From Kineococcus sp. NBC_00420 (GTDB taxonomy: Bacteria > Actinomycetota > Actinomycetes > Actinomycetales > Kineococcaceae): a stretch of 64,000 bases of DNA. The notes under the pieces were generated by a model. The model was not told the DNA's origin, ran no database searches, and saw only the letters and a program-made list of their open reading frames with translations. Shown one piece after another: positions 1-64,000 of this stretch. Both the position numbers and the translations under genes were made by a program. Positions within the stretch are counted from its first letter, which is position 1. Every line of letters begins with the position of its first letter. The stretch is from contig NZ_CP107930.1 of assembly GCF_036021035.1 (NCBI RefSeq), positions 1,054,001 through 1,118,000 of the forward strand. The letters run 5' to 3'.

Positions 1-750
1 CGGGCCGGTCAGATCGTCCTCCCGGCCACCCTCGGTGCCGGTCTCTCCGACGGGGACACGCTGGCCCTGCAGGTCCTCGACGACGCCGGCGCGCCGAGCG
101 GCGCCGCCGTCCCGTTCACCGTCCGGGTCGCCCCGGACAGCCAGTCCCCGGCGGTCATCACCCAGGCCGACGCGCAGCGGCTGCGGAGCGACCTCGAGCC
201 GACGGGCGCCTGGATCCGCCTGGCCGACGGGGACACCGGGGCCCAGGCCGCGGCGACGGACCGGATCTCGGAGGCCCTCGCCCAGGTCCTGCCCTCCAGC
301 GACGTCCAGGGCATCGCCAGCCTGCGCAACTCCCTGGACCAGCTCCTCACGACGATGCTCCTCATCGTGACCGGGTTGCTGGCCGTGGCCGTCGTCATCG
401 CCCTCATCGGGGTCGGCAACACCCTCGCCCTCTCCGTCGTCGAACGACGGCAGGAGTCAGGCCTGCTGCGGGCCCTGGGGCTGACCCGCGGCCAGCTGCG
501 CGCCGTGCTGGCCTGGGAGGCGCTGCTCGTGGCCGGCGTCGCCGCGGTGCTGGGGGTGGTCCTCGGCACCGGGTACGGCCTGGCCGGGACGGCCTCGGTG
601 CTCAGCGCCGAGATGCCGGTCGTGCTCGCCGTGCCGTGGGGTCAGGTCGGGGGGATCGTCGTCGTCGCCGCGCTCGCCGGGGTGCTCGCCTCGGTGCTGC
701 CGGCACGACGTGCAGCGAGGACACCCCCGGTCGCCGCCATCGCCGACTGA
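1..750 (+). CDS. FtsX-type ABC transporter permease, C-terminal part (5' end outside window)
   Basis: The reading frame is open from base 1, so only the last 249 residues are present. A soluble segment of about 115 residues is followed by three hydrophobic helices at roughly residues 118-140, 163-187 and 213-234. After the first helix comes VVERRQESGLLRALGLT, the cytoplasmic coupling segment typical of FtsX/MacB permeases, and the protein ends with LPARRAARTPPVAAIAD, the usual C-terminal signature. Such permeases work with a separate ATPase, often moving lipids, peptides or drugs, but the substrate cannot be read here. The next gene follows after 18 bases and may be cotranscribed. Confidence 0.9.
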   Translation, partial: RAGQIVLPATLGAGLSDGDTLALQVLDDAGAPSGAAVPFTVRVAPDSQSPAVITQADAQRLRSDLEPTGAWIRLADGDTGAQAAATDRISEALAQVLPSSDVQGIASLRNSLDQLLTTMLLIVTGLLAVAVVIALIGVGNTLALSVVERRQESGLLRALGLTRGQLRAVLAWEALLVAGVAAVLGVVLGTGYGLAGTASVLSAEMPVVLAVPWGQVGGIVVVAALAGVLASVLPARRAARTPPVAAIAD

Positions 751-768
751 CCCTGAGACGCTGTCGGC

Positions 769-1074
769 ATGGCTGTCGTGAAGATCAACGCGATCGAGGT
801 CCCCGAGGGTGGCGGGCCCGAGCTGGAGCGCCGGTTCGGCGCCCGCATGGGTGCGGTCGAGGGAACTCCCGGGTTCCTCGGTTTCGAACTCCTGCGCCCC
901 GTCTCGGGGGAGACCCGCTACTTCGTCTACACGAAGTGGGAGAGCGAGGAGGCGTTCCAGGCCTGGGCCGGCGGGGGCGCGCAGGCCGCCCACGCGGGCG
1001 AGCGGGCCAAGCCGGTCGCCACCGGCGCCTCGCTGCTGGAGTTCGAGGTCGTCCTCGGCGCCGACCCGAGCTGA
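769..1074 (+). CDS. mhuD: MhuD-like haem-degrading monooxygenase (ABM domain)
   Basis: A 101-residue single-domain protein of the antibiotic biosynthesis monooxygenase fold. It resembles mycobacterial MhuD closely along its whole length, for example VVKINAIEVP at the start, PGFLGFELLRPV in the middle and PVATGASLLEFEVVL at the end. The haem-site residues known in MhuD sit at the same numbers: Asn7, Arg26, Trp66 and the haem-ligand His75. MhuD opens haem to release iron and yields mycobilins without CO; whether this protein gives the same product cannot be told. ATG start 18 bases after the permease gene, with only a weak Shine-Dalgarno. The hydrolase gene starts 11 bases downstream. Confidence 0.88.
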   Translation: MAVVKINAIEVPEGGGPELERRFGARMGAVEGTPGFLGFELLRPVSGETRYFVYTKWESEEAFQAWAGGGAQAAHAGERAKPVATGASLLEFEVVLGADPS

Positions 1075-1084
1075 TCCCGCACCG

Positions 1085-1612
1085 ATGAGGATCGACTCCG
1101 CGGGCCACGCCCCGGGGGCACCCACGCTGGTGCTCCCGGGGCGCGGCTACGACGCCGACCGGCCCGTCCTGCGGGTGGTCCGCGACGAACTGCTCGCCGC
1201 CGGGCACCGGGTGCTGACCCTCTCCTGGGACGGCCCCGCCCCCACCGCGGCTGACACCCCCGACCTGGTGCGGGCCCTGCTGCACGACCTCCGCCCGAAC
1301 TTCGTCGTCGCGAAGTCGCTGACCACGCTGGCCCTGCCCGTGGCCGCGGACCTCGCGCTCGCGGGCATCTGGCTGACGCCGTTGCTCGACGAACCGGCCG
1401 TCGGGCTCGCCGCCGCCCGCTCGCACGCGCACACCCTGCTCGTCGGCGGGACGGCCGACCCGTCGTGGAACCGGACCCTGGCCCACGAGAGCGACCGCGA
1501 GGTCCTCGAGTTCGTCGGCGCCGACCACGTCCTGGAGTTCCCCGGGGACCCCGCGGCGACCGCCGACGCCCTGGACCGGTTGCGCGCCGGGGTGCGCGAA
1601 TTCCTGGGCTAG
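1085..1612 (+). CDS. small alpha/beta-hydrolase-like protein
   Basis: A 175-residue protein with the layout of a small alpha/beta hydrolase: LPGRGYDADRP near residues 17-28 (oxyanion-loop-like), VVAKSLTT around Ser78 at the position of the nucleophile elbow, GGTADPSWN as the acid region and GADHVLEF as the His region. The elbow reads A-K-S-L-T rather than G-x-S-x-G, so hydrolase activity is plausible but not certain. The start is the ATG at 1085, 11 bases after the MhuD-like gene; longer in-frame upstream codons would overlap that gene. The substrate is unknown. Its TAG stop lies in a 15-bp direct repeat whose second copy supplies the stop of the convergent gene. Confidence 0.75.
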   Translation: MRIDSAGHAPGAPTLVLPGRGYDADRPVLRVVRDELLAAGHRVLTLSWDGPAPTAADTPDLVRALLHDLRPNFVVAKSLTTLALPVAADLALAGIWLTPLLDEPAVGLAAARSHAHTLLVGGTADPSWNRTLAHESDREVLEFVGADHVLEFPGDPAATADALDRLRAGVREFLG

Positions 1613-1637
1613 AACTCGAACGGGGCTAGAACTCGAA
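1606..1637. repeat. 15-bp tandem direct repeat carrying both convergent stop codons
   Basis: The sequence GGGCTAGAACTCGAA occurs at 1606-1620 and again at 1623-1637. The first copy contains the TAG stop of the rightward hydrolase. The second copy, read on the other strand, contains the TAG stop of the leftward monooxygenase. It looks like a small local duplication at the junction of two convergent genes. Confidence 0.9.
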
Positions 1638-2936
1638 GAGGTTGCCCCGCAACCCGCCGCCACCGTACCCGCTGCGCAGGATCCCCCGCCGGCGCAGCAC
1701 CGGGACGAGGTCGTCCAGGAACCGGTGCAACGTCACCGGGTGCAGGTCTCCGGAGAGCAGGAACCCGTCGTTGTCGGCGTCCGCACCGAACTCCTCCACG
1801 AGGTCGGCGAACTCCTCCGCCGTCCCGACCAACCCGCTGCGGTCACCGAGACGCCCCTTGCGGGCCTTGCGGGCCAGCAGTTCCCGCAGCGGGGCGTCCG
1901 GGGTGTCCCCGCGCAACGCGGTGAGGGTGCCGAGCGAGACGTGGTCACCGAACACCGCGGGATCGATGGGCGCGTCCAGCGGGAGGGCCGTGAGGTCGGT
2001 CTCGAGGTCGCTGGACCAGGCGAGCGCCACCTCGTGCAGGACGGCGTCGGAGGCGTGGCGGGAGGCGGCGACGACCCGGTCGGCCTCCTCCCGACTGGCG
2101 AGCAGTTCCGGTTTGACGACGAACAGCACGCGGACGTCCGCGGGTTTGCGACCGGCGAGCGCGGCGGCCGCCAGCACCTTCGCCCGGTAGGCCCGCACCT
2201 CCTCGACCTGCAGCGGCGCCAGCGCCAGCTGCACGTCGGAACGCGACCCGGCGAAACCCAGGCCGCGCGCGGAACCCCCGGGCGAGACGACCACCGGGTC
2301 CCCGCCGTCGAAGGGCAGCGCGTTCAGCGGTCCGTCGAGGCGGAAGTGCTCCCCCCGGTGCTGGAACGCGTCGATCTTCGACCCGTCGGCGAAGTGCCCG
2401 GTCTCGGCGTCCGCGACGAGGGCGTCCGCGTCCCAGCTGTGCCACAACCGGCGGACGACGTCGATCCACTCCTCGGCGCGGTCGTAGGCGACGTCGTGCG
2501 CGACGGGTTCGAGCCCGACGTGGCGGGCGCTGCCGACGTCGGTCACCAGGTTGATCCCGAACCGGTCGCCGGACAGGTGCTGCAGGGTCGCGGCCTGCCG
2601 GGCGGCGAGGTAGGGCGGGGTGATCCCCGCGTTGATCGTGGGGACGACGCCGAGGTGCCGGGTCGCCGCGAACAGGTACGGGGCGAGCAGCAGCGGGTCG
2701 TGCTTGGGCCCGCCGTAGGCGGCGCGGACCCGCAGGTCGAGGGTGTCGGGGTTGCCGAGCGAGATGGCGTCCTCGATGACCACGAGGTCGAAACCCGCGC
2801 GTTCGAGGTCGCGGACCGCGTGGGCGTAGAGGTCGGGACGCGTCCAGTCGTCGTTCCACGCCTGGTAGTCCCGGCCCCAGCCCTGCGGGCCGAAACCCCG
2901 GGAGAAGAAGTACCCGAAGTGCTGCAGGCGCGTCAC
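1626..2936 (-). CDS. NtaA/SnaA/DszA-family flavin-dependent monooxygenase (LLM superfamily)
   Basis: A 436-residue protein of usual family length. Family features include LQHFGYFFSRGFGPQGWG at the N-terminus, RADLYAHAVRDLERAGFDLVVIED-like helix 1, SGDRFGINLVTD near residue 122, DRAEEWIDVVRRLWHSWD near 152 and the FRLDGPLN segment. These enzymes are FMNH2-dependent oxygenases of organosulfur or aminopolycarboxylate compounds and need a separate flavin reductase, which is not seen nearby. The GTG start lies one base after the metY stop (TGAGGTG), so translation is probably coupled and the gene shares metY control by the SAM riboswitch. A role in sulfur scavenging is inferred from that context; the true substrate is unknown. 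Confidence 0.88.
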   Translation of the reverse strand: MTRLQHFGYFFSRGFGPQGWGRDYQAWNDDWTRPDLYAHAVRDLERAGFDLVVIEDAISLGNPDTLDLRVRAAYGGPKHDPLLLAPYLFAATRHLGVVPTINAGITPPYLAARQAATLQHLSGDRFGINLVTDVGSARHVGLEPVAHDVAYDRAEEWIDVVRRLWHSWDADALVADAETGHFADGSKIDAFQHRGEHFRLDGPLNALPFDGGDPVVVSPGGSARGLGFAGSRSDVQLALAPLQVEEVRAYRAKVLAAAALAGRKPADVRVLFVVKPELLASREEADRVVAASRHASDAVLHEVALAWSSDLETDLTALPLDAPIDPAVFGDHVSLGTLTALRGDTPDAPLRELLARKARKGRLGDRSGLVGTAEEFADLVEEFGADADNDGFLLSGDLHPVTLHRFLDDLVPVLRRRGILRSGYGGGGLRGNLFEF

Positions 2937-2937
2937 C

Positions 2938-4251
2938 TCAGACCGCCACCGGGAGCTCGGCGGGAACCGTGGCGGCGAGGGCGAGCTCCAGGTCGGCGAG
3001 CAGGTCCTCGGGTTCCTCCAGCCCGATCGAGAGCCGCACCAGTCCCGGCCAGATCCCGGCGGCGAGGCGTTCGGCCTCGGTGCGGTGGGCGTGCGTCGTG
3101 CTCCCCGGGTGGATGACCAGCGAGCGGACGTCGCCGACGTGGGTCATCCGGGTGAACAGCTCGACGGCGTCGACGAAGCGTTGCGCCGCAGCCCGTCCAC
3201 CCTCGAGGGTGAAGGAGAACACCGCGCCGCTGCCCCGCGGCAGCAACCGCTGCGCGACCGCGGAGGTCCCGTGGCCGGGGAGTCCTGCGTGGTCGACGCT
3301 CACGACCTCCGGACGCGCCGCCAACCAGCGGGCGAGTTCCAGGGCCGTCGACGTCTGGCGCGCCACCCGCAACGACAGGGTCTCCAGGCCCTGCTGGACC
3401 AGGAAGGCGTTGAACGGGGAGATCGTCGGCCCGAACCGCGAGGCGACGACGGCCCGGGTGTGCTCGACGTAGGCCCGTCGCGGCCCGTGCGCCTCGACCC
3501 AGCTGACCCCGGCGAGGACGTTCGCCGGAGCGGTCAGGTGGTCGAACCCGCTCCAGTCGAACGAACCGCCCGTGACGATCGCGCCACCCAGGGCCGCCCC
3601 GTGCCCGGCGAGGAACTTGCTCGCGGAGTGCACGACGACGTCGGCGCCGTGGTCGAGGGGGTGCAGCAGGTAGGGCGTGGCGAAGGTGTTGTCGACGACG
3701 AGCGGGATGCCGTGCCGGTGGGCCACGGCGGCGACGGCGGGCACGTCGAGGACGACGTTCTTCGGGTTCGCGATCGACTCGGCGAAGAACACCCGGGTCT
3801 CGGGGCGCACCGCCGCCTCCCACGCCGCGGGGTCGGTGCTGTCGGCGACGAAGTCGACGGTGATCCCGAGCCGGCCGAAGTTGTCCACGAGCAGGCCGCG
3901 AGACCCCTCGTAGAGGTCCCCCGCGGCGACGACGTGGTCGCCGGCGCCGAGGACGCCGAGCAGGGCCACCGTGATCGCGGCCTGGCCGGTGCCGACGACG
4001 ATCGCGTCGCTGCCGTGCTCGAGGACGGCGAGGCGCTGCTCCAGCGCCGTCGTCGTGGGGTTGGCCATCCGGGTGTAGACGTAGCCGTCGTCCTCACCGG
4101 CGAAGCGGGCACGCGCTTGCTCGAAGTCGTCGAAGACGAAACCGGCGGTCAGGTGGACGGGGGTGACGCGGGAACCGGTCGCGGGGTCGGGTGAGGAACC
4201 GGCGTGGACCTGCTGGGTGGCGAAACCGTGCTGGGACGGGACGTGCGGCAT
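2938..4251 (-). CDS. metY: O-acetylhomoserine sulfhydrylase (PLP-dependent Cys/Met family)
   Basis: A 437-residue enzyme of the MetY branch: it joins O-acetylhomoserine and sulfide to give homocysteine, the direct sulfhydrylation route to methionine. The N-terminus GFATQQVHAGSSPDP, the segment YTRMANPTTTALEQRLA and the PLP-lysine motif SASKFLAGHG (Lys212) are all typical. MetY length (about 430) rather than MetB length (about 380) supports the call. ATG start preceded by GGAAGG. A SAM-I riboswitch and a Cys-containing leader ORF lie in its 5' leader, so repression at high SAM is expected. It is followed by a coupled flavin monooxygenase gene that may supply sulfur. Confidence 0.94.
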   Translation of the reverse strand: MPHVPSQHGFATQQVHAGSSPDPATGSRVTPVHLTAGFVFDDFEQARARFAGEDDGYVYTRMANPTTTALEQRLAVLEHGSDAIVVGTGQAAITVALLGVLGAGDHVVAAGDLYEGSRGLLVDNFGRLGITVDFVADSTDPAAWEAAVRPETRVFFAESIANPKNVVLDVPAVAAVAHRHGIPLVVDNTFATPYLLHPLDHGADVVVHSASKFLAGHGAALGGAIVTGGSFDWSGFDHLTAPANVLAGVSWVEAHGPRRAYVEHTRAVVASRFGPTISPFNAFLVQQGLETLSLRVARQTSTALELARWLAARPEVVSVDHAGLPGHGTSAVAQRLLPRGSGAVFSFTLEGGRAAAQRFVDAVELFTRMTHVGDVRSLVIHPGSTTHAHRTEAERLAAGIWPGLVRLSIGLEEPEDLLADLELALAATVPAELPVAV

Positions 4252-4284
4252 CGACGGAACCTTCCGGGGAGCGTGAACGGGGGA

Positions 4285-4312
4285 CCTGGCGGGCGTTCAG
4301 GCCCGACAGGTC
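4285..4312 (-). terminator. hairpin overlapping the end of the metY leader ORF (attenuator-like)
   Basis: On the minus strand ACCTGTCGGGC and GCCCGCCAGGT pair around a CTGAAC loop, with one T-C mismatch. The 5' arm contains the leader codons ACC TGT CGG GC and the loop contains its TGA stop. No T-run follows, so it could be a terminator of the GC-rich actinobacterial kind or a translational switch. A ribosome at the end of the leader would prevent it from forming. Confidence 0.55.
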
Positions 4313-4371
4313 ATCCCGGCGCTGCGCAGGAGGTCGATCACGAGACGGCGCGTCAGGCGGTGTTCAGGCAC
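4297..4371 (-). CDS. 24-residue Cys/Arg-containing leader peptide upstream of metY
   Basis: A GTG-started ORF of 24 codons that begins MPEHRLTRR and ends DLLRSAGMTCRA, followed by TGA. It has the shape of the short actinobacterial leader peptides found before sulfur genes, which have an Arg-rich start, a V/I-D-L-x-R core and a C-terminal Cys-Arg. The Shine-Dalgarno GGGAGAAG ends 5 bases before the GTG and overlaps the 3' strand of the riboswitch P1 helix. The Cys codon lies in the 5' arm of the hairpin at 4285-4312. A role as a Cys-responsive attenuator is inferred from this geometry. Confidence 0.72.
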   Translation of the reverse strand: MPEHRLTRRLVIDLLRSAGMTCRA

Positions 4372-4377
4372 GGAGCT

Positions 4378-4467
4378 TCTCCCATCGGTCCTGGCGGAAG
4401 CACCAACCCGAAGGCGGTTGCTGCGGCGTCGACGAGCCAGGTCTCTCGGCCGCTCTGGATGGCTCTT
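4378..4467 (-). promoter_or_regulatory. SAM-I (S-box) riboswitch of metY
   Basis: The minus strand reads GCCATCCAGAGCGGCCGAG, then AGACCTGGC, then GACGCCGCAGCAACC, then GGTTGGTGCTTCC and finally GACCGATGGGAG. These are the conserved S-box blocks in order, including AGAGCGGC-CGAG, the GCAACC internal loop, GGTGCTTCC and a closing P1 helix (CCATC with GATGG). The element starts at the expected transcription start of metY and ends just before the leader-peptide start. S-box RNAs bind S-adenosylmethionine and switch methionine genes off. Confidence 0.93.
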
Positions 4468-4469
4468 CC

Positions 4470-4499
4470 AGTGAACGGTGACCGCGGGTCCCGTGTCAA
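4470..4499 (-). promoter_or_regulatory. metY promoter
   Basis: Minus strand: perfect -35 TTGACA at 4494-4499, an 18-bp spacer and a -10-like TTCACT at 4470-4475. The implied start, about 4464, coincides with the 5' edge of the SAM riboswitch. It lies almost back to back with the promoter of the rightward monooxygenase. Confidence 0.65.
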
Positions 4500-4503
4500 G
4501 CGC

Positions 4504-4530
4504 TTCACCCGGTCGGGGCGCAGGTAGCGT
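4504..4530 (+). promoter_or_regulatory. promoter of the rightward monooxygenase (leaderless)
   Basis: A -10 TAGCGT at 4525-4530 lies 8 bases before the GTG at 4539, which fits a leaderless transcript. A weak -35-like TTCACC lies at 4504-4509 with a short spacer. There is no Shine-Dalgarno before the GTG. Confidence 0.5.
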
Positions 4531-4538
4531 GCCCGCTC

Positions 4539-5858
4539 GTGATCCTCACCGCGATGCTCTTCTACCCCGGGGGCGAGCACCTCACGAGCTGGCGGCTCCC
4601 GGGCGGGCGCCCGGACGACTACCTCACCCACGGCTACTACGAGGACTTCGCCCGCACCGCGGAGCGCGGCGGGTTCACGGCGTTGTTCTACGCCGACGAG
4701 CTCTACGTGTGGGACCGCTTCCCCTCCGGGGTCGAGCACGTCGCCAACGTCCGCCCGGAACCCTTCGGGCTCCTGGGCGCGCTCACCCGCAGCACGGAAC
4801 GCATCGGGCTGGTCGCCACCGTCTCCACGACGTGGAACCAGCCCTTCCACACCGCCCGTCAGGTCGGTTCGCTGGACTTCCTGAGCTCGGGGCGGGCCGG
4901 GTGGAACCTGGTGACCTCGGCCAGCGACGAGGAGGCGCGCAACTTCGGTCTCGACGTGAACCTGGACCACGCCGCGCGCTACCGCCGGGCGGGCGAGTAC
5001 GTCGAGGTCGTGCAGGGCCTGTGGGACAGCTGGGACGACGACGCGATCCGGCCCGACGTCACCTCGGGCCGCTACGCCGACCCGGCGGGGATGCACGTCC
5101 TCGACCACGAGGGTGAGTTCTTCCGCGTCCGCGGTCCGCTGAACCTGCCCCGCCCGCCGCAGGGCCACCCGGTGCTGTTCCAGGCCGGTTCTTCCGAGGA
5201 CGGCCGCCGGTTGGCCGGGAAGCACGCCGAGGCCGTCTTCGTCCCCGGCAGCGCCCCGCTGGAGGGCGCTCGGAAGCTCGCCGACGACTACAAGCGCCGC
5301 GCCGCGGACAACGGCCGCGACCCCGCCCACCTCAAGGTCCTCCCCGCCCTCTCCCCCGTCCTCGGCGAGACGCCGGAACGCGCCCTCGAACGGGTGGACG
5401 AGATCGAGGCGCTGACCCCGGACCGCCTCAGCCTCGACTGGCTCTCCCACCACCTCGGGGTCGACCTGTCGGGCCACCCCCTCGACGATCGGTTCGAGTT
5501 CGACTTCAGCGGCGGGTCGAACCAGGTGCAGACGGTGTTCGAGGGGATTCGCAAGCTCATGGAGCGGCAGTCGGACCCGGAGCGGTTCACGGTGCGCGAC
5601 CTGTACCGGACGATGCTGCGCCGCCGGTTCCTGCCCGGGACGCCCGAGCAGGTCGCGGACTGGATGGTGGAACGCTTCGAGAACGGGGCCGCCGACGGTT
5701 TCACCCTCGCGTTCTCCTCCGTCCCCGCGGGGCTCGAGGAGTTCGTCGAGCAGGTGGTGCCGCTGCTCGTGCGACGTGGTGCGCTGCCGCCGGAACTGCC
5801 CGCGGCGACCCTGCGCGAGAACATGGGGCTGCCCGTCCCGCCGAGTCGCTACGCCTGA
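4539..5858 (+). CDS. NtaA/SnaA/DszA-family flavin-dependent monooxygenase (LLM superfamily)
   Basis: A 439-residue paralogue of the gene at 1626-2936. Visible family blocks are GGEHLTSWRLPGGRPDDYL near the N-terminus, FARTAERGGFTALFYADEL, a TTWNQPFHTARQ segment near residue 93, LSSGRAGWNLVTSASDEEA and the C-terminal GTPEQVADWMVERFENGAADGF. The last block is shared with dibenzothiophene-sulfone and nitrilotriacetate monooxygenases. It would need reduced FMN from a partner reductase. The gene is divergent from metY and shares its 287-bp control region, again suggesting use of an organic sulfur source. GTG start with a leaderless-type promoter. A methyltransferase gene follows 10 bases downstream. 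Confidence 0.88.
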   Translation: MILTAMLFYPGGEHLTSWRLPGGRPDDYLTHGYYEDFARTAERGGFTALFYADELYVWDRFPSGVEHVANVRPEPFGLLGALTRSTERIGLVATVSTTWNQPFHTARQVGSLDFLSSGRAGWNLVTSASDEEARNFGLDVNLDHAARYRRAGEYVEVVQGLWDSWDDDAIRPDVTSGRYADPAGMHVLDHEGEFFRVRGPLNLPRPPQGHPVLFQAGSSEDGRRLAGKHAEAVFVPGSAPLEGARKLADDYKRRAADNGRDPAHLKVLPALSPVLGETPERALERVDEIEALTPDRLSLDWLSHHLGVDLSGHPLDDRFEFDFSGGSNQVQTVFEGIRKLMERQSDPERFTVRDLYRTMLRRRFLPGTPEQVADWMVERFENGAADGFTLAFSSVPAGLEEFVEQVVPLLVRRGALPPELPAATLRENMGLPVPPSRYA

Positions 5859-5868
5859 GAGGCCCGCC

Positions 5869-6747
5869 ATGGCCGACGCCGTCCACGAACACCCGCTCGC
5901 CGTCCTGCTCGGGATCGAGGGGCTCGCCCTGCAGCGGGCCACCACGGGCCACGGCCGGCACGGCCGGGAGTTCGTCGAACGCCGCCTCGCCGAGGTGCGC
6001 CGGCTGCTCGACGACCCCCGGTTGCGCGACGGTCTCGACGTGGCCCGGGTCCCCCCGGGTGAGGGGTACGCCGAGTGGTCGCGGCGCTACGACGTCCCCA
6101 ACACCGCCTTCGGCGACGCCGATGTGATCCTACCCTGGCTCGACGACCTCGCTCCGGGAGACGCCCTCGACCTGGCCTGCGGGACGGGCCGCTGGTGCGC
6201 CGAGCTGGCGACCCGCGGACACCGGGTCACCGGCGTGGACGGTTCCCCGGAGATGCTGGCGCTGGCCGGGGTCGCAGGAGTCGAGTTCCTCCCGGGCGAC
6301 CTGCATGCGGTCCCGGTGGGCGACGCCTCGTCCGACGTGGTGGTCTGCGCCCTGGCCCTCTCCCACGTCCCCGACCTCTCCCCGGTCTTCGCGGAGTTCG
6401 CCCGCGTCCTGCGCCCCGGGGGGACCCTCGTCGTCTCCGACGTCCACCCCGACCGGATCCGCCGGGGCTCGATCCCGTCCTCCCCCGGCCCCCGGGGGGA
6501 GGCGCGGCGCATCGAGGGTTTCGTGCACCCCGTCGGCACCCAGCTGCGCGCCGCGCTCTCCGCCGGGTTGCGGGTGCTCGACTGCGTCGAACCCGTACCG
6601 TCCGGGTCCACGGCCGGTCGACCCGGCCAGGACGGTCCGGGGACCTGGAACGAGTGGCCGTGGTCGCTGGAGGCGCTCGTCCCCGAGGCGAGCGACGCCG
6701 CCTACCTCGGGCAGCCCGCGCTGGTGGTGTGGCGGTTCACCCGGTGA
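5869..6747 (+). CDS. class I SAM-dependent methyltransferase
   Basis: A 292-residue protein with an N-terminal helical extension of about 85 residues and then a Methyltransf_11-type Rossmann domain. Motif I is ALDLACGTGRWCAELA (about residues 95-110), followed by VTGVDGSPEMLALA, the aspartate region FLPGDLHAVPVGDASSDVV and RVLRPGGTLVVSDVHPD. The tail EWPWSLEALVPEA, rich in Trp, may help form the substrate pocket. The start is ATG at 5869, 10 bases after the monooxygenase stop, with GAGAGG upstream, so the two are probably cotranscribed. Substrate unknown. Its last 11 bases overlap the end of the convergent phosphotransferase gene. Confidence 0.85.
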   Translation: MADAVHEHPLAVLLGIEGLALQRATTGHGRHGREFVERRLAEVRRLLDDPRLRDGLDVARVPPGEGYAEWSRRYDVPNTAFGDADVILPWLDDLAPGDALDLACGTGRWCAELATRGHRVTGVDGSPEMLALAGVAGVEFLPGDLHAVPVGDASSDVVVCALALSHVPDLSPVFAEFARVLRPGGTLVVSDVHPDRIRRGSIPSSPGPRGEARRIEGFVHPVGTQLRAALSAGLRVLDCVEPVPSGSTAGRPGQDGPGTWNEWPWSLEALVPEASDAAYLGQPALVVWRFTR

Positions 6748-7567
6748 GCGCCCGCAGCTGCGCGATCCACTCCCGGCCGAGTTCCCGCCCGTTCGGCAGC
6801 TCGTCGTCGCGGTCCCAGCGCCACGTCGTGACGATGGCGAGCACCAGCGCCCGGCAGTCCCGGAGCAGCTCGGGGTCGAGGCCCGGGTAGTGGTCGGCGA
6901 CGTCGTCGGGCGCGTGGGCGAGGTCGAACTCGACCGGTCCGCGACAGCACGTCTCCAGGTCGACGAACCGTGGTCCCGACTCCGTGGCCAGCACGTTCCC
7001 CTCGTGCGGCTCCCCGTGGATCACCTGCTCGGGGCCGCGGCCGGCGACGTCGCGCAACCGGGTGAGGATGGCCGCCAGGAACGTGCGGTCGACCTCGGGG
7101 ACCTCCGGTGTGCGGTCCCGGTCGGCGAGCAGTCGAGACGCCCGGTCGACCCGTTCGGTGACGTGCGGCACGGCGGTGTACGGCAGGGCGAGCCCTCGCA
7201 GGTCCTCGTGCAGTCGCCGCAGCGCCCGGGCGTACTCCCCGGCCGAGAGAGGGTGTTCCCGGACGGGGTGGAACTCCCAGAGGGTGACGCCGAACCCGTT
7301 CCGGGCGTGGACGCGCGGTCGCACCCGGGGGTCGAGCGCCACCGCGGGGCTCCCGACGGCCGCCAGTCGCCGGGCGAGGTCGACCTCGAAGGCCAGGATC
7401 CCGTCGGACTCCGGGGCGACCCGGGCCAGGACGTCGGCGGGCAGCAACCGCAGCGTGAGCTTGTTCGAGTTCTGGAGGACGACGACGTCGCCGACCTCCA
7501 GGCCCTCGGACCCGGCGACCGCCGACGCCGCACGCACGGCGTCGGCCGTCTCCGCCGGCTGCATCAC
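6737..7567 (-). CDS. aminoglycoside phosphotransferase (APH)-family kinase-like protein
   Basis: A 276-residue APH/choline-kinase-like protein. The catalytic loop reads VIHGEPHEGNVL, with Glu where many family members have Asp (H-G-D), and the metal-binding motif is FVDLETCCRG. The N-lobe contains SNKLTLRLLPADVLARV, the lysine strand equivalent. Members phosphorylate small alcohols including antibiotics; resistance cannot be inferred from sequence alone. Start is GTG 7567 or the adjacent ATG 7564. It converges on and overlaps the methyltransferase gene by 11 bp, and lies 39 bases downstream of the F420-type oxidoreductase gene, with which it could be cotranscribed. Confidence 0.82.
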   Translation of the reverse strand: MMQPAETADAVRAASAVAGSEGLEVGDVVVLQNSNKLTLRLLPADVLARVAPESDGILAFEVDLARRLAAVGSPAVALDPRVRPRVHARNGFGVTLWEFHPVREHPLSAGEYARALRRLHEDLRGLALPYTAVPHVTERVDRASRLLADRDRTPEVPEVDRTFLAAILTRLRDVAGRGPEQVIHGEPHEGNVLATESGPRFVDLETCCRGPVEFDLAHAPDDVADHYPGLDPELLRDCRALVLAIVTTWRWDRDDELPNGRELGREWIAQLRALTG

Positions 7568-7606
7568 GTCACCTCGGACCCGTTGGGGAGCAACCGGTCT
7601 CCGTGC

Positions 7607-8467
7607 TCAGAGTTCCGCGAGACGCGGGACGACGGCGTCGCCGAACGACTTCACGATGCCCGGTTCGTAGGTTCCGTACATCCCACCGTGCAGGTGGGTC
7701 ACGCCCAGCGCGGCGTACCTCTGTGCGCTCTCGAAGAACCCGTCCAGGTCGTTCGGGGTGAACGGGGCCATGACGGTCTTCTCGATCGTGTCGTAGTCGC
7801 GGCCGAGGTCGTCGCAGTGCCGTTTCAGGACGTCCAGCTTGTGCGCCACGTCGTCGCCGCCGAAGAGGTTGCACGCGTCCCCGTACTGCGCCACGAGGCG
7901 CAACGTCTTCTTCTCCCCACCGCCGCCGATGAGGATCGGCGGGTGCGGACGCTTCACCGGCCGGGGGTTGCCGAGCGTGCGACCCAGCGTGTAGTGCTTC
8001 CCCTCGAACGGTTCCTCGGAGTCCGACCACACCTGCAGGCAGATCCGCAGGGTCTCCTCGAGCCGCTCGAAGCGTTCCGCGGTGGGCGGGAACGGCAGCC
8101 CGAGCCCGGTCGCCTCCCCCTCGAACCAGGCGGCACCGATTCCGAGCCACGCGCGGCCACCGGAGAGGACGTCGAGGGTCGCGACGAGTTTCGCGAGGAG
8201 GCCCGGTTCCCGGTAGGTCACGGCGGTCACCCAGGCGAGGAGTTCCACCCGTTCGGTGCGGGCAGCCAGGAACCCCAGGGTCGTGTAGGCCTCGAGCATG
8301 GCCCGTTCGGCGTCGCCGATGGGCGGGATCTGCCAGAGGTGGTCCATGACGCTGACGCTGCGGTAGCCCGATTCCTCGGCCTCACCGACGATGCGGATGA
8401 GGTCCTCGCGCAGGGTGGCCGGGCCGCCGGGGTTGGTGAAGTCGGAGACGTGGAGTCCGATGTGCAT
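7607..8467 (-). CDS. LLM-class F420-dependent oxidoreductase
   Basis: A 286-residue TIM-barrel oxidoreductase of the luciferase-like superfamily, F420 branch. MHIGLHVSDFTNPGG at the start, GYRSVSVMDHLWQIPPIG (about residues 35-52), LLAKLVATLDVLSGGRAWLG and HPPILIGGGGEKKTLRL are characteristic. It is shorter than the NtaA-type enzymes in this window. It probably uses coenzyme F420H2; the substrate is unknown. A -10 TAGGTT (minus strand, 8475-8480) lies 7 bases before the ATG, with no Shine-Dalgarno, so the mRNA is probably leaderless. Confidence 0.87.
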   Translation of the reverse strand: MHIGLHVSDFTNPGGPATLREDLIRIVGEAEESGYRSVSVMDHLWQIPPIGDAERAMLEAYTTLGFLAARTERVELLAWVTAVTYREPGLLAKLVATLDVLSGGRAWLGIGAAWFEGEATGLGLPFPPTAERFERLEETLRICLQVWSDSEEPFEGKHYTLGRTLGNPRPVKRPHPPILIGGGGEKKTLRLVAQYGDACNLFGGDDVAHKLDVLKRHCDDLGRDYDTIEKTVMAPFTPNDLDGFFESAQRYAALGVTHLHGGMYGTYEPGIVKSFGDAVVPRLAEL

Positions 8468-8494
8468 GGCGGCGAACCTACGCCGTTCCCGTGC

Positions 8495-8878
8495 TCAGGT
8501 CTTGCGCACCCTGATGGGCCCCTTCGCCGTCGAGGGGTCGACGACCTTCCCGCCCTGGGTGATCTCCGCCTCCCCGGCGACGACGAGCCGGCGCGCGGCG
8601 GCGCGCGCGGGTTCCATCAGCTCCTGCCAGCCCTCACCGCCGACGGCGCGGGCGACCTCGCTGGGGCAGATCGTCTTCGACCGTCCACGGGCGGCGAGGA
8701 GCGCACGCATGGTGGTCTCGAGCTCGGCGTCGACCGCGGACGCGGAGGACTTCGCCCGACGCCGGCAGCCGTCGGAGCAGTAGCGGACCTCGTCCCAGTC
8801 CCGTTCCCACTTCTTGCGCCAGGTGATGGTGCGACCGCAGACGACGCAGTCCTTCGTCGGCAACGTCTTCCCGCTCAC
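8495..8878 (-). CDS. DUF2256/DUF3253 protein with zinc-ribbon-like N-terminus
   Basis: A 127-residue protein. The N-terminal part has four cysteines, C11-x2-C14 and C34-x3-C38, around WRKKWERDWDEVRYC, matching DUF2256. The rest (about residues 50-125), with AARGRSKTICPSEVARAV and ITQGGKVVDPSTAKGPIRVR, matches DUF3253, which looks like a winged-helix fold. The function of these families is not established; the zinc site and basic surface suggest nucleic-acid binding. It ends 27 bases upstream of the F420-type gene start and its own start lies 4 bases after the stop of the following unknown gene. Confidence 0.85.
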   Translation of the reverse strand: MSGKTLPTKDCVVCGRTITWRKKWERDWDEVRYCSDGCRRRAKSSASAVDAELETTMRALLAARGRSKTICPSEVARAVGGEGWQELMEPARAAARRLVVAGEAEITQGGKVVDPSTAKGPIRVRKT

Positions 8879-8882
8879 CCGG

Positions 8883-9491
8883 TCACTGTAGGTCGGTGGC
8901 GTGCAGCAGTTGCAGGAGGAGGACCTCCGGCCAGGCCGTGCTCTCCACCGTCACGGTCACCGGCGTTCCGTGGAAGGCCGCCCGGCACCCCAGGAGCGTC
9001 GTCCGGGCGTCGGGCAGAGCGACGAACGTCGGCAGGCCGCGGACCAGGAGGGTGACCCGGTCGCCGTCGGCCGGGTCGGTGACGAGGCCGGGTTCCCAGG
9101 GCTCGACGTCGTGGCCCTGGCGCAGGGTCACCACGACCCCACCGGCGGGGACGAACCCGGCGAGCGACGTCCGTGCGGGGACCATGCCGTCGGCGAGCCC
9201 GAGGATCTGGACGCGCCACCGCCCACCCGGCTCGTCGAGGGCGTGGATCCACGTCGCACCGGCCGGCAGCAGGTCGCGGAACAGCACCGGCAGACGCCCC
9301 AGGCGTGCGGTGACGAACTGCGGGGGGACGAACGGGAACAGATCGACGAGGGGAAGGTTCAGGGCCAGCAGGACGGATCGCGGCAGGTACGCCCTCGCCG
9401 GCGGCCGCAGCTCGGCGACGAGACGGTGCAGGTCGTCCTGGGACGGGTCCGGGTCCAGGGTCCAGCGGGTCTCTCGGGAGTCACTGGACAC
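8883..9491 (-). CDS. hypothetical protein
   Basis: A 202-residue protein with no motif I recognise. It begins VSSDSRETRWTLDPDPSQDDLHR, contains a moderately hydrophobic stretch SVLLALNLPLVDLFPFVPP near residues 40-58, and then a beta-rich region with WRVQILGLADGMVPART and GGVVVTLRQGHDVEPWEPG. The GTG at 9491 is chosen as start because codons further upstream read like non-coding sequence and approach the wrbA promoter. Its stop lies 4 bases before the DUF2256/DUF3253 start on the same strand, suggesting cotranscription. No signal peptide or membrane segment is obvious. Confidence 0.6.
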   Translation of the reverse strand: MSSDSRETRWTLDPDPSQDDLHRLVAELRPPARAYLPRSVLLALNLPLVDLFPFVPPQFVTARLGRLPVLFRDLLPAGATWIHALDEPGGRWRVQILGLADGMVPARTSLAGFVPAGGVVVTLRQGHDVEPWEPGLVTDPADGDRVTLLVRGLPTFVALPDARTTLLGCRAAFHGTPVTVTVESTAWPEVLLLQLLHATDLQ

Positions 9492-9582
9492 GCGGTGAAG
9501 ACCACCAGCCCGCCCACGTGGCGTCAAGGCGCCACGGCCCGTGGTGCGTTCCGTCGGCGGCAGGTCTAGGTTGGGAGGTGCA

Positions 9583-9598
9583 AGTTGTACTTTCAACT
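9583..9598. promoter_or_regulatory. inverted repeat in the wrbA leader (candidate operator)
   Basis: AGTTG-TACTTT-CAACT forms a 5-bp inverted repeat with a 6-bp centre, rich in A and T compared with its surroundings. It lies just downstream of a -10-like TAGGTT (9567-9572) and just before the Shine-Dalgarno GGAGG. That is a typical repressor position; AT-rich dyads of this kind occur at MarR/HxlR-regulated quinone-reductase genes. The regulator is not in this window. Confidence 0.5.
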
Positions 9599-9613
9599 AC
9601 CTGGAGGTTACCG

Positions 9614-10216
9614 GTGAGCGACGTCAAGCTCGCGATCGTCTACTACTCCGCGACCGGCACGGTGCGCGGCATGGCCGAACGCCTCGCCGCGACCGGCGAG
9701 TCCCTCGGCGCCGAGGTGCGGCTCCGGCAGGTGGAACGCACCCCCACCGGTGGGGAGAAGGCAGCCACCGACGAGCAGGCTGCCGAGGCCGAGGAGGCCA
9801 AGGGCGCCGCCGGGGTCACCGCGGACGACATCGTCTGGGCCGACGCGGTCCTCTTCGGCTCCCCGACCCGCTACGGCAACATCGCCGGGCAGCTCAAGGT
9901 GTTCATCGACTCCCTCGGCGCCCAGTGGGGTGCGGGTCAGCTCGCCGACAAGGTCTACGCCGGGTTCACCTCGACCTCGACCCTGCACGGCGGTCAGGAG
10001 TCCACGCTCCTCGCGCTCTACAACACGATCTACCACTTCGGCGGGATCATCGTGCCGCCCGGGTACACCGACCCCTCGAAGTTCGTGGACGGGAACCCCT
10101 ACGGCGTCGGCCACGTCGCCGGTCAGGGCGACCGGCCGCTGGACGACGTGACGTTCACGGCGCTGGACCACCTCGTGACCCGCGTCGTCGCCACCGCGAA
10201 GAAGCTCACGGCCTGA
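9614..10216 (+). CDS. wrbA: NAD(P)H:quinone oxidoreductase, WrbA type
   Basis: A 200-residue flavodoxin-fold protein of standard WrbA length. The FMN phosphate loop is YYSATGTVRGMAE (about residues 10-22), followed by the WrbA hallmark FGSPTRYGNIAGQLKVFID and later TSTSTLHGGQE and YHFGGIIVPPGY. WrbA proteins bind FMN, form tetramers and reduce quinones by two electrons, protecting against redox cycling. The start is GTG at 9614 after the Shine-Dalgarno GGAGG (9603-9607). An inverted repeat immediately upstream suggests local repression. It is convergent with the sucrase/ferredoxin-like gene. Confidence 0.93.
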   Translation: MSDVKLAIVYYSATGTVRGMAERLAATGESLGAEVRLRQVERTPTGGEKAATDEQAAEAEEAKGAAGVTADDIVWADAVLFGSPTRYGNIAGQLKVFIDSLGAQWGAGQLADKVYAGFTSTSTLHGGQESTLLALYNTIYHFGGIIVPPGYTDPSKFVDGNPYGVGHVAGQGDRPLDDVTFTALDHLVTRVVATAKKLTA

Positions 10217-10224
10217 GACCGGGC

Positions 10225-11118
10225 TCACCGGTCGATGTGCTCCAGCTCCCACGTCCGGGCGTGCCGGTCGTCGGGGGCGGAGCACGTCAACCGGTGCGCC
10301 GCAGCTGATCCCACCCGCAGGTGCACCCGCAGCGGACGCCCCTCGTGCTCGAGGTCGACGCGCCAGCGGCCCTCCTCCTCGTCGACGACCGCCCGCGGGC
10401 GCAGCGCCTCGAGCACGTCGATCCCGAGTTCCAGCCGGGCGTGGGCCTCCGCGGCCTGGATCACCCCGGGGTCGCAGGAACGACCGCGCAACCGGTGCGG
10501 CAGGACGCGACCGGTGCGCAGCGCCGCCACCAGGTCCGGTGCGTCCGCCGGGGACAACCGCCCGTGCGTGACCCCCGTCGGCAACGACAGGGCGGTCGCG
10601 GCGAAGCGGTCCCCGCCGAGGTGGGAGCACTCCCACACCGGAGCGGGGTCGAGGTCGGCGAGCGCCGCGACGACCGGGCGCCCCCGCAGCGCGCAGCACC
10701 AGTCCTTGCGCCCGTGGGTGCAGACCAAGAGCAGCGGCTCGTCGTGAAGCTCCCAGCCCTCGGTCGCGGCGGCGGCCTCGGCGACCTCTACCCGGGGGGT
10801 CGTCCGGGTCAGGGTGCGGGCCCGTCCGCGGCGGACGTCGACGAGGAAGAGCCGACGGGGACCGTCCGGGTCGAGGTCGCGCGCGGAGGGGCGCCGGATC
10901 AGCAGGAGCTTCAGACCGCGTTCCTGCGCGGTCCCGCGGAGGGCGTCGGTCACCACCGGCCCGAGCCGGGACGCGGGTACGGCCCCGGCGCCCCAGGCCC
11001 CGGGTTCCTCGACCAGGAGGTATCCGCGGACCGCGGTGGCGGTGCCGAGCAGGGCGTCGCCCCGTTCCTCGGCCGCCGCGGCGCACGAGAACCGGCGGGC
11101 GATGGCCTCCGTGCTCAG
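10225..11118 (-). CDS. sucrase/ferredoxin-like (Suc_Fer-like) [2Fe-2S] protein, probable CTG start
   Basis: About 297 residues with the family's two cysteine motifs, VCTHGRKDWCCALRGRP and WECSHLGGDRFAAT, which match a thioredoxin-fold [2Fe-2S] ferredoxin-like domain. A C-terminal region of about 80 residues follows, with EAHARLELGIDVLEAL. No ATG, GTG or TTG lies near the proper N-terminus. The best start is CTG at 11118, which overlaps the TGA of the upstream oxygenase gene (CTGA) and has AGGGGG 6 bases before it. It is the last gene of the peptide/oxygenase/ferredoxin trio. A role as electron donor to the oxygenase, or as an independent maturation enzyme, is inference. Confidence 0.83.
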   Translation of the reverse strand: MSTEAIARRFSCAAAAEERGDALLGTATAVRGYLLVEEPGAWGAGAVPASRLGPVVTDALRGTAQERGLKLLLIRRPSARDLDPDGPRRLFLVDVRRGRARTLTRTTPRVEVAEAAAATEGWELHDEPLLLVCTHGRKDWCCALRGRPVVAALADLDPAPVWECSHLGGDRFAATALSLPTGVTHGRLSPADAPDLVAALRTGRVLPHRLRGRSCDPGVIQAAEAHARLELGIDVLEALRPRAVVDEEEGRWRVDLEHEGRPLRVHLRVGSAAAHRLTCSAPDDRHARTWELEHIDR

Positions 11119-12347
11119 GCCGGACCCCCTACGGGGAGCAGGACGTTCTCGCGCAGCAGACGACGCACGACGACCAGGGCGTCGTCGGCATCGAGGCCGA
11201 CCGCGGCGAGGTCGCCCGCGGACGTGCGGCCCGCCGTCAGGACGTGGTCCAGGGCGGGACGGAGCCAGCCGGGGAAGGTGATCCGCCGGTCCGGGAGGAC
11301 GAGGTCCACGGTCTCGCCCGGGCCGCTCACCCGGGGACGCACCCCGCGCCGGACCCGCACCGCGCGGTCCGGGGTCAGGGTGCGGGCGGCCTCGTCCTGG
11401 GTGAGGACCCCGACCGGTTCCGGTGGCACCGCACCGGCCCGCCGCCGGGCGACGAGGCGTTCGACCGCGTCCTCGTCGAGGGTGTCGAGCCAGCGTTGCG
11501 CGGCGGCACGGAACTCCTCGACGTCCTCCGGGGTCGGCACTCCGGGCAGCGGCAGCGCACGACGCAACGCCACGTCCCCGGTGCCGGCGGAGGTCACCGC
11601 GTCGGTGAGGACGTCGGCCCACGTCGTGGCGAGCACCCCGATCGTCAGGTGGATGGACCGGTCCTCGGTCGTGCGCGCCGAGTGCAGCCAGCCGCGGGGC
11701 AGGTACAGGGCGTCGCCCGGTTCCAGGACGGTGTCGATGACGGCGGGCCGCCCGCCGACGGGGTCCGGGCCGAGTCGGGTGGAAGGCTGGGACTTCAGCG
11801 GGAGTTCCACCGCGGGTGGGTGGATCGTCCAGTGCTTGCGCCCGTCCACCTGGAGCACCACGACGTCGTGGGTGTCGTGGTGAGGGTTGAAACCCTGCGC
11901 CCCCGGCGGGGTCACGTACACGTTGACCTGGCACTGGTGCCCCAGGTCCTCCGCGAGCTGGGAGCAGAACGACTGCAGCGCAGGCCAGGTGCGGTGCAGG
12001 GCCTGGAGGACGATGGTCGCCCCGTCCGCGTGGGCGGCGGCGATGCGCTCGGAGTCCGGCAGGTCGGACAGCTGCTGGTTGCCCGCCACCGCGCGACGGG
12101 TGTAGCTCGCGCGGGGCAGGGGCGTTCCGTTCTTCACCAGGGAGAAGAACGGGGTCCGCAGCGCCCGCGGGCCGAGGAGTTCGTCCACGTCCGCGGGCGC
12201 GAGCAGGTCGTGGACGGAGCCGCGACCGCCCTCGGCGGCGCGGTCGGCGGCCCGGACGAGCAGCGGAGCGGCGTTCCAGTGCTCCTCGGCGAGGCGGTCG
12301 GCAGCCTCCCCGAAGCACCGCCGCAACGCCGGACCGGCGCTCGTCAC
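11115..12347 (-). CDS. JmjC/cupin-4 Fe(II)/2-oxoglutarate oxygenase
   Basis: A 410-residue member of the Cupin_4/JmjC group, which includes ribosomal protein hydroxylases such as RoxA/YcfD. The iron triad is visible: FNPHHDTHDVVVLQVDG gives His156 and Asp158, and LPRGWLHSARTTED gives His222. GRKHWTIHPP follows the first motif as in RoxA-type enzymes. The last 170 residues form a helical and winged-helix-like tail. The start is the GTG at 12347, one base after the TGA of the upstream peptide gene (TGACGTG), so translation is coupled. Because the upstream gene encodes a low-complexity Asp-rich peptide, that peptide is the likely substrate (inference). Alternative: an ordinary ribosomal oxygenase. 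Confidence 0.86.
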   Translation of the reverse strand: MTSAGPALRRCFGEAADRLAEEHWNAAPLLVRAADRAAEGGRGSVHDLLAPADVDELLGPRALRTPFFSLVKNGTPLPRASYTRRAVAGNQQLSDLPDSERIAAAHADGATIVLQALHRTWPALQSFCSQLAEDLGHQCQVNVYVTPPGAQGFNPHHDTHDVVVLQVDGRKHWTIHPPAVELPLKSQPSTRLGPDPVGGRPAVIDTVLEPGDALYLPRGWLHSARTTEDRSIHLTIGVLATTWADVLTDAVTSAGTGDVALRRALPLPGVPTPEDVEEFRAAAQRWLDTLDEDAVERLVARRRAGAVPPEPVGVLTQDEAARTLTPDRAVRVRRGVRPRVSGPGETVDLVLPDRRITFPGWLRPALDHVLTAGRTSAGDLAAVGLDADDALVVVRRLLRENVLLPVGGPA

Positions 12348-12348
12348 G

Positions 12349-12582
12349 TCAGGATCCCGCGGGGTCACTGCCCGCCGGGTCGCTGCCGCTCGGGTCGACC
12401 TGGGTGGAGTCGGAGTCGCCCGAGTCGGAGTCCCCGCCCTCGCCACCGTCGGGGTCCACCCCGGCCGGGTCGGAACCCGAGGGGTCCACCTGGGTGGCGT
12501 CGCTGTCGCCGGAGTCCGCGTCGCCCCCGGGGGTCGAGGCGGAGGTCGTCGTCGTGATGTCGTCGTCGCTGAGGTTGCTCAT
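12349..12582 (-). CDS. 77-residue Asp-rich tandem-repeat peptide (candidate RiPP precursor or protein substrate)
   Basis: ATG-started, 77 residues. The first 18 residues (MSNLSDDDITTTTSASTP) look like a short leader. Two 26-residue repeats follow at residues 19-44 and 49-74, each built on GDSD-x-TQVDPSGSDPAG, with a DGGE linker. There are 18 Asp and one Glu but no Lys, Arg, His, Cys or aromatic residue, so the net charge is about -19. There is no signal peptide. The gene is one base upstream of the JmjC oxygenase and in operon with a [2Fe-2S] protein. Hydroxylation of repeated residues is the simplest hypothesis. The even codon usage and coupling argue that it is a real gene. Confidence 0.78.
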   Translation of the reverse strand: MSNLSDDDITTTTSASTPGGDADSGDSDATQVDPSGSDPAGVDPDGGEGGDSDSGDSDSTQVDPSGSDPAGSDPAGS

Positions 12583-12723
12583 GGGCCCACCCTGGCACCC
12601 ACCTCCCGGCGGGGCACCTCCGAGCCTCCCGGGGACGTGACGCGATGTGCCTGCGCGGTGAGCGCCCGACTGCCAGACTCGTCCTGCTCCACCCACTCGA
12701 CGACGAGCCCGCCGGAGGCGCAC

Positions 12724-13686
12724 GTGCCCAGGTCCAGGATCTCTCCCAGGTTTCCCAGCGCGCTCGCGGCGGCGGTGGTGGGGGCTGCGCTGGTGGTGGG
12801 CAGCGCCGGGAGCGCGGCGGCCCAGGGACCACCACCGCCCAGGCTGAACCCGGCGGGGGCGAAGGTGGCCACCCTCGGCGACTCCTACGCCTCGGGTGAG
12901 GGCGCGCCCGCGGCCGGGGCGACGCCGTGGGTCAGCGACGTCTACGGCGACAGCGGCGCCGACGGCTGCCACCGCTCCGCGCTGAGCGGTCACACCGTCT
13001 TCGGGACGGGTCTGCTGCGCGGCGACGCCAAGGCCTACGTCAACGCGTCGTGCAGCGGCGCCACCACCGTCAGCCTGGTGCGGGGGTTCAAGGGGGAACG
13101 CTCGCAGCTCGACGCCCTCGGGCCGCGCACGAAGACCGTCACCCTGAGCATCGGCGGCAACGACGCCGGGTTCGGCAGCGTGGCCACGGCGTGCAACACC
13201 GTGGCGACCGTCCCCGGCGCACCCTCCTGCCAGGCCGCGCTGGCGGGTTCGGCGGCCGCCCTGCGGGCGCTGACCACGGCACCCGCCGGGGGCACCACCC
13301 CGCTGGAGCAGACCTACCGCGCGGTGCTCGCGAAGGCGCCGCACGCCGTCCTGGTCGTCACGGGCTACCCGCTGCTCTTCCCCACCGGCGCAGCGTCCCC
13401 GCGCTGCGACGTCATCCAGCCCGCGGCCCGGACCGCGATCAACACCGCGACCCTGCAGCTCAACGCGGCGGCGAGCGCCGCGACAGCCGCCGTCGGGGGC
13501 CTGTACGTGGACCTGGTGCGCCCCTTCACCGGGCACTCCTCCTGCGAGGCCGACCCCGCGGCGTCGTGGATCAACACGATCGTGCCGCGCGACCCGGTGC
13601 TCAGCTTCCACCCCGGCGCCACGGGACAGGCGGCCATCGCCGCGCGCCTGCAGGAGATCCGCTGCTTCGTGCGTCCCGGACGCTGA
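12724..13686 (+). CDS. secreted SGNH/GDSL hydrolase
   Basis: A 320-residue protein. A signal peptide covers about residues 1-34 (basic start, hydrophobic AVVGAALVVGSAGSAAA, then AQG as cleavage site). The mature domain has all SGNH blocks: GDSYASGEG with Ser54 as nucleophile (block I), a conserved Gly region with NASCSGATT, SIGGNDAGF (block III) and VLSFHPGATGQ with the catalytic His (block V). Six or more cysteines suggest disulfides, as in Streptomyces extracellular lipases/esterases of this type. The start is GTG 12724 with GGAGG 5 bases upstream. A strong hairpin at 13706-13742 ends the transcript. Substrate probably a lipid or acyl ester. Confidence 0.9.
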   Translation: MPRSRISPRFPSALAAAVVGAALVVGSAGSAAAQGPPPPRLNPAGAKVATLGDSYASGEGAPAAGATPWVSDVYGDSGADGCHRSALSGHTVFGTGLLRGDAKAYVNASCSGATTVSLVRGFKGERSQLDALGPRTKTVTLSIGGNDAGFGSVATACNTVATVPGAPSCQAALAGSAAALRALTTAPAGGTTPLEQTYRAVLAKAPHAVLVVTGYPLLFPTGAASPRCDVIQPAARTAINTATLQLNAAASAATAAVGGLYVDLVRPFTGHSSCEADPAASWINTIVPRDPVLSFHPGATGQAAIAARLQEIRCFVRPGR

Positions 13687-13705
13687 CCAGGGACACCCCG
13701 GACGC

Positions 13706-13742
13706 ACGAGGGCCCCGCACCACCGTGGTGCGGGGCCCTCGT
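13706..13742. terminator. bidirectional terminator hairpin between the SGNH hydrolase and ilvC
   Basis: ACGAGGGCCCCGCACCAC and GTGGTGCGGGGCCCTCGT form a perfect 18-bp inverted repeat around a single C, between two convergent genes. It lacks T-tracts, as is common in very GC-rich actinobacteria. Confidence 0.85.
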
Positions 13743-13756
13743 GACGACGGGGTGCG

Positions 13757-17183
<3,427 letters not shown>

Positions 17184-17262
17184 CTCTGGTGTCCTCCTCG
17201 GGCGGTGCCGTTCACGGTCGTCGTTCAGTCCCGGACGCCCGGCAGATCGGTCCGCCGGACGC

Positions 17263-17300
17263 AAAAAGACCCCTCAGCCAGGGAAGGCGTGTGAGGGGTC
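17263..17300 (-). terminator. intrinsic terminator of the ilvB attenuator
   Basis: On the minus strand GACCCCTCA and TGAGGGGTC form a perfect 9-bp stem around a 15-base loop, followed directly by TTTTT. It lies between the leader peptide stop and the ilvB start, so read-through decides ilvBNC expression. It is the only hairpin seen in the window with a clean T-run. Confidence 0.93.
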
Positions 17301-17319
17301 GCGCGCTCGGCCGAACTGG

Positions 17320-17358
17320 TCAGCCGGCGCGCTGTCCGATGGCTACGAGGAACCGCAT
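17320..17358 (-). CDS. ilvB leader peptide
   Basis: A 12-codon ORF, MRFLVAIGQRAG, with consecutive Leu-Val-Ala-Ile codons, placed 20 bases before the attenuator terminator. The ATG is 6 bases from the -10 TACCTT, so the peptide is probably translated from a leaderless mRNA. Stalling at Leu, Val or Ile codons when charged tRNA is scarce would favour an antiterminator and allow transcription into ilvBNC. Confidence 0.88.
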   Translation of the reverse strand: MRFLVAIGQRAG

Positions 17359-17364
17359 GTGCCG

Positions 17365-17393
17365 AAGGTAGCCCCTGCGTGGGGAGATGTCAG
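17365..17393 (-). promoter_or_regulatory. ilvBNC promoter
   Basis: Minus strand: -35 CTGACA (17388-17393), a 17-bp spacer and -10 TACCTT (17365-17370). The predicted start falls on the A of the leader-peptide ATG. Confidence 0.75.
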
Positions 17394-17416
17394 CCACGGG
17401 GTCACCGCGTCTCACA

Positions 17417-17437
17417 TCGTGGACACGTGGTCCACGA
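17417..17437. promoter_or_regulatory. palindrome upstream of the ilvB promoter
   Basis: TCGTGGAC-ACGTG-GTCCACGA is a perfect 8-bp inverted repeat with a 5-bp centre, centred about 70 bp upstream of the ilvB transcription start. It could be an activator or global-regulator site. The regulator is unknown. Confidence 0.5.
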
Positions 17438-17473
17438 GTTGGACGGTCTACCGGCTCGTGCGGTCGCGGCGGG

Positions 17474-17557
17474 GGGATCGTTGCCTCCACGGTGTCACTA
17501 GACGTCTTCGTGGAGGCAACGATCCCGCAGGACGTCACGGCGGAGGCAACGATCCCA
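17474..17557. repeat. inverted plus direct repeat cluster downstream of ilvD
   Basis: GGGATCGTTGCCTCCACG at 17474-17491 is the exact reverse complement of 17509-17526, an 18-bp stem with a 17-base loop. A further copy of the right arm, CGGAGGCAACGATCCC, lies at 17541-17556. The two right-hand copies are part of a 26-bp direct repeat with 30-bp period beginning GACGTC (17501 and 17531). The cluster lies between the ilvD stop and the ilvB control region and may end ilvD transcription or belong to a dispersed repeat family. Confidence 0.85.
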
Positions 17558-17575
17558 CCCGGCCGCGCCCCGAGG

Positions 17576-19267
17576 TCAGAGGCAGACGGCGCCGAGGGAG
17601 GCGGACTGGACCTGCTTGGCGTACTTCGCCAGCACCCCGCGCTTGAAGACGGGGGGCAGCGGCTCCCAGCCCTCGCGACGGGACTCGAGCTCCTCGTCGG
17701 AGACCAGGACCTCGAGGGTCTTGCCCGCGACGTCGAGGCGGATCCGGTCGCCGTCGCGCACGAAGGCGATGGGGCCGGCGTCGACGGCCTCGGGGGCCAC
17801 GTGGCCGACGCAGAGGCCGGTGGTCCCGCCGGAGAAGCGGCCGTCGGTCATCAGCAGGACGTCCTTGCCGAGGCCGGCGCCCTTGATCGCGCCGGTGATG
17901 GCGAGCATCTCGCGCATCCCGGGGCCACCCTTGGGGCCTTCGTAGCGGATGACCACGACGTCGCCGGCCGAGATCGTGCCGTCCTCGAGCGCGTCCAGCG
18001 CCGCGCGTTCGCGTTCGAAGACGCGGGCGGTGCCCTCGAAGACGTCGGAGTCGAACCCGGCGCTCTTCACGACGGCACCGAGGGGGGCGAGGTTCCCCTT
18101 GAGGATGGTGATGCCGCCGGTCTTGTGGATCGGGTTGTCGAGGGCGCGGAGCACGACGCCGTCGACGTCGGGCGGGGCGATGTCGGCGAGGTTCTCGGCC
18201 ATCGTCTTGCCCGTGACCGTGAGGCACTCACCGTGCAGCAGACCGGCGTCGAGCAGGGCACGCATGACGACGGGGATGCCGCCGATGCGGTCGACGTCGA
18301 CCATGACGTGGCGGCCGAAGGGCTTGAGGTCGGCGAGGTGCGGGACCTTCGCCGCGACCCGGTCGAAGTCGTCCAGGGTCAGCTCGACCTCGGCCTCGTA
18401 GGCGATCGCGAGCAGGTGCAGGACGGCGTTGGTGGAACCGCCCAGGGCCATGACGACGGCGATGGCGTTCTCGAACGCCTCCTTGGTGAGGATCTGGCGC
18501 GCGGTGATCCCCTTCGAGAGCAGGTTCACGACGGCCTCGCCGGACTTGCGGGCGAACCCGTCGCGGCGACGGTCGGTGGCGGGCGGGGCGGCGCTGCCGG
18601 GCAGCGACATCCCGAGCGCCTCGGCCGCGGCGGCCATGGTGTTGGCGGTGTACATCCCGCCGCAGGCACCCTCACCCGGGCAGATCGCGCGTTCGATGGT
18701 GTCGACGTCCTCGCGCGACATCAGCCCGCGGGCGCACGCCCCGACGGCCTCGAAGGCGTCGATGAGGGTGACCTCGTGCTCGCTGCCGTCGGAGAGCTTC
18801 GCCCGGCCGGGCAGGATCGTCCCGGCGTAGAGGAAGACGCTCGCGAGGTCGAGGCGGGCGGCGGCCATCAGCATGCCGGGCAGCGACTTGTCGCAGCCGG
18901 CGAGCAGGACGGAGCCGTCGAGGCGCTCGGCGCTCATCACGGTCTCGACGGAGTCGGCGATGACCTCGCGCGAGACGAGGGAGTAGTGCATCCCCTCGTG
19001 CCCCATCGAGATGCCGTCGGAGACGGAGATCGTCCCGAACTCCAACGGGTAGCCCTGGGCGGCGTGCACGCCGTCCTTGACGGCCTTGGCCAGGCGGTCC
19101 AGGGGGAGGTTGCAGGGGGTGATCTCGTTCCAGCTCGAGGCCACCCCGATCTGGGGTTTGACCCAGTCGTCGTCACCCATCCCGACGGCGCGCAGCATCC
19201 CGCGCGAAGCGGTCGCCTCCAGGCCGTCGGTCACGGTGCGACTGCGGGGTTTGATGTCGACGGTCAC
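17576..19267 (-). CDS. ilvD: dihydroxy-acid dehydratase
   Basis: A 563-residue IlvD/Edd enzyme that dehydrates dihydroxyisovalerate and its homologue to 2-oxo acids, third step of branched-chain amino acid synthesis. The Fe-S cysteines lie in [24 protein letters not shown] and [15 protein letters not shown], and the C-terminal [19 protein letters not shown] is characteristic. The GTG start has no Shine-Dalgarno, but a -10 TAGACT (minus strand, 19274-19279) lies 6 bases before it, so the mRNA is probably leaderless. It is transcribed separately from ilvBNC, which lies downstream across a repeat-rich gap, and is divergent from the reductase fusion gene. Confidence 0.96.
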
Positions 19268-19302
19268 GGGGTGAGTCTAGGCACGCGGCTCACGGTCCCC
19301 CG

Positions 19303-19332
19303 TTGACCCGCCCCCACCGGGATGGCTACCGT
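19303..19332 (+). promoter_or_regulatory. promoter of the fusion reductase/LacI operon
   Basis: A -35 TTGACC at 19303-19308, an 18-bp spacer and a -10 TACCGT at 19327-19332. The predicted start lies at about 19339, immediately before the palindrome at 19341-19356, which would block transcription when bound. Confidence 0.65.
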
Positions 19333-19340
19333 GGGCGACG

Positions 19341-19356
19341 TCGTGAACGTTCACGA
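19341..19356. promoter_or_regulatory. LacI-type operator
   Basis: TCGTGAACGTTCACGA is a perfect 16-bp palindrome with a central CG, the form bound by LacI/GalR repressors. It sits at the transcription start of an operon whose second gene encodes a LacI-family regulator, so autoregulation is likely. Confidence 0.85.
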
Positions 19357-19408
19357 GATGACCGTTCCCGATGCGACCGTCACCCCCCGGCTCGAAGGAG
19401 CGCCTCCC

Positions 19409-21397
19409 GTGTCGTCCACCTCCCCCACCCGCTGGGCCGTCGTCGGCCCGGGCAACATCGCCCGGCGCTTCGCCGGCCAGCTCCCCGCGGCGGGCCACGA
19501 ACTCGTCGCCGTCGGTGCCTCCCCCACCGCGGCCGGCGCCGAGCGCGCCCGGGCCTTCGCGGCGGAGTTCAACCCGGACGCCTTCGTCGGCGACTACGAC
19601 GCCGTGCTGGCCCGCGAGGACGTCGACGCCGTCTACGTCAGCACCGTGCACGTCACCCACGCGCAGCTCGCCCTGGCCGCGGTCCGCGCCGGCAAGCACG
19701 TGCTCTGCGAGAAGCCCCTCGCCCCCAACAACGGCCAGGTCATGGCGATCGTCGACACCGCCCGCGCCAGCGGCGTGCACTTCCTCGAGGCGTACATGTA
19801 CGCCCACCACCCGCAGACGGCGAAGCTCCTCGACCTCGTGCGGTCCGGGGCGATCGGCACCGTCCAGCACGTCGACGCGAGCTTCGCCTTCGCGACCGGC
19901 GGGAAGACCGGGCGCCTCTACGACGCCGACCTCGCCGGCGGCGGGATCCTCGACGTCGGCGGCTACCCCGTCTCGGCCGCGCACCTCGTCGCGGGCGCAG
20001 CGCTCGGCCGGCCGGCGGCCGTCACCGGGTTCTCCGCCCAGGGCACCGTGGGCGAGACCGGCGTCGACGAGTGGGCCGTCGCCTCGATCACCTTCGCGGG
20101 TGGTGTCACCGCGTCCGTGCGCACGGGCGTCGCGCTCTCCGACCCCGAGACGATCACGGTGTACGGCTCCGGCGGGACGATCCACCTCCCCGACCCGTGG
20201 ACGATCCGCGGCGAGACCCGCGTCGTCCTGACCCGGCCGGGCCAGGAGACCGAGACCTTCGAGTTCGACCCGGAACTGCCCGAGAACAAGGCCTACGCCC
20301 GCGAGGCGCAGGCCCTCGTCTCCGACGAGACCCCCGCGTTCACCCTCGACGACACCCTCGCGGTCTCGGCCGTGCTGAACCGCTGGCGGGACGCGATCGG
20401 GCTGCGCTACCCCTTCGAGACCGACACCGCGAACATCCCCACCGTCTCGGGTCTCCCGCTGCAGCGCCGCGAACCCACGGCCATGAAGTACGGGAAGGTC
20501 GAGGGACTGGAACGCCCCGTCTCCCGCCTCGTCATGGGGTGCGACAACCAGCCGGACCTCGCCCACGCGTCGGCCATCTTCGACGCGTTCGTGGAGGCCG
20601 GCGGGAACACCTTCGACACCGCGTGGCTCTACGGGATGGGCAAGTACGAGAAGCTGTTCGGCACGTGGCTGACCAACCGCGGCATCCGGTCCGAGGTCAA
20701 CGTCATCGTCAAGGGCTGCCACACCCCGCACAACGACCCGGAGTCGCTGACCCGGCAGTTGTTCGAGTCCTTCGAGCGGCAGGGCCACGACCACGCCGAC
20801 GTCTACATGATGCACCGGGACAACCTCGACATCCCCGTCGGTGAGTTCGTCGACGTCCTCGACGAGCACGCCAAGGCCGGTCGCATCAGCGCCTACGGCG
20901 GTTCGAACTGGTCGCCCGCCCGCGTCGACGAGGCGAACGCCTACGCCGCGGCGAACGGCAAGCAGCCGTTCACGGTGCTGTCCAACCACTTCGGCCTCGC
21001 CGAGGCCTACGACGTGCCGTGGGCCGGGTGCCTGCACGTCACCGACCCCGAGTCGAAGAAGTGGCTGACCGAGCGGAACATCGCCCTGCTGCCGTGGTCG
21101 TCGCAGGCCCGCGGGTTCTTCGCCCGCGCGGACGTGAACGACCGGAGCGACGCGGAACTCGTGCGCTGCTACTACAGCGACGCGAACTTCGAGCGCAAGG
21201 CCCGGGCCGAGAAGCTCGGCGCCGAACTCGGGGTCCCCGCGACGGCGATCGCGCTGGCCTTCGTCCTGGCGCAGTCGTTCCCGACGTTCGCCCTGTTCGG
21301 TCCCCGCACGATCGCCGAGGCCCGTTCCTCGATGACGGGCCTCGGGGTCGAGCTCGACGCGCAGCAGGTGGCCTGGCTGGACCTCCAGGAGGGGTGA
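19409..21397 (+). CDS. fusion of Gfo/Idh/MocA-type dehydrogenase and aldo/keto reductase
   Basis: A 662-residue fusion. Residues 1 to about 340 are a Gfo/Idh/MocA oxidoreductase: Rossmann loop VVGPGNIARRFAG, the lysine motif CEKPLAPN and the catalytic-region GGGILDVGGYPVSAAHLV. From Met359 an aldo/keto reductase follows, with tetrad residues in NTFDTAWLYGMGKYEK (Asp and Tyr), VIVKGCH (Lys) and YMMHRDN (His). The two domains probably carry out linked NAD(P)-dependent steps on a sugar or polyol. The start is GTG 19409 with AAGGAG 8 bases upstream; codons further up overlap the operator. Its stop overlaps the start of the LacI-type regulator (GTGA). Confidence 0.9.
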   Translation: MSSTSPTRWAVVGPGNIARRFAGQLPAAGHELVAVGASPTAAGAERARAFAAEFNPDAFVGDYDAVLAREDVDAVYVSTVHVTHAQLALAAVRAGKHVLCEKPLAPNNGQVMAIVDTARASGVHFLEAYMYAHHPQTAKLLDLVRSGAIGTVQHVDASFAFATGGKTGRLYDADLAGGGILDVGGYPVSAAHLVAGAALGRPAAVTGFSAQGTVGETGVDEWAVASITFAGGVTASVRTGVALSDPETITVYGSGGTIHLPDPWTIRGETRVVLTRPGQETETFEFDPELPENKAYAREAQALVSDETPAFTLDDTLAVSAVLNRWRDAIGLRYPFETDTANIPTVSGLPLQRREPTAMKYGKVEGLERPVSRLVMGCDNQPDLAHASAIFDAFVEAGGNTFDTAWLYGMGKYEKLFGTWLTNRGIRSEVNVIVKGCHTPHNDPESLTRQLFESFERQGHDHADVYMMHRDNLDIPVGEFVDVLDEHAKAGRISAYGGSNWSPARVDEANAYAAANGKQPFTVLSNHFGLAEAYDVPWAGCLHVTDPESKKWLTERNIALLPWSSQARGFFARADVNDRSDAELVRCYYSDANFERKARAEKLGAELGVPATAIALAFVLAQSFPTFALFGPRTIAEARSSMTGLGVELDAQQVAWLDLQEG

Positions 21398-22332
21398 GAA
21401 CACCGGACACGACGCGGGCCACGACGATCGTCGACGTGGCCCGCGTCGCCGGGGTCTCTCGGCAGACGGTCACCCGTGCGCTGCACGACATGCCGGGGAT
21501 CAACCCGGCCACCCGGCAACGGGTGCTCGACGCGGCCCGGGAACTGAACTACCACCCGTCCCGGTTCGGACGGGGTCTGGTGAAACCCGCGGCCCGCACC
21601 CTGGGCCTCCTCGTCGGCGACCTCACGAACCCCTACTACGGCGAACTCGCCTCCACGGTGCTGCGGCTCGCCGCCGACCGGGGCTGGAACGTCGTGATGG
21701 GTGAGCAGGGCAGCATCGCCGACCTCGCGGGCGGGGCGGACGCCGTCATCGGGTTCACCGGTCTGGCCATCGACACCCCCGTCACGGGAGCACCCAACCT
21801 GCCCGTGGTGGAGATCGACCCCCCGCGGTTCCACCCCCGCCACGGGCGGGTCGAGTTCGAACGCGCGACGGCCTCGGCGGAGGCCGTCGGGCACCTGCTG
21901 GCCCGCGGGACCCGGCGCCCCGTGGTGCTGGACCGTCTCGGCCCGCACGGACGCACCCGTCGCGGCGACGCGTTCGTCGCCGCGTTCCGCGCGGCCGGGG
22001 TGGAACCCGTCGTCGCCGACCGCCTGAGTCCCTGGACCGACCTGGCCGCCGGGGAACCCGACGCGGTGGTCGCCTTCAACGACCTCGACGGGTTCCGCGT
22101 CCTGCAGGAACTCCGCGTCGCGGGTCTCGACGTTCCCCGCGACGTGCGGGTCGTCGGGGTCGACGGGCTCGCCGTCGGGGAGTTCGTCACGCCCCGGTTG
22201 TCGACGCTGGTCATCGACCTCGCCGAGGTCGCGCACGCCGCGCTGGACCTCGTCGTGGAACTGTCGAGCAACGGACCGGGCGAAGCCGTCCGCGTCGTGC
22301 CGCACCGCTTCGTGGCGCGCGACTCCACCTGA
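21394..22332 (+). CDS. LacI/GalR-family transcriptional regulator
   Basis: A 312-residue regulator. The N-terminal helix-turn-helix is TTIVDVARVAGVSRQTVTRAL (about residues 10-30) with the hinge RVLDAARELNYHPSRFGRGL. The C-terminal sugar-binding domain includes LGLLVGDLTNPYYGELA, ADAVIGFTGLAI, DAVVAFNDLDGFRVLQEL and VVGVDGLAVGEFVTPRLSTL. GTG start overlapping the stop of the upstream fusion reductase by 4 bases. It probably represses the operon through the palindrome at 19341-19356 until a sugar-like inducer, likely the substrate of the fusion enzyme, is bound. Confidence 0.93.
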   Translation: MRTPDTTRATTIVDVARVAGVSRQTVTRALHDMPGINPATRQRVLDAARELNYHPSRFGRGLVKPAARTLGLLVGDLTNPYYGELASTVLRLAADRGWNVVMGEQGSIADLAGGADAVIGFTGLAIDTPVTGAPNLPVVEIDPPRFHPRHGRVEFERATASAEAVGHLLARGTRRPVVLDRLGPHGRTRRGDAFVAAFRAAGVEPVVADRLSPWTDLAAGEPDAVVAFNDLDGFRVLQELRVAGLDVPRDVRVVGVDGLAVGEFVTPRLSTLVIDLAEVAHAALDLVVELSSNGPGEAVRVVPHRFVARDST

Positions 22333-22365
22333 CCGCCCGTCAGCGCACCCGCGTCGCAGGTGGGG

Positions 22366-22542
22366 TCAGGCGCGCTGCAGGCCCAGCTTCTGCAGCGAGG
22401 CGCGGACGTCCGCGGCGCTCCAGCCGAGACGACCGTCGGACCAGGTGGGCTCGGGCAGGGCGCGACGGCCGACCATGGCGTGCAGGGCGGCGACGTCGAC
22501 GTCGTACATGTGGCTGATCTGCATGAGCGTGAGCTTGTCCAT
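22366..22542 (-). CDS. 58-residue helix-turn-helix-like protein
   Basis: An ATG-started ORF of 58 codons that begins MDKLTLMQISHMYDVDVAAL and ends RASLQKLGLQRA. The first 30 residues can form a helix-turn-helix (LMQISHMYDVDVAALHAMV), followed by PEPTWSDGRLGWSAADVRAS, a pattern like the short MerR/excisionase-type wing seen in small actinobacterial DNA-binding proteins. G/C at third positions is high, as in real genes here. The Shine-Dalgarno is weak (GGGAG at a long spacing). It lies alone between the LacI-type gene and the exporter genes; function unknown. Confidence 0.6.
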   Translation of the reverse strand: MDKLTLMQISHMYDVDVAALHAMVGRRALPEPTWSDGRLGWSAADVRASLQKLGLQRA

Positions 22543-22660
22543 CACCGTGCTGGATCTCCCCCGGCGCCTGCGGGTGGCCGGGCGGACCCCGGGTGACTCA
22601 CGCAGGCAAACGTCCCGAGGTTAGCGGGTCCCGGCGGACACCCGCCACCACCGGTCCACG

Positions 22661-22706
22661 CCAGCTCGCACCAGGTCACGCCAGCCGCGTGCCAGCGCCG
22701 CGCCAG
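22661..22706. promoter_or_regulatory. helically phased CCAG direct repeats upstream of the exporter operon
   Basis: CCAG occurs at 22661, 22671, 22681, 22692 and 22703, that is at spacings of 10, 10, 11 and 11 bp, ending 23 bp before the exporter ATG. Phased short direct repeats at about 11 bp are the kind of site bound by SARP regulators, and a SARP gene lies at the end of this operon on the opposite strand. Binding is not demonstrated. Confidence 0.4.
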
Positions 22707-22728
22707 CGGAGCGGGCGACGGTACGACC

Positions 22729-23688
22729 ATGAACTACGCCATCGAGGCCGACGGCCTGCGGAAACGATTCGGTGACACCCAGGCCCTCGACGGGGTCAGC
22801 CTGCGGGTGTCGGAGGGCAAGGTGCTCGGCGTCCTCGGCCCCAACGGGGCCGGCAAGACCACGGCCGTGCGCATCCTCGCCACCCTGCTGCGTCCCGACG
22901 ACGGAGTGGCCCGCATCGGCGGGTTCGACGTCGTCCGCGACGCCGCCGCCGTCCGGCGCACCATCGGGCTCACCGGTCAGTACGCCTCGGTCGACGAGGA
23001 CCTGACCGGTCTGCAGAACCTCAAGCTCATCGGAACCCTCCTCGACCTCTCCCGCCGCGACGCCCGCGCTCGCGCCGACGAACTGCTCGAGTGGTTCGAC
23101 CTCACCGAGGCGGCCGGACGCCCCGCCGGCACGTACTCCGGCGGGATGCGCCGCCGCCTCGACCTCGCCGCCTCCCTCGTCGGCCGGCCGGCCGTGGTGT
23201 TCCTCGACGAACCCACCACCGGCCTCGACCCGGCGAAGCGCGACGCCATGTGGGACGTCGTCCGGACCCTGGTGCGGGACGGTTCGACGGTCCTGCTGAC
23301 CACGCAGTACCTCGAGGAGGCCGACCAGCTCGCCGACGAGATCTCCGTCATCGACCACGGTCGCGTCATCGCCCACGACACCCCCCTCGGCTTGAAGCGG
23401 CAGGCCGGCAGCCGGACCCTGACCGTCACCCCGGCCGATCCCGCTGACGGCCCGGCGGTCGCCCACCTGCTCTCGGGTTTCTCGTCCGAGGAACCCACGT
23501 CGCTGCCGGGTGGTGGGTTCTCCGTACCCGTCCTCGACGAACGGGCCGTCCCCGCCACCGTCACCGGCCTCGCCGAGAGGGGCATCCCGGTCAGCGAACT
23601 CTCGCTGCACCTGCCGACCCTCGACGAGGTCTTCTCGACCCTCACCCAGAACACCCAGAACACCCGGAACAAGGAGGTGGCAGCATGA
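22729..23688 (+). CDS. ABC transporter ATP-binding protein, DrrA/daunorubicin-resistance type
   Basis: A 319-residue ATPase: Walker A GPNGAGKTT (about residues 36-44), Q-loop GLTGQYASVDEDLTGLQNL, signature YSGGMRRRLDLAASLVG, Walker B VVFLDEPTTGLDP and switch His region LLTTQYLEEADQLAD. Q-Y-A-S-V-D-E-x-L-T-G is typical of the DrrA subfamily. A C-terminal domain of about 90 residues ends LHLPTLDEVFSTLT, also a DrrA trait. It energises export by the permease encoded next, whose ATG overlaps its stop (ATGA). Such pairs export drugs, glycolipids or secondary metabolites; the substrate is unknown. Confidence 0.93.
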   Translation: MNYAIEADGLRKRFGDTQALDGVSLRVSEGKVLGVLGPNGAGKTTAVRILATLLRPDDGVARIGGFDVVRDAAAVRRTIGLTGQYASVDEDLTGLQNLKLIGTLLDLSRRDARARADELLEWFDLTEAAGRPAGTYSGGMRRRLDLAASLVGRPAVVFLDEPTTGLDPAKRDAMWDVVRTLVRDGSTVLLTTQYLEEADQLADEISVIDHGRVIAHDTPLGLKRQAGSRTLTVTPADPADGPAVAHLLSGFSSEEPTSLPGGGFSVPVLDERAVPATVTGLAERGIPVSELSLHLPTLDEVFSTLTQNTQNTRNKEVAA

Positions 23689-24503
23689 GCACCGTTCTCG
23701 AACGCCCCACCCGCACCGCCGTCCAGACGGTCTCCCCCAGCCCGTTCCGCGGTCTGCGCCACGCCGGCGCGCTCGCCGTCCGGAACCTCATCAAGACCGC
23801 CCGGACCCCCGAGGCACTGATCGACGTGACGATCCAGCCGATCATCTTCCTGCTCATGTTCACCTACATCTTCGGCGGTGCCCTCGGCGGCGGTGACCGG
23901 GGTTCCTACCTGCAGTACCTGCTGCCGGGCCTGCTCGCCCAGTCGATCTCGCTGGCCGGGGTCTCGTTGGGGCAGAACCTGAACAGCGACATCCAGAAGG
24001 GGGTCTTCGACCGGTTCCGGTCGTTGCCGATCTCGCGCTCGGCCCCGCTCGTGGGGGCCGTGCTGGCCGACGTGGTGCGCTACCTCATCCTCTTCGCGGT
24101 CATCATGAGCGCGAGCTACGTCATGGGTTTCCGGGTCCAGACCGGTCTCGTGCCCACGCTCGCCGCCCTCGGCGTCTCGATGCTGTTCGCCCTGTCGTTC
24201 GGCTGGATCTCGGTGTTCGTCGGCCTGGTGGTCCGGACCCCGGGCGCCGTGCAGGGTCTGATGTTCCTGCTCGTCATGCCGTTGAGCTTCGGCAGCAACG
24301 TGTTCGTGAACACCTCCACCATGCCGGGCTGGTTGCAGGACTTCGTGCACGTCAACCCCATCACCCACCTCGTGGGGGTGGTGCGCGGGTTGATGCTCGG
24401 CGGCCCCGTCGCCGGTGACCTCGCCTGGACCGGCGGCTGGATCGCCGTGTTCCTCGCGGTGTTCGTCCCGCTGGCCCTGCGGGCCTACAACCGTCGGGCC
24501 TGA
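23685..24503 (+). CDS. ABC-2 type permease, DrrB-like
   Basis: A 272-residue membrane protein with an N-terminal cytoplasmic segment of about 45 residues and about six transmembrane segments. The ABC-2 features include ALIDVTIQPIIFLLMFTYIF at helix 1, LPGLLAQSISLAGVSLGQNL, the motif DIQKGVFDRFRSLPISRSAP between helices and FVHVNPITHLVGVVRGL near the end. These match DrrB permeases. It starts inside the stop codon of the ATPase gene and ends 22 bases from the convergent SARP gene. Confidence 0.92.
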   Translation: MSTVLERPTRTAVQTVSPSPFRGLRHAGALAVRNLIKTARTPEALIDVTIQPIIFLLMFTYIFGGALGGGDRGSYLQYLLPGLLAQSISLAGVSLGQNLNSDIQKGVFDRFRSLPISRSAPLVGAVLADVVRYLILFAVIMSASYVMGFRVQTGLVPTLAALGVSMLFALSFGWISVFVGLVVRTPGAVQGLMFLLVMPLSFGSNVFVNTSTMPGWLQDFVHVNPITHLVGVVRGLMLGGPVAGDLAWTGGWIAVFLAVFVPLALRAYNRRA

Positions 24504-24525
24504 CGAACCCCCGGAACGCCGCGCG

Positions 24526-27500
24526 TCACTGCCCGAGCACCCCGAACCCCGCGGCGAGTTCCCGCAGGGCCGCGGAACGGTCCAGCGCCCGTCCACCCGC
24601 CACTGCCGACGCCACCGACGCCTCGTCGGTGGCGTCGCGCGCTCCGGCGAGGACCTCGAGCACCGACGGGTCGGTGGCGTCGTCGAACCCCCGCAGCGCC
24701 GCCGCGACCCCGAGCCACCGGGCCGCCCGGAGGGGGTCCGCGTCGGCGAGCGCCCAGTGGGCGGCCGACGTGGTCACCAGGGCGATGATCGGCATGTCCC
24801 GCGTCTGCAGCGCCGCCTCGAGCGCCACCACCAATCGTGCGCGGGCCTGCGCCAATTCCCCGGCGGCCGTGTGGACGCGGGAGATCGCCGCGGACAGCCC
24901 TGCCCGCTCGTGGCCGAAGGCGCCACCCAGCGGCCGCTGCGCGAGGACGGCCTCGTGCTCGACCGCGAGCCGGCGGGCGTCCTCGATCCGTCCCTCCCGG
25001 ACCGCCGTGGCGACCTCGGAGAGGACCAGCCAGGTGCGGGTCGGGTCGGAACTGCCGGCCGTGAGGGCACGGGTGCGGGCGAGTTCGGCGGCCGCCTCCG
25101 CGGACCGCCCCTGACGCTGGTGGACCTCCGCCAACCGGGTCCGCACCAGGACCTCGTCGTCGGCTCCGCCGAACGCGGCGGCCAGGTCGAGGGACTCGAC
25201 GTAGAGCGCCTCCGCGGCGTCGAGGTCACCACCGTGCACCTGCGCCTGGGCGAGCATCCGCAACGTCGCGGACAAGCCCCAGTGGTCGCCGACCGCGCGG
25301 AACCCCGCCTCGGCCCGCGTCGCCGCCTCGAGCATCGTCGTGGCGTCGCCGAAGTTCTCCGCGGCCGAGGCGCGCAGCAACTCGCACGTCGCCACCAGCC
25401 AGGGTTCACGGGCGGCGGACAGTTCCGCGGTGAGGGAGGCGAGGGCCGCGTCCTGCTCCGCGGTGGCGGACAGGTCGCGGAAGGGGTCGCCGTCCCAGCC
25501 CCCGAAGCGGTCCACGACGAGGGCGATCAGCCGGGTGAAGACGTTCGCGTCGACGGTGAGCAGGGCGTCGACCTTGTCGCGCAGCACGGCCAGCACCGCC
25601 ATGACCTCACCCGGGCTGCTGGCCGCCTCGACGACACCCATCATCCGGTCGGCCGTCTCGACGACCAGCGCCTCGACGGGCGCGGCCGGGGCGGGGACGG
25701 AGGCGGCGAGGCGGACCCACTCGCGGGCCTGGTTCTGCCGGCCGAGGGCTCCGGCCCAGAGGACGACCGGCAGGGTGAGCCGGACGGCGTCCTCCCCGCG
25801 TCCGGCGGCGACGAGCTGGCGCAGCACCGCGAGCAGGTCGTCGACCTCCGCGTCCAGCCGCTGCGACCACGCCACCTGGTCACGGCTGCGCAGGCCGCGG
25901 CCCGCGCGCGCGACGAGGTCGAGCGCCCAGGCGGTGTGCGCCTCGAGGACGTCCTCGAGGTCCCCCGAGGCGGCGAGGCGTTCGGCGCCGTACTCGCGGA
26001 TGGTCTCCAGCAGGGCGTAGCGGACGGTCGGGCCCGGACGCAGCTGCAGCAGCGACTTCTCCGTGAGCGAGGCGAGCAGGTCGGCGACTGCGTGCTCGTC
26101 GCCGAGGTCGCGGGCGACCGCCGCGGCCGCGTCCACGGCGACGGGCCCCGCGAAGACCGAGAGCCGCTGCAGCAGGACGCGTTCGTCCTCCTCGAGGAGG
26201 TCCCAGCTCCAGTCCACGACGGCGCGCAGGGTGCGGTGGCGGGCCACGGCGGTGCGCCGACCGCCGGCGAGGACGCGGAACCGGTCGGAGAGCCGGGCGT
26301 CGAGGTCGGCCAACGTCGTGGTGCGCAGGCGGGCGGCGGCCAGTTCCAGCGCCAGCGGCAACCCGTCGAGACGGCGGACCAGGTCGGTGACGACCCCGCG
26401 GTCGACGGCGTCGACGACGAACCCGGGGTCGACGGCGACGGCGCGGTCGGTGAACAACCGGACCGCCGCGTCCGTCGGCAGCGGACCGAGGGGGTGCAGG
26501 GTCTCCCCCTCCGCGCCGAGCGCCTCCCGGCTGGTGCACAGCACGCTGAGGCCCGGGCAGTGCCGCAGCAGGTCCTCCACCAGCACGGCGGTGTCGTCCA
26601 GGACGTGCTCGCAGTTGTCGAGCACCAGGAGCACCGGACGACCCGTCGCCCCGGAGCTCAGGGCCGAGCGGAGGCGGTGCAGCGGTTCGGCCACGTCGCG
26701 CGGGATGGCCCGGGTCTCCAGCGCGACGTCGCCGACCCCGACCACGCTGACGACCGCCCCCTGGACGTCCTCGCCCTCGGCGACGGGGGCGAGCGAGACC
26801 TCGTGGACGGCCCAGGTGCGCGCCAGGCGCCGGGCGACCTCGGTGGCCAACCGGGTCTTGCCCGCGCCCCCGGGTCCCACCACGGTCACGCACTGCGTGG
26901 TCGCGAGCAGGCCGGTCAGGCGCTCCAGGTCACCGTCGCGGCCCACGAACGACGTCAGCGAACGCACCGGCCGCTGCGGCGCCGGGCCGGTGGCGGGTTC
27001 GGCCAGCGCGGCCAGGTGCGCCTCCCGCAACGCGGGTGAGGGATCGGCGCCGAGTTCCTCCGCCAGCACCCGTCGGGTCTGCTCGTAGGCGGCGAGCGCC
27101 TCGCCGGTGCGGCCGGCGGCCACGAGGACCCGCACCCGCAGTTCGGCGAACCGTTCCCGCAGCGGGTGCGCGGCCACGAGTTCCTCGAGGTCGGCCGGGA
27201 GGCCGTCGAGGTCCCCGGCCCGCCACCGCGCCTCGCAGCGGTCGGCGAGGGCGTCGAGGCGGGCGTCCTCCAACCGGACGGCGTCGGGAGAACCGGCGAT
27301 CTCGACGGGTTCCCCGCGCCAGCGGGCCAGGGCCGCGTCCAGCACCTGGGCGGCGGCGGCCCAGGACCCCTCGCGCAGCAACCGTCGACCGTCGGCGAAC
27401 CCGGCCTCGACGAGGGGGACGTCGACCTCGACCCCGCTCAACGCGTAGCCGGCCGGGCCGGCGACGACCTCCACCTCCGGCCCCAGCGTGCGGCGCAACC

Positions 27501-27702
27501 GGGACACCAGGGACTGCAGCGCACCCGGTCCGCTCGCGCCGTCCTCGCCCCAGAGCGCGTCCTCCAGCAGCCCCGTCGGCACCGGACGGCCGCCGCGCAG
27601 GGCGAGCTCGGCCAGCAGCCGCCGCAACCGGGTTCCGGGGACGGCGATCTCGGCTCCGTCGTCGGTCCGGACCCGCAGCGGGCCGAGGAGTTCGATCTGC
27701 AC
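24526..27702 (-). CDS. SARP/AfsR-type regulator with BTAD, ATPase and TPR-like regions
   Basis: A 1058-residue regulator. Residues 1 to about 90 form an OmpR-type winged helix (MQIELLGPLRV, LLAELALRGGRPVPTGLLED, LQSLVSRLRRTLG). A bacterial transcriptional activator domain follows to about 245, with EELGADPSPALREAH. The STAND/NB-ARC ATPase has SFVGRDGDLERL, Walker A GPGGAGKT (276-283) and Walker B VLLVLDNCEHVL (356-367). The remainder is helical and repeat-like. Proteins of this kind activate secondary-metabolite and export genes. It converges with the DrrAB-type genes, whose upstream region has phased repeats that a SARP might bind. Confidence 0.92.
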   Translation of the reverse strand: MQIELLGPLRVRTDDGAEIAVPGTRLRRLLAELALRGGRPVPTGLLEDALWGEDGASGPGALQSLVSRLRRTLGPEVEVVAGPAGYALSGVEVDVPLVEAGFADGRRLLREGSWAAAAQVLDAALARWRGEPVEIAGSPDAVRLEDARLDALADRCEARWRAGDLDGLPADLEELVAAHPLRERFAELRVRVLVAAGRTGEALAAYEQTRRVLAEELGADPSPALREAHLAALAEPATGPAPQRPVRSLTSFVGRDGDLERLTGLLATTQCVTVVGPGGAGKTRLATEVARRLARTWAVHEVSLAPVAEGEDVQGAVVSVVGVGDVALETRAIPRDVAEPLHRLRSALSSGATGRPVLLVLDNCEHVLDDTAVLVEDLLRHCPGLSVLCTSREALGAEGETLHPLGPLPTDAAVRLFTDRAVAVDPGFVVDAVDRGVVTDLVRRLDGLPLALELAAARLRTTTLADLDARLSDRFRVLAGGRRTAVARHRTLRAVVDWSWDLLEEDERVLLQRLSVFAGPVAVDAAAAVARDLGDEHAVADLLASLTEKSLLQLRPGPTVRYALLETIREYGAERLAASGDLEDVLEAHTAWALDLVARAGRGLRSRDQVAWSQRLDAEVDDLLAVLRQLVAAGRGEDAVRLTLPVVLWAGALGRQNQAREWVRLAASVPAPAAPVEALVVETADRMMGVVEAASSPGEVMAVLAVLRDKVDALLTVDANVFTRLIALVVDRFGGWDGDPFRDLSATAEQDAALASLTAELSAAREPWLVATCELLRASAAENFGDATTMLEAATRAEAGFRAVGDHWGLSATLRMLAQAQVHGGDLDAAEALYVESLDLAAAFGGADDEVLVRTRLAEVHQRQGRSAEAAAELARTRALTAGSSDPTRTWLVLSEVATAVREGRIEDARRLAVEHEAVLAQRPLGGAFGHERAGLSAAISRVHTAAGELAQARARLVVALEAALQTRDMPIIALVTTSAAHWALADADPLRAARWLGVAAALRGFDDATDPSVLEVLAGARDATDEASVASAVAGGRALDRSAALRELAAGFGVLGQ

Positions 27703-27750
27703 GGGGACAGCCTGCCACCCGGGCTGCGGGAGCCGTGGCCGAGACGACCT

Positions 27751-30700
27751 TCAGTAGACGTCGCGGACGTAGCGCCGCTGCGCGGCCATCGTCTTCACGT
27801 ACAGCGCGGCGTCCTCCTCCCCCATGCCACCGTGCTCGGCGACGACGTCGCGCAGCGTGGCGTCGACGTCCCTGGCCATCCGGGAGGCGTCGCCGCAGAC
27901 GTAGAGGTGGGCGCCCTCCTCCAGCCAGGCCCACAACTCCGCGCCGTGGCGCCGCACCCGGTCCTGCACGTAGACCTTCTCCGGCTGGTCGCGCGAGAAC
28001 GCCAGGCTGAGGCGGGTGAGCAGCCCGTCCTCGCGCCAGCCCTCGAACTCCTCGCGGTAGTACCAGTCGGTGGCCGAGCTCCGCTCGCCGAAGAACAACC
28101 AGTTCGGGCCGGTCGCGCCGTGGGCGCGCCGGTGCTGCAGGAAGGCGCGGAACGGCGCGACCCCCGTCCCCGGTCCGATCATCACCATCGGCACACCCGG
28201 GTCGCCGGGCGGGCGGAACGCCGGAGCGGACTGCACGAAGACGCCCACGTCCTTCCCCTCCGCCCGGTCGGCGAGGAACGTGGAGCAGACCCCGTGGCGG
28301 ACCGGGTCGCCGAAACGGACGGTCGACATGGTCAGCTGGACCTCGTCGGGGTGGGCCTCGGGGGCCGAGGAGATCGAGTACTGCCGTGGTTGCAGGGGTT
28401 TGAGCAGGTTGAGCCACTCCGCGGGTTCGGCGTGGGCCGGGAACTCCCGGAGCACGTCCAGCAGCTGACGACCGCGGGCCCACTCCGCCGTCCGCGACGG
28501 GCCGTCGGCGAGGATCCGGGACAGACCCTCCCGCCGTGAGCGCTGGGCGACGAAGCGGAGCAGTCCCGGGGAGGGGCGGGTCACGTCCAGGGCCGCCAGT
28601 TCCGCGGGGTCGACACCGGTGGCGTCGGCGACCTCGGCGAGCACGACGGGGTCGTTCTCGGGCCACACCCCCAGGGAGTCACCCGCGTGGTACTCCAGCC
28701 CCCCGTCGCGGGCGAACCCGACCTGGCGGACCTCCTTGGTCGACCCCGCGGCGTTGAGGCGGACGTTGCGCACGAGCCGGCTGCGGTAGGGGTTCCCGCG
28801 GGTGGGGCGGACGGGGGCCGCTCGCGGTGCGGGGACGAGGGCCGCGGGGCTCCGCTGCGCCAGCAGGCCCAGGACGCGCGCTTCCCACTCCGCGGCGCGC
28901 TCGTCCTCCCCCGGCTCGCAGTCGATCCGGTCCAGCAACCGCTGGGCGCCGAGTTCGGCGAACCGTTCGTCGAGGCGGCGGCCGTGGCCGCAGAAGTCGG
29001 CGTAGCTGGAGTCGCCGAGGGCGAGCACGGCGAACGTGCGCCCCTCCAGGCTCGGCGCCGCGGGACCGGACAACGCCTCCCAGAACGACTCCCCGTTGTC
29101 CGGGGGCCCGCCGTCGCCGAACGTGCTGGACACCACCAGCGTGGTCGCCGCGGAACCCAGCCGGGCGGGGGTCACCTCGTCCATCCCGAACACCCCGACC
29201 CGGACCCCGACCGCCTCGAGGGCGGCCGCGGCGGAACGGGCGTGCTCCTCGGCTCCCCCGGTCTGCGAGGCCCACAGGACGAGGACGTCGGGCGCGGCCT
29301 CGGGCTCGGGGGCCGAGGTGGCCGCCGCCGGGGCGGTGGTGCCCGCGAACGTCCCGGCGAGGAACCCGTCCACCCAGGCCCGGTGGCCCTCCCCGAAGGG
29401 GGCCGACGCCGGCAGGGCCGGTACGAAACCGGGTGCCTCGCCGAGGGCGTGCAGGAACCCGTCGAGGTACCTGCTCTGACGCTCGTCGAAGACCGGCGGC
29501 TCCCCGCGTCGCACCTGCGGCCCCGTCCCCACCTCGACGCGGGTCAACCGCACGGCGCACACCTTGAACTCCGGCTGGAAGCTGTCCGGGTCGACCGCGT
29601 CGTGGGTCACGGCGTTGATCGCCAGGTCCGCGCCGAACTCGTCGTTCCAGTGGAACGGTGCGAAGCAGCAGCCCGGCAGCACCCGGTCGGTGACCACCGC
29701 CGGCAGGACGGCGCGACCCCGACGCGACACCACCTCGACGCGGTCGCCCTCGGTGATCCCCAGCCGCGCCGCGTCCTCGGGGTTCACCTCCAGGAACGGC
29801 CCGGGGTTCAGCTTGTTGAGCTTCGCGACCTTCCCCGTCTTGGTCAGGGTGTGCCACTGGTGCTGCACCCGGCCGGTGTTCAGCACGAACGGGTGCTCGT
29901 CGTCGGGCAGTTCCGCCGCGGGGACGAAGGGCCGGGGCCAGAACACCGCCCGACCGGTCGCGGTCGGGAACACCACCGGCGGGACGGTCCCGTCGGCGTG
30001 GACGAGCAGGTCCTGGCTCACGCCGTCGTTGAGGTAGCGCACCGGGTGGCGGTCGAGGCCGTCCCCGGCCGGTGCCGGCCACTGCACCGGTCCGCGACGC
30101 AGTCGTTCGTGGTCGACCCCGCGCAGGTCGTAGCCGGTGCGAGGGTTGGTGAACCGGCGCAGTTCCTCGAACACGTCGGCGGCGCAGCCGTAGGCGAACC
30201 GGTCGCCGAAACCCATGGCCCGCGCGACGTCGGCGATGAGCTGCCAGTCCGGGGTCGCGTCGCCCACCGGGTCCGCGGCCTGCGGCAGCAACGTCATGGT
30301 GCGTTCGGAGTTCACCGCGACCTGGTCGGACTCCGCCCACAACGTGGCCGGCAGCAGGACGTCGGCGTAGGACGTGGTCTCGGTCTGCGCGAACGTGTCC
30401 TGGACCACGACGAAGTCGCAGCGCTGCAACGCCTCCACCACGATCGAACGGTTGGCGACGGAGGCCACGGGGTTGGTGCAGATGATCCAGCAGGCCTTCA
30501 CCTCGCCCGCCGCCATCCGGGAGAACAGGTCGATCGTCCCCGTCCCGACGTCGGTGCGCAGGGTTCCGGGTTCCAGCCCCCAGACGCTCTCGGTGAAGTC
30601 GCGGTCGGCGGGGTCCAGCACCGAGCGCTGACCGGGCAGGCCCGGCCCCATGTACCCCATCTCGCGGCCCCCCATGGCGTTGGGCTGTCCGGTGAGCGAG

Positions 30701-31698
30701 AACGGCCCGCTGCCCGGTCGGCAGATGGCCCCGGTCGCGAGGTGCAGGTTCACCAGGGCGTTGGTGTTCCAGGTGCCGTGGACGCTCTGGTTCAACCCCA
30801 TCGTCCAGCAGCTCGTCCAGTTCGCCGCTCCCGCGAGGAGTTCCGCCGCGGCGCGGAGGTCGGCCTCGGCCAGTCCGGTCAGTTCGCAGACCCGCGCAGG
30901 CGGGTAGTCGGCGATCACCCCGGCCATGCCCTCCCACCCGGTGGTGCAGGCCGCGATGAACTCCTCGTCGAGTCCACCCGCCTCCACGACCAGGTGCAGC
31001 AGGCCGTTGAGCAGAGCCAGGTCCGTCCCGGGACGCAGCTGCAGGAAGACGTCGGCCGCCTCGGCCGTGGCCGTCCGCCGGGGGTCGACGACGATGAGCT
31101 TGGCCCCGGCCCGGACCCGGTCCATCATCCGCAGGAAGAGGATCGGGTGGCAGTCGGCCATGTTCGCGCCGATGACGAGGAACACGTCGGCGTGGTCGAG
31201 GTCGTCGTAGGAACCGGGCGGGCCGTCGGAGCCGAGCGACTGCTTGTAGCCCGTGCCCGCACTGGCCATGCAGAGCCGGGAGTTCGACTCGATCTGGTTG
31301 GTGCCCAGGAACCCCTTGGTCAGCTTGTTGGCCAGGTACTGCGCCTCGATCGACATCTGCCCCGACACGTAGACGGCGACGGCGTCGGGGCCGTGCTCCG
31401 CGACGACGGCCCGCAGACGCTCCGCGACGGTCCCCACGGCGTCGCGCAGCGGGACCGGACGCGGCTCCTCGCCCCGGGCGTCGCGGACGGCGGCCTGCGC
31501 GAGCCGTCCGGGCGCGGACATGACGTCCGCGCTGGTCGCGCCCTTCGTGCAGAGCCGACCCGCGTTGGCGGGGTGCTCGCGGTCGCCGGTGACCTTGGCG
31601 ACCCGCCGACGCCCGCTCACCGGATCGGTCTCGATCTGCAGCAGCACCCCGCAGCCCACGCCGCAGTACGAGCAGGCACTGCGCACGGTCTCGCTCAC
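27751..31698 (-). CDS. assimilatory nitrate reductase fused to a sulfite-reductase-like flavoprotein (NADPH reductase)
   Basis: A 1315-residue fusion. Residues 1 to about 700 are a molybdopterin nitrate reductase with a [4Fe-4S] site at Cys9, Cys12, Cys16 and Cys50, a GRKxxxx-free Mo-bis-MGD core and a C-terminal dinucleotide-binding domain (NTGRVQHQWHTLTKTGK). A flavodoxin domain starts near 785 (LVLWASQTGGAEEHA), then an FAD domain with RQYSISSAPEAHPDEVQ, and an NADPH domain (GPGTGVAPFRAFLQ, LYVCGDASRMARDVD) ending YVRDVY. One chain could therefore move electrons from NADPH to nitrate. GTG start, leaderless-type -10 (TTGACT, minus strand 31706-31711), divergent from the transporter and nirBD. 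Confidence 0.94.
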   Translation of the reverse strand: MSETVRSACSYCGVGCGVLLQIETDPVSGRRRVAKVTGDREHPANAGRLCTKGATSADVMSAPGRLAQAAVRDARGEEPRPVPLRDAVGTVAERLRAVVAEHGPDAVAVYVSGQMSIEAQYLANKLTKGFLGTNQIESNSRLCMASAGTGYKQSLGSDGPPGSYDDLDHADVFLVIGANMADCHPILFLRMMDRVRAGAKLIVVDPRRTATAEAADVFLQLRPGTDLALLNGLLHLVVEAGGLDEEFIAACTTGWEGMAGVIADYPPARVCELTGLAEADLRAAAELLAGAANWTSCWTMGLNQSVHGTWNTNALVNLHLATGAICRPGSGPFSLTGQPNAMGGREMGYMGPGLPGQRSVLDPADRDFTESVWGLEPGTLRTDVGTGTIDLFSRMAAGEVKACWIICTNPVASVANRSIVVEALQRCDFVVVQDTFAQTETTSYADVLLPATLWAESDQVAVNSERTMTLLPQAADPVGDATPDWQLIADVARAMGFGDRFAYGCAADVFEELRRFTNPRTGYDLRGVDHERLRRGPVQWPAPAGDGLDRHPVRYLNDGVSQDLLVHADGTVPPVVFPTATGRAVFWPRPFVPAAELPDDEHPFVLNTGRVQHQWHTLTKTGKVAKLNKLNPGPFLEVNPEDAARLGITEGDRVEVVSRRGRAVLPAVVTDRVLPGCCFAPFHWNDEFGADLAINAVTHDAVDPDSFQPEFKVCAVRLTRVEVGTGPQVRRGEPPVFDERQSRYLDGFLHALGEAPGFVPALPASAPFGEGHRAWVDGFLAGTFAGTTAPAAATSAPEPEAAPDVLVLWASQTGGAEEHARSAAAALEAVGVRVGVFGMDEVTPARLGSAATTLVVSSTFGDGGPPDNGESFWEALSGPAAPSLEGRTFAVLALGDSSYADFCGHGRRLDERFAELGAQRLLDRIDCEPGEDERAAEWEARVLGLLAQRSPAALVPAPRAAPVRPTRGNPYRSRLVRNVRLNAAGSTKEVRQVGFARDGGLEYHAGDSLGVWPENDPVVLAEVADATGVDPAELAALDVTRPSPGLLRFVAQRSRREGLSRILADGPSRTAEWARGRQLLDVLREFPAHAEPAEWLNLLKPLQPRQYSISSAPEAHPDEVQLTMSTVRFGDPVRHGVCSTFLADRAEGKDVGVFVQSAPAFRPPGDPGVPMVMIGPGTGVAPFRAFLQHRRAHGATGPNWLFFGERSSATDWYYREEFEGWREDGLLTRLSLAFSRDQPEKVYVQDRVRRHGAELWAWLEEGAHLYVCGDASRMARDVDATLRDVVAEHGGMGEEDAALYVKTMAAQRRYVRDVY

Positions 31699-31721
31699 GG
31701 GGTCGAGTCAAGGCGACCGTG

Positions 31722-31748
31722 GTTGCCCCACCGTTTCCCCCGTGTTGC
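31722..31748 (-). promoter_or_regulatory. GlnR-like boxes before the nitrate reductase gene
   Basis: Minus strand: GCAAC-n6-GAAAC-n6-GCAAC, three 5-bp boxes with exact 11-bp period. The actinobacterial nitrogen regulator GlnR binds boxes of GTnAC and GAAAC form with this spacing. The boxes end about 25 bp before the predicted start, a position suited to activation. Confidence 0.5.
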
Positions 31749-31787
31749 GACCGTGGTGCGGTCTCCTCACAGCCGACGGCGGAGGGC

Positions 31788-31814
31788 GTGAGGACAACGT
31801 CACAGGGCGGCAAC
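31788..31814 (+). promoter_or_regulatory. GlnR-like boxes before the nitrate transporter operon
   Basis: Plus strand: GTGAG-n6-GTCAC-n6-GCAAC with exact 11-bp period. The centre box fits GTnAC. They lie about 45-70 bp upstream of the start implied by the -10 TAGCGT at 31847-31852, whose -35 region is poor, as expected for an activator-dependent promoter. Confidence 0.45.
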
Positions 31815-31846
31815 GACACGCGCGACCGACTGTAACGCGCCGTCCC

Positions 31847-31852
31847 TAGCGT
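31847..31852 (+). promoter_or_regulatory. -10 element of the nitrate/nitrite operon
   Basis: TAGCGT, with no good -35 hexamer 16-18 bp upstream. About 40 bases of leader with the Shine-Dalgarno GGAGGG (31882-31887) follow before the transporter ATG. Confidence 0.5.
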
Positions 31853-31895
31853 CGAGCACGAAGCACACCCCCCAACAGTTCCGGAGGGACACGAC

Positions 31896-33299
31896 ATGGC
31901 CGTCACCAGCGATCGTGCTGACTCGAACCTCACCACCGTCGGCACCGTTCCCGCCCCGCGCGCCGGCCGCTGGGTGGACCAGTACGACCCGGAGGACACC
32001 GTCCAGTGGCAGGCCACCGGACGACGGGCCGCGAAGCGCAACCTCGCGCTCTCGATCTTCGCCGAGTTCCTCGGGTTCTCCGTCTGGCAGCTCTGGACCA
32101 TCGTCACCCCGTCGCTGAACAAGGCCGGGTTCGCCCTCACCGCCGACCAGGTGTTCTGGCTCATCGCGATCCCCAACCTCGTCGGCGCGACGCTGCGCTT
32201 CCCCTACACCTTCGCGGTCCCGCGGTTCGGGGGCCGGAACTGGACCATCGTCTCGGCCCTGCTGCTCGTGGTCCCCTGCGTCGGGCTGGCCGTCGTCGTG
32301 CAGAACCCGCAGACGCCGTTCTGGCTGATGGTCCTGGTCGCCGCGACCGCGGGCGTCGGCGGTGGGAACTTCGCCAGCAGCATGGCCAACATCTCGTTCT
32401 TCTTCCCCGAGCGGGAGAAGGGTGCGGCGCTGGGGCTGAACGCGGCGGGTGGGAACCTCGGTGTCGCCGTCGTCCAGCTGGCCATCCCGATCATCGTCGT
32501 CATCGGCGGCGGGCTCGCGCTGCAGCGCGCGGGTCTCGTGATCGTCCCGCTCGCCGTCCTGGCCGCGGTGCTCGCCTGGCGGTACATGGACAACCTGTCC
32601 ACCGCCAAGGCCGACCTCGCCGGCTACGCGGCGGCGATGCGCAACAAGCACACCTGGATCGTGTCGTTCCTCTACATCGGGACGTTCGGCTCGTTCATCG
32701 GCTACGCCGGCGTGTTCCCGACGCTCATCAACACCCAGTTCCCGCAGGCGGTCTTCGACTGGGGCTTCGTCGGGCTGCCGCAGGTCCCGTTGACGCTGGC
32801 GTTCCTCGGGGCCCTGGTGGGCTCGATGGCCCGCCCCTCCGGCGGGCGCATCGCGGACCGGCTCTCGGGGGCGAACGTCAGCATCGCGGCCTACCTGGTG
32901 ATGGCGCTCGGGGCCCTCGGGGTGATCCTGTCGCTCGCCGCGGGGAGCTTCGCCGGGTTCTTCGCCTGCTTCCTGCTGCTGTTCGTCGCCAGCGGCGTCG
33001 GCAACGGCGCGGTGTACCGGATGATCCCGGCCATCTTCCGCGCGGGGATCGACCCCACCGACACCGGCGCCATGGTCCTGGCCAAGCGCAAGGCCGCGGC
33101 CTGCATCGGTCTCGCCGCCGGCATCGGCGCCTACGGCGGGTTCATCATCCCCCGCGTGTTCGCCTGGTCGATCTCGAGCACCGGCACGTTGCGCCCGGCC
33201 CTCATCGGGTTCATCGGCTTCTACGCCGTGTGCGCCGTCGTGACCACCGTCGTCTACAAGCTCGGCCGCGAACGCCGCTTCGCCGGCACGTCGATCTGA
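31896..33299 (+). CDS. nitrate/nitrite transporter, NarK/NasA type (MFS, NNP family)
   Basis: A 467-residue transporter with about 12 transmembrane helices after a 50-residue cytoplasmic N-terminus. The NNP-family nitrate signature is visible: GVGGGNFASSMANISFFFPE in helix 5 and ASGVGNGAVYRMIPAIF in helix 11, with SLFAEFLGFSVWQLW-like helix 1 (SIFAEFLGFSVWQLW). It imports nitrate or exchanges nitrate and nitrite for the reductases encoded on either side. ATG start with GGAGGG upstream; a 115-residue unknown protein and nirB follow within 14 and 363 bases, so it heads the operon. Regulation by nitrogen status is suggested by the GlnR-like boxes. Confidence 0.94.
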   Translation: MAVTSDRADSNLTTVGTVPAPRAGRWVDQYDPEDTVQWQATGRRAAKRNLALSIFAEFLGFSVWQLWTIVTPSLNKAGFALTADQVFWLIAIPNLVGATLRFPYTFAVPRFGGRNWTIVSALLLVVPCVGLAVVVQNPQTPFWLMVLVAATAGVGGGNFASSMANISFFFPEREKGAALGLNAAGGNLGVAVVQLAIPIIVVIGGGLALQRAGLVIVPLAVLAAVLAWRYMDNLSTAKADLAGYAAAMRNKHTWIVSFLYIGTFGSFIGYAGVFPTLINTQFPQAVFDWGFVGLPQVPLTLAFLGALVGSMARPSGGRIADRLSGANVSIAAYLVMALGALGVILSLAAGSFAGFFACFLLLFVASGVGNGAVYRMIPAIFRAGIDPTDTGAMVLAKRKAAACIGLAAGIGAYGGFIIPRVFAWSISSTGTLRPALIGFIGFYAVCAVVTTVVYKLGRERRFAGTSI

Positions 33300-33313
33300 G
33301 AAGGAGACCTCCC

Positions 33314-33661
33314 GTGAGCTCCACCCCCCGTTTCCTGCAGGGCGCCCACCCGTTCACCGGCGCCGGCCTGGAGAAGCTCGTCGTCCTCGAAGGCCTCCCC
33401 TCCTACTCCGTGCCCGACGGCGCCCGCGCCCAGGCGGTCTACTTCCGGGGCGGGAACTCCACCGACGAGCTGGTCGTCGTGGCCCTGCTGCGCGACGGGG
33501 TGACGATGCGCCTGTTCCCGATCGGTGCGAAGGGTTCGGTGCACGTCCCGCTGCGCATCGTCGAGGACGTCGAGGCACCGTCGACGCTGGAACTGCGGGT
33601 CGCGGCGCCGGAGGGTCTGACCGGCACCGTCGTGCTCGACCTCGGACTCGTGGAGGTCTGA
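33314..33661 (+). CDS. conserved-context hypothetical protein in the nitrate operon
   Basis: A 115-residue protein with no motif I can name. It starts VSSTPRFLQGAHPFTGAGLE, has a short hydrophobic strand DELVVVALLRDGVTMRLFPI and ends in beta-like sequence TLELRVAAPEGLTGTVVLDL. No signal peptide, membrane segment or cysteine is present, so it is probably a small soluble cytoplasmic protein. The GTG start follows AAGGAG by 7 bases. It lies between the nitrate transporter (14 bases) and nirB (1 base), so a helper role in nitrate or nitrite reduction is likely from context only. Confidence 0.72.
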   Translation: MSSTPRFLQGAHPFTGAGLEKLVVLEGLPSYSVPDGARAQAVYFRGGNSTDELVVVALLRDGVTMRLFPIGAKGSVHVPLRIVEDVEAPSTLELRVAAPEGLTGTVVLDLGLVEV

Positions 33662-33662
33662 C

Positions 33663-36278
33663 GTGAGCGAGGTCCTCGAGCTCAGCGCCACCGTCCCCGC
33701 CCAGCGTCGTCCGCGCCGTCGCCTCGTGGTGGTGGGCAACGGGATGGCGGGTATCCGGGCGGTGGAGGAACTGCTGGAACGCGGCGGTTCAGAGCAGTTC
33801 GACATCACCGTCTTCGGTGACGAGCCGTACGGGAACTACAACCGCATCATGCTCTCCCACGTGCTCTCCGGCGAGGAGACCGAGGAGGGGATCTTCCTGA
33901 ACTCCCTGCCCTGGTACGCCGAGAACGGCATCGACCTGCGGGCCGGGGTGCGGGTCGACCGCGTCGACCGCTTCGCCAAGGTGGTCCACGACGCCGACGG
34001 GGGCGAGACCCCCTACGACCTCCTGCTCATCGCGACCGGTTCCACGCCCTTCTTCCCCGCCATGGAGGGCCTGCACCGCGAGGACGGGAGCGTCCTGGCG
34101 GGGGTGTTCGGCTTCCGCACCCTGGACGACGCGCGGGCCCTGCTGGCCGCGGCCCGCACCCACCGCCGCGCCGTCGTCATCGGCGGCGGGCTGCTGGGCC
34201 TGGAGGCCGCGCACGGCCTGGCCACCCACGGCCTGCAGGTGGACCTGCTCCACTCCCCCCAGCACCTCATGAACCAGCAGCTCGGCCCGGAGGCCGGCCG
34301 CGTCCTGCGGCGCAGGATCGAGGAACTCGGCGTCCGGGTGCACACCGGGGTCCGGAGCCGGGGCGTGCGGGGCACCGACCGCGTCACCGGGGTGGAACTG
34401 CCCGACGGTTCGGTGCTCGACGCCGACTTCGTCGTCGTCGCGGCCGGCATCCGACCCAACACCGACATCGCGCTGCGCTCCGGCCTCGAGGTCCAGCGCG
34501 GCATCGTCGTCGACGACCGCATGCAGTGCAGCGCGGGCGAGGAGGGCGAGGAGGGCACCGCCGAGGACGTCTACGCCGTCGGGGAGTGCGTCCAGCACCG
34601 GGGGGAGACCTACGGCCTGGTGGCCCCGCTGTGGGACCAGGCCGGTGTCCTCGCGGACCACCTGACGGGTGCCCGTCCCGACGCGGCGTACCACGGCTCG
34701 CGCACCTCCACGAAGCTCAAGGTCGCCGGGGTCGACTTGGTCGCGATGGGTCTGCCCGGACCCGAACGCGACGACGACGAGTTCGTCGTGTTCTCCGAAC
34801 CGCACCGCGGGATCTACCTCAACGTGGTGATCCGCGCCGGGCGCCTGGTCGGGGCGACGCTGCTGGGCGACGTCCGCAAGACGGCGTTCCTCACCCAGGC
34901 CTTCGACCAGGGCCTGCCGCTGCCCGAGGAGCGCATGAGCCTGCTCTTCGACCTCGGCTCCCCCGACGAGGCGACCTCGGTCGCAGAACTGTCCGACGAC
35001 GTCCAGGTCTGCAACTGCAACGGCGTGACCAAGGGGAAGATCGTCGACGCCGTCGCCGGCGGCTGCACCTCGGTGAACGCCGTCATGGCCAAGACCAAGG
35101 CGGGCAAGGGCTGCGGTTCGTGCAAGACCCTCGTGGAACAGGTCACCGAGTGGGCGGCCGGGGGGAACCTCACCGTCGACGAGAGCGCGAACTGGTACGT
35201 CCCGGGGATCCCGATGGGCAAGCCGGAACTCATGGCCGCGATCCGCGAGCGCCGGTTGAGGTCGGTCTCGGCGGTGTTCCGCGAGCTCGCCCCGGGCGGG
35301 GTGGAGGACGCGAAGTCGAAGATGGGCCTGACCTCGCTGCTGCGGATGATGTGGCCGGAGGGGCTGGACCAGGACGAGCGCGACGGCCGGTTCATCAACG
35401 ACCGCGTCCACGCCAACATCCAGCGCGACGGCACGTTCTCGGTGGTCCCGCAGATGAAGGGCGGGGTGACCACGGCGGAGCAGCTGCGGAAGATCGCCGA
35501 CGTCGCCGACAAGTACGACGTCGGGATGATCAAGGTGACCGGTGGTCAGCGGGTGGACCTGCTGGGCATCCGCAAGGAGGACCTGCCCAAGGTCTGGGAG
35601 GACCTGGGGATGCCGTCGGGCTACGCCTACGGCAAGAGCTTCCGCACGGTGAAGACCTGCGTGGGCACGGACTTCTGCCGCTTCGGCCTCGGTGACTCCA
35701 CCCAGCTCGGGATCGACCTGGAGACCCGTTTCCAGGGCGTCGAGACGCCCGCGAAGCTGAAGCTGGGGGTCGTGGGCTGTCCCCGCAACTGCGCCGAGGC
35801 CTACGTCAAGGACATCGGGGTCGTCGCGATCGGCGCCGGCGCGTGGGAGGTCTACGTCGGGGGTGCCGCGGGCGCCACGGTCCGCAAGGGCGACCTGCTG
35901 GCCACGGTGGGTTCCCCCGAGGAGGTCATCGCGCTCACCGGGCGGTTCATCCAGTTCTACCGCGAGTGGGGCAACTGGCTGGAGCGCACCTACGAGTTCG
36001 TCCCCCGCCTGGGCCTGGACCGGGTGAAGAAGGTGCTGCTGGAGGACTCCGACGGTCTCGTCGCGGGTCTCGACGCCCGCATGCAGGCCACGGTGGAGAA
36101 CTACCGCGACCCGTGGCTGGAGGGCCGGGAGCCGGTCACCGAGGGCCAGTTCCGCCCTTCGCTGCCGCTGGTGGACCTGCCACTGGTGCCCGGCCGTCCC
36201 GCGGGGGCGCCCGGGGGGACGACCGTCGCCCTGCCGCTGCCCACCGCCCGTCCCGACTCCCTGGAGGTGCCGCGATGA
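33663..36278 (+). CDS. nirB: assimilatory nitrite reductase [NAD(P)H], large subunit
   Basis: An 871-residue enzyme that reduces nitrite to ammonium with six electrons. Residues 1 to about 410 form the FAD/NAD(P)H part (VVVGNGMAGIRAVEELL, IGGGLLGLEAAHGLA). The BFD-like [2Fe-2S] domain has CNCNGVTKGKIVDAV and GKGCGSCKTLVEQV (about 449-500). The sirohaem/[4Fe-4S] half has TCVGTDFCRFGLGDS (about 665) and GCPRNCAEAYVKDIG (about 705). Length and domain order are standard. GTG start one base after the preceding stop; its stop overlaps the nirD start (ATGA). Sirohaem for this enzyme is probably made by the genes downstream. Confidence 0.97.
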   Translation: MSEVLELSATVPAQRRPRRRLVVVGNGMAGIRAVEELLERGGSEQFDITVFGDEPYGNYNRIMLSHVLSGEETEEGIFLNSLPWYAENGIDLRAGVRVDRVDRFAKVVHDADGGETPYDLLLIATGSTPFFPAMEGLHREDGSVLAGVFGFRTLDDARALLAAARTHRRAVVIGGGLLGLEAAHGLATHGLQVDLLHSPQHLMNQQLGPEAGRVLRRRIEELGVRVHTGVRSRGVRGTDRVTGVELPDGSVLDADFVVVAAGIRPNTDIALRSGLEVQRGIVVDDRMQCSAGEEGEEGTAEDVYAVGECVQHRGETYGLVAPLWDQAGVLADHLTGARPDAAYHGSRTSTKLKVAGVDLVAMGLPGPERDDDEFVVFSEPHRGIYLNVVIRAGRLVGATLLGDVRKTAFLTQAFDQGLPLPEERMSLLFDLGSPDEATSVAELSDDVQVCNCNGVTKGKIVDAVAGGCTSVNAVMAKTKAGKGCGSCKTLVEQVTEWAAGGNLTVDESANWYVPGIPMGKPELMAAIRERRLRSVSAVFRELAPGGVEDAKSKMGLTSLLRMMWPEGLDQDERDGRFINDRVHANIQRDGTFSVVPQMKGGVTTAEQLRKIADVADKYDVGMIKVTGGQRVDLLGIRKEDLPKVWEDLGMPSGYAYGKSFRTVKTCVGTDFCRFGLGDSTQLGIDLETRFQGVETPAKLKLGVVGCPRNCAEAYVKDIGVVAIGAGAWEVYVGGAAGATVRKGDLLATVGSPEEVIALTGRFIQFYREWGNWLERTYEFVPRLGLDRVKKVLLEDSDGLVAGLDARMQATVENYRDPWLEGREPVTEGQFRPSLPLVDLPLVPGRPAGAPGGTTVALPLPTARPDSLEVPR

Positions 36279-36589
36279 CCACCTCCACCACCCACGCGGT
36301 GTGCCCCGTCGGCGAACTGCCCTTCGGGGAGGGCCGCACCTACGTCGTCGACGGGCGGCAGGTGGCCCTGTTCCGCCACCGCAGCGGTCGGGTGAGCGCG
36401 GTGCAGGCCGCGTGCCCGCACGCGGGAGGCCCGCTGGCCGACGGCCAGGTCGACGAAGGGTCGCTCGTGTGCCCGTTGCACCTCAACGCCTTCGACCTGC
36501 GCACGGGTGAGTCCACGACGGGTCAGGACCCGATCGCGGTGCATCCTTGTGCGGTCGGGGACGACGGTGTCGTGAGCGTGGAGTTGTGA
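36275..36589 (+). CDS. nirD: nitrite reductase small subunit (Rieske-type)
   Basis: A 104-residue Rieske-fold protein. It keeps both metal-binding motifs, ACPHAGGPLADG and CPLHLNAFDL (CxH and CxxH), so it can hold a [2Fe-2S] cluster; many NirD proteins have lost these residues. It completes NirB, to which it is translationally coupled by an ATGA overlap. A short TGA overlap leads into the following tetrapyrrole gene. Confidence 0.93.
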   Translation: MTTSTTHAVCPVGELPFGEGRTYVVDGRQVALFRHRSGRVSAVQAACPHAGGPLADGQVDEGSLVCPLHLNAFDLRTGESTTGQDPIAVHPCAVGDDGVVSVEL

Positions 36590-36615
36590 GCCCGGACGGA
36601 GGGGAGGTCCCGGTG

Positions 36616-37833
36616 ATGACCTACCCGTTGCACCTGGACGTGTCGGGGCGTCGGGTCCTGGTGGCCGGCGGGGGGCCCGTGGCGGCCCGCCGGGCTCGTG
36701 ACCTGGTCTCCGCCGGGGCCGAGGTCCTGGTGGTCGCGCCGGCGCTGTGCGAGGACCTGCGCGACCTGCTGCCCCACCTGACGTGGGAGCAGCGCGAGGT
36801 CGAACCGCGCGACGTGGCCGACGTGTGGCTCGTGCACACCGCGACGGGTGACCCGCGGGTGGACGCGGAACTCTCCGCGGCCGCCGAGGCCCTGCGGGTG
36901 TGGTGCGTGCGCGCCGACGACGCCCGCGCCTCCAGCGCGTGGACGCCGTCGGTGGTCCGACGCGGTGAGGTGACGGTCTCGGTCACCGCCGGTGGTGACC
37001 CGCGGCGGGCGCGGGGCCTGCGGGAGGCGCTGTCGCGCTGGCTGGACTCCGGGGCCGCGCCGTTGCGCCGCCGCCGGGCCGGGGCCGGGCGCGTCACGCT
37101 GGTCGGTGGCGGTCCCGGGGACGTGGACCTGCTGACCCTGCGCGGGCGGCGGCGCCTGGCCGAGGCCGACGTGGTCGTCGTCGACCGGCTGGCCCCCACC
37201 GCCGTGCTGGCCGAACTGGACCCCGACGTGGTGGTCGTCGACGTGGGCAAGACCCCCGACCACCACCCGGTCCCCCAGGACGAGATCAACCGGATCATCG
37301 TCGAGCACGCCCGCGCGGGGCGACGGGTCGTGCGGCTCAAGGGCGGCGACTCCTACGTCCTGGGCCGCGGCGGCGAGGAGGTCCTCGCCTGCCGGGCCGC
37401 CGGGGTGGAGGTCGAGGTCGTCCCCGGGGTCACGAGCGCGTTCTCGGTGCCCGCCGCGGCGGGGATCCCCGTCACCCACCGCGGGCTGTCGCGGTCGGTC
37501 ACGGTGGTCAGCGGGCACGAGGACGTCGACGCGGAGGTCCTGGCCAGGCTGGACGGCACCGTGGTGTTCCTGATGGGGGTGACGATGCTGCCGCGGTTGA
37601 GCGCGGGGCTCGTGGCGGCCGGGAAGTCGCCCGCGACGCCCGTCGCGATCGTCGAGAACGGCTGGAGCGCGGACCAGCGCACCACCCGCGGCACCCTGGC
37701 CGACATCGCCGGGATCGCCGCCGAGCGGGGAGTGCGGGCGCCGGCGGTGATCGTGGTCGGCGCGGTGGCGGGCTTGGAAGGGTTGGCGGACGTGGCGTCC
37801 GCGGCGCAGGTCGCCTACGGTCCGGATCTGTGA
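36616..37833 (+). CDS. cobA: uroporphyrinogen-III C-methyltransferase with precorrin-2 dehydrogenase-like N-domain
   Basis: A 405-residue two-domain protein. The first part (to about 145) is a CysG-type NAD-binding domain, with VLVAGGGPVAARRARDLVSAG and EALSRWLDSG at its end. From about 155 the SUMT domain follows: VTLVGGGPGDVDLLTLRG, VVRLKGGDSYVLGRGGEE and GIPVTHRGLSRSVTVVSG. It would methylate uroporphyrinogen III to precorrin-2 and possibly oxidise it to sirohydrochlorin, on the way to sirohaem for NirB. The ATG at 36616 is preferred because GAGGGGAGG lies about 8 bases upstream; a GTG at 36586 overlapping the nirD stop is an alternative. Confidence 0.92.
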   Translation: MTYPLHLDVSGRRVLVAGGGPVAARRARDLVSAGAEVLVVAPALCEDLRDLLPHLTWEQREVEPRDVADVWLVHTATGDPRVDAELSAAAEALRVWCVRADDARASSAWTPSVVRRGEVTVSVTAGGDPRRARGLREALSRWLDSGAAPLRRRRAGAGRVTLVGGGPGDVDLLTLRGRRRLAEADVVVVDRLAPTAVLAELDPDVVVVDVGKTPDHHPVPQDEINRIIVEHARAGRRVVRLKGGDSYVLGRGGEEVLACRAAGVEVEVVPGVTSAFSVPAAAGIPVTHRGLSRSVTVVSGHEDVDAEVLARLDGTVVFLMGVTMLPRLSAGLVAAGKSPATPVAIVENGWSADQRTTRGTLADIAGIAAERGVRAPAVIVVGAVAGLEGLADVASAAQVAYGPDL

Positions 37834-38951
37834 CCGACCCCACGCCTGCCCCCGAGGTCCCACCACTGCTCGGAGTGACCGTCGGCATCACCAGCGACCG
37901 GCGGTCCTCCGACATGATCGCCACCTTCGAGCGCAAGGGCGCCCGGGTGGTGCACGCCCCGACCATGCGCATCGTCCCGCTGACCGAGGACGAGCAACTG
38001 CTCGCCGAGACCCGCGACGTCATCGCCGACCCGCCCGACGACCTCCTCGTCACCACGGGCATCGGGTTGCGCGGCTGGGTGGAGGCCGCCGACGCGGCCG
38101 GGCTGGCCGCCCCGCTGCTCGAGGTCTTCGGCCGGGCCCGCATCTTCGCGCGCGGCCCGAAGGCCACGGGGGTCATCCGCGCCAACGGACTGCGCGAGGA
38201 GTGGTCGGCCGCCTCGGAGCAGACCGCGGAGGCCGTCGAACGCCTCGTCGCGGGTGGGGTCGAGGGACGCTCCATCGTCGTGCAGCTGCACGGGGCGGCG
38301 GACCAGGAGCAGTTGCAGCCGTTGCTCGACGCCGGCGCCCGGGTCCGCGGGGTGTCGGTGTACCGGTGGTTGCCCCCGGCCGACCCGGTCGCGGTGGAAC
38401 GCCTCGTCGACCTGATCGCCGCCCGCCGCCTCGACGCGGTGACGTTCACCAGCGCGCCGGGGGCGGTGGCCCTGCTCGACGCCGCGCAGCGCCAGGGTCG
38501 TCTCGCCGACCTGGTCTCCGCGTGCGGCGAGGGGGTCGTCGCCTGCGCCGTCGGCGACGTGACGGCCGAACCGTTGCGGGGTGCGGGCATCGAACCGCTG
38601 ATCCCGGACCGGTGGCGGCTGGGTGCGCTGTTGCGGACCCTCACGGCCCACCTCGCGGAGAACCCGCTGGACTGCGTGGCCACGGTCGGCGGGACGCTGA
38701 GGTTGCGGGCCCAGACCGCGGTGCTGGAGGACGAGGTGCTCGACCTGGCGCCGGGTCCGCTGGCCGTGCTGCGCCGCCTCGCCGCGGCCCGCGGTGCGGT
38801 GCTGACGCGCGAGGACCTGCTCGCCGCCCTGCCCGGGGCGGGCGACGAACACGCCGTGGAGGTGACGGTCGCCCGGTTGCGCACGGCCCTGCCGGACGCG
38901 GCCCTGGTGCGGACCGTGGTCAAGCGCGGCTACCGTCTGGAGGTGGCATGA
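37830..38951 (+). CDS. uroporphyrinogen-III synthase fused to a winged-helix (response-regulator type) domain
   Basis: A 373-residue protein. Residues 1 to about 265 resemble HemD (GVTVGITSDRRSSDMIATFE, LLVTTGIGLRGWVEAA, DAVTFTSAPGAVALLDAA). The last 85 residues form an OmpR/PhoB-type winged helix: GPLAVLRRLAAARGAVLTRE, EDLLAALPGAGDEHAVEVTV and RTVVKRGYRLEVA. The same domain pair is known in mycobacteria. It may be a tetrapyrrole-sensing regulator of this operon rather than, or in addition to, an enzyme. GTG start inside the previous stop (GTGA), and the next gene starts inside its own stop (ATGA). Confidence 0.9.
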   Translation: MTDPTPAPEVPPLLGVTVGITSDRRSSDMIATFERKGARVVHAPTMRIVPLTEDEQLLAETRDVIADPPDDLLVTTGIGLRGWVEAADAAGLAAPLLEVFGRARIFARGPKATGVIRANGLREEWSAASEQTAEAVERLVAGGVEGRSIVVQLHGAADQEQLQPLLDAGARVRGVSVYRWLPPADPVAVERLVDLIAARRLDAVTFTSAPGAVALLDAAQRQGRLADLVSACGEGVVACAVGDVTAEPLRGAGIEPLIPDRWRLGALLRTLTAHLAENPLDCVATVGGTLRLRAQTAVLEDEVLDLAPGPLAVLRRLAAARGAVLTREDLLAALPGAGDEHAVEVTVARLRTALPDAALVRTVVKRGYRLEVA

Positions 38952-39673
38952 CCCCCGGAACGAACCCCGGACCCGTCCTGGTCGCGTGCTCGCACGGCAC
39001 CCGTTCCCTCGAGGGGAGGGCGGTCGTCGAGGGGTTGCGGGAGGCGGTCCGGGTGGCCCGACCGGGGCTGCGGGTCGTCGCCGCCCACGTGGACGTCCAG
39101 GAACCCGAACTGGGGACGGTCGTGGCGGAACTGGTCGCGGACGGGGAACGCTGCACCGTCGTCCCGCTGCTGCTCTCCAGTGGCTACCACGTCCGGGTGG
39201 ACATCGCGGAAGCGTTGCGGGACACGGGCGGTCGAGCCGTCGCCGCCCCGGCCCTCGGTCCGGACGAGGTCATCACCGAGGCGCTGGTCGACCGGTTGGA
39301 GGAGGCCCTGGGAACTGCGGTGGAGGAGTTCGAGGGGGCGATCGTCCTGGCCGCGGCCGGATCCTCCGACGCCCGGGCGGTCGCCGACGTCGAGGCCGCG
39401 GTCGCCTCGTTGTCGGCGCGGACGGGACGTCGGGTGACGTCGGGGTTCCTCTCGGCGCAGGAACCGACGGTCGCCGCGGCCGTCGCCGCGGCGAGGGCCG
39501 AGGGGGCTCGCTCGGTGGCGGTCGCCGGGTACCTGCTGGCCCCCGGGGTGTTCTCGGTGCGCCTGGGCGGAGCAGGGGCCGAGGTCGTCGCCGAACCCCT
39601 GGGGGTGCACCCCGCCCTGGTGGACCTGGTGCTGGCCCGCTACGACGAGGCGACGACGTTGACGGGTTCCTGA
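38948..39673 (+). CDS. sirohydrochlorin chelatase-like protein (CbiX/SirB family)
   Basis: A 241-residue protein with two related halves. The first holds the metal-site histidines expected of CbiX/SirB: LVACSHGTRSLEGR and LLSSGYHVRVDI. The second half (from about residue 130, IVLAAAGSSDARAV and VAGYLLAPGVFSVRL) lacks obvious ligands. It probably inserts Fe(II) into sirohydrochlorin to give sirohaem for NirB, completing the pathway started by the two preceding genes. ATG overlaps the previous stop. Its last 34 bases overlap the 3' end of the convergent dehydrogenase gene. Confidence 0.88.
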   Translation: MTPGTNPGPVLVACSHGTRSLEGRAVVEGLREAVRVARPGLRVVAAHVDVQEPELGTVVAELVADGERCTVVPLLLSSGYHVRVDIAEALRDTGGRAVAAPALGPDEVITEALVDRLEEALGTAVEEFEGAIVLAAAGSSDARAVADVEAAVASLSARTGRRVTSGFLSAQEPTVAAAVAAARAEGARSVAVAGYLLAPGVFSVRLGGAGAEVVAEPLGVHPALVDLVLARYDEATTLTGS

Positions 39674-40557
39674 CCCGCGAGCAGGAGTTCCAGCTGCCGG
39701 CGCAGCAGGGCGACCATGCGGGGCCGGAACGCCGTCGAGTTCCCGCCGACGTGCGGGGTGACGACGACCCCCGGCAGCGACCAGAGTTCGTGGTCGCCCG
39801 GCAGCGGTTCCGGGTCGGTGACGTCGAGGGCCGCCAGCAGCCGGCCCGTGCGCAGTTCCGCGACGAGGGCCGCGGTGTCCACGACCGGACCGCGGGCCAC
39901 GTTCACCAGCAGCGTCCCGTCGGGCATCGCGGCGAGGAACTCCGGGCCGACGAGGCCCCGGGTCTCCCCGGTCAGGGGACAGGCCAGGACGACGACGTCG
40001 TGCTCGGGCAGCAGCTGCGGGAGTTCCGAGTTCGCGTGGACGTCCACCCCGTCCTGGACCCGGGACCGGGTACCCACCGCGGTCACCGTGCACTCGAAGG
40101 GCTCGAGGCGGGCGGCGACGGCGCGACCGACCCCGCCCCAGCCGAGCACGAGGACCCTGCGGTCGGCCAGCGACGTGCGCCGGGAGGGTTTCCACTCCCC
40201 CCTCGCCATCGAGCGCACGTCCTCCCCCAGACCCCGCAACGCGAGGATCGCCAACCCCACGGCGAGTTCCGCGGTCGAGGTCTCGTGGACCCCGGCCGCG
40301 TTGCACAACCGCACCCCCGGGGGGAGCTGCTCCGCGACCCCGTCGAAGCCGATGGTCAGCAACTGGACCACCTCGGTGCCCACCGGCAGCGTCGAGAGGT
40401 CGGGCGTCGCGACGTAGTCGGGGACGACGAGGCGCGGCGCGGGCTCCGGTGCGGGGGACGAACCGTCCCAGACGACGACCTCCACCCCGTCGACGGGACC
40501 GAGGGCCCTGACCCAGGACTCGGTGGGCAGGCTCACGACGAAGGGTGCGGTGCTCAC
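39640..40557 (-). CDS. D-isomer-specific 2-hydroxyacid dehydrogenase family protein
   Basis: A 305-residue NAD(P)-dependent dehydrogenase. The Rossmann loop is VLVLGWGGVGRAVAARLE (about residues 137-154). The catalytic Arg lies in LLVNVARGPVVDTAAL, the Glu in ALDVTDPEPLPGDHELW and the His in VVVTPHVGGNS. It probably reduces a 2-oxo acid or oxidises the hydroxy acid; the substrate is unknown. The GTG start at 40557 lies 7 bases after a -10 TAGCGT (minus strand, 40565-40570), indicating a leaderless mRNA. The end overlaps the sirohydrochlorin chelatase-like gene by 34 bp. Confidence 0.9.
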   Translation of the reverse strand: MSTAPFVVSLPTESWVRALGPVDGVEVVVWDGSSPAPEPAPRLVVPDYVATPDLSTLPVGTEVVQLLTIGFDGVAEQLPPGVRLCNAAGVHETSTAELAVGLAILALRGLGEDVRSMARGEWKPSRRTSLADRRVLVLGWGGVGRAVAARLEPFECTVTAVGTRSRVQDGVDVHANSELPQLLPEHDVVVLACPLTGETRGLVGPEFLAAMPDGTLLVNVARGPVVDTAALVAELRTGRLLAALDVTDPEPLPGDHELWSLPGVVVTPHVGGNSTAFRPRMVALLRRQLELLLAGQEPVNVVASS

Positions 40558-40612
40558 CCCGCGCACGCTACCCAGCCGTGCGGGCGGGCCGGACGCGGGT
40601 GACGATGGGCCG

Positions 40613-41776
40613 GTGCACAGCAGACGCGAAGCCCTCGCCGCCGGGAGCGCTCTGGCGCTGGGCCTGCTGGCCGGCTGCTCCGACGGCAGTGGGACACCGG
40701 CTCCTCCCGGCACGCCCACCCCCTCCGACCCGCCCGCCCCCGCGCCGACGTCGAGCACCGCGCCGGCCGACGCGCTGGCGGCGGCGACGGGCGTGCCCGG
40801 TCAGCCGAGCGACATCGCGACGGGGTTGGACGTCCCGTGGGGTCTCGCGGTCCTGCCCGACGGCACGGCCCTGGTCACGTTGCGGGACGAGGCCCGGGTC
40901 GTCCAGGTCGGCCCGGGGGTGCTGAACTCCCTGGGCACGGAGGAACCGGACGGCAAGGTCCCCGACGTGGTGCCCGACGGCGAGGGCGGACTGCTCGGGA
41001 TCGCCCTGTCCCCGCAGTTCGCGAGCGACGGGTTCGTCTACCTCTACCAGACCGCCCGCGCGGACAACCGCGTCGTGCGCTACACCCTCACCCAGAACCG
41101 GCTGACGCAGGCCACGCCGGTCCTCACCGGGATCCCCAAGAACTCCACCCACAACGGGGGCCGCATCGCCTTCGGACCGGACGGGATGCTCTACGTCGGG
41201 ACGGGAGACGCCCAGAACCGACCCGCCGCCCAGGACGTGAACGCCCTCGGCGGCAAGATCCTGCGGATCCTGCCCGACGGTTCCGTCCCCGCGGACAACC
41301 CCTTCCCGGGTTCGCGCACCTGGTCCTACGGGCACCGCAACCCCCAGGGTTTCGGGTGGGACTCCACCGGGCGGCTCATCGCCTCCGAGTTCGGTCAGGA
41401 CACCTGGGACGAGCTCAACGTCGTCCGCGGCGGCGGGAACTACGGCTGGCCCGAGGTCGAGGGTCCGGGTGACGGGGGCGGGCGGTTCGTCGCCCCGGTC
41501 CAGACCTGGGCGACCGACGACGCCTCCCCCAGCGGGGTCGCGGTGACCCCCGACGCGGTCTACGTCGCGGCGTTGAAGGGGCAGCGGTTGTGGCGCGTGC
41601 CGTTGAACCCCGACGGCCCGACCGGGACCCCCGACGCCTACCTCGAGGGAACCCTGGGGCGACTGCGCACCGTCGAGGTCGGGCCGGACGGGTCGCTGTG
41701 GATCCTCACGTCCAACACGTTCCGCGGGGAACCCCGCGCGGGCGACGACCGGCTCGTCACGGTCCCGCTGGTCTGA
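40613..41776 (+). CDS. PQQ-type (soluble glucose/sorbosone) sugar dehydrogenase, Tat lipoprotein
   Basis: A 387-residue exported protein. The N-terminus HSRREALAAGSALALGLLAG has a twin-arginine pair and is followed by a lipobox (LLAGC) with Cys at about residue 22, then a Pro/Thr-rich linker. The six-bladed propeller domain contains GLDVPWGLAVLPDGTALVT, HNGGRIAFGPDGMLYVGTGD, SYGHRNPQGFGWD and ASEFGQDTWDELNVV, all typical of the GSDH/Asd family. It likely oxidises a sugar on the outer face of the membrane with PQQ. The GTG start has no clear Shine-Dalgarno, and a GACGAT 6 bases upstream may be a -10. Confidence 0.9.
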   Translation: MHSRREALAAGSALALGLLAGCSDGSGTPAPPGTPTPSDPPAPAPTSSTAPADALAAATGVPGQPSDIATGLDVPWGLAVLPDGTALVTLRDEARVVQVGPGVLNSLGTEEPDGKVPDVVPDGEGGLLGIALSPQFASDGFVYLYQTARADNRVVRYTLTQNRLTQATPVLTGIPKNSTHNGGRIAFGPDGMLYVGTGDAQNRPAAQDVNALGGKILRILPDGSVPADNPFPGSRTWSYGHRNPQGFGWDSTGRLIASEFGQDTWDELNVVRGGGNYGWPEVEGPGDGGGRFVAPVQTWATDDASPSGVAVTPDAVYVAALKGQRLWRVPLNPDGPTGTPDAYLEGTLGRLRTVEVGPDGSLWILTSNTFRGEPRAGDDRLVTVPLV

Positions 41777-41860
41777 CCCGGAACCCGGCCGGGCAACGGA
41801 ACCCGTTCGCGGCGGCCCGCACCTGGCTGCGCGAGGTCGTCGTCGGGATCCTGCGCGAAC

Positions 41861-43366
41861 TCAGTCCGCCCGCAGTTCCGACGGGTGCAGGCTGAGCCGC
41901 AGGACGGGGAACGAAGCCACCGTGGCGAGGGCCGCGGCCGCCAGGACGACGACGACGAGGCCGCCGAGGGACCCCCAGGGGACACCGACCGTGGCGACGA
42001 CCTCGCGGTAGGTCCCGTCGGCCTGCAGGTCCGACCACGTGACGGAGGTGCCGAACAGCCCGCGCGCCGCCACGATCCCCGCGGCCGTGGCCAGGACGAC
42101 CGCCGGGACCAGGGCCAGCAGGTTCTCGCCGAGGACCGAACGCGCGATCGTGCCCCGCGGTACGCCGACGGCGTGCAGCCCGGCGAGGACGTGGCGGCGA
42201 CCGAGGACGCCGTCGACGGTGCCCACGAGCAGACCCGCCGCGGCGATGACCGCCCCGAGGACGAGGGCGAGGTTCACCAGGTCGAAGGTGTCCGCGTAGA
42301 ACGTCGTGCCGTAGTTCTGGGTCTCGGCCAGGAACTTCGCCCGGATCCCCTGGGTGAAGGCGGCCAGCAGCACGACGAGCAGGAGCGTCGAGTTGGCCCG
42401 GCTGGTGTGGCTCGGAGCGGACACCATCCGGCGGGCGGCCAGCAGGAGAGCCGGCCGTGCGGTGCGTCGCGCGATGAACTCCCCGACGAGCGAGGCCAGG
42501 GTCGTCGTCCCCATCAGCAGCCCCGCGAGGGTCAACCCGATCGGGACGAGGAACAGGGCGACGGCGAACTCCGACGCGAGCACCCGGTGCGGGACGAACC
42601 GCAGCAGGCTGTCGAACGTCACCATCACCACCGTGCCCGCCACGAAGAGGATCGCGGGGACGACCCGACGGGGTTCCGGCGGCTGGGACCGGTCGACCCC
42701 GAACGGGGTGACCACGACCCGACGCATGGCGAACGTCGCGAACACCGCTGCCGCCAGGGGGATCGCGAGGACGAACACCAGGAGGACCGGCCACGGCGGG
42801 AGGACGTCGGTGGGGAACGGCAGCGCCGCCCCGGTCACCGTCTCGACGCTGGTGCTGTCCCCGTCGACGGTGGTCACGTCGTACGTGGCGGTGATCGGAG
42901 CGTCGAGCAGGACGCGGAGCCCGAAGAACAGACCGAGCCCGGCGACGGTCCCGAGCCCGGCCGACAACCCCGTCTCCACCACCGCGACGCGGACGACGTC
43001 CCCCGGGGTCGCCCCCTGCAACCGCAGCGCGGCCAGCCGGCGGTCCCGGCCCGGCGCACCGATCCGGGAACACTGCCCCACGAAACCCAGCACGGGCAGG
43101 CACAGCAGCACCAGCGCGGTGACGACCCCGACGTGCAGACCCGGCTGGTTCAGGACCTCGGAGGTGTAGGGCCCGTCGCCCGGCCCGCTGACCGCGACGC
43201 TCGCCGCCGCGCTCAGGGCCACGGTGGCCACGGCGGAACCCGTTGCGGTGAGGGCGATCCGGGTCCGGTCGGCGCGACCGCCGGAGACCGCCAGCCGGAG
43301 CAGGGTGGTGAACCGCGCGCTGCCGTCGGCGTGGAGCAGCGGGACGGTCGTCGTCGTCGCGGTCAC
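41861..43366 (-). CDS. FtsX-type ABC transporter permease
   Basis: A 501-residue membrane protein with about eight hydrophobic segments arranged as two FtsX-like halves. After the cytoplasmic start, helices occur near residues 40, 78, 125 and 190, and again near 245, 275, 330-345, 365-385, 415-435 and 470-490. RLAALRLQGATPGDVVRVAV and GLHAVGVPRGTIARSVLGEN are the coupling segments. Extracellular loops contain the acidic Ser/Thr-rich segment VDGDSTSVETVTG. Its partner ATPase gene precedes it with a GTGA overlap. Controlled probably by the PadR-type gene at the head of the operon. Substrate unknown. Confidence 0.9.
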   Translation of the reverse strand: MTATTTTVPLLHADGSARFTTLLRLAVSGGRADRTRIALTATGSAVATVALSAAASVAVSGPGDGPYTSEVLNQPGLHVGVVTALVLLCLPVLGFVGQCSRIGAPGRDRRLAALRLQGATPGDVVRVAVVETGLSAGLGTVAGLGLFFGLRVLLDAPITATYDVTTVDGDSTSVETVTGAALPFPTDVLPPWPVLLVFVLAIPLAAAVFATFAMRRVVVTPFGVDRSQPPEPRRVVPAILFVAGTVVMVTFDSLLRFVPHRVLASEFAVALFLVPIGLTLAGLLMGTTTLASLVGEFIARRTARPALLLAARRMVSAPSHTSRANSTLLLVVLLAAFTQGIRAKFLAETQNYGTTFYADTFDLVNLALVLGAVIAAAGLLVGTVDGVLGRRHVLAGLHAVGVPRGTIARSVLGENLLALVPAVVLATAAGIVAARGLFGTSVTWSDLQADGTYREVVATVGVPWGSLGGLVVVVLAAAALATVASFPVLRLSLHPSELRAD

Positions 43367-44031
43367 CGGCCGGCCTCGATCAACCCGTCGCGCACGACGA
43401 CCTCGCGGTCGGCGTAGGCCGCGATGCGGGCGTCGTGGGTGACCAGCAGCACCGTCGTCCCCACCTCGCGCACCGCCCGGGTCACCTGGATCATCACCTG
43501 TTCCCCTGCGAGGCTGTCGAGGGCACCCGTCGGCTCGTCGGCGAACAGGACGTCGGGACGGGTCACCAGCGAACGCGCCGCGGCGACCCGCTGCGCCTGC
43601 CCCCCGGAGAGTTCGCCGGGCCGGCGCCCCGCGAGTTCCGCCACGTCGAAGCGGGCCAGCCAGTCCGTCGCCGTGGCGATCGCCGACCGCCGGCGCACGC
43701 CCGACAGCAACAACGGCATCGCCACGTTCTCGGCCGCGGTGAGTTCCGCGACCAGGTGGCCGAACTGGAACAGGACTCCGAACCTGCTGCGCCGCAACCG
43801 GGAACGCTTCCCCTCCCCCGCGTCGTCGATCCGTCGCCCCCCGAGGGCGACGGATCCGGCGTCGGGGACCTCGATCCCCGCGAGGCAGTGCAGCAACGTC
43901 GACTTCCCCGAACCCGAGGGTCCGGTGATGGCGACGACCTCGCCCTGGCGGGCGGCGAAGTCGACGCCCCGCAGGGCCGGGGTGTTGCGGTAGGACTTCA
44001 CCAGACCCTGGGCACTCAGGTGTGGTTCCAC
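43363..44031 (-). CDS. ABC transporter ATP-binding protein (LolD/MacB type)
   Basis: A 222-residue ATPase. Walker A GPSGSGKST, Q-loop FGVLFQFGHLVAELTAAENV, signature LSGGQAQRVAAARSLV, Walker B VLFADEPTGALD and VLLVTHDARIAAYAD are all intact. These are features of the LolD/MacB subfamily, which pairs with FtsX-type permeases. The GTG start at 44031 lies inside the end of the PadR-type gene, with GAGGAGG 7 bases before it. The permease gene starts inside its stop codon. Confidence 0.93.
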   Translation of the reverse strand: MEPHLSAQGLVKSYRNTPALRGVDFAARQGEVVAITGPSGSGKSTLLHCLAGIEVPDAGSVALGGRRIDDAGEGKRSRLRRSRFGVLFQFGHLVAELTAAENVAMPLLLSGVRRRSAIATATDWLARFDVAELAGRRPGELSGGQAQRVAAARSLVTRPDVLFADEPTGALDSLAGEQVMIQVTRAVREVGTTVLLVTHDARIAAYADREVVVRDGLIEAGR

Positions 44032-44573
44032 GACGTGACCTCCTCGGTCAGGACGGGCGTGCGGGCCAGGGCGTTCTCGATCCAGAGCAGGTCGGCGTTG
44101 AGGTGTTCCAGGGCGTAGTCGGCGGCCAGAAGTTCCGCCACCGTGACCCCCGGCTCGGTCTTGGCCCGGGTGTAGTCCCGCATCCGCTGAAGGTGCGCTG
44201 CTCGCTGGCGGCGCAGGTACTCCTGCGCCGCAGGCTCCCCCGCCGTGAGCAGCGCCACCGTCAGCTTCACCGCCAACGGGTTGGCGACGAACGGACTGGG
44301 CGGTTCGACCTCGTCGAGCCACCGCCGGAGTTCCTCCCGGCCGTCACCGGTCAACCCGTAGGCCGTCCGGTCCGGTCCACCGTCCCGTTCCGGTTCCCCC
44401 TGGACGACGAGACCGTCGCGGGAGAGCCGGGCCAGCGTGGCGTACACCTGAGCGCTGGCCAGCGGCCGGGCGGCCGGGAACTGCTGGTCGTACCGACGTT
44501 TCAGGTCGTACCCGTGGCGTTCCCCGGGTACGAGCAACCCGAGGAGCGCGTGGCCGACCGTCACGTGGGCCAC
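44016..44573 (-). CDS. PadR-family transcriptional regulator
   Basis: A 185-residue PadR-type winged-helix protein: HALLGLLVPGERHGYDLKRRYDQ (helix-turn-helix start), ASAQVYATLARLSRDGLVV (recognition helix and wing) and the C-terminal dimerisation helix rich in Arg, LRRQRAAHLQRMRDYTRAK. It heads the operon with the ATPase and permease genes, overlapping the former by 16 bases, so it probably represses this exporter until an inducer binds, as in LmrR-like systems. GTG start; the bases just upstream (CACTATGCACCACGTGG) hold the likely promoter and operator but no clear dyad could be assigned. Confidence 0.9.
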   Translation of the reverse strand: MAHVTVGHALLGLLVPGERHGYDLKRRYDQQFPAARPLASAQVYATLARLSRDGLVVQGEPERDGGPDRTAYGLTGDGREELRRWLDEVEPPSPFVANPLAVKLTVALLTAGEPAAQEYLRRQRAAHLQRMRDYTRAKTEPGVTVAELLAADYALEHLNADLLWIENALARTPVLTEEVTSWNHT

Positions 44574-44604
44574 TATGCACCACGTGGCTAGTCGGCGGAA
44601 GCGA

Positions 44605-45186
44605 TCACCCGAAAGCCGTGTCGTAGAGGGCCTGCAGTTCCGGGGAGGCCGGACCGCTCAGACCGCAACCGGTCAGCCGGCCGCCGTCGGCGCTGAGCAG
44701 GTAGTCGGTCCCCGCCGCCAACGGAGCCGCACCGTCCTCGGACGACGGGTCCCCGGGCTGCTCGACCCGCACCTGCTCGGAGACGGAACCCCGGTACCGG
44801 TGGGTGACCTCGAGGGTGACCTCACCCCCCGAGACCGCCACGGCCCGGGCCGCGAACGCGGTGTCCCGGTCGGTGAGCAGGTCAGGGCTCAGGACCGCGC
44901 AGGAGGCGGTGGGGTCGGTGACGGCGGCGGTCAGCCGGGTCACGGAGGGGTCACCCCGGCCCACGACCCCGAGGACCACGACGGTGGCCGCCACCACCCC
45001 CACCCCCGCGCCGAGGAGGATGCGGGTACGTCCGCGGGGCCGGGCCGCGCGTCGTCGCGGTGTCTCGGTGGTCATCGTGTCCTCCGCCTTCGCTCGGACG
45101 TGGTGGGTCGACAGGCGCGTCAGGTCCCGGGCCGGGTCGACCTCCTGGAGCAGTGCGCGCAGTTCGTCGTCGGTCACGGTCTTCAC
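44605..45186 (-). CDS. single-pass membrane protein next to an ECF sigma remnant (anti-sigma-like position)
   Basis: A 193-residue protein. Residues 1-50 are cytoplasmic (TDDELRALLQEVDPARDLTR), one transmembrane helix lies at about 57-77 (ILLGAGVGVVAATVVVLGVV) and about 115 extracytoplasmic residues follow, with two cysteines and ALAAGTDYLLSADGGRLTGCG, which resembles a beta-barrel inhibitor-like domain. No zinc-finger HxxxCxxC motif is seen, but layout and position, directly after an ECF sigma remnant, fit an anti-sigma factor or its relic. The GTG start at 45186 is preceded by GGAGGGG. Function unknown. Confidence 0.7.
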   Translation of the reverse strand: MKTVTDDELRALLQEVDPARDLTRLSTHHVRAKAEDTMTTETPRRRAARPRGRTRILLGAGVGVVAATVVVLGVVGRGDPSVTRLTAAVTDPTASCAVLSPDLLTDRDTAFAARAVAVSGGEVTLEVTHRYRGSVSEQVRVEQPGDPSSEDGAAPLAAGTDYLLSADGGRLTGCGLSGPASPELQALYDTAFG

Positions 45187-45336
45187 CCCCCTCCATCCCG
45201 TTCCTGTCCGGCACGCCCGGGGTTCTTGCCCCCTGGCCCAGTCGGGCCCGCAACCGCGCCTTCGCCGGTGCAGCCGGACCGTCGCGGCGTTGACGCTCAC
45301 CCCGAGGACCACGGCGATCTCGCGGGGGGCGAGCTC
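45187..45336 (-). pseudogene. remnant of an ECF sigma factor gene (region 4.2)
   Basis: Minus strand, starting directly after the TGA of the upstream gene: ELAPREIAVVLGVSVNAATV then RLHR, the DNA-binding helix of ECF sigma region 4. One missing base (after CACCGG) then moves the frame, and the continuation AKARLRARLGQGAR appears in the next frame; a third frame ends in TGA overlapping the GTG of the following gene. The first 130 or so residues of the sigma factor are absent and replaced by the methyltransferase-family gene. Confidence 0.8.
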
Positions 45337-45870
45337 TCACCGTGGGACGCGGCGAGGTCTCCTCGGGATCCACAACGGGACCGTCCGTCGGTACCCGGCG
45401 TACTCCGCGCCGAAGCGCTGCGCGAGGAACCTCTCCTCGGAGGGGCGGATCACGAACTGCCACAGCAGCGCCCCGGCGGGCGGTACGAGGTAGTACAGCG
45501 GCCGGCCCAGCAGGAGCGCGACGCCGACGGTCTGACCCACCCCGCAGACCGCCATCGGGTTCCGCACCCACCGGTAGGGCCCCTCGACGACGAGCCGCGC
45601 GGCGGCGTCGAAGGGAACCGGGGTCCCCTCCCCCCGCGCCATCACGACGGCGCACCGGATCCCGGCGATGCTGGCGGCCACCAGGACGGCGGCGCCGAGC
45701 ACGCGGCCACCGGGCAGCAGGTGACGCTCGATCCCCAGGAGGAGTTCCACGAACCGCAGGACGACCGGCAGCGCGACGAGGGCGAGGAACCAGACGACCA
45801 CCATCCAGCCGAACGTCTTGGCGAGGTGACGACGGGGCGAGGCCGGTCGCGACACCCGGTAGAGCCTCAC
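45337..45870 (-). CDS. isoprenylcysteine carboxyl methyltransferase-family membrane protein
   Basis: A 177-residue membrane protein with four or five hydrophobic helices (VVWFLALVALPVVLRFVELL, VLGAAVLVAASIAGIRCAVV, VGVALLLGRPLYYLVPPAGALL). The family signature for the SAM and substrate site is present: GPYRWVRNPMAVCGV near residue 100 and EERFLAQRFGAEYAGYRRTVPLWIP near the end. Homologues methylate isoprenylated cysteines or phospholipids in eukaryotes; bacterial substrates are mostly unknown. GTG start overlapping the stop of the upstream gene (GTGA). Its stop abuts the sigma-factor remnant, suggesting that it arrived by a rearrangement. Confidence 0.85.
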   Translation of the reverse strand: MRLYRVSRPASPRRHLAKTFGWMVVVWFLALVALPVVLRFVELLLGIERHLLPGGRVLGAAVLVAASIAGIRCAVVMARGEGTPVPFDAAARLVVEGPYRWVRNPMAVCGVGQTVGVALLLGRPLYYLVPPAGALLWQFVIRPSEERFLAQRFGAEYAGYRRTVPLWIPRRPRRVPR

Positions 45871-46244
45871 CGGGCCCCTCGCGCTACGGAACGCAGCGCG
45901 ACCGCGCTGGCGAGGGTGGCCAAGGTCATCGCGACGGCACCGACCGCCCCCTCACCCGCGGCGAGCACGTGGCCGAACGTCAGGACGGTGCTGTACCCCA
46001 CCGCTCCCGTCGTGATCCCCGCCACCGCGACGGCCGCGGGGTGGCCGCTCACGATCAGCCGCGCAGCGAGGAGGGAGGCGAGTCCGAACGCCACGTCGGG
46101 GACGAGGAACGACTGCAGGACCTGACGCTCCCCGAGTTCGAAGACGGCCCGGAACGCCGGCCACACCGCCAGCGCCACCCACCACGCGGGCACCGCGAGA
46201 CCCTGCAGCGCGAACCAGGCGGCTGCCGGTCGGGGCGGGATCAC
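45867..46244 (-). CDS. hypothetical four-helix membrane protein
   Basis: A 125-residue protein with four hydrophobic segments at about residues 7-28, 45-65, 70-90 and 98-118 (AAWFALQGLAVPAWWVALAV; VAGITTGAVGYSTVLTFGHV). Charged residues are few. It is translationally coupled to the methyltransferase-family gene (GTGA), so the two probably act in the same membrane process. I do not recognise the family. GTG start without an obvious Shine-Dalgarno. Confidence 0.7.
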   Translation of the reverse strand: MIPPRPAAAWFALQGLAVPAWWVALAVWPAFRAVFELGERQVLQSFLVPDVAFGLASLLAARLIVSGHPAAVAVAGITTGAVGYSTVLTFGHVLAAGEGAVGAVAMTLATLASAVALRSVARGAR

Positions 46245-46377
46245 CCGACCATCATCACCTCCCGCGCGACGTCACGACCGTCCCGGGGAAGACCGCCACC
46301 CGCTCGGGCCAGAACACCGGCGGGCGCGGTGTCGACCACCCCGGTCCCGCCCCGCGCGGGCGTGCCAGGCTGAGAGA

Positions 46378-46980
46378 GTGTTCGACCAGCTCAACGCCTT
46401 CGTCACCGCCCACGCGGGGGCCCCGTGGGTGCTCGTGGTCGTGCTGGCGCTGTCGGCGCTCGACGCGTTCCTGCCCCCGCTGCCCAGTGAGTCCGTCGTC
46501 ATCGGCCTGGCCGCCATCGCGGCCGACACCGGCCACCCGAACCGCGTGGTGCTCTTCGTCTGCGCGATGGTGGGGGCGTTCCTCGGCGACAACCTCACGT
46601 ACACGATCGGGCGGCACTCCCCGCTGCGCGGCTGGATCGCGGGCCACCGCCGCCTCGAGCACGCCTTCACCCGCGCGGCCCGGGAACTGCAGAAGCGGGG
46701 GGCGTTCGCGATCCTCGCCGCCCGCTACGTACCGGTCGGGCGGATCGCCGTGAACCTCACGGCGGGCGCGGTGCAGTTCCCGCGGCGCCGGTTCCTGGGG
46801 CTCAGCGCCCTCGCCGCCTGCACGTGGGCCGCGTACTCGATCGCCATCGGTTCGCTGGCCGGGCAGTGGATCGAGTCCACCCCCCTGGTCGGGGCGTTGC
46901 TGGGCATCGTCATCGCCCTCGCCCTGGGGTTCTGCGTCGACCTGGTCCTGCAACGCGTCGTGCGTCCCCGCCAGGCATGA
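46378..46980 (+). CDS. DedA-family (VTT domain) membrane protein
   Basis: A 200-residue DedA protein. It has ALSALDAFLPPLPSESVVIG at the first re-entrant segment, GDNLTYTIGRHSPLRGW, then GAFAILAARYVPVGRIAVNL with the conserved Arg residues of the transport core, and a last helix at about 165-190. DedA proteins act as lipid (undecaprenyl phosphate or phosphatidylethanolamine) flippases or related transporters. GTG start. Its stop overlaps the ATG of the beta-lactamase gene (ATGA), an unusual coupling that would make both part of an envelope-related operon. Confidence 0.92.
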   Translation: MFDQLNAFVTAHAGAPWVLVVVLALSALDAFLPPLPSESVVIGLAAIAADTGHPNRVVLFVCAMVGAFLGDNLTYTIGRHSPLRGWIAGHRRLEHAFTRAARELQKRGAFAILAARYVPVGRIAVNLTAGAVQFPRRRFLGLSALAACTWAAYSIAIGSLAGQWIESTPLVGALLGIVIALALGFCVDLVLQRVVRPRQA

Positions 46981-47891
46981 CCCGGGGGAACCGCCGCCTC
47001 GCGCTCGCCGCCGCGGTCACCGTCCTGCTCGCGAGCTGCACGACGCCACCCTCGCCGCCCGTTCCCACCACGCAGCCCAGCACGAAGCCCACCGTCACGA
47101 GTTCCCCGTCACCGACGGACCCGGGGTTCGCGGCCCTGGAGCAGGAGTTCGGGGCCAGGCTCGGGATCTTCGCCCTCGACACGGGCACCGGTCGGACGCT
47201 GGAGCACCGCGCCGACGAACGGTTCGCCTTCGCGTCCACCTACAAGGCCCTCGCGGCGGCCGCGGTGCTCGACTCCGGCGCCGACCTCGACCGGGTGGTG
47301 ACGTACTCCGCGGCGGACCTCGTCGCGTACTCGCCCGTCACCGCGGACCACGTCGCGACGGGGATGACCCTGGGCGACCTCGCAGAGGCGGCCATCACGG
47401 TCAGCGACAACACGGCAGGGAACCTGCTGCTCGACGAACTCGGCGGGCCGGACGGTTTCGAGCGGGACCTGCGGGCCCTGGGCGACGACGTCACGCAGGC
47501 CGACCGCGAGGAGCCGGGGGTCAACGACGTGCGTCCCGGCGACGAGCGGGACACCACCTCACCGCGGGCGTTCGGGCGGGACCTGCAGGCCTACGCGCTG
47601 GGCGACGCCCTGGAACCGGACGACCGCACGCAGCTCGCGGAGTGGTTGCAGCGCACCACGACCGGCGACGACCAGATCCGCGCCGGGGTTCCCGCGGGAT
47701 GGGTCGTGGGCGACAAGACCGGCCACGCGGGCGTGTACGGCAACCAGAACGACGTCGCGGTGCTCTGGCCCGCGGACGGCAGGGCCCCGTGGGTCCTCGT
47801 GGTGTTCTCCGACCGACCGGAGCCCGACGCCGCGTCCGACGACGCGCTCATCGCGCGCGCCGCCGGACTCGTCCTCACCGGACTGGGCTGA
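46977..47891 (+). CDS. class A beta-lactamase-like lipoprotein
   Basis: A 304-residue protein. A lipoprotein signal ends in LLASC (Cys21), followed by a Pro/Thr/Ser linker to about residue 48. All catalytic motifs of class A enzymes are present: Ser87-x-x-Lys90 (ASTYK), Ser143-Asp-Asn (VSDNT), Glu179 with Asn183 (EPGVN, the Glu166 loop) and Lys247-Thr-Gly (DKTGHAG). It should therefore be a serine beta-lactamase anchored to the membrane; the substrate range cannot be read. The ATG overlaps the stop of the DedA gene. Confidence 0.92.
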   Translation: MTRGNRRLALAAAVTVLLASCTTPPSPPVPTTQPSTKPTVTSSPSPTDPGFAALEQEFGARLGIFALDTGTGRTLEHRADERFAFASTYKALAAAAVLDSGADLDRVVTYSAADLVAYSPVTADHVATGMTLGDLAEAAITVSDNTAGNLLLDELGGPDGFERDLRALGDDVTQADREEPGVNDVRPGDERDTTSPRAFGRDLQAYALGDALEPDDRTQLAEWLQRTTTGDDQIRAGVPAGWVVGDKTGHAGVYGNQNDVAVLWPADGRAPWVLVVFSDRPEPDAASDDALIARAAGLVLTGLG

Positions 47892-47903
47892 ACCGGGCTG
47901 AAC

Positions 47904-49421
47904 TCAGCCGACGCGTTCCAGCACGAGTTCGCGGATCCGGGCGGCGTCCGCCTTGCCCTTCATCTCCTTCATGACCTGGCCGATGAGCGCCCCGGCGGCC
48001 TGCGCCTTGCCGCCGCGGATCTTCTCGACGACGTCGGGGTTCGCGGCGACGACCTTGTCCACGGCCGCGTTCAGCGCCCCGTCGTCCTGCACCACGATCA
48101 ACCCGCGCTGCTCGACGACCTCGGCCACCGACCCCTCACCGGCGAGGACACCCTCGAGGGCCTGACGGGCCAGCCCGTCGGTGAGCTTCCCGTCCTCGAG
48201 CAGCTTCGCCAGTTCGGCGACGTCGGCGGGGGTGACGGTCAGGTCGGCGAGGGCGACCCCGTCGACGTTGGCGCGACGGGCCAGTTCCCCGGACCACCAC
48301 TTGCGGGCCGCGGCGGGCGAGGCGCCCGCGGCGACGGTCTCCTCGACGATGTCGACGGCACCCGCGTTGACGAGGTCGCGGAACTCGAGGTCGGAGAAGC
48401 CCCACTCGGCGTGCAGCCGCTTGCGACGCTCCGCCGGCGGCTCCGGCAGGGTCGCCCGCAGTTCCTCCACCCACGCCCGGTCCGGGACGATGGGGACGAG
48501 GTCCGGTTCCGGGAAGTACCGGTAGTCCTCGGCGTCGGACTTCTCCCGGCCCGAGGTGGTCACCCCGGTGTCCTCGTGCCAGTGCCGGGTCTCCTGCACG
48601 ACCTTCGCGCCGGAGCGCAGCACGGCGGCGTGGCGGGAGACCTCGTAGCGCACGGCCCGTTCGATGGACCGCAGCGAGTTGACGTTCTTCGTCTCCGACC
48701 GCGTCCCCAGCGGGGAGGTCGGGGTCGGGCGCAGGGACAGGTTGACGTCCGCGCGGACCGACCCCTGTTCCATCTTCGCGTCGGACACGTCGAGGGCCCG
48801 CAGCAGGTCGCGCAGCACCGCGACGTAGGCCCGGGCCACGTCGGGGACGCGGTCGCCGGCGCCCTCCAGGGGACGCGTCACGATCTCGATGAGCGGGATC
48901 CCGGCGCGGTTGTAGTCGACCAGGGAGTAGTCGGCACCGTGGATGCGGCCGGTGGAACCCCCGACGTGCAGGGACTTCCCGGTGTCCTCCTCCATGTGGG
49001 CGCGCTCGATGAGCACCCGGTAGGTGAAGGCGGGTTTCGTCCCGTCCTCGCTCGCCGGGACGTCGACGTCGAGGTACCCGTCGAACGCGATCGGCTCGTC
49101 GAACTGCGACGTCTGGAAGTTCTTCGGCATGTCCGGGTAGAAGTAGTTCTTCCGGGCGAACCGGCAGCGCTCCGCGATGGAGCAGTTCAGCGCGAGGCCG
49201 ATGCGGATCGCCGACTCCAGCGCCTTGGCGTTCAGCACCGGCATCGCCCCGGGCAGCCCGAGGGACGTCGGGTCGACCTGGGTGTTGGGCTCGGCGCCGA
49301 ACGCCGTGGGCGCCCCGGAGAACATCTTCGTCGCGGTGTTCAGCTCGACGTGCACCTCGAGCCCGAGGACGGGGTCGAACTCCCCGATCGCCTCGTCGTA
49401 GTCGACCAGTTCGACGCTCAC
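47904..49421 (-). CDS. gatB: aspartyl/glutamyl-tRNA(Asn/Gln) amidotransferase subunit B
   Basis: A 505-residue GatB. The catalytic kinase-like part includes [35 protein letters not shown] and [18 protein letters not shown], and the C-terminal tRNA-binding YqeY-like domain runs from about 360 ([17 protein letters not shown]) to [20 protein letters not shown]. With GatA and GatC it converts misacylated Glu-tRNA(Gln) or Asp-tRNA(Asn) to Gln-tRNA or Asn-tRNA. GTG start inside the gatA stop (GTGA). Confidence 0.97.
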
Positions 49422-50962
49422 GCCGAGACCCCCTGCCACGTCGGAACCTTCGCGAGCAACGGCCCGCCCCACTTGTCGTTCAACCGTGCCTCCAGCGCGG
49501 CCCCCACCCGGTACAACCGGTCGTCGGCCTGCTGGGGGGCCAGGATCTGCAACCCGACCGGCAGCCCGTCGGACAGGCCGGCCGGGAGCGACATCCCCGG
49601 GATCCCGGCGAGGTTCGCCGGGATCGTCGCGACGTCGCCGGCGTACATGGCCAGCGGGTCGTCGAGCTTCTCGCCCAGCCGGTACGCCACCGTGGGCGCG
49701 GTCGGCGAGACGAGCACGTCGACGGAACCGAAGGCGGCGTCGAAGTCGCGCTGCACCAGGGTGCGGACCTTCTGCGCGCTGCCGTAGTAGGCGTCGTAGT
49801 AGCCGGCGGAGAGGGCGTAGGTGCCGAGGATGATGCGGCGCTTCGCCTCCTCGCCGAACCCCGCGGCGCGGGTGGCGCGCATGACGGCCTCGGCCGTGAC
49901 GTGCTCGCCCTCGGGCACGACCCGCAGGCCGTAGCGCATCCCGTCGAACTTGGCGAGGTTGCTCGACGCCTCGCTCGGCAGGATCAGGTAGTACGCGGCG
50001 AGGGCGTGCACGATGTTCGGCAGGCTGAGCTCGACGACCTCCGCACCCGCGGCGCGCAGTTCGTCGAGGGACTCGTCGAAGCGGGCCTGGACCCCGGCCT
50101 CGTAGCCCTCGCCGGAGAGTTCCTTCACGACCCCGATCCGCACGCCGGTGAGGTCGCCGGTGGCGCCGAGCCGGGCCGCGCCGACGACGTCCGGCACCGC
50201 GGACGGGATCGACGTGGAGTCGTAGGGGTCGTGGCCGGCGATGACGGCGTGCAGCAGCGCGGTGTCCATGACGGTGCGCGCGCACGGGCCGGCCTGGTCC
50301 AGCGAACTGGCCAGCGCGATGAGGCCGTAGCGCGAGACCGCGCCGTAGGTCGGCTTGACGCCGACGGTGCCGGTGAGGGCCGCGGGCTGGCGGATCGAGC
50401 CCCCCGTGTCCGACCCGACGGTCAGCGGGGCCTCGAAGGCCGCGAGCGCCGCCGCGGAGCCACCGCCGGATCCACCGGGGATGCGGGTCGGGTCCCAGGG
50501 GTTGCGGGTGTCGCCGTAGGCGGAGTGCTCGGTCGTCGAGCCCATCGCGAACTCGTCCATGTTGGTCTTGCCGAGGACGACGAGGCCGGCGGCGTGCAGT
50601 TCGCGGACGACGGTGGCGTCGTAGGGCGGGACCCACCCCTCGAGCATGCGGGACCCGGCGGTGGTCGGCAGACCCTTGGTGGTCAGGACGTCCTTGACCC
50701 CGACGGGGACCCCGGCCAGGGGGCCGAGGTCGGCGCCGGCGGCGCGGTCGGCGTCGATCTGGCGGGCGCGGGCCAGCGCGCCCTCGTGGTCGACGTGCAG
50801 GAACGCGTGGACCCCGCTGTCGTTGACCCCGGAGGTGGGTCCATCGACGGCGTCGATGCGGTCGAGGTGGGCCCGGGTGACCTCCTCGGCGGAGACGACC
50901 TTGCTGCGCAGCCCCTCGGCGAGCCGGACGGCGTCCCACTGCACGAGCTCGTTGACGCTCAC
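49418..50962 (-). CDS. gatA: glutamyl-tRNA(Gln) amidotransferase subunit A
   Basis: A 514-residue amidase-signature enzyme that releases ammonia from glutamine. The catalytic Lys is in [14 protein letters not shown], and the Ser-cis-Ser pair lies in [16 protein letters not shown] and [15 protein letters not shown]. Length is slightly above the usual 485 residues because of an insertion near residues 40-60. The GTG at 50962 overlaps the gatC stop and gatB starts inside its own stop, giving a tightly coupled gatC-gatA-gatB operon. Confidence 0.97.
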
Positions 50963-51258
50963 GCTTCCTCCCCCAGGATCTGCGGCACGCGGAAGCGGCC
51001 GTCCTCGCTGGCGGGGGCGCCCGCGAGCGCCTCCTCGGCGGTGATGCCGGGACGGACCACGTCGGGGCGGGTCACGTTGATCAGGGGCACGGGGTGCGAG
51101 GTGGCGGGGACGTCGTCGGTCACCACGGACGACACCTGGGCGACGGCATCGAGGACGGCGTCGAGCTGGCCCGCCATGCGGTCCAGCTCCTCGTCGGTCA
51201 TGTCGATGCGCGCCAGGCGCGCGAGGTGCTCGACCTCGGAACGGGAGATAGCGGACAC
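50959..51258 (-). CDS. gatC: amidotransferase subunit C
   Basis: A 99-residue GatC with the family core [20 protein letters not shown], followed by a belt region [19 protein letters not shown] and the end [14 protein letters not shown]. It stabilises GatA and bridges it to GatB. The GTG lies 8 bases after a -10 TAGACT (minus strand, 51267-51272), suggesting a leaderless operon start. The same neighbourhood order, near ligA, is seen in mycobacteria. Confidence 0.96.
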
Positions 51259-51269
51259 GATCGGTGAGT

Positions 51270-53513
51270 CTATGCGGGGAGCGCGTCGGACTCCCGTGAG
51301 CGGTCGGCGAGCCAGGTGCGGAACGCGGCGGGGGCCAGGGGGCGGCTGTGCAGGTAGCCCTGGGTCTCGTCGGCGCCGAGGTCGCGCAGCACGCCGAGGG
51401 CCTCGAGGTCCTCGACGCCCTCGGCGATGACCCGCAGGCCGAGGCGGTGGGCCAGGGCGACGGTCCCCTCGACGATGGCGGCGGTGCGGGGTTCGGTGGT
51501 GATGCGCAGGGTGAAGGCGCGGTCGAGCTTGAGCTCGCTGGCCGGCAGGTCGGTGAGGTAGGCCAGCGAGGAGTAGCCGGTGCCGTAGTCGTCGATGCTG
51601 AGCGAGATGCCGCGGGCGACGAGGCTCTCGGTGACCTGCACGGCGAGTTCGGGGTCGTCCATGAGGGTCGTCTCGGTGATCTCGAGGACGAGGCGGGTGG
51701 GGTCGAGCCCGGTGCGCCGCAGGACGGCGTCGACGGTGGGCAGCAGGTCGGGCGAGGCGAGCGAGCCGGCGGAGAGGTTGACCGAGACCCGCAGCGGGAC
51801 GTCGTCGACCTCCCAGTCGGCGACCTCGCGAGCGGCCCGCTCCAGCAGGTGCGCCGTGAGGTCGTCCATGAGGCCGTTCTCCTCGGCCAGGTCGAGGAAG
51901 CGGTCGGGGCCGAGGAACCCGCGTGCGGGGTGCTGCCAGCGGACGAGGGCCTCGACGCCCACCACCCGGCCGGTCCGCACCTCGAGCTGGGGCTGGTAGT
52001 GCAGGAGGAGTTCCACCTCGGCGCGCGAGGCGTCGTCGAGAGCTGCGGTGAGGTCGGCGATCAGGCTGAGGCGGTCGCGGGCACGGGCCTCGAGCTCGCC
52101 GTCGTAGCAGGCGATCCCGCGCTGGCCGGTCTTGGCCAGGACCAGCGCGGCGCCGGCGCGGTGCACGAGGTCGGCCGTCCTGGGGTCCCCGGCGGCGGTG
52201 GTGGCCACCCCGATGCTGGCGCTGATGCCGGTGCCCAGGCGCCCGGGGGTGGGCAGCTCGCGCACGACCCGTTCGAGGCGCGCGGCCAGGCGGAGCGCCA
52301 CGGCCTCGTCGGCGTGCGCGAGCAGGACCGCGAACGTGTCGCCCGCGCTGCGGGCGACGAGCGCCGTCGGCGGGGCGGCGGCGCGGACGGCCTCGGCGAG
52401 GGTGACGAGCAGCTGGTCCCCGTCGTGGTGACCGAGGCGTTCGTTGACCAGGCCGAAGTCGTCGACGTCCACCTTGAGCAGGGCTGCGCCCGATCCGCCG
52501 TGCGCGAGTTCCTCGACCTGGTCGACGAGGGCCCGTCGGTTCCCGACCCCGGTCAGGTCGTCGGTGCGGGCCTCCACGCGGGCCCGGGCGAGTTCGGAGA
52601 GCTGACCGAGGTGACGGGCCAGGCAGATCGCGCTGCCGAGGGCGGCGAGGGAGCCCCAGAGGATCGCCGTCGGGGTGAGGTCGTGCACGCAGGCGAGCGC
52701 GACGACGCAGAAGGCCGTGACGAGGACGAGCATCGCGCCGCCCGCGGAGACCTCGGCGTTGACGATCACCCGGGTCGGTGTGCGGGCCCGCAGGACCGCG
52801 GCGCCCATGACGAGGACCCCGGTGGCACCCGCGGCCTGGACGGCGGTGAACCCGGCGCCACCTTCGACGGCGACGAAGCCGTCGACGAGGGCGTAGGCCA
52901 GCAGGGACCCCCCGAGCGACCAGATGCGCACGTCGCGGGCCAGCCCGGCGGTGCGGGCGACGACGAGGGTGGTCCCGAGCAGGACGAGCAGGATCCCGAC
53001 GGTGAGCAGCCACACCTGCACCTGCCACCAGGCCCAGTCGCCGAAGTCGGCGGGCAGGTGCGGGAGCAACAGGTTCCCCGCGGCGACGACGACGAGCACG
53101 GCGCTGCCCGAGGTGAGCGCCTGCCCCCCGGCCAGGACGTGGCGGACCTGGGAGTTCCAGTGGAACAGCCCGTGCATGATGAGCGGCCCGGCCACGAAGG
53201 TGCCGAGACCGAGGGGCATGCCGGTCCAGAACCCGCGACCGTCCAGGACGCCGACGGCGAGGTCGGCGGTGGCGGTCAGGAGGAGCACGACGCCGGCGGC
53301 GCTGAAGGCACGCCACGTGGTCGGCGACATGCCCCGGTCGAACCCCGGGTCCCGCCGCCGACGGTGCAGCAACAGCGTTCCGATGAGCATGGCGAGCAGG
53401 AGGCAGGCGCTGATCAGCCGACCGTCGAGGTGTCGCGAGGCCCGGTCGGCCAGCAGGCCCGCCCCGCCGACGACCAACGTCGCGAGCAGTGCGTTACCGG
53501 GAAGTCGGTTCAC
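51270..53513 (-). CDS. membrane GGDEF/EAL protein with degenerate GGDEF (probable c-di-GMP phosphodiesterase)
   Basis: A 747-residue protein. The first 300 residues hold about nine hydrophobic segments. A GGDEF domain begins with [15 protein letters not shown] (about 317), but its signature reads [10 protein letters not shown] (A390-G-D-T-F) instead of GGDEF, so diguanylate cyclase activity is unlikely. The EAL domain is intact: [49 protein letters not shown] and [12 protein letters not shown]. Net activity is thus probably c-di-GMP hydrolysis. The GTG at 53513 is preferred; it follows a possible -10 and has only a weak Shine-Dalgarno. It lies 11 bases upstream of gatC on the same strand. Confidence 0.88.
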
Positions 53514-53556
53514 AGTCCCACCTATCGGTGCGCCCGGCGGAACCGTCAACCCCGAT

Positions 53557-53587
53557 GATCGTTGTGTGACCCAGGTCACCAACGATC
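53557..53587 (-). terminator. hairpin downstream of the Lrp-type gene
   Basis: GATCGTTG-T-GTGAC, a CCAG loop and GTCAC-CAACGATC form a 13-bp stem with one bulge, between the Lrp-type stop and the GGDEF/EAL promoter region. It may end the Lrp transcript. There is no T-run. Confidence 0.55.
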
Positions 53588-53592
53588 GCGGG

Positions 53593-54036
53593 TCACCGTC
53601 CCCGGTCCACGAGGCGCGAGAGCACGATGACGGAGTCGGTGGCGGAGATGTTCGCCTCGTCCCGGACCCGCTCCAGGGCCTGCTCGAGGTGCTGGACGTC
53701 GCGGGCCAGGACGTGGATCAACGCATCGGCGGGGCCGGTGACGGTGTAGGCACCGACGATCTCGGGGATCCCCTGCCAGGCCCGACGCAGCTCCGCCGGG
53801 GAGACGGTCCCGTGGCAGCGGACCTCGACGAAGGCCTCGGTGCGCCAGCCGAGGGCCGCCGGGTCGACGACGGCGGTGAAGGAGGCGATGACGCCGTCGG
53901 CGACGAGGCGGTCGACGCGGCGCTTCGCGGCCGGGGCGGAGAGGCCGACCCGCGCGCCGAGGTCGTTGAAGGTCGCCCGGCCGTCCCGGGCGAGCAGGAC
54001 GAGGAGCTCGCGGTCGACGTCGTCGAGGTCGCGCAA
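53593..54036 (-). CDS. Lrp/AsnC-family transcriptional regulator (TTG start)
   Basis: A 147-residue Lrp protein: helix-turn-helix DLDDVDRELLVLLARDGRAT then FNDLGARVGLSAPAAKRRVD, and a C-terminal RAM domain with WRTEAFVEVRCHG, IVGAYTVTGPADALIHVLA and SDSVIVLSRL-like TDSVIVLSRLVD. The start is TTG at 54036, 5 bases after GGAG; an ATG at 54041 is out of frame. It is divergent from a dimethylargininase-like gene, and a 9-bp dyad lies between the two. In other actinobacteria this pair accompanies arginine/ornithine catabolism genes, so regulation by an amino acid of that pathway is likely. Confidence 0.92.
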   Translation of the reverse strand: MRDLDDVDRELLVLLARDGRATFNDLGARVGLSAPAAKRRVDRLVADGVIASFTAVVDPAALGWRTEAFVEVRCHGTVSPAELRRAWQGIPEIVGAYTVTGPADALIHVLARDVQHLEQALERVRDEANISATDSVIVLSRLVDRGR

Positions 54037-54080
54037 CGCATCTCCAGTCCTGCCGCGTCACACGCAAGGAACCTGCGCGT

Positions 54081-54111
54081 CGACGCAGCGGATCGGCCTT
54101 GAGCTGCGTCG
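54081..54111. promoter_or_regulatory. dyad between the Lrp-type and dimethylargininase-like genes (candidate Lrp operator)
   Basis: CGACGCAGC (54081-54089) and GCTGCGTCG (54103-54111) form a perfect 9-bp inverted repeat with a 13-bp centre. It overlaps the -35 of the rightward gene and lies 45 bp upstream of the Lrp start. Confidence 0.6.
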
Positions 54112-54127
54112 TGGCGGATCCTAGCGT
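54099..54127 (+). promoter_or_regulatory. promoter of the dimethylargininase-like gene (leaderless)
   Basis: A -35 TTGAGC (54099-54104), a 17-bp spacer and a -10 TAGCGT (54122-54127). The predicted start is the GTG itself at 54135, so the mRNA is leaderless. Confidence 0.75.
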
Positions 54128-54134
54128 TGACGTC

Positions 54135-54986
54135 GTGACCGCATCGTTGACCGAGACCTCCCGCGCCGACCGCGTGGCCCGCCCCCGCCACTTCGTGATG
54201 TGCCGCCCGACGCACTTCACGGTCTCCTACGAGATCAACCCGTGGATGGACACCACGCAGGCCGTCGACGCCGACGTGGCGCTGGCCCAGTGGGAGGAGC
54301 TCAAGGCGACCCATGAACGGCTCGGCCACATCGTCGACGTCGTCCCCGGCGTCCCCGGACTGCCCGACATGGTCTACGCCGCCAACGGGGCGCTGCTCAC
54401 CGCCGGGGGCAACGTCGGGGTCCGCTTCACCCACCCCGAACGCGCCGGCGAGGCCGAGGCGTACGCGAGCTGGCTCGAGGAGAACGGCTTCGGTCCGGTG
54501 CACCGCCCCGTCGAGACCAACGAGGGCGAGGGCGACCTACTCGTCGTCGGTGACCACCTGCTCGCCGGGTTCGGGTTCCGCACCGCCCTGGCCGCGCACG
54601 CGGAACTGGCCCGCGTCCTCGGTCGTGAGGTCACCTCGCTGGAACTCGTCGACCCGCGGTTCTACCACCTCGACACCGCGCTCACCGTCCTCGACGACGA
54701 CCCCGCACACCCCGACGTCGCCTACTTCCCGGGCGCCTTCTCCCCCGCCGCCCAGGCCGTCCTGCAGCAGCTGTTCCCGGACGCGCTGCTCACCGACGAG
54801 GAGACCGCCGCGGTGCTGGGGATGAACGCGGTCAGCGACGGCCTGCACGTCGTGCTCTCCCCCCGCGCGCAGCGCTACGCCGACCTGCTGGCGGAACGCG
54901 GCTACCAGCCGGTGCCCGTCGACCTCTCGGAGCTGCTCAAGGGTGGCGGGGGCGCGAAGTGCTGCACCCTCGTCGTGCGGCGCTGA
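54135..54986 (+). CDS. ddaH: dimethylarginine dimethylaminohydrolase-like protein
   Basis: A 283-residue guanidino-modifying enzyme. The fold markers are PRHFVMCRPTHFTVSYEINP at the start, VPGLPDMVYAANGALLTAGG (substrate Asp and Asn), EGEGDLLVVGDHLLAGFGFR and FYHLDTALTVLDDD (catalytic His), and the C-terminal GGGAKCCTLVVRR with the nucleophilic cysteine. It would hydrolyse methylated arginine or arginine to citrulline or ornithine-level products; a related ornithine-pathway role is possible. It is divergent from an Lrp-type regulator. GTG start at the predicted transcription start. Confidence 0.87.
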   Translation: MTASLTETSRADRVARPRHFVMCRPTHFTVSYEINPWMDTTQAVDADVALAQWEELKATHERLGHIVDVVPGVPGLPDMVYAANGALLTAGGNVGVRFTHPERAGEAEAYASWLEENGFGPVHRPVETNEGEGDLLVVGDHLLAGFGFRTALAAHAELARVLGREVTSLELVDPRFYHLDTALTVLDDDPAHPDVAYFPGAFSPAAQAVLQQLFPDALLTDEETAAVLGMNAVSDGLHVVLSPRAQRYADLLAERGYQPVPVDLSELLKGGGGAKCCTLVVRR

Positions 54987-55121
54987 ACGTCCGGGCTGAT
55001 CCGACCGGTTGAATCCGCCGTGGGTGCGCCTGTCGGTGTGCCGAACCGGGCGCCATGACGCCGTCTTCGTCGCACCGACGGTTCACTCCACGTGGTGACA
55101 CCGGTGGGTGCGACGGGGACG

Positions 55122-57275
<2,154 letters not shown>

Positions 57276-57289
57276 TCAGGGCCGATCGG

Positions 57290-57829
57290 TCAACGGCGAC
57301 TGGTTCCCGTCGGCCGCCGCAGGACCACGAACTCCAGGTCGTCGCGGCGGGGCCGGCCGAACCGTTCGTCGCCGTAGGGGAACGGGCGCCGCTCACCGGT
57401 CGCGACGAACCCGAGCCGTTCGTACCAGGCGATGAGGTCCCCGCGCTGGGCGATGACGGTCATCTCCAGCGCGGGCGCGCCCCAGCGCCGCACCGCCTCC
57501 GCGTCGGCGTGGGCGAGCAGCCGGGCGCCGATGCCCCCGCCCTGGATCGCGGGGTCGACCGCGAAGGTCCCGAAGTAGCCGAGCTCCCCGACCCGTCGCA
57601 GTTCGCAGCAGCCGACGGTCCGGCCGTCGCGTTCGGCCAGCAGCAGGGTCGCGTCGGGCGCCGCGAGCACGGCGGCGATCCCCGCCTCGTCGGTCCGGCG
57701 ACCGTCCAGCAGGTCCGCCTCGGTCGTCCAGCCGGCCCGGCTCGAGTCCCCCCGGTAGGCCGACTCGACGAGGGCCACGACGTCGGCCACGTCGGCGGGT
57801 TCCGCCTCGCGGAAGGTCAGGTCAGTCAC
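57290..57829 (-). CDS. GNAT-family N-acetyltransferase
   Basis: A 179-residue acetyltransferase: TFREAEPADVADVVALVESA at the start, the LLAERDGRTVGCCELRRV strand, FAVDPAIQGGGIGARLLAHA (acetyl-CoA pyrophosphate loop, Q-x-x-G-x-G/A) and IAWYERLGFVATGERRPFPY near the end. The substrate is unknown. It overlaps the end of the MetE-like gene by 8 bases on the same strand, and lies 50 bases upstream of ligA. Confidence 0.9.
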   Translation of the reverse strand: MTDLTFREAEPADVADVVALVESAYRGDSSRAGWTTEADLLDGRRTDEAGIAAVLAAPDATLLLAERDGRTVGCCELRRVGELGYFGTFAVDPAIQGGGIGARLLAHADAEAVRRWGAPALEMTVIAQRGDLIAWYERLGFVATGERRPFPYGDERFGRPRRDDLEFVVLRRPTGTSRR

Positions 57830-58844
57830 CGGAGGCCTCCGCCATCGCCCCGGCCGCCTCGCGCAGCCGCGTCAGCAGTCCCCGCACGGCCGCGGGGTCC
57901 GTCTGCGACAACCCCTCGGCCGGGGTCACGACGACATCGGCCAACCCGGTCGCGGGCAACCCGATCCGTCGCCACGGCACCCGCACCACGTCGACGAGCG
58001 CGGCGACCGCCGGGGCGGTCCCGGTCACGGGCAGGATCCCCGCCCACAGCCGCAGCCCGTCCTCGATCCCCGCCGCGACCGACTCCCAGCCCGCCACGCC
58101 GAGGTCGCGGACGTCGAGCGCGATGCCGGCCGCCCCCGCCTCCCGGACCAGCGCCCAGGGCGCGTCCTCGGCCCGCAGCCGGACGACGGGCTCGGCGCCC
58201 GCGTCGCGGACGGCGGTGAGGACGTCGCGCAACCCGTCGCGCACGAGCGAGCGGTCCACGGAGCGCAACGTCCCGTACCCGGACTGGGTCGGGACCCGGC
58301 CTTCGAGGACGGCGGCGAGGGAGGGTTCCTCGACGTGCACGACGACCTGCGCGCCGGGGACGAGGCGCCGCACGTCGCCGACGTGCACCTTCAACCCCTC
58401 GGCCAGTGAGGCGATCACGTCGCGCCGGGCGCCGTGGTCGGAGACGGCGCGCTCGCCGCGGTGCAGCTCGACCGCGGCCAGCAGCGACCACGGCCCCACG
58501 ACGGCGAGCGCCAGCGGGCCGCTCCAGCCGTCGGCGGCCTCGGCGAGCTCGTCGAGGTCGGCGCGCAGGAACGACGCCGCCCGCCCGGCGTCGCGGCCGG
58601 GGGCGTCGACGAAGCGCCACCCCGCGGGTTGCAGGTCCACGTGCAGGTCCACCAGCAGCGACGCCGTGCGTCCCAGCGCGTCCGCCCCGGGCCCCCGGGC
58701 CGGCAGCTGCGGCAGGTGCGGGACGTGCGGGGGTTCGCCGAGCTCACCGAAGACGGTCCGCGCGGCCTCGCGCGGGTCCTCCCCCGGCATGGATCCGACG
58801 GCGGCGGCCGTTCCTGGTGCGTTCTCTGACACGTCTTCTGGCAC
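57822..58844 (-). CDS. MetE-fold (cobalamin-independent methionine synthase-like) protein without cysteine
   Basis: A 340-residue protein corresponding to the catalytic half of MetE by fold: PPHVPHLPQLPARGPGADAL near residue 45, GPLALAVVGPWSLLAAVEL, VVVHVEEPSLAAVLEG and IGLPATGLADVVVTPAEGLS. MetE binds zinc through His, Cys, Glu and Cys, but this protein contains no cysteine at all, so ordinary methionine synthase activity is improbable. A related protein lies next to ligA in mycobacteria, so position is conserved. The GTG at 58844 lies 6 bases after a -10 TACGGT (leaderless type); an ATG 18 codons later is an alternative. Confidence 0.8.
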   Translation of the reverse strand: MPEDVSENAPGTAAAVGSMPGEDPREAARTVFGELGEPPHVPHLPQLPARGPGADALGRTASLLVDLHVDLQPAGWRFVDAPGRDAGRAASFLRADLDELAEAADGWSGPLALAVVGPWSLLAAVELHRGERAVSDHGARRDVIASLAEGLKVHVGDVRRLVPGAQVVVHVEEPSLAAVLEGRVPTQSGYGTLRSVDRSLVRDGLRDVLTAVRDAGAEPVVRLRAEDAPWALVREAGAAGIALDVRDLGVAGWESVAAGIEDGLRLWAGILPVTGTAPAVAALVDVVRVPWRRIGLPATGLADVVVTPAEGLSQTDPAAVRGLLTRLREAAGAMAEASGD

Positions 58845-59003
58845 GTCGCGACCGTAGCGCGGCGGGGGCGGGTCCCCCGAAGGGAGGATGCGACGATCAC
58901 CGCTCGCCCGGTGACACCGGGGTTCCGGATGCGGGTGGATGGACGGGCTCACAGCCGACACCTGGGATCCACCGAGGTCCCGGGCGACCCGGGAGGTCCA
59001 CCC

Positions 59004-60692
59004 GTGCCCCACCGCCGACCCGCCGTCCTCGCCACGGTGAGCGCCTTCGCGCTCGCCGGGCCCCTGCTGATGGTGGTGCAGCCCGCCGCCGCGCAACCCT
59101 CCGTCCCGGGGATCCAGCGCCCCGCCACCGTGGAGGAGGCGCAGCGGGAGTTCGAGGCGCGGACCCCCCAGCGCTACCGGGACCAGGACCTCGCCTGGAC
59201 CCCGTGCACGCCCGCGCAGATCGGGGTCCTCAACGCCCTCGTCGGGGGTCTGGAGTGCGCGCAGGTGGCCGTCCCGCGCGACTGGAACGCCCCGGAGGAG
59301 GGCGACCCGCTGCAGGTGACGATCAGCCGGGTCCCGCACGCGGGTCCCCGCCCGCAGCGGAGCATCATCACCAACCCGGGCGGACCGGGAGGTGCGGGTC
59401 TGACGCTGGCCACGCTGGGTTCCTCGATCCCGGCGCTCGCCGCCACCGAGGTCATCGGCCTCGACGTCCGGGGCACCGGGGCGAGTTCGCCCCTCACCTG
59501 CGGCGGCGACCTGACCTCGGCCTACGGTGCGCTCCCCGACCCCCACGACCGCTCCCCCGAGGCCCTCGCCCTGACCGCGAAGGTCGTGCAGGCCGCGGCG
59601 GACGCCTGCGCGGACGACCCGCTGAAGGACGTGGTGAACACCCGGCAGACGGTGCTCGACGTCGACCTGGTCCGCGACGCGCTCGACCGCGACACCATCG
59701 ACTGGGTCGGCTACTCCGGCGGGACCTGGCTGGGCACGCAGTTCGCGACGCAGCTCCCGGGCCGGGTCGGGCGCTTCGTGCTCGACTCCACCGTCGACGC
59801 GACCGCCGGCTACGAGCAGGTCTTCTCCTACCAGCCGATGGCCTTCCAGCGCCGCTTCGAGCAGGACTACGCCCCCTGGGCCGCGGCCGGGAACTCCTCC
59901 TACGGTCTGGGTTCCACCGGCGAGGAGGTCGTGGCGACCTACGACCGGCTGCGCGCGGACCTGGCCGCCCGGCCGCTGGAGATCCCGGGTCTGCCCCTCG
60001 ACGGCACCGTGCTCGACGCCCTCGTGGCGCAGTCGATGTACGGCAAGTCGAGCTTCGGTCAGCTCTCGTGGTTGCTCTCCGGCGTCCAGCTCCTCCACGA
60101 CCTGCGGGGTCCCGGTGACGCGCAGGCCCCGGCGGCCCTGAGCTCGAGCGTCGCCGCCCTCGCCCGCGCGTTGGCCCCCGCACCCCCGGCCGCCGAGAGC
60201 CAGACGGCGACGTTCGCCGCAACCACCTGCAACGACAGCCCGTGGAACCGCAGCCAGGAGCACTGGAACGCCGTCGGGGACGAGCAGGGCGCGAAGTACC
60301 CGCTGCTGGGCTACGGGCAGTCGGCCCAGATCTGCGCGTACTGGGACCGCGCCGACCTGCGCCTGCCGGACGTCGACGGCGCCGACCTGCCGCCGCTGCT
60401 CATCGTGCAGTCCCGCCACGACCCGGCCACCGCCTACGAGGGTGCCGTGAAGACGCACGAGGCGCTGGGTTCCTCGATCCTGCTGACCGTCGAGGACGAG
60501 GGTGACCACGGCATCTACGGGATGGGCAACGCCTGCGTGGACGACGTCGTCGACGCGTTCCTGACCACCGGGGCGACCCCGGCCGGCGACCTCTCCTGCG
60601 AGGGGGTCGGGCTGCCGCCGGTCGCCGGCGGGCCCGGGGAGGACCTGCTGGCGAAGGTGCTGCGCGCGGCCCGCGCCGGCTCCTCGATCTGA
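59004..60692 (+). CDS. secreted alpha/beta hydrolase, tripeptidyl aminopeptidase type
   Basis: A 562-residue exported enzyme. A signal peptide covers residues 1 to about 33 (VSAFALAGPLLMVVQPAAA). The catalytic triad of this SlpD/TAP-like family is visible: Ser238 in WVGYSGGTWLG, Asp473 in VQSRHDPATAYEG and His502 in GDHGIYG. RSIITNPGGPGGAGLTLA provides the oxyanion hole and GLDVRGTGASSP the following strand. It probably removes di- or tripeptides from the N-termini of exported peptides. The start is GTG 59004 with GGGAGG 7 bases upstream. A hairpin at 60707-60734 ends the transcript. Confidence 0.92.
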   Translation: MPHRRPAVLATVSAFALAGPLLMVVQPAAAQPSVPGIQRPATVEEAQREFEARTPQRYRDQDLAWTPCTPAQIGVLNALVGGLECAQVAVPRDWNAPEEGDPLQVTISRVPHAGPRPQRSIITNPGGPGGAGLTLATLGSSIPALAATEVIGLDVRGTGASSPLTCGGDLTSAYGALPDPHDRSPEALALTAKVVQAAADACADDPLKDVVNTRQTVLDVDLVRDALDRDTIDWVGYSGGTWLGTQFATQLPGRVGRFVLDSTVDATAGYEQVFSYQPMAFQRRFEQDYAPWAAAGNSSYGLGSTGEEVVATYDRLRADLAARPLEIPGLPLDGTVLDALVAQSMYGKSSFGQLSWLLSGVQLLHDLRGPGDAQAPAALSSSVAALARALAPAPPAAESQTATFAATTCNDSPWNRSQEHWNAVGDEQGAKYPLLGYGQSAQICAYWDRADLRLPDVDGADLPPLLIVQSRHDPATAYEGAVKTHEALGSSILLTVEDEGDHGIYGMGNACVDDVVDAFLTTGATPAGDLSCEGVGLPPVAGGPGEDLLAKVLRAARAGSSI

Positions 60693-60706
60693 GGAACCCC
60701 GCCCGG

Positions 60707-60734
60707 CCCGGGTCCGTCCTCCGACGGACCCGGG
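60707..60734 (+). terminator. terminator hairpin after the secreted hydrolase gene
   Basis: CCCGGGTCCGTC, a CTCC loop and GACGGACCCGGG form a perfect 12-bp stem 15 bases after the stop codon. There is no T-run, as usual in this genome. Confidence 0.8.
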
Positions 60735-60873
60735 TCGAGCCGTCGGCCCGTTGGCGGGAGGCCCTGCGGTGGGCGTTGATGGGGTCGTGACCGCCGGACC
60801 GCGCACCCGCGCCGGCGGGCGTGCGGTGTCGACCAGGGGCGGTCCTGGGTGAGGATGAGCCGGTGAGCCCTCG

Positions 60874-62103
60874 ATGACCGACGACGAACGCCGCTCCGCG
60901 CTGCGCCGCATGCGCACGATCGCGACGAGCCTGCTCGTGCTGGCCGCGATCGTCTACGCCCTGACCATCGGCGACACCGGGGCGATGGGCTACGTCAACG
61001 CCGCCGCCGAGGCCGCGATGGTCGGCGCGGTCGCGGACTGGTTCGCCGTCACCGCCCTGTTCCGGCACCCGCTGAAGCTGCCGATCCCGCACACCGCGCT
61101 CATCCCGCGCCGCAAGGAGGCGCTGGGCAAGAGCCTCGAGCAGTTCGTGGCCGAGAACTTCCTCGCGGAGGAGGTCGTGCGCGACAAGGTGGTGCGCGCC
61201 GGGATCCCCCGCCGGGTGGGGTCGTGGCTGACCGAGCGCGGCGGCGCGGCCCGCGTCGTCGACGAGGCCTCGACGGTCCTCACCGGGGCGCTGGGGATCC
61301 TGCGCGACGAGGAGGTCACCAACGTCCTCGACCAGGTCGTCGTCCGGCGCCTCGGGGCGCAGTCGTGGAGCCCGACGGTGGGCCGGTTGCTGGGCGAGGT
61401 CGTCGCCGACGGCACCCACCACCCCGTCGTCGACCTGACGCTGGCCGAGGCGCAGCGCTGGCTGCGGGCCAACGAGGACCGCGTCCGGACGATGGTCACC
61501 GGCCGGGCACCGCTGTGGGTCCCGGACTGGCTCAACGACCGGCTCGGCAAACGCGTCTACACCGAGGCCCAGAACTGGGTCGACGAGGTCGTCGCCGACC
61601 GCGACAGCGCGGGCCGCAAGGCCATCGACGACCTGCTGGCCCGCTACGCCGACGCGCTGCAGAACGACCCGGAGACCCGGGCCAAGGCGGACGAGTTCCA
61701 GCAGCGGCTGCTGAACTCCCCCGGCCTGGCCGACACCGTCGCCGGGTTGTGGTCCAGCGTGCGGGGTTTCCTGCTCGAGGCGCTCGAGGACCCCACGTCC
61801 TCGCTGCGGGCCCGCAGCGAGGAGGCCCTGGTCGACCTCGGCCACCGCCTCGTCGAGGACGAGGTGTTCGCCAAGCGGGTCGAGGGGCACGTCTCCGACG
61901 CCGCGGGGCACGTCGTGCGCCGCTTCGCCCCGGAACTGGCGACGGTCATCTCCGACACCGTGGCCCGCTGGGACGGTGACGACGCGGCCCAGCGGATCGA
62001 GCTGCACGTCGGTCGCGACCTGCAGTTCATCCGCATCAACGGCACGGTCGTGGGCGGTCTGGTCGGGGTCTTCATCCACACGGTCACGGTGCTCGTCAGC
62101 TGA
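60874..62103 (+). CDS. DUF445 family membrane protein
   Basis: A 409-residue protein of the DUF445 family, with RRMRTIATSLLVLAAIVYAL (helix 1), AAAEAAMVGAVADWFAVTALFRHPLKLPIP (the family hallmark region; helix 2) and FIRINGTVVGGLVGVFIHTV near the end, leading into a C-terminal helix. The central 300 residues are long, charged helices such as QNDPETRAKADEFQQRLLNS and likely lie in the cytoplasm. The function of the family is not established. ATG start; no clear Shine-Dalgarno, and a possible -10 at 60850-60856. Confidence 0.9.
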   Translation: MTDDERRSALRRMRTIATSLLVLAAIVYALTIGDTGAMGYVNAAAEAAMVGAVADWFAVTALFRHPLKLPIPHTALIPRRKEALGKSLEQFVAENFLAEEVVRDKVVRAGIPRRVGSWLTERGGAARVVDEASTVLTGALGILRDEEVTNVLDQVVVRRLGAQSWSPTVGRLLGEVVADGTHHPVVDLTLAEAQRWLRANEDRVRTMVTGRAPLWVPDWLNDRLGKRVYTEAQNWVDEVVADRDSAGRKAIDDLLARYADALQNDPETRAKADEFQQRLLNSPGLADTVAGLWSSVRGFLLEALEDPTSSLRARSEEALVDLGHRLVEDEVFAKRVEGHVSDAAGHVVRRFAPELATVISDTVARWDGDDAAQRIELHVGRDLQFIRINGTVVGGLVGVFIHTVTVLVS

Positions 62104-62160
62104 CTGGGCCGTTCGGGTGGTCCGGATCTCCACCGCGGTACCGCCTGCCGATGCAGGAGG

Positions 62161-64000
62161 GTGACCTCCGTCTGGGACCTCGTGCGTCGACGGGCCAGTG
62201 CTGCCTTCTCGTTGCTGCCGCGCGGGCGGATGCTGCCCGACGAGGTGTGGCACCGCCGCCACCGGGCGATCGTGCGGGTCGCCGGTCTGCAGGCGGTCGC
62301 GCTGGTCGTCTTCGGTGCCTTCGCAGGGCAGGGAGTCCTGGTGAGCTTCGCGGGTGGCGCGCTCGTCGCGGCTCCGCTGGTCCTGGCGACCCCGACGTTC
62401 TACTCGCGCAAGCTCCGGTCGGCGACCGCCTCGGTCAGCCTGTTCCTCGCCTCCACGGTGCTCGTGCAGTTCTGGCACGGGCAGACCGAGGCGCACTTCC
62501 ACTTCTTCGTCATGGTGGGCCTCGTCGCCCTCTACCAGGACTGGGTCCCCTTCAGCGTCGGGCTGGCGATCGTCGTCGTCCACCACGGCCTCATCGGCAC
62601 CCTCTTCCCGGAGGACGTCTACGACCACCACTCCGCGATGACCCACCCCTGGCGGTGGATGGCGATCCACGCCGGGTTCGTCCTGGCGGCCAGCGTCACG
62701 CACCTCTCGTCCTGGCGGCTCAACGAGCAGCAGGGGTTGCGCGACCCCCTGACCGGCCTCGCCAACCGCACGATGCTCACCGAGTTCCTCACCCGCGGGC
62801 TGTCCCGTCACGACGAGCTCGGGGTGCTCTTCGTCGACCTCGACGACTTCAAGAACGTCAACGACTCCCGGGGCCACGCGGCCGGCGACCAGCTGCTGCT
62901 CGCCGTCGCGCAGCGCCTGCGCGCCTCGGTCCGCAGCGCCGACCTCGTCGCCCGCCTCGGCGGGGACGAGTTCGCCGTCGTCATCCACGGCGGATCGGGC
63001 CCCGCGCGCCGGGTCGGTGAACGGTTCCTCGCCAGCCTGGCCCAGCCCGTCGACGTCCAGGGACAGCAGATCTACGTCCACGCCAGCCTCGGTACCGCCG
63101 ACACGGCGACGATGTGCGGCACGGTCAGCGATCTGGACGCCCCCGCGGAACTCCTGCGCAACGCCGACCTGGCGATGTACTGGGCCAAGACCAGCGGCAA
63201 GAACCGGCTCGTCGCCTACGCCGAGGGGATGTCGCAGGCCGCGCAGGACAAGGCCTCGTTGCGCGACGACCTCGCGGCCGCGCTGGCCGAGGACCAGTTC
63301 GAGGTCTTCTACCAGCCGACGGTGGACTACCGGAAGGGCGGGGAGGAGACCTCCACGAAGGGGTACGAGGCGCTGCTGCGCTGGCAGCACCCGAAGCGCG
63401 GCACCGTCCCGCCGCTGGAGTTCGTCCCGCTGGCCGAGGCCAGCGGGGACATCCTCGCCATCGGGGCCTGGGTGCTGCGCACCGCGACGATGCAGGCCGC
63501 GACCTGGACGGCCGAACGCGGTCACCCCGTCGGCATCGCCGTCAACCTCTCCGCCGTCCAGCTGGCGTCCGACGAGATCATCGAGACCGTCCGCGCGGCC
63601 CTGCGCGAGAGCGGCCTGCGTCCGCACCAGCTCACGCTGGAGGTGACCGAGAGCGTCCTCGTCGACGACCTCGAGGCGGTGTCCGCGCGGTTGGCGCAGC
63701 TGCGCGCCACCGGCGTCCTGGTGGCCATCGACGACTTCGGGACCGGCTACTCGAGCCTCTCCTACCTGCGCCGACTACCGGTCGACACGGTCAAGATCGA
63801 CCGTTCGTTCATCAGCGACCTCGCCCAGGGCGGGTCGGCGACGACGCTGGTCGCGAGCATCATCGAACTCGCCCGCAGCCTGGGCCTCGACGTCGTCGCC
63901 GAAGGGGTGGAGACCGAGCAGCAGGCCCAGGTGCTGCGGGACCTGTCCTGCACCTACGCCCAGGGCTACCTCTACGCCCGACCGCAGCCCGCGCACATCG
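62161..64000 (+). CDS. membrane GGDEF/EAL protein (3' end outside window)
   Basis: At least 613 residues are present. The first 170 hold about five hydrophobic helices (VAGLQAVALVVFGAFAGQGV, FHFFVMVGLVALYQDWVPFS). The GGDEF domain is intact: LRDPLTGLANRTMLTE and VARLGGDEFAVV. The EAL domain is also intact as far as seen: GYEALLRWQHPKRGT, LTLEVTESVLVDD, IDDFGTGYSSLSYL, VKIDRSFISDL and VVAEGVETEQQAQ. It may both make and degrade c-di-GMP. The start is uncertain: GTG 62161 has AGGAGG immediately adjacent, and further GTG codons lie downstream. The frame continues past base 64000. Confidence 0.88.
   Translation, partial: MTSVWDLVRRRASAAFSLLPRGRMLPDEVWHRRHRAIVRVAGLQAVALVVFGAFAGQGVLVSFAGGALVAAPLVLATPTFYSRKLRSATASVSLFLASTVLVQFWHGQTEAHFHFFVMVGLVALYQDWVPFSVGLAIVVVHHGLIGTLFPEDVYDHHSAMTHPWRWMAIHAGFVLAASVTHLSSWRLNEQQGLRDPLTGLANRTMLTEFLTRGLSRHDELGVLFVDLDDFKNVNDSRGHAAGDQLLLAVAQRLRASVRSADLVARLGGDEFAVVIHGGSGPARRVGERFLASLAQPVDVQGQQIYVHASLGTADTATMCGTVSDLDAPAELLRNADLAMYWAKTSGKNRLVAYAEGMSQAAQDKASLRDDLAAALAEDQFEVFYQPTVDYRKGGEETSTKGYEALLRWQHPKRGTVPPLEFVPLAEASGDILAIGAWVLRTATMQAATWTAERGHPVGIAVNLSAVQLASDEIIETVRAALRESGLRPHQLTLEVTESVLVDDLEAVSARLAQLRATGVLVAIDDFGTGYSSLSYLRRLPVDTVKIDRSFISDLAQGGSATTLVASIIELARSLGLDVVAEGVETEQQAQVLRDLSCTYAQGYLYARPQPAHI

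Follow-up and report, generated by a model that had tools for sequence, protein, structure and literature searches.

Probable modification of an Asp-rich repeat peptide by the JmjC oxygenase encoded beside it, a pairing widespread in actinobacteria

Gene organization and gene products

The window (the whole 64-kb stretch of Kineococcus sp. NBC_00420 DNA that was analysed) harbors three leftward genes for an Asp-rich repeat peptide, an oxygenase and a Suc_Fer-like protein, located where the initial annotation had placed them (Table 1). The layout and both junctions, TGACGTG and CTGA, are as described there.

Table 1. Features of the peptide/oxygenase locus (positions within the window)
Feature	Position	Strand	Remarks
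Asp-rich repeat peptide, 77 aa, candidate precursor/substrate	12349..12582	-	
Leader motif LSDDDITTT, peptide residues 4-12	12547..12573	-	common to peptides of differing repeat types
Repeat 1, peptide residues 20-44	12451..12525	-	
Repeat 2, peptide residues 50-74	12361..12435	-	
TGACGTG junction, with one base between the peptide stop and the oxygenase start	12345..12351	-	
JmjC_2/Cupin ROX-type Fe(II)/2-oxoglutarate oxygenase, 410 aa	11115..12347	-	GTG start at 12347
Codons of iron ligands His156 and Asp158	11874..11882	-	alignment invariance
Codon of Lys171, probable 2-oxoglutarate ligand	11835..11837	-	HxD-12-Lys
Codon of third iron ligand His222	11682..11684	-	alignment invariance
Oxygenase C-terminal strand/helix domain, residues 330-405, winged-helix/RRE-like by element order	11133..11360	-	predicted structure
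CTGA junction, oxygenase/Suc_Fer-like gene	11115-11118	-	
Suc_Fer-like protein with thioredoxin-like [2Fe-2S] ferredoxin domain, 297 aa	10225..11118	-	putative CTG start
Cys133-x8-Cys142, ferredoxin domain	10693..10722	-	
His166-x3-Asp170, position of HX3H in Aim32	10609..10623	-	

No sigma-70 promoter or terminator was found in a scan of the 64-kb window. A mobile or phage origin of the locus was rejected: a phage search gave no match, and no plasmid place covered 80% of the oxygenase (best, 75% coverage with 34.7% identity). Further peptides elsewhere in the Kineococcus genome were rejected as well, since a search detected nothing besides the known gene and an antisense match lying over it.

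The peptide contains 18 Asp among its 77 residues and is devoid of Lys, Arg, His, Phe, Trp, Tyr and Cys, a composition already recognized in the initial annotation. The two tandem repeats proposed there are present, but with a period of 30 (a unit of approximately 25 residues plus linker) rather than as a strict 26-residue tandem. Both repeats are identical in 22 of 25 residues and differ in 13 of 25 codons; their self-match score was 20, compared to at most 8 in 1000 composition shuffles. Pairwise dN/dS values of the peptide were 0.14 to 0.42 for six Kineococcus copies and 0.46 to 0.89 against a divergent copy (L042). The values, well below 1 among close copies, indicate purifying selection on the peptide and speak for a real gene. 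Six peptides were searched against known families; none scored above a Pfam family cut-off and none matched any NCBIfam model.

The oxygenase matches JmjC_2 (PF08007, E=4e-28) and Cupin_8 (E=6e-11) in Pfam and retains the residues for both Fe(II) and 2-oxoglutarate. Alignments of 23 and 54 sequences show no exchange at His156, Asp158 or His222, which, together with the PF08007 match, bears out the earlier assignment to Cupin_4/JmjC oxygenases with an intact Fe(II) triad. The arrangement HxD-12-Lys is kept in 147 of 147 homologues; its Lys (Lys171) is presumably the 2-oxoglutarate ligand, a role assumed from FIH and the ROX enzymes. The predicted structure (pLDDT 93.4) matches NO66, MINA53 and YcfD along residues 2-408 and exhibits the ROX three-domain fold with a final winged helix. 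The order of elements in the C-terminal domain of the model fits that of RREs, while a Pfam PqqD/RRE search with the C-terminal domains of six members gave no match.

The third gene product was correctly described as Suc_Fer-like (PF06999 above cut-off, E=1e-15). Its domain resembles the thioredoxin-like [2Fe-2S] ferredoxin of Aquifex (Foldseek E=1.2e-3, TMt 0.72). Among 102 sequences, the ligand pattern is HX3D in 90 and HX3C in 10, with two unmatched by the pattern. The CX8CXnHX3H ligand motif of bis-histidinyl ferredoxins is not found, the second His being Asp or Cys in 100 of the 102. A literature search on Suc_Fer yielded nothing relevant.

Distribution in Actinomycetota

Within a clade of ROX-type JmjC oxygenases from Actinomycetota, 128 of 130 evaluable loci have the gene of a small Asp/Gly/Ala repeat peptide immediately upstream, compared to 8 of 3663 control windows. 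The number becomes 127 of 130 without the doubtful locus L025, whose peptide satisfies the composition rule while lacking both the motif and the repeats. The clade is a 137-row group of the midpoint-rooted oxygenase tree (SH-aLRT 89, quick method). Seven of its loci had less than 250 nt upstream and were not evaluable; L039 to L041 were left out of the clade counts because they stem from the same genomes as L006, L008 and L009. Four loci (L031, L064, L090 and L099) that did not pass the automatic K+R limit were retained after inspection by eye. As predicted, repeat-peptide ORFs recur immediately upstream of the oxygenase far above chance, with varied number and type of repeats. A retained oxygenase with a frameshifted or absent peptide, which the initial annotation had named as evidence to the contrary, does occur, but rarely (2 of 130): in the draft genome of L107 the peptide is frameshifted within the repeats, and at L157 it is absent. 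All ten homologues outside the clade lack the peptide. They are among 11 peptide-less homologues in total, not one of which has an adjacent Suc_Fer gene.

In a blind search of 197 genomes with a peptide profile, 19 genomes were matched and 178 were not; in all 19, the best match was located at most 288 nt from the gene of this JmjC oxygenase. In the phylum sample alone, the peptide was found at 48 of 63 loci, paralogues and truncated loci included. The genomes of this sample and of the blind search were drawn evenly from phylum and class, whereas the named loci, taken as the best 80 out of 484 confirmed relatives, are no random sample. The pairing of peptide and oxygenase was detected in at least 29 named genera.

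A neighbouring Suc_Fer gene is present at 99 of 132 loci. It is missing from the whole genomes of all eight Micromonosporaceae tested that retain peptide and oxygenase, so that an obligatory trio was rejected. Suc_Fer is accessory, and dispensable in Micromonosporaceae, which weakens the initial view of this downstream gene as a regular third member. Within the family of the window (12 genomes), the trio forms a unit: JmjC and Suc_Fer genes are found in the same seven genomes, and four genomes have none of the three genes. Besides JmjC and Suc_Fer, no gene within 6 kb recurs across lineages; this includes leader proteases and transporters. The leader could be removed by a general protease.

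Across the peptides, an N-terminal motif, LxDDD[IM]xT, precedes varied repeats. The pattern was found in 117 of 131 peptides, a set in which L039 to L041 were kept, and several of the remaining 14 have variants of it. Residues 5-8 form an acidic run in most peptides. No residue other than Asp, Gly and Ala occurs in all 131 cores (three genomes counted twice), and the core of L179 consists of Gly, Ala and Asp and nothing else. Both findings indicate Asp as the target. The target residues considered initially (Asp, Pro, Ser/Thr or Gln) can be narrowed on these grounds. Cys occurs in one of the 131 peptides and aromatic residues in 18. The gap between the end of the peptide and the projected oxygenase start reaches up to 174 nt across the loci.

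Proposed function

Judged from sequence and predicted structure, the locus and its relatives are best explained, with slightly better than even confidence, as a RiPP-like system in which the oxygenase performs leader-guided, repeated beta-hydroxylation of Asp. The core would consist of two genes, for the substrate peptide and the ROX-type JmjC oxygenase, usually accompanied by the Suc_Fer-like partner. The conserved N-terminal motif may serve as a leader docking on the oxygenase, probably on its winged-helix/RRE-like C-terminal domain, and the Fe(II)/2-oxoglutarate centre would hydroxylate the beta-carbon of many Asp along the flexible repeats. The repeats would offer equivalent sites, so that their number would set the size of the product. 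Where present, Suc_Fer might be an accessory redox partner that keeps the iron reduced or carries out a second oxidation. That the peptide is the substrate is likely; given this, Asp beta-hydroxylation is a reasonably probable chemistry, whereas a metal-binding product is a guess. A more far-reaching version, which we put forward tentatively and would not expect to hold in full, is that actinobacteria make ribosomal poly-beta-hydroxyaspartate with a leader-guided JmjC enzyme that modifies runs of Asp in repetitive Asp/Gly/Ala peptides. The genetically encoded products would serve as multidentate ligands buffering iron or calcium, and their capacity would be tuned by the number of repeats. Such a system would constitute a new RiPP class on the ribosomal-oxygenase fold, and the iron-sulphur cluster of its redox partner would be ligated by Cys2HisAsp or Cys3His.

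Several observations count against leader-guided Asp hydroxylation: the loci L107, L157 and L025, the C-terminal domains without PqqD/RRE match, the lack of a recurrent protease or transporter nearby and the losses of Suc_Fer. Furthermore, ribosomal proteins are the substrates of the known relatives NO66, MINA53 and YcfD.

The peptide might be the substrate of a different chemistry, namely crosslinking, desaturation, oxidative backbone cleavage or a hydroxylation followed by a second step of Suc_Fer, the frequent neighbour. For 2-oxoglutarate and other non-haem iron enzymes of RiPP pathways, PMC12636437 cites a Cys-Tyr crosslink and reports cleavage of the backbone. Such a chemistry is rather unlikely here, as the scarcity of Cys and aromatic residues excludes the known Cys-Tyr crosslink for most peptides and Micromonosporaceae dispense with Suc_Fer. 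Less probable still is an unmodified acidic, disordered partner, e.g. a metal buffer or chaperone, sharing an operon for a physiological reason with an oxygenase that acts on a ribosomal protein. The closest solved structures are indeed ribosomal oxygenases and Asp repeats could bind metal without modification, but the near-strict co-occurrence within the clade, the common N-terminal motif unlike the cores and the loss of the peptide outside the clade suggest a direct link between enzyme and peptide.

Acidic nascent chains destabilise translating ribosomes. The ORF could therefore be a regulatory leader whose acidic N-terminus controls the translationally coupled oxygenase gene, in line with the acidic run and with the coupling at the junction in the window. 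This is highly improbable, since the long, varied repeats reach far past the first codons, the protein sequence is under purifying selection and the distance to the oxygenase gene can be large. A compositional artefact is refuted: spurious ORFs are numerous in high-GC genomes, but the control rate, the dN/dS values of close copies and the blind search all speak for a real gene.

A description of the pairing as a system was not found in the literature; the nearest mention encountered in print is a single sentence that places PF08007 proteins of bacteria in RiPP-like contexts. The pairing connects a dedicated, repetitive candidate substrate with a branch of JmjC enzymes known for ribosomal proteins. 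If modified, the peptides would form a large family that is easy to express and, with many identical sites in each molecule, suited to studies of processive hydroxylation; they might also be a class of encoded metal ligands. The winged-helix domain of the ROX enzymes would further gain an evolutionary context as a module for peptide docking.

Comparison with known systems

The oxygenase shares the HxD...H iron triad and the whole-length three-domain fold with the ROX enzymes (PF08007), as reflected in sequence matches to PDB entries of NO66 (E=2e-38), MINA53 (E=4e-31) and YcfD (E=4e-10) and VIA Z values of 28.7, 27.4 and 19.2, respectively. In contrast to these proteins, titled ribosomal-protein hydroxylases in the PDB, it adjoins a dedicated repeat-peptide gene. 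A small precursor-like ORF that combines a conserved N-terminal motif with a variable core and lies next to a candidate modifying enzyme is reminiscent of RRE-type RiPP pathways, whose RREs have the element order bbb-aaa according to PMC12710340. The candidate system described here differs by its Asp/Gly/Ala cores, the ROX-type enzyme and the missing recurrent protease or transporter.

The aKG-HExxH and MNIO RiPP enzymes are likewise iron oxygenases whose targets are side chains in ribosomal peptides, among them those of Asp and of consecutive residues; PMC12636437 and PMC13060819 describe Asp beta-hydroxylation and the hydroxylation of Gln runs by PflC/PosC. They have other folds and metal sites than the JmjC/cupin enzyme of the window. 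The Suc_Fer-like protein shares PF06999, the thioredoxin-like ferredoxin domain and the CX8C motif with Aim32/Apd1, but carries HX3D or HX3C in place of the HX3H given for Aim32 in PMC8482512.

The locus and the peptide gene

The genes for the Asp-rich repeat peptide and the JmjC oxygenase are separated by one base (junction TGACGTG), and the gene of the Suc_Fer-like protein starts with a CTG overlapping the oxygenase stop codon (CTGA). The genome consists of a single contig of 5.43 Mb.

Features of the locus and its surroundings
Feature	Position	Strand	Description
Three closely packed genes	12582 to 10225	minus	
Asp-rich repeat peptide		minus	first of the three genes; 77 residues, 18 Asp; no Lys, Arg, His, aromatic residue or Cys
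JmjC/cupin protein (oxygenase)		minus	second gene; 410 residues; PF08007, E=4e-28
Suc_Fer-like protein		minus	third gene; 297 residues; PF06999, E=1e-15
Cluster motif region of Suc_Fer	10609-10722	minus	
Opposite-strand neighbour	9518-10216	plus	putative WrbA-type flavodoxin, from reading of the translation
Opposite-strand neighbour	12637-13686	plus	putative SGNH/GDSL lipase, from reading of the translation

The two repeats of the peptide differ in 13 of 25 codons compared to only 3 of 25 residues, and the repeat self-match (20) exceeds that of all 1000 composition shuffles (maximum 8). Pairwise dN/dS among six Kineococcus copies lies between 0.14 and 0.42. Neither Pfam nor NCBIfam gave a match to the peptide; among five peptides of relatives, none matched NCBIfam and none of the four scanned against Pfam scored above the cut-off.

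Recurrence of the peptide-oxygenase pair

An oxygenase homologue (E<=1e-10) was found in 58 of 396 evenly drawn Actinomycetota genomes. A contig scan added the best 80 of 484 confirmed relatives, which represent 29 named genera plus MAGs. After removal of duplicates, the tree group holding the oxygenase of the window (the clade) comprised 137 loci, 130 of them with enough upstream sequence. An upstream ORF was accepted as peptide gene with D+E of at least 15%, K+R of at most 6% and at least 75% small or polar residues, a rule that fired in 8 of 3663 other windows of named loci. The initial annotation had expected the trio to recur in actinobacterial genomes. This held for the repeat peptide, found upstream of the oxygenase at 128 of the 130 loci (four accepted by eye and one, L025, doubtful), but only partly for Suc_Fer, which adjoins the oxygenase gene at 99/132 clade loci versus 0/10 distant ones.

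Two loci are exceptions. At L107 (Mycolicibacterium pyrenivorans, draft genome), the peptide gene upstream of position 5561 is frameshifted inside the repeats, which may be either a real loss or an assembly error. The other one (L157), a long-branch sequence of inferred Streptomyces-family origin, has no peptide. Ten more distant homologues outside the clade lack both peptide and Suc_Fer. On the tree, the label "no peptide" requires 2 changes, compared to a mean of 10.8 after shuffling, and the fork containing all peptide-linked rows has an SH-aLRT value of 89 (quick method, midpoint root). JmjC homologues with neither peptide nor adjacent Suc_Fer were seen at L150, L152-L155, L157-L160, L162, L163, L183 and L185-L188. 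A locus from a record titled Candidatus Melainabacteria (L046) carries a typical actinobacterial peptide-oxygenase-Suc_Fer arrangement and is probably a mis-binned contig.

A profile built from eight type-A peptides (A4) was run on 197 whole genomes of the class, blind to the oxygenase. It matched 19 genomes, in all of which the best match lies at most 288 nt from a clade oxygenase. The latter was present in 30 of the 197 genomes (bits >=427; next best 265). Of the 11 oxygenase genomes unmatched by A4, nine were inspected at the locus and all encode a peptide; the other two are the window genome itself and that of the doubtful L025 (G150). Six lower-scoring oxygenase homologues were inspected as well; a peptide is encoded at L184 and missing from the remaining five.

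Twelve genomes of the window's own family were examined for all three genes. Oxygenase and Suc_Fer occur in the same seven and the peptide in seven; six hold the whole trio and four none of the genes. In the genome missing only the peptide (G003), the oxygenase starts at base 38 of its contig, and in the one with the peptide alone (G010), the gene ends 41 bases from the contig end.

Leader and cores of the peptides

A simple pattern search detected an N-terminal motif, approximately [LI]x[DE][DE][DE][IM]xT, in 117 of the 131 peptides, and several of the 14 others carry variants (e.g. SDDDITNE, SEQDIESV). In some classes this leader may resemble the LSxEELxxV leaders of other RiPPs. The same motif stands before quite different cores: GDSDxTQVDPSGSDPAG in Kineococcus and Frankiales records, EGPADGGSNPEGHDGGADGTAG-like in Mycobacterium, Micromonospora, Rhodococcus, Cellulomonas and others, DGTDGDATDGDA-like in further classes of the phylum, and GGAD in almost pure form in L179 and L180, the simplest cores seen. 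Self-match was above all 100 composition shuffles in 116/128 cores. A divergent peptide of 155 aa upstream of the L022 oxygenase has SADGTDQGVEGGTYGPRDTA-like repeats with Tyr and Arg; no Suc_Fer gene adjoins this locus.

Asp, Gly and Ala are the only residues shared by the full set of 131 cores; 125 cores contain Ser, 123 Pro and 122 Thr. The L179 core, from residue 13 on, has no residues other than Gly (34), Ala (18) and Asp (17). FIH and ROX (ribosomal oxygenase) enzymes target the beta-carbon of an Asn, Asp, His or Arg residue for hydroxylation. If a single residue type is the shared target, Asp is the plausible one, since Gly has no side chain and Ala hydroxylation is not known for this enzyme group.

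The Suc_Fer-like protein, other neighbours and regulation

The Suc_Fer model (pLDDT 94.8) contains a thioredoxin-like [2Fe-2S] ferredoxin domain. In contrast to the Aim32 cluster motif, given as CX8CXnHX3H in PMC8482512, HX3D is present in 90/102 and HX3C in 10/102 Suc_Fer sequences; this replacement of the second His suggests an unusual [2Fe-2S] ligation. All eight Micromonosporaceae genomes tested lack Suc_Fer and retain peptide and oxygenase, and in two other genomes it is located elsewhere on the same contig; the protein is therefore not essential everywhere. Counted apart from the trio genes and their other-frame readings, the largest other conserved neighbour clusters cover 17 of the best 80 loci (members shown are Micromonosporaceae).

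GTT-N15-18-GGGTA, a conserved element presumably similar to general-stress sigma factor promoters, lies no more than 200 nt upstream in 28/127 loci (0.4 expected from shuffles), about 60-100 nt before the peptide start in L051, L053, L064, L078, L089, L104, L110 and others. Since these loci are mostly Micromonosporaceae, the occurrences are not independent; none is a Kineococcus locus.

Proposed function and comparison with known systems

Linkage, co-conservation, leader motif, catalytic residues and fold are observed; substrate identity, chemistry, docking and a redox role of Suc_Fer are inferred. The best-supported reading is that the peptide is the oxygenase substrate: its leader would dock on the oxygenase, which would then beta-hydroxylate several Asp, while Suc_Fer might have a redox role. 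That the product is a chelator is the boldest reading, and a guess.

The Fe(II) triad is invariant across the aligned homologues, and a Lys 13 residues past the triad Asp, presumably corresponding to the 2-oxoglutarate ligand of FIH, is present in 147/147 homologues. The C-terminal part is no more than a candidate RiPP recognition element, as a PqqD Pfam match was absent from six oxygenase members. None of the papers listed by searches of open PMC literature describes the pairing as a system, and it is, to that extent, undescribed; the nearest prior statement found, in Bregman et al. 2025 (PMC12710340), places bacterial PF08007 proteins in RiPP-like contexts. The oxygenase model (pLDDT 93.4) resembles NO66 (Z 28.7), MINA53 (27.4) and YcfD (19.2) along practically its entire length. 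Its C-terminal part is modelled as strand-strand-strand-helix-helix-helix, a predicted order matching the three strands followed by three helices given for RiPP recognition elements by Bregman et al.
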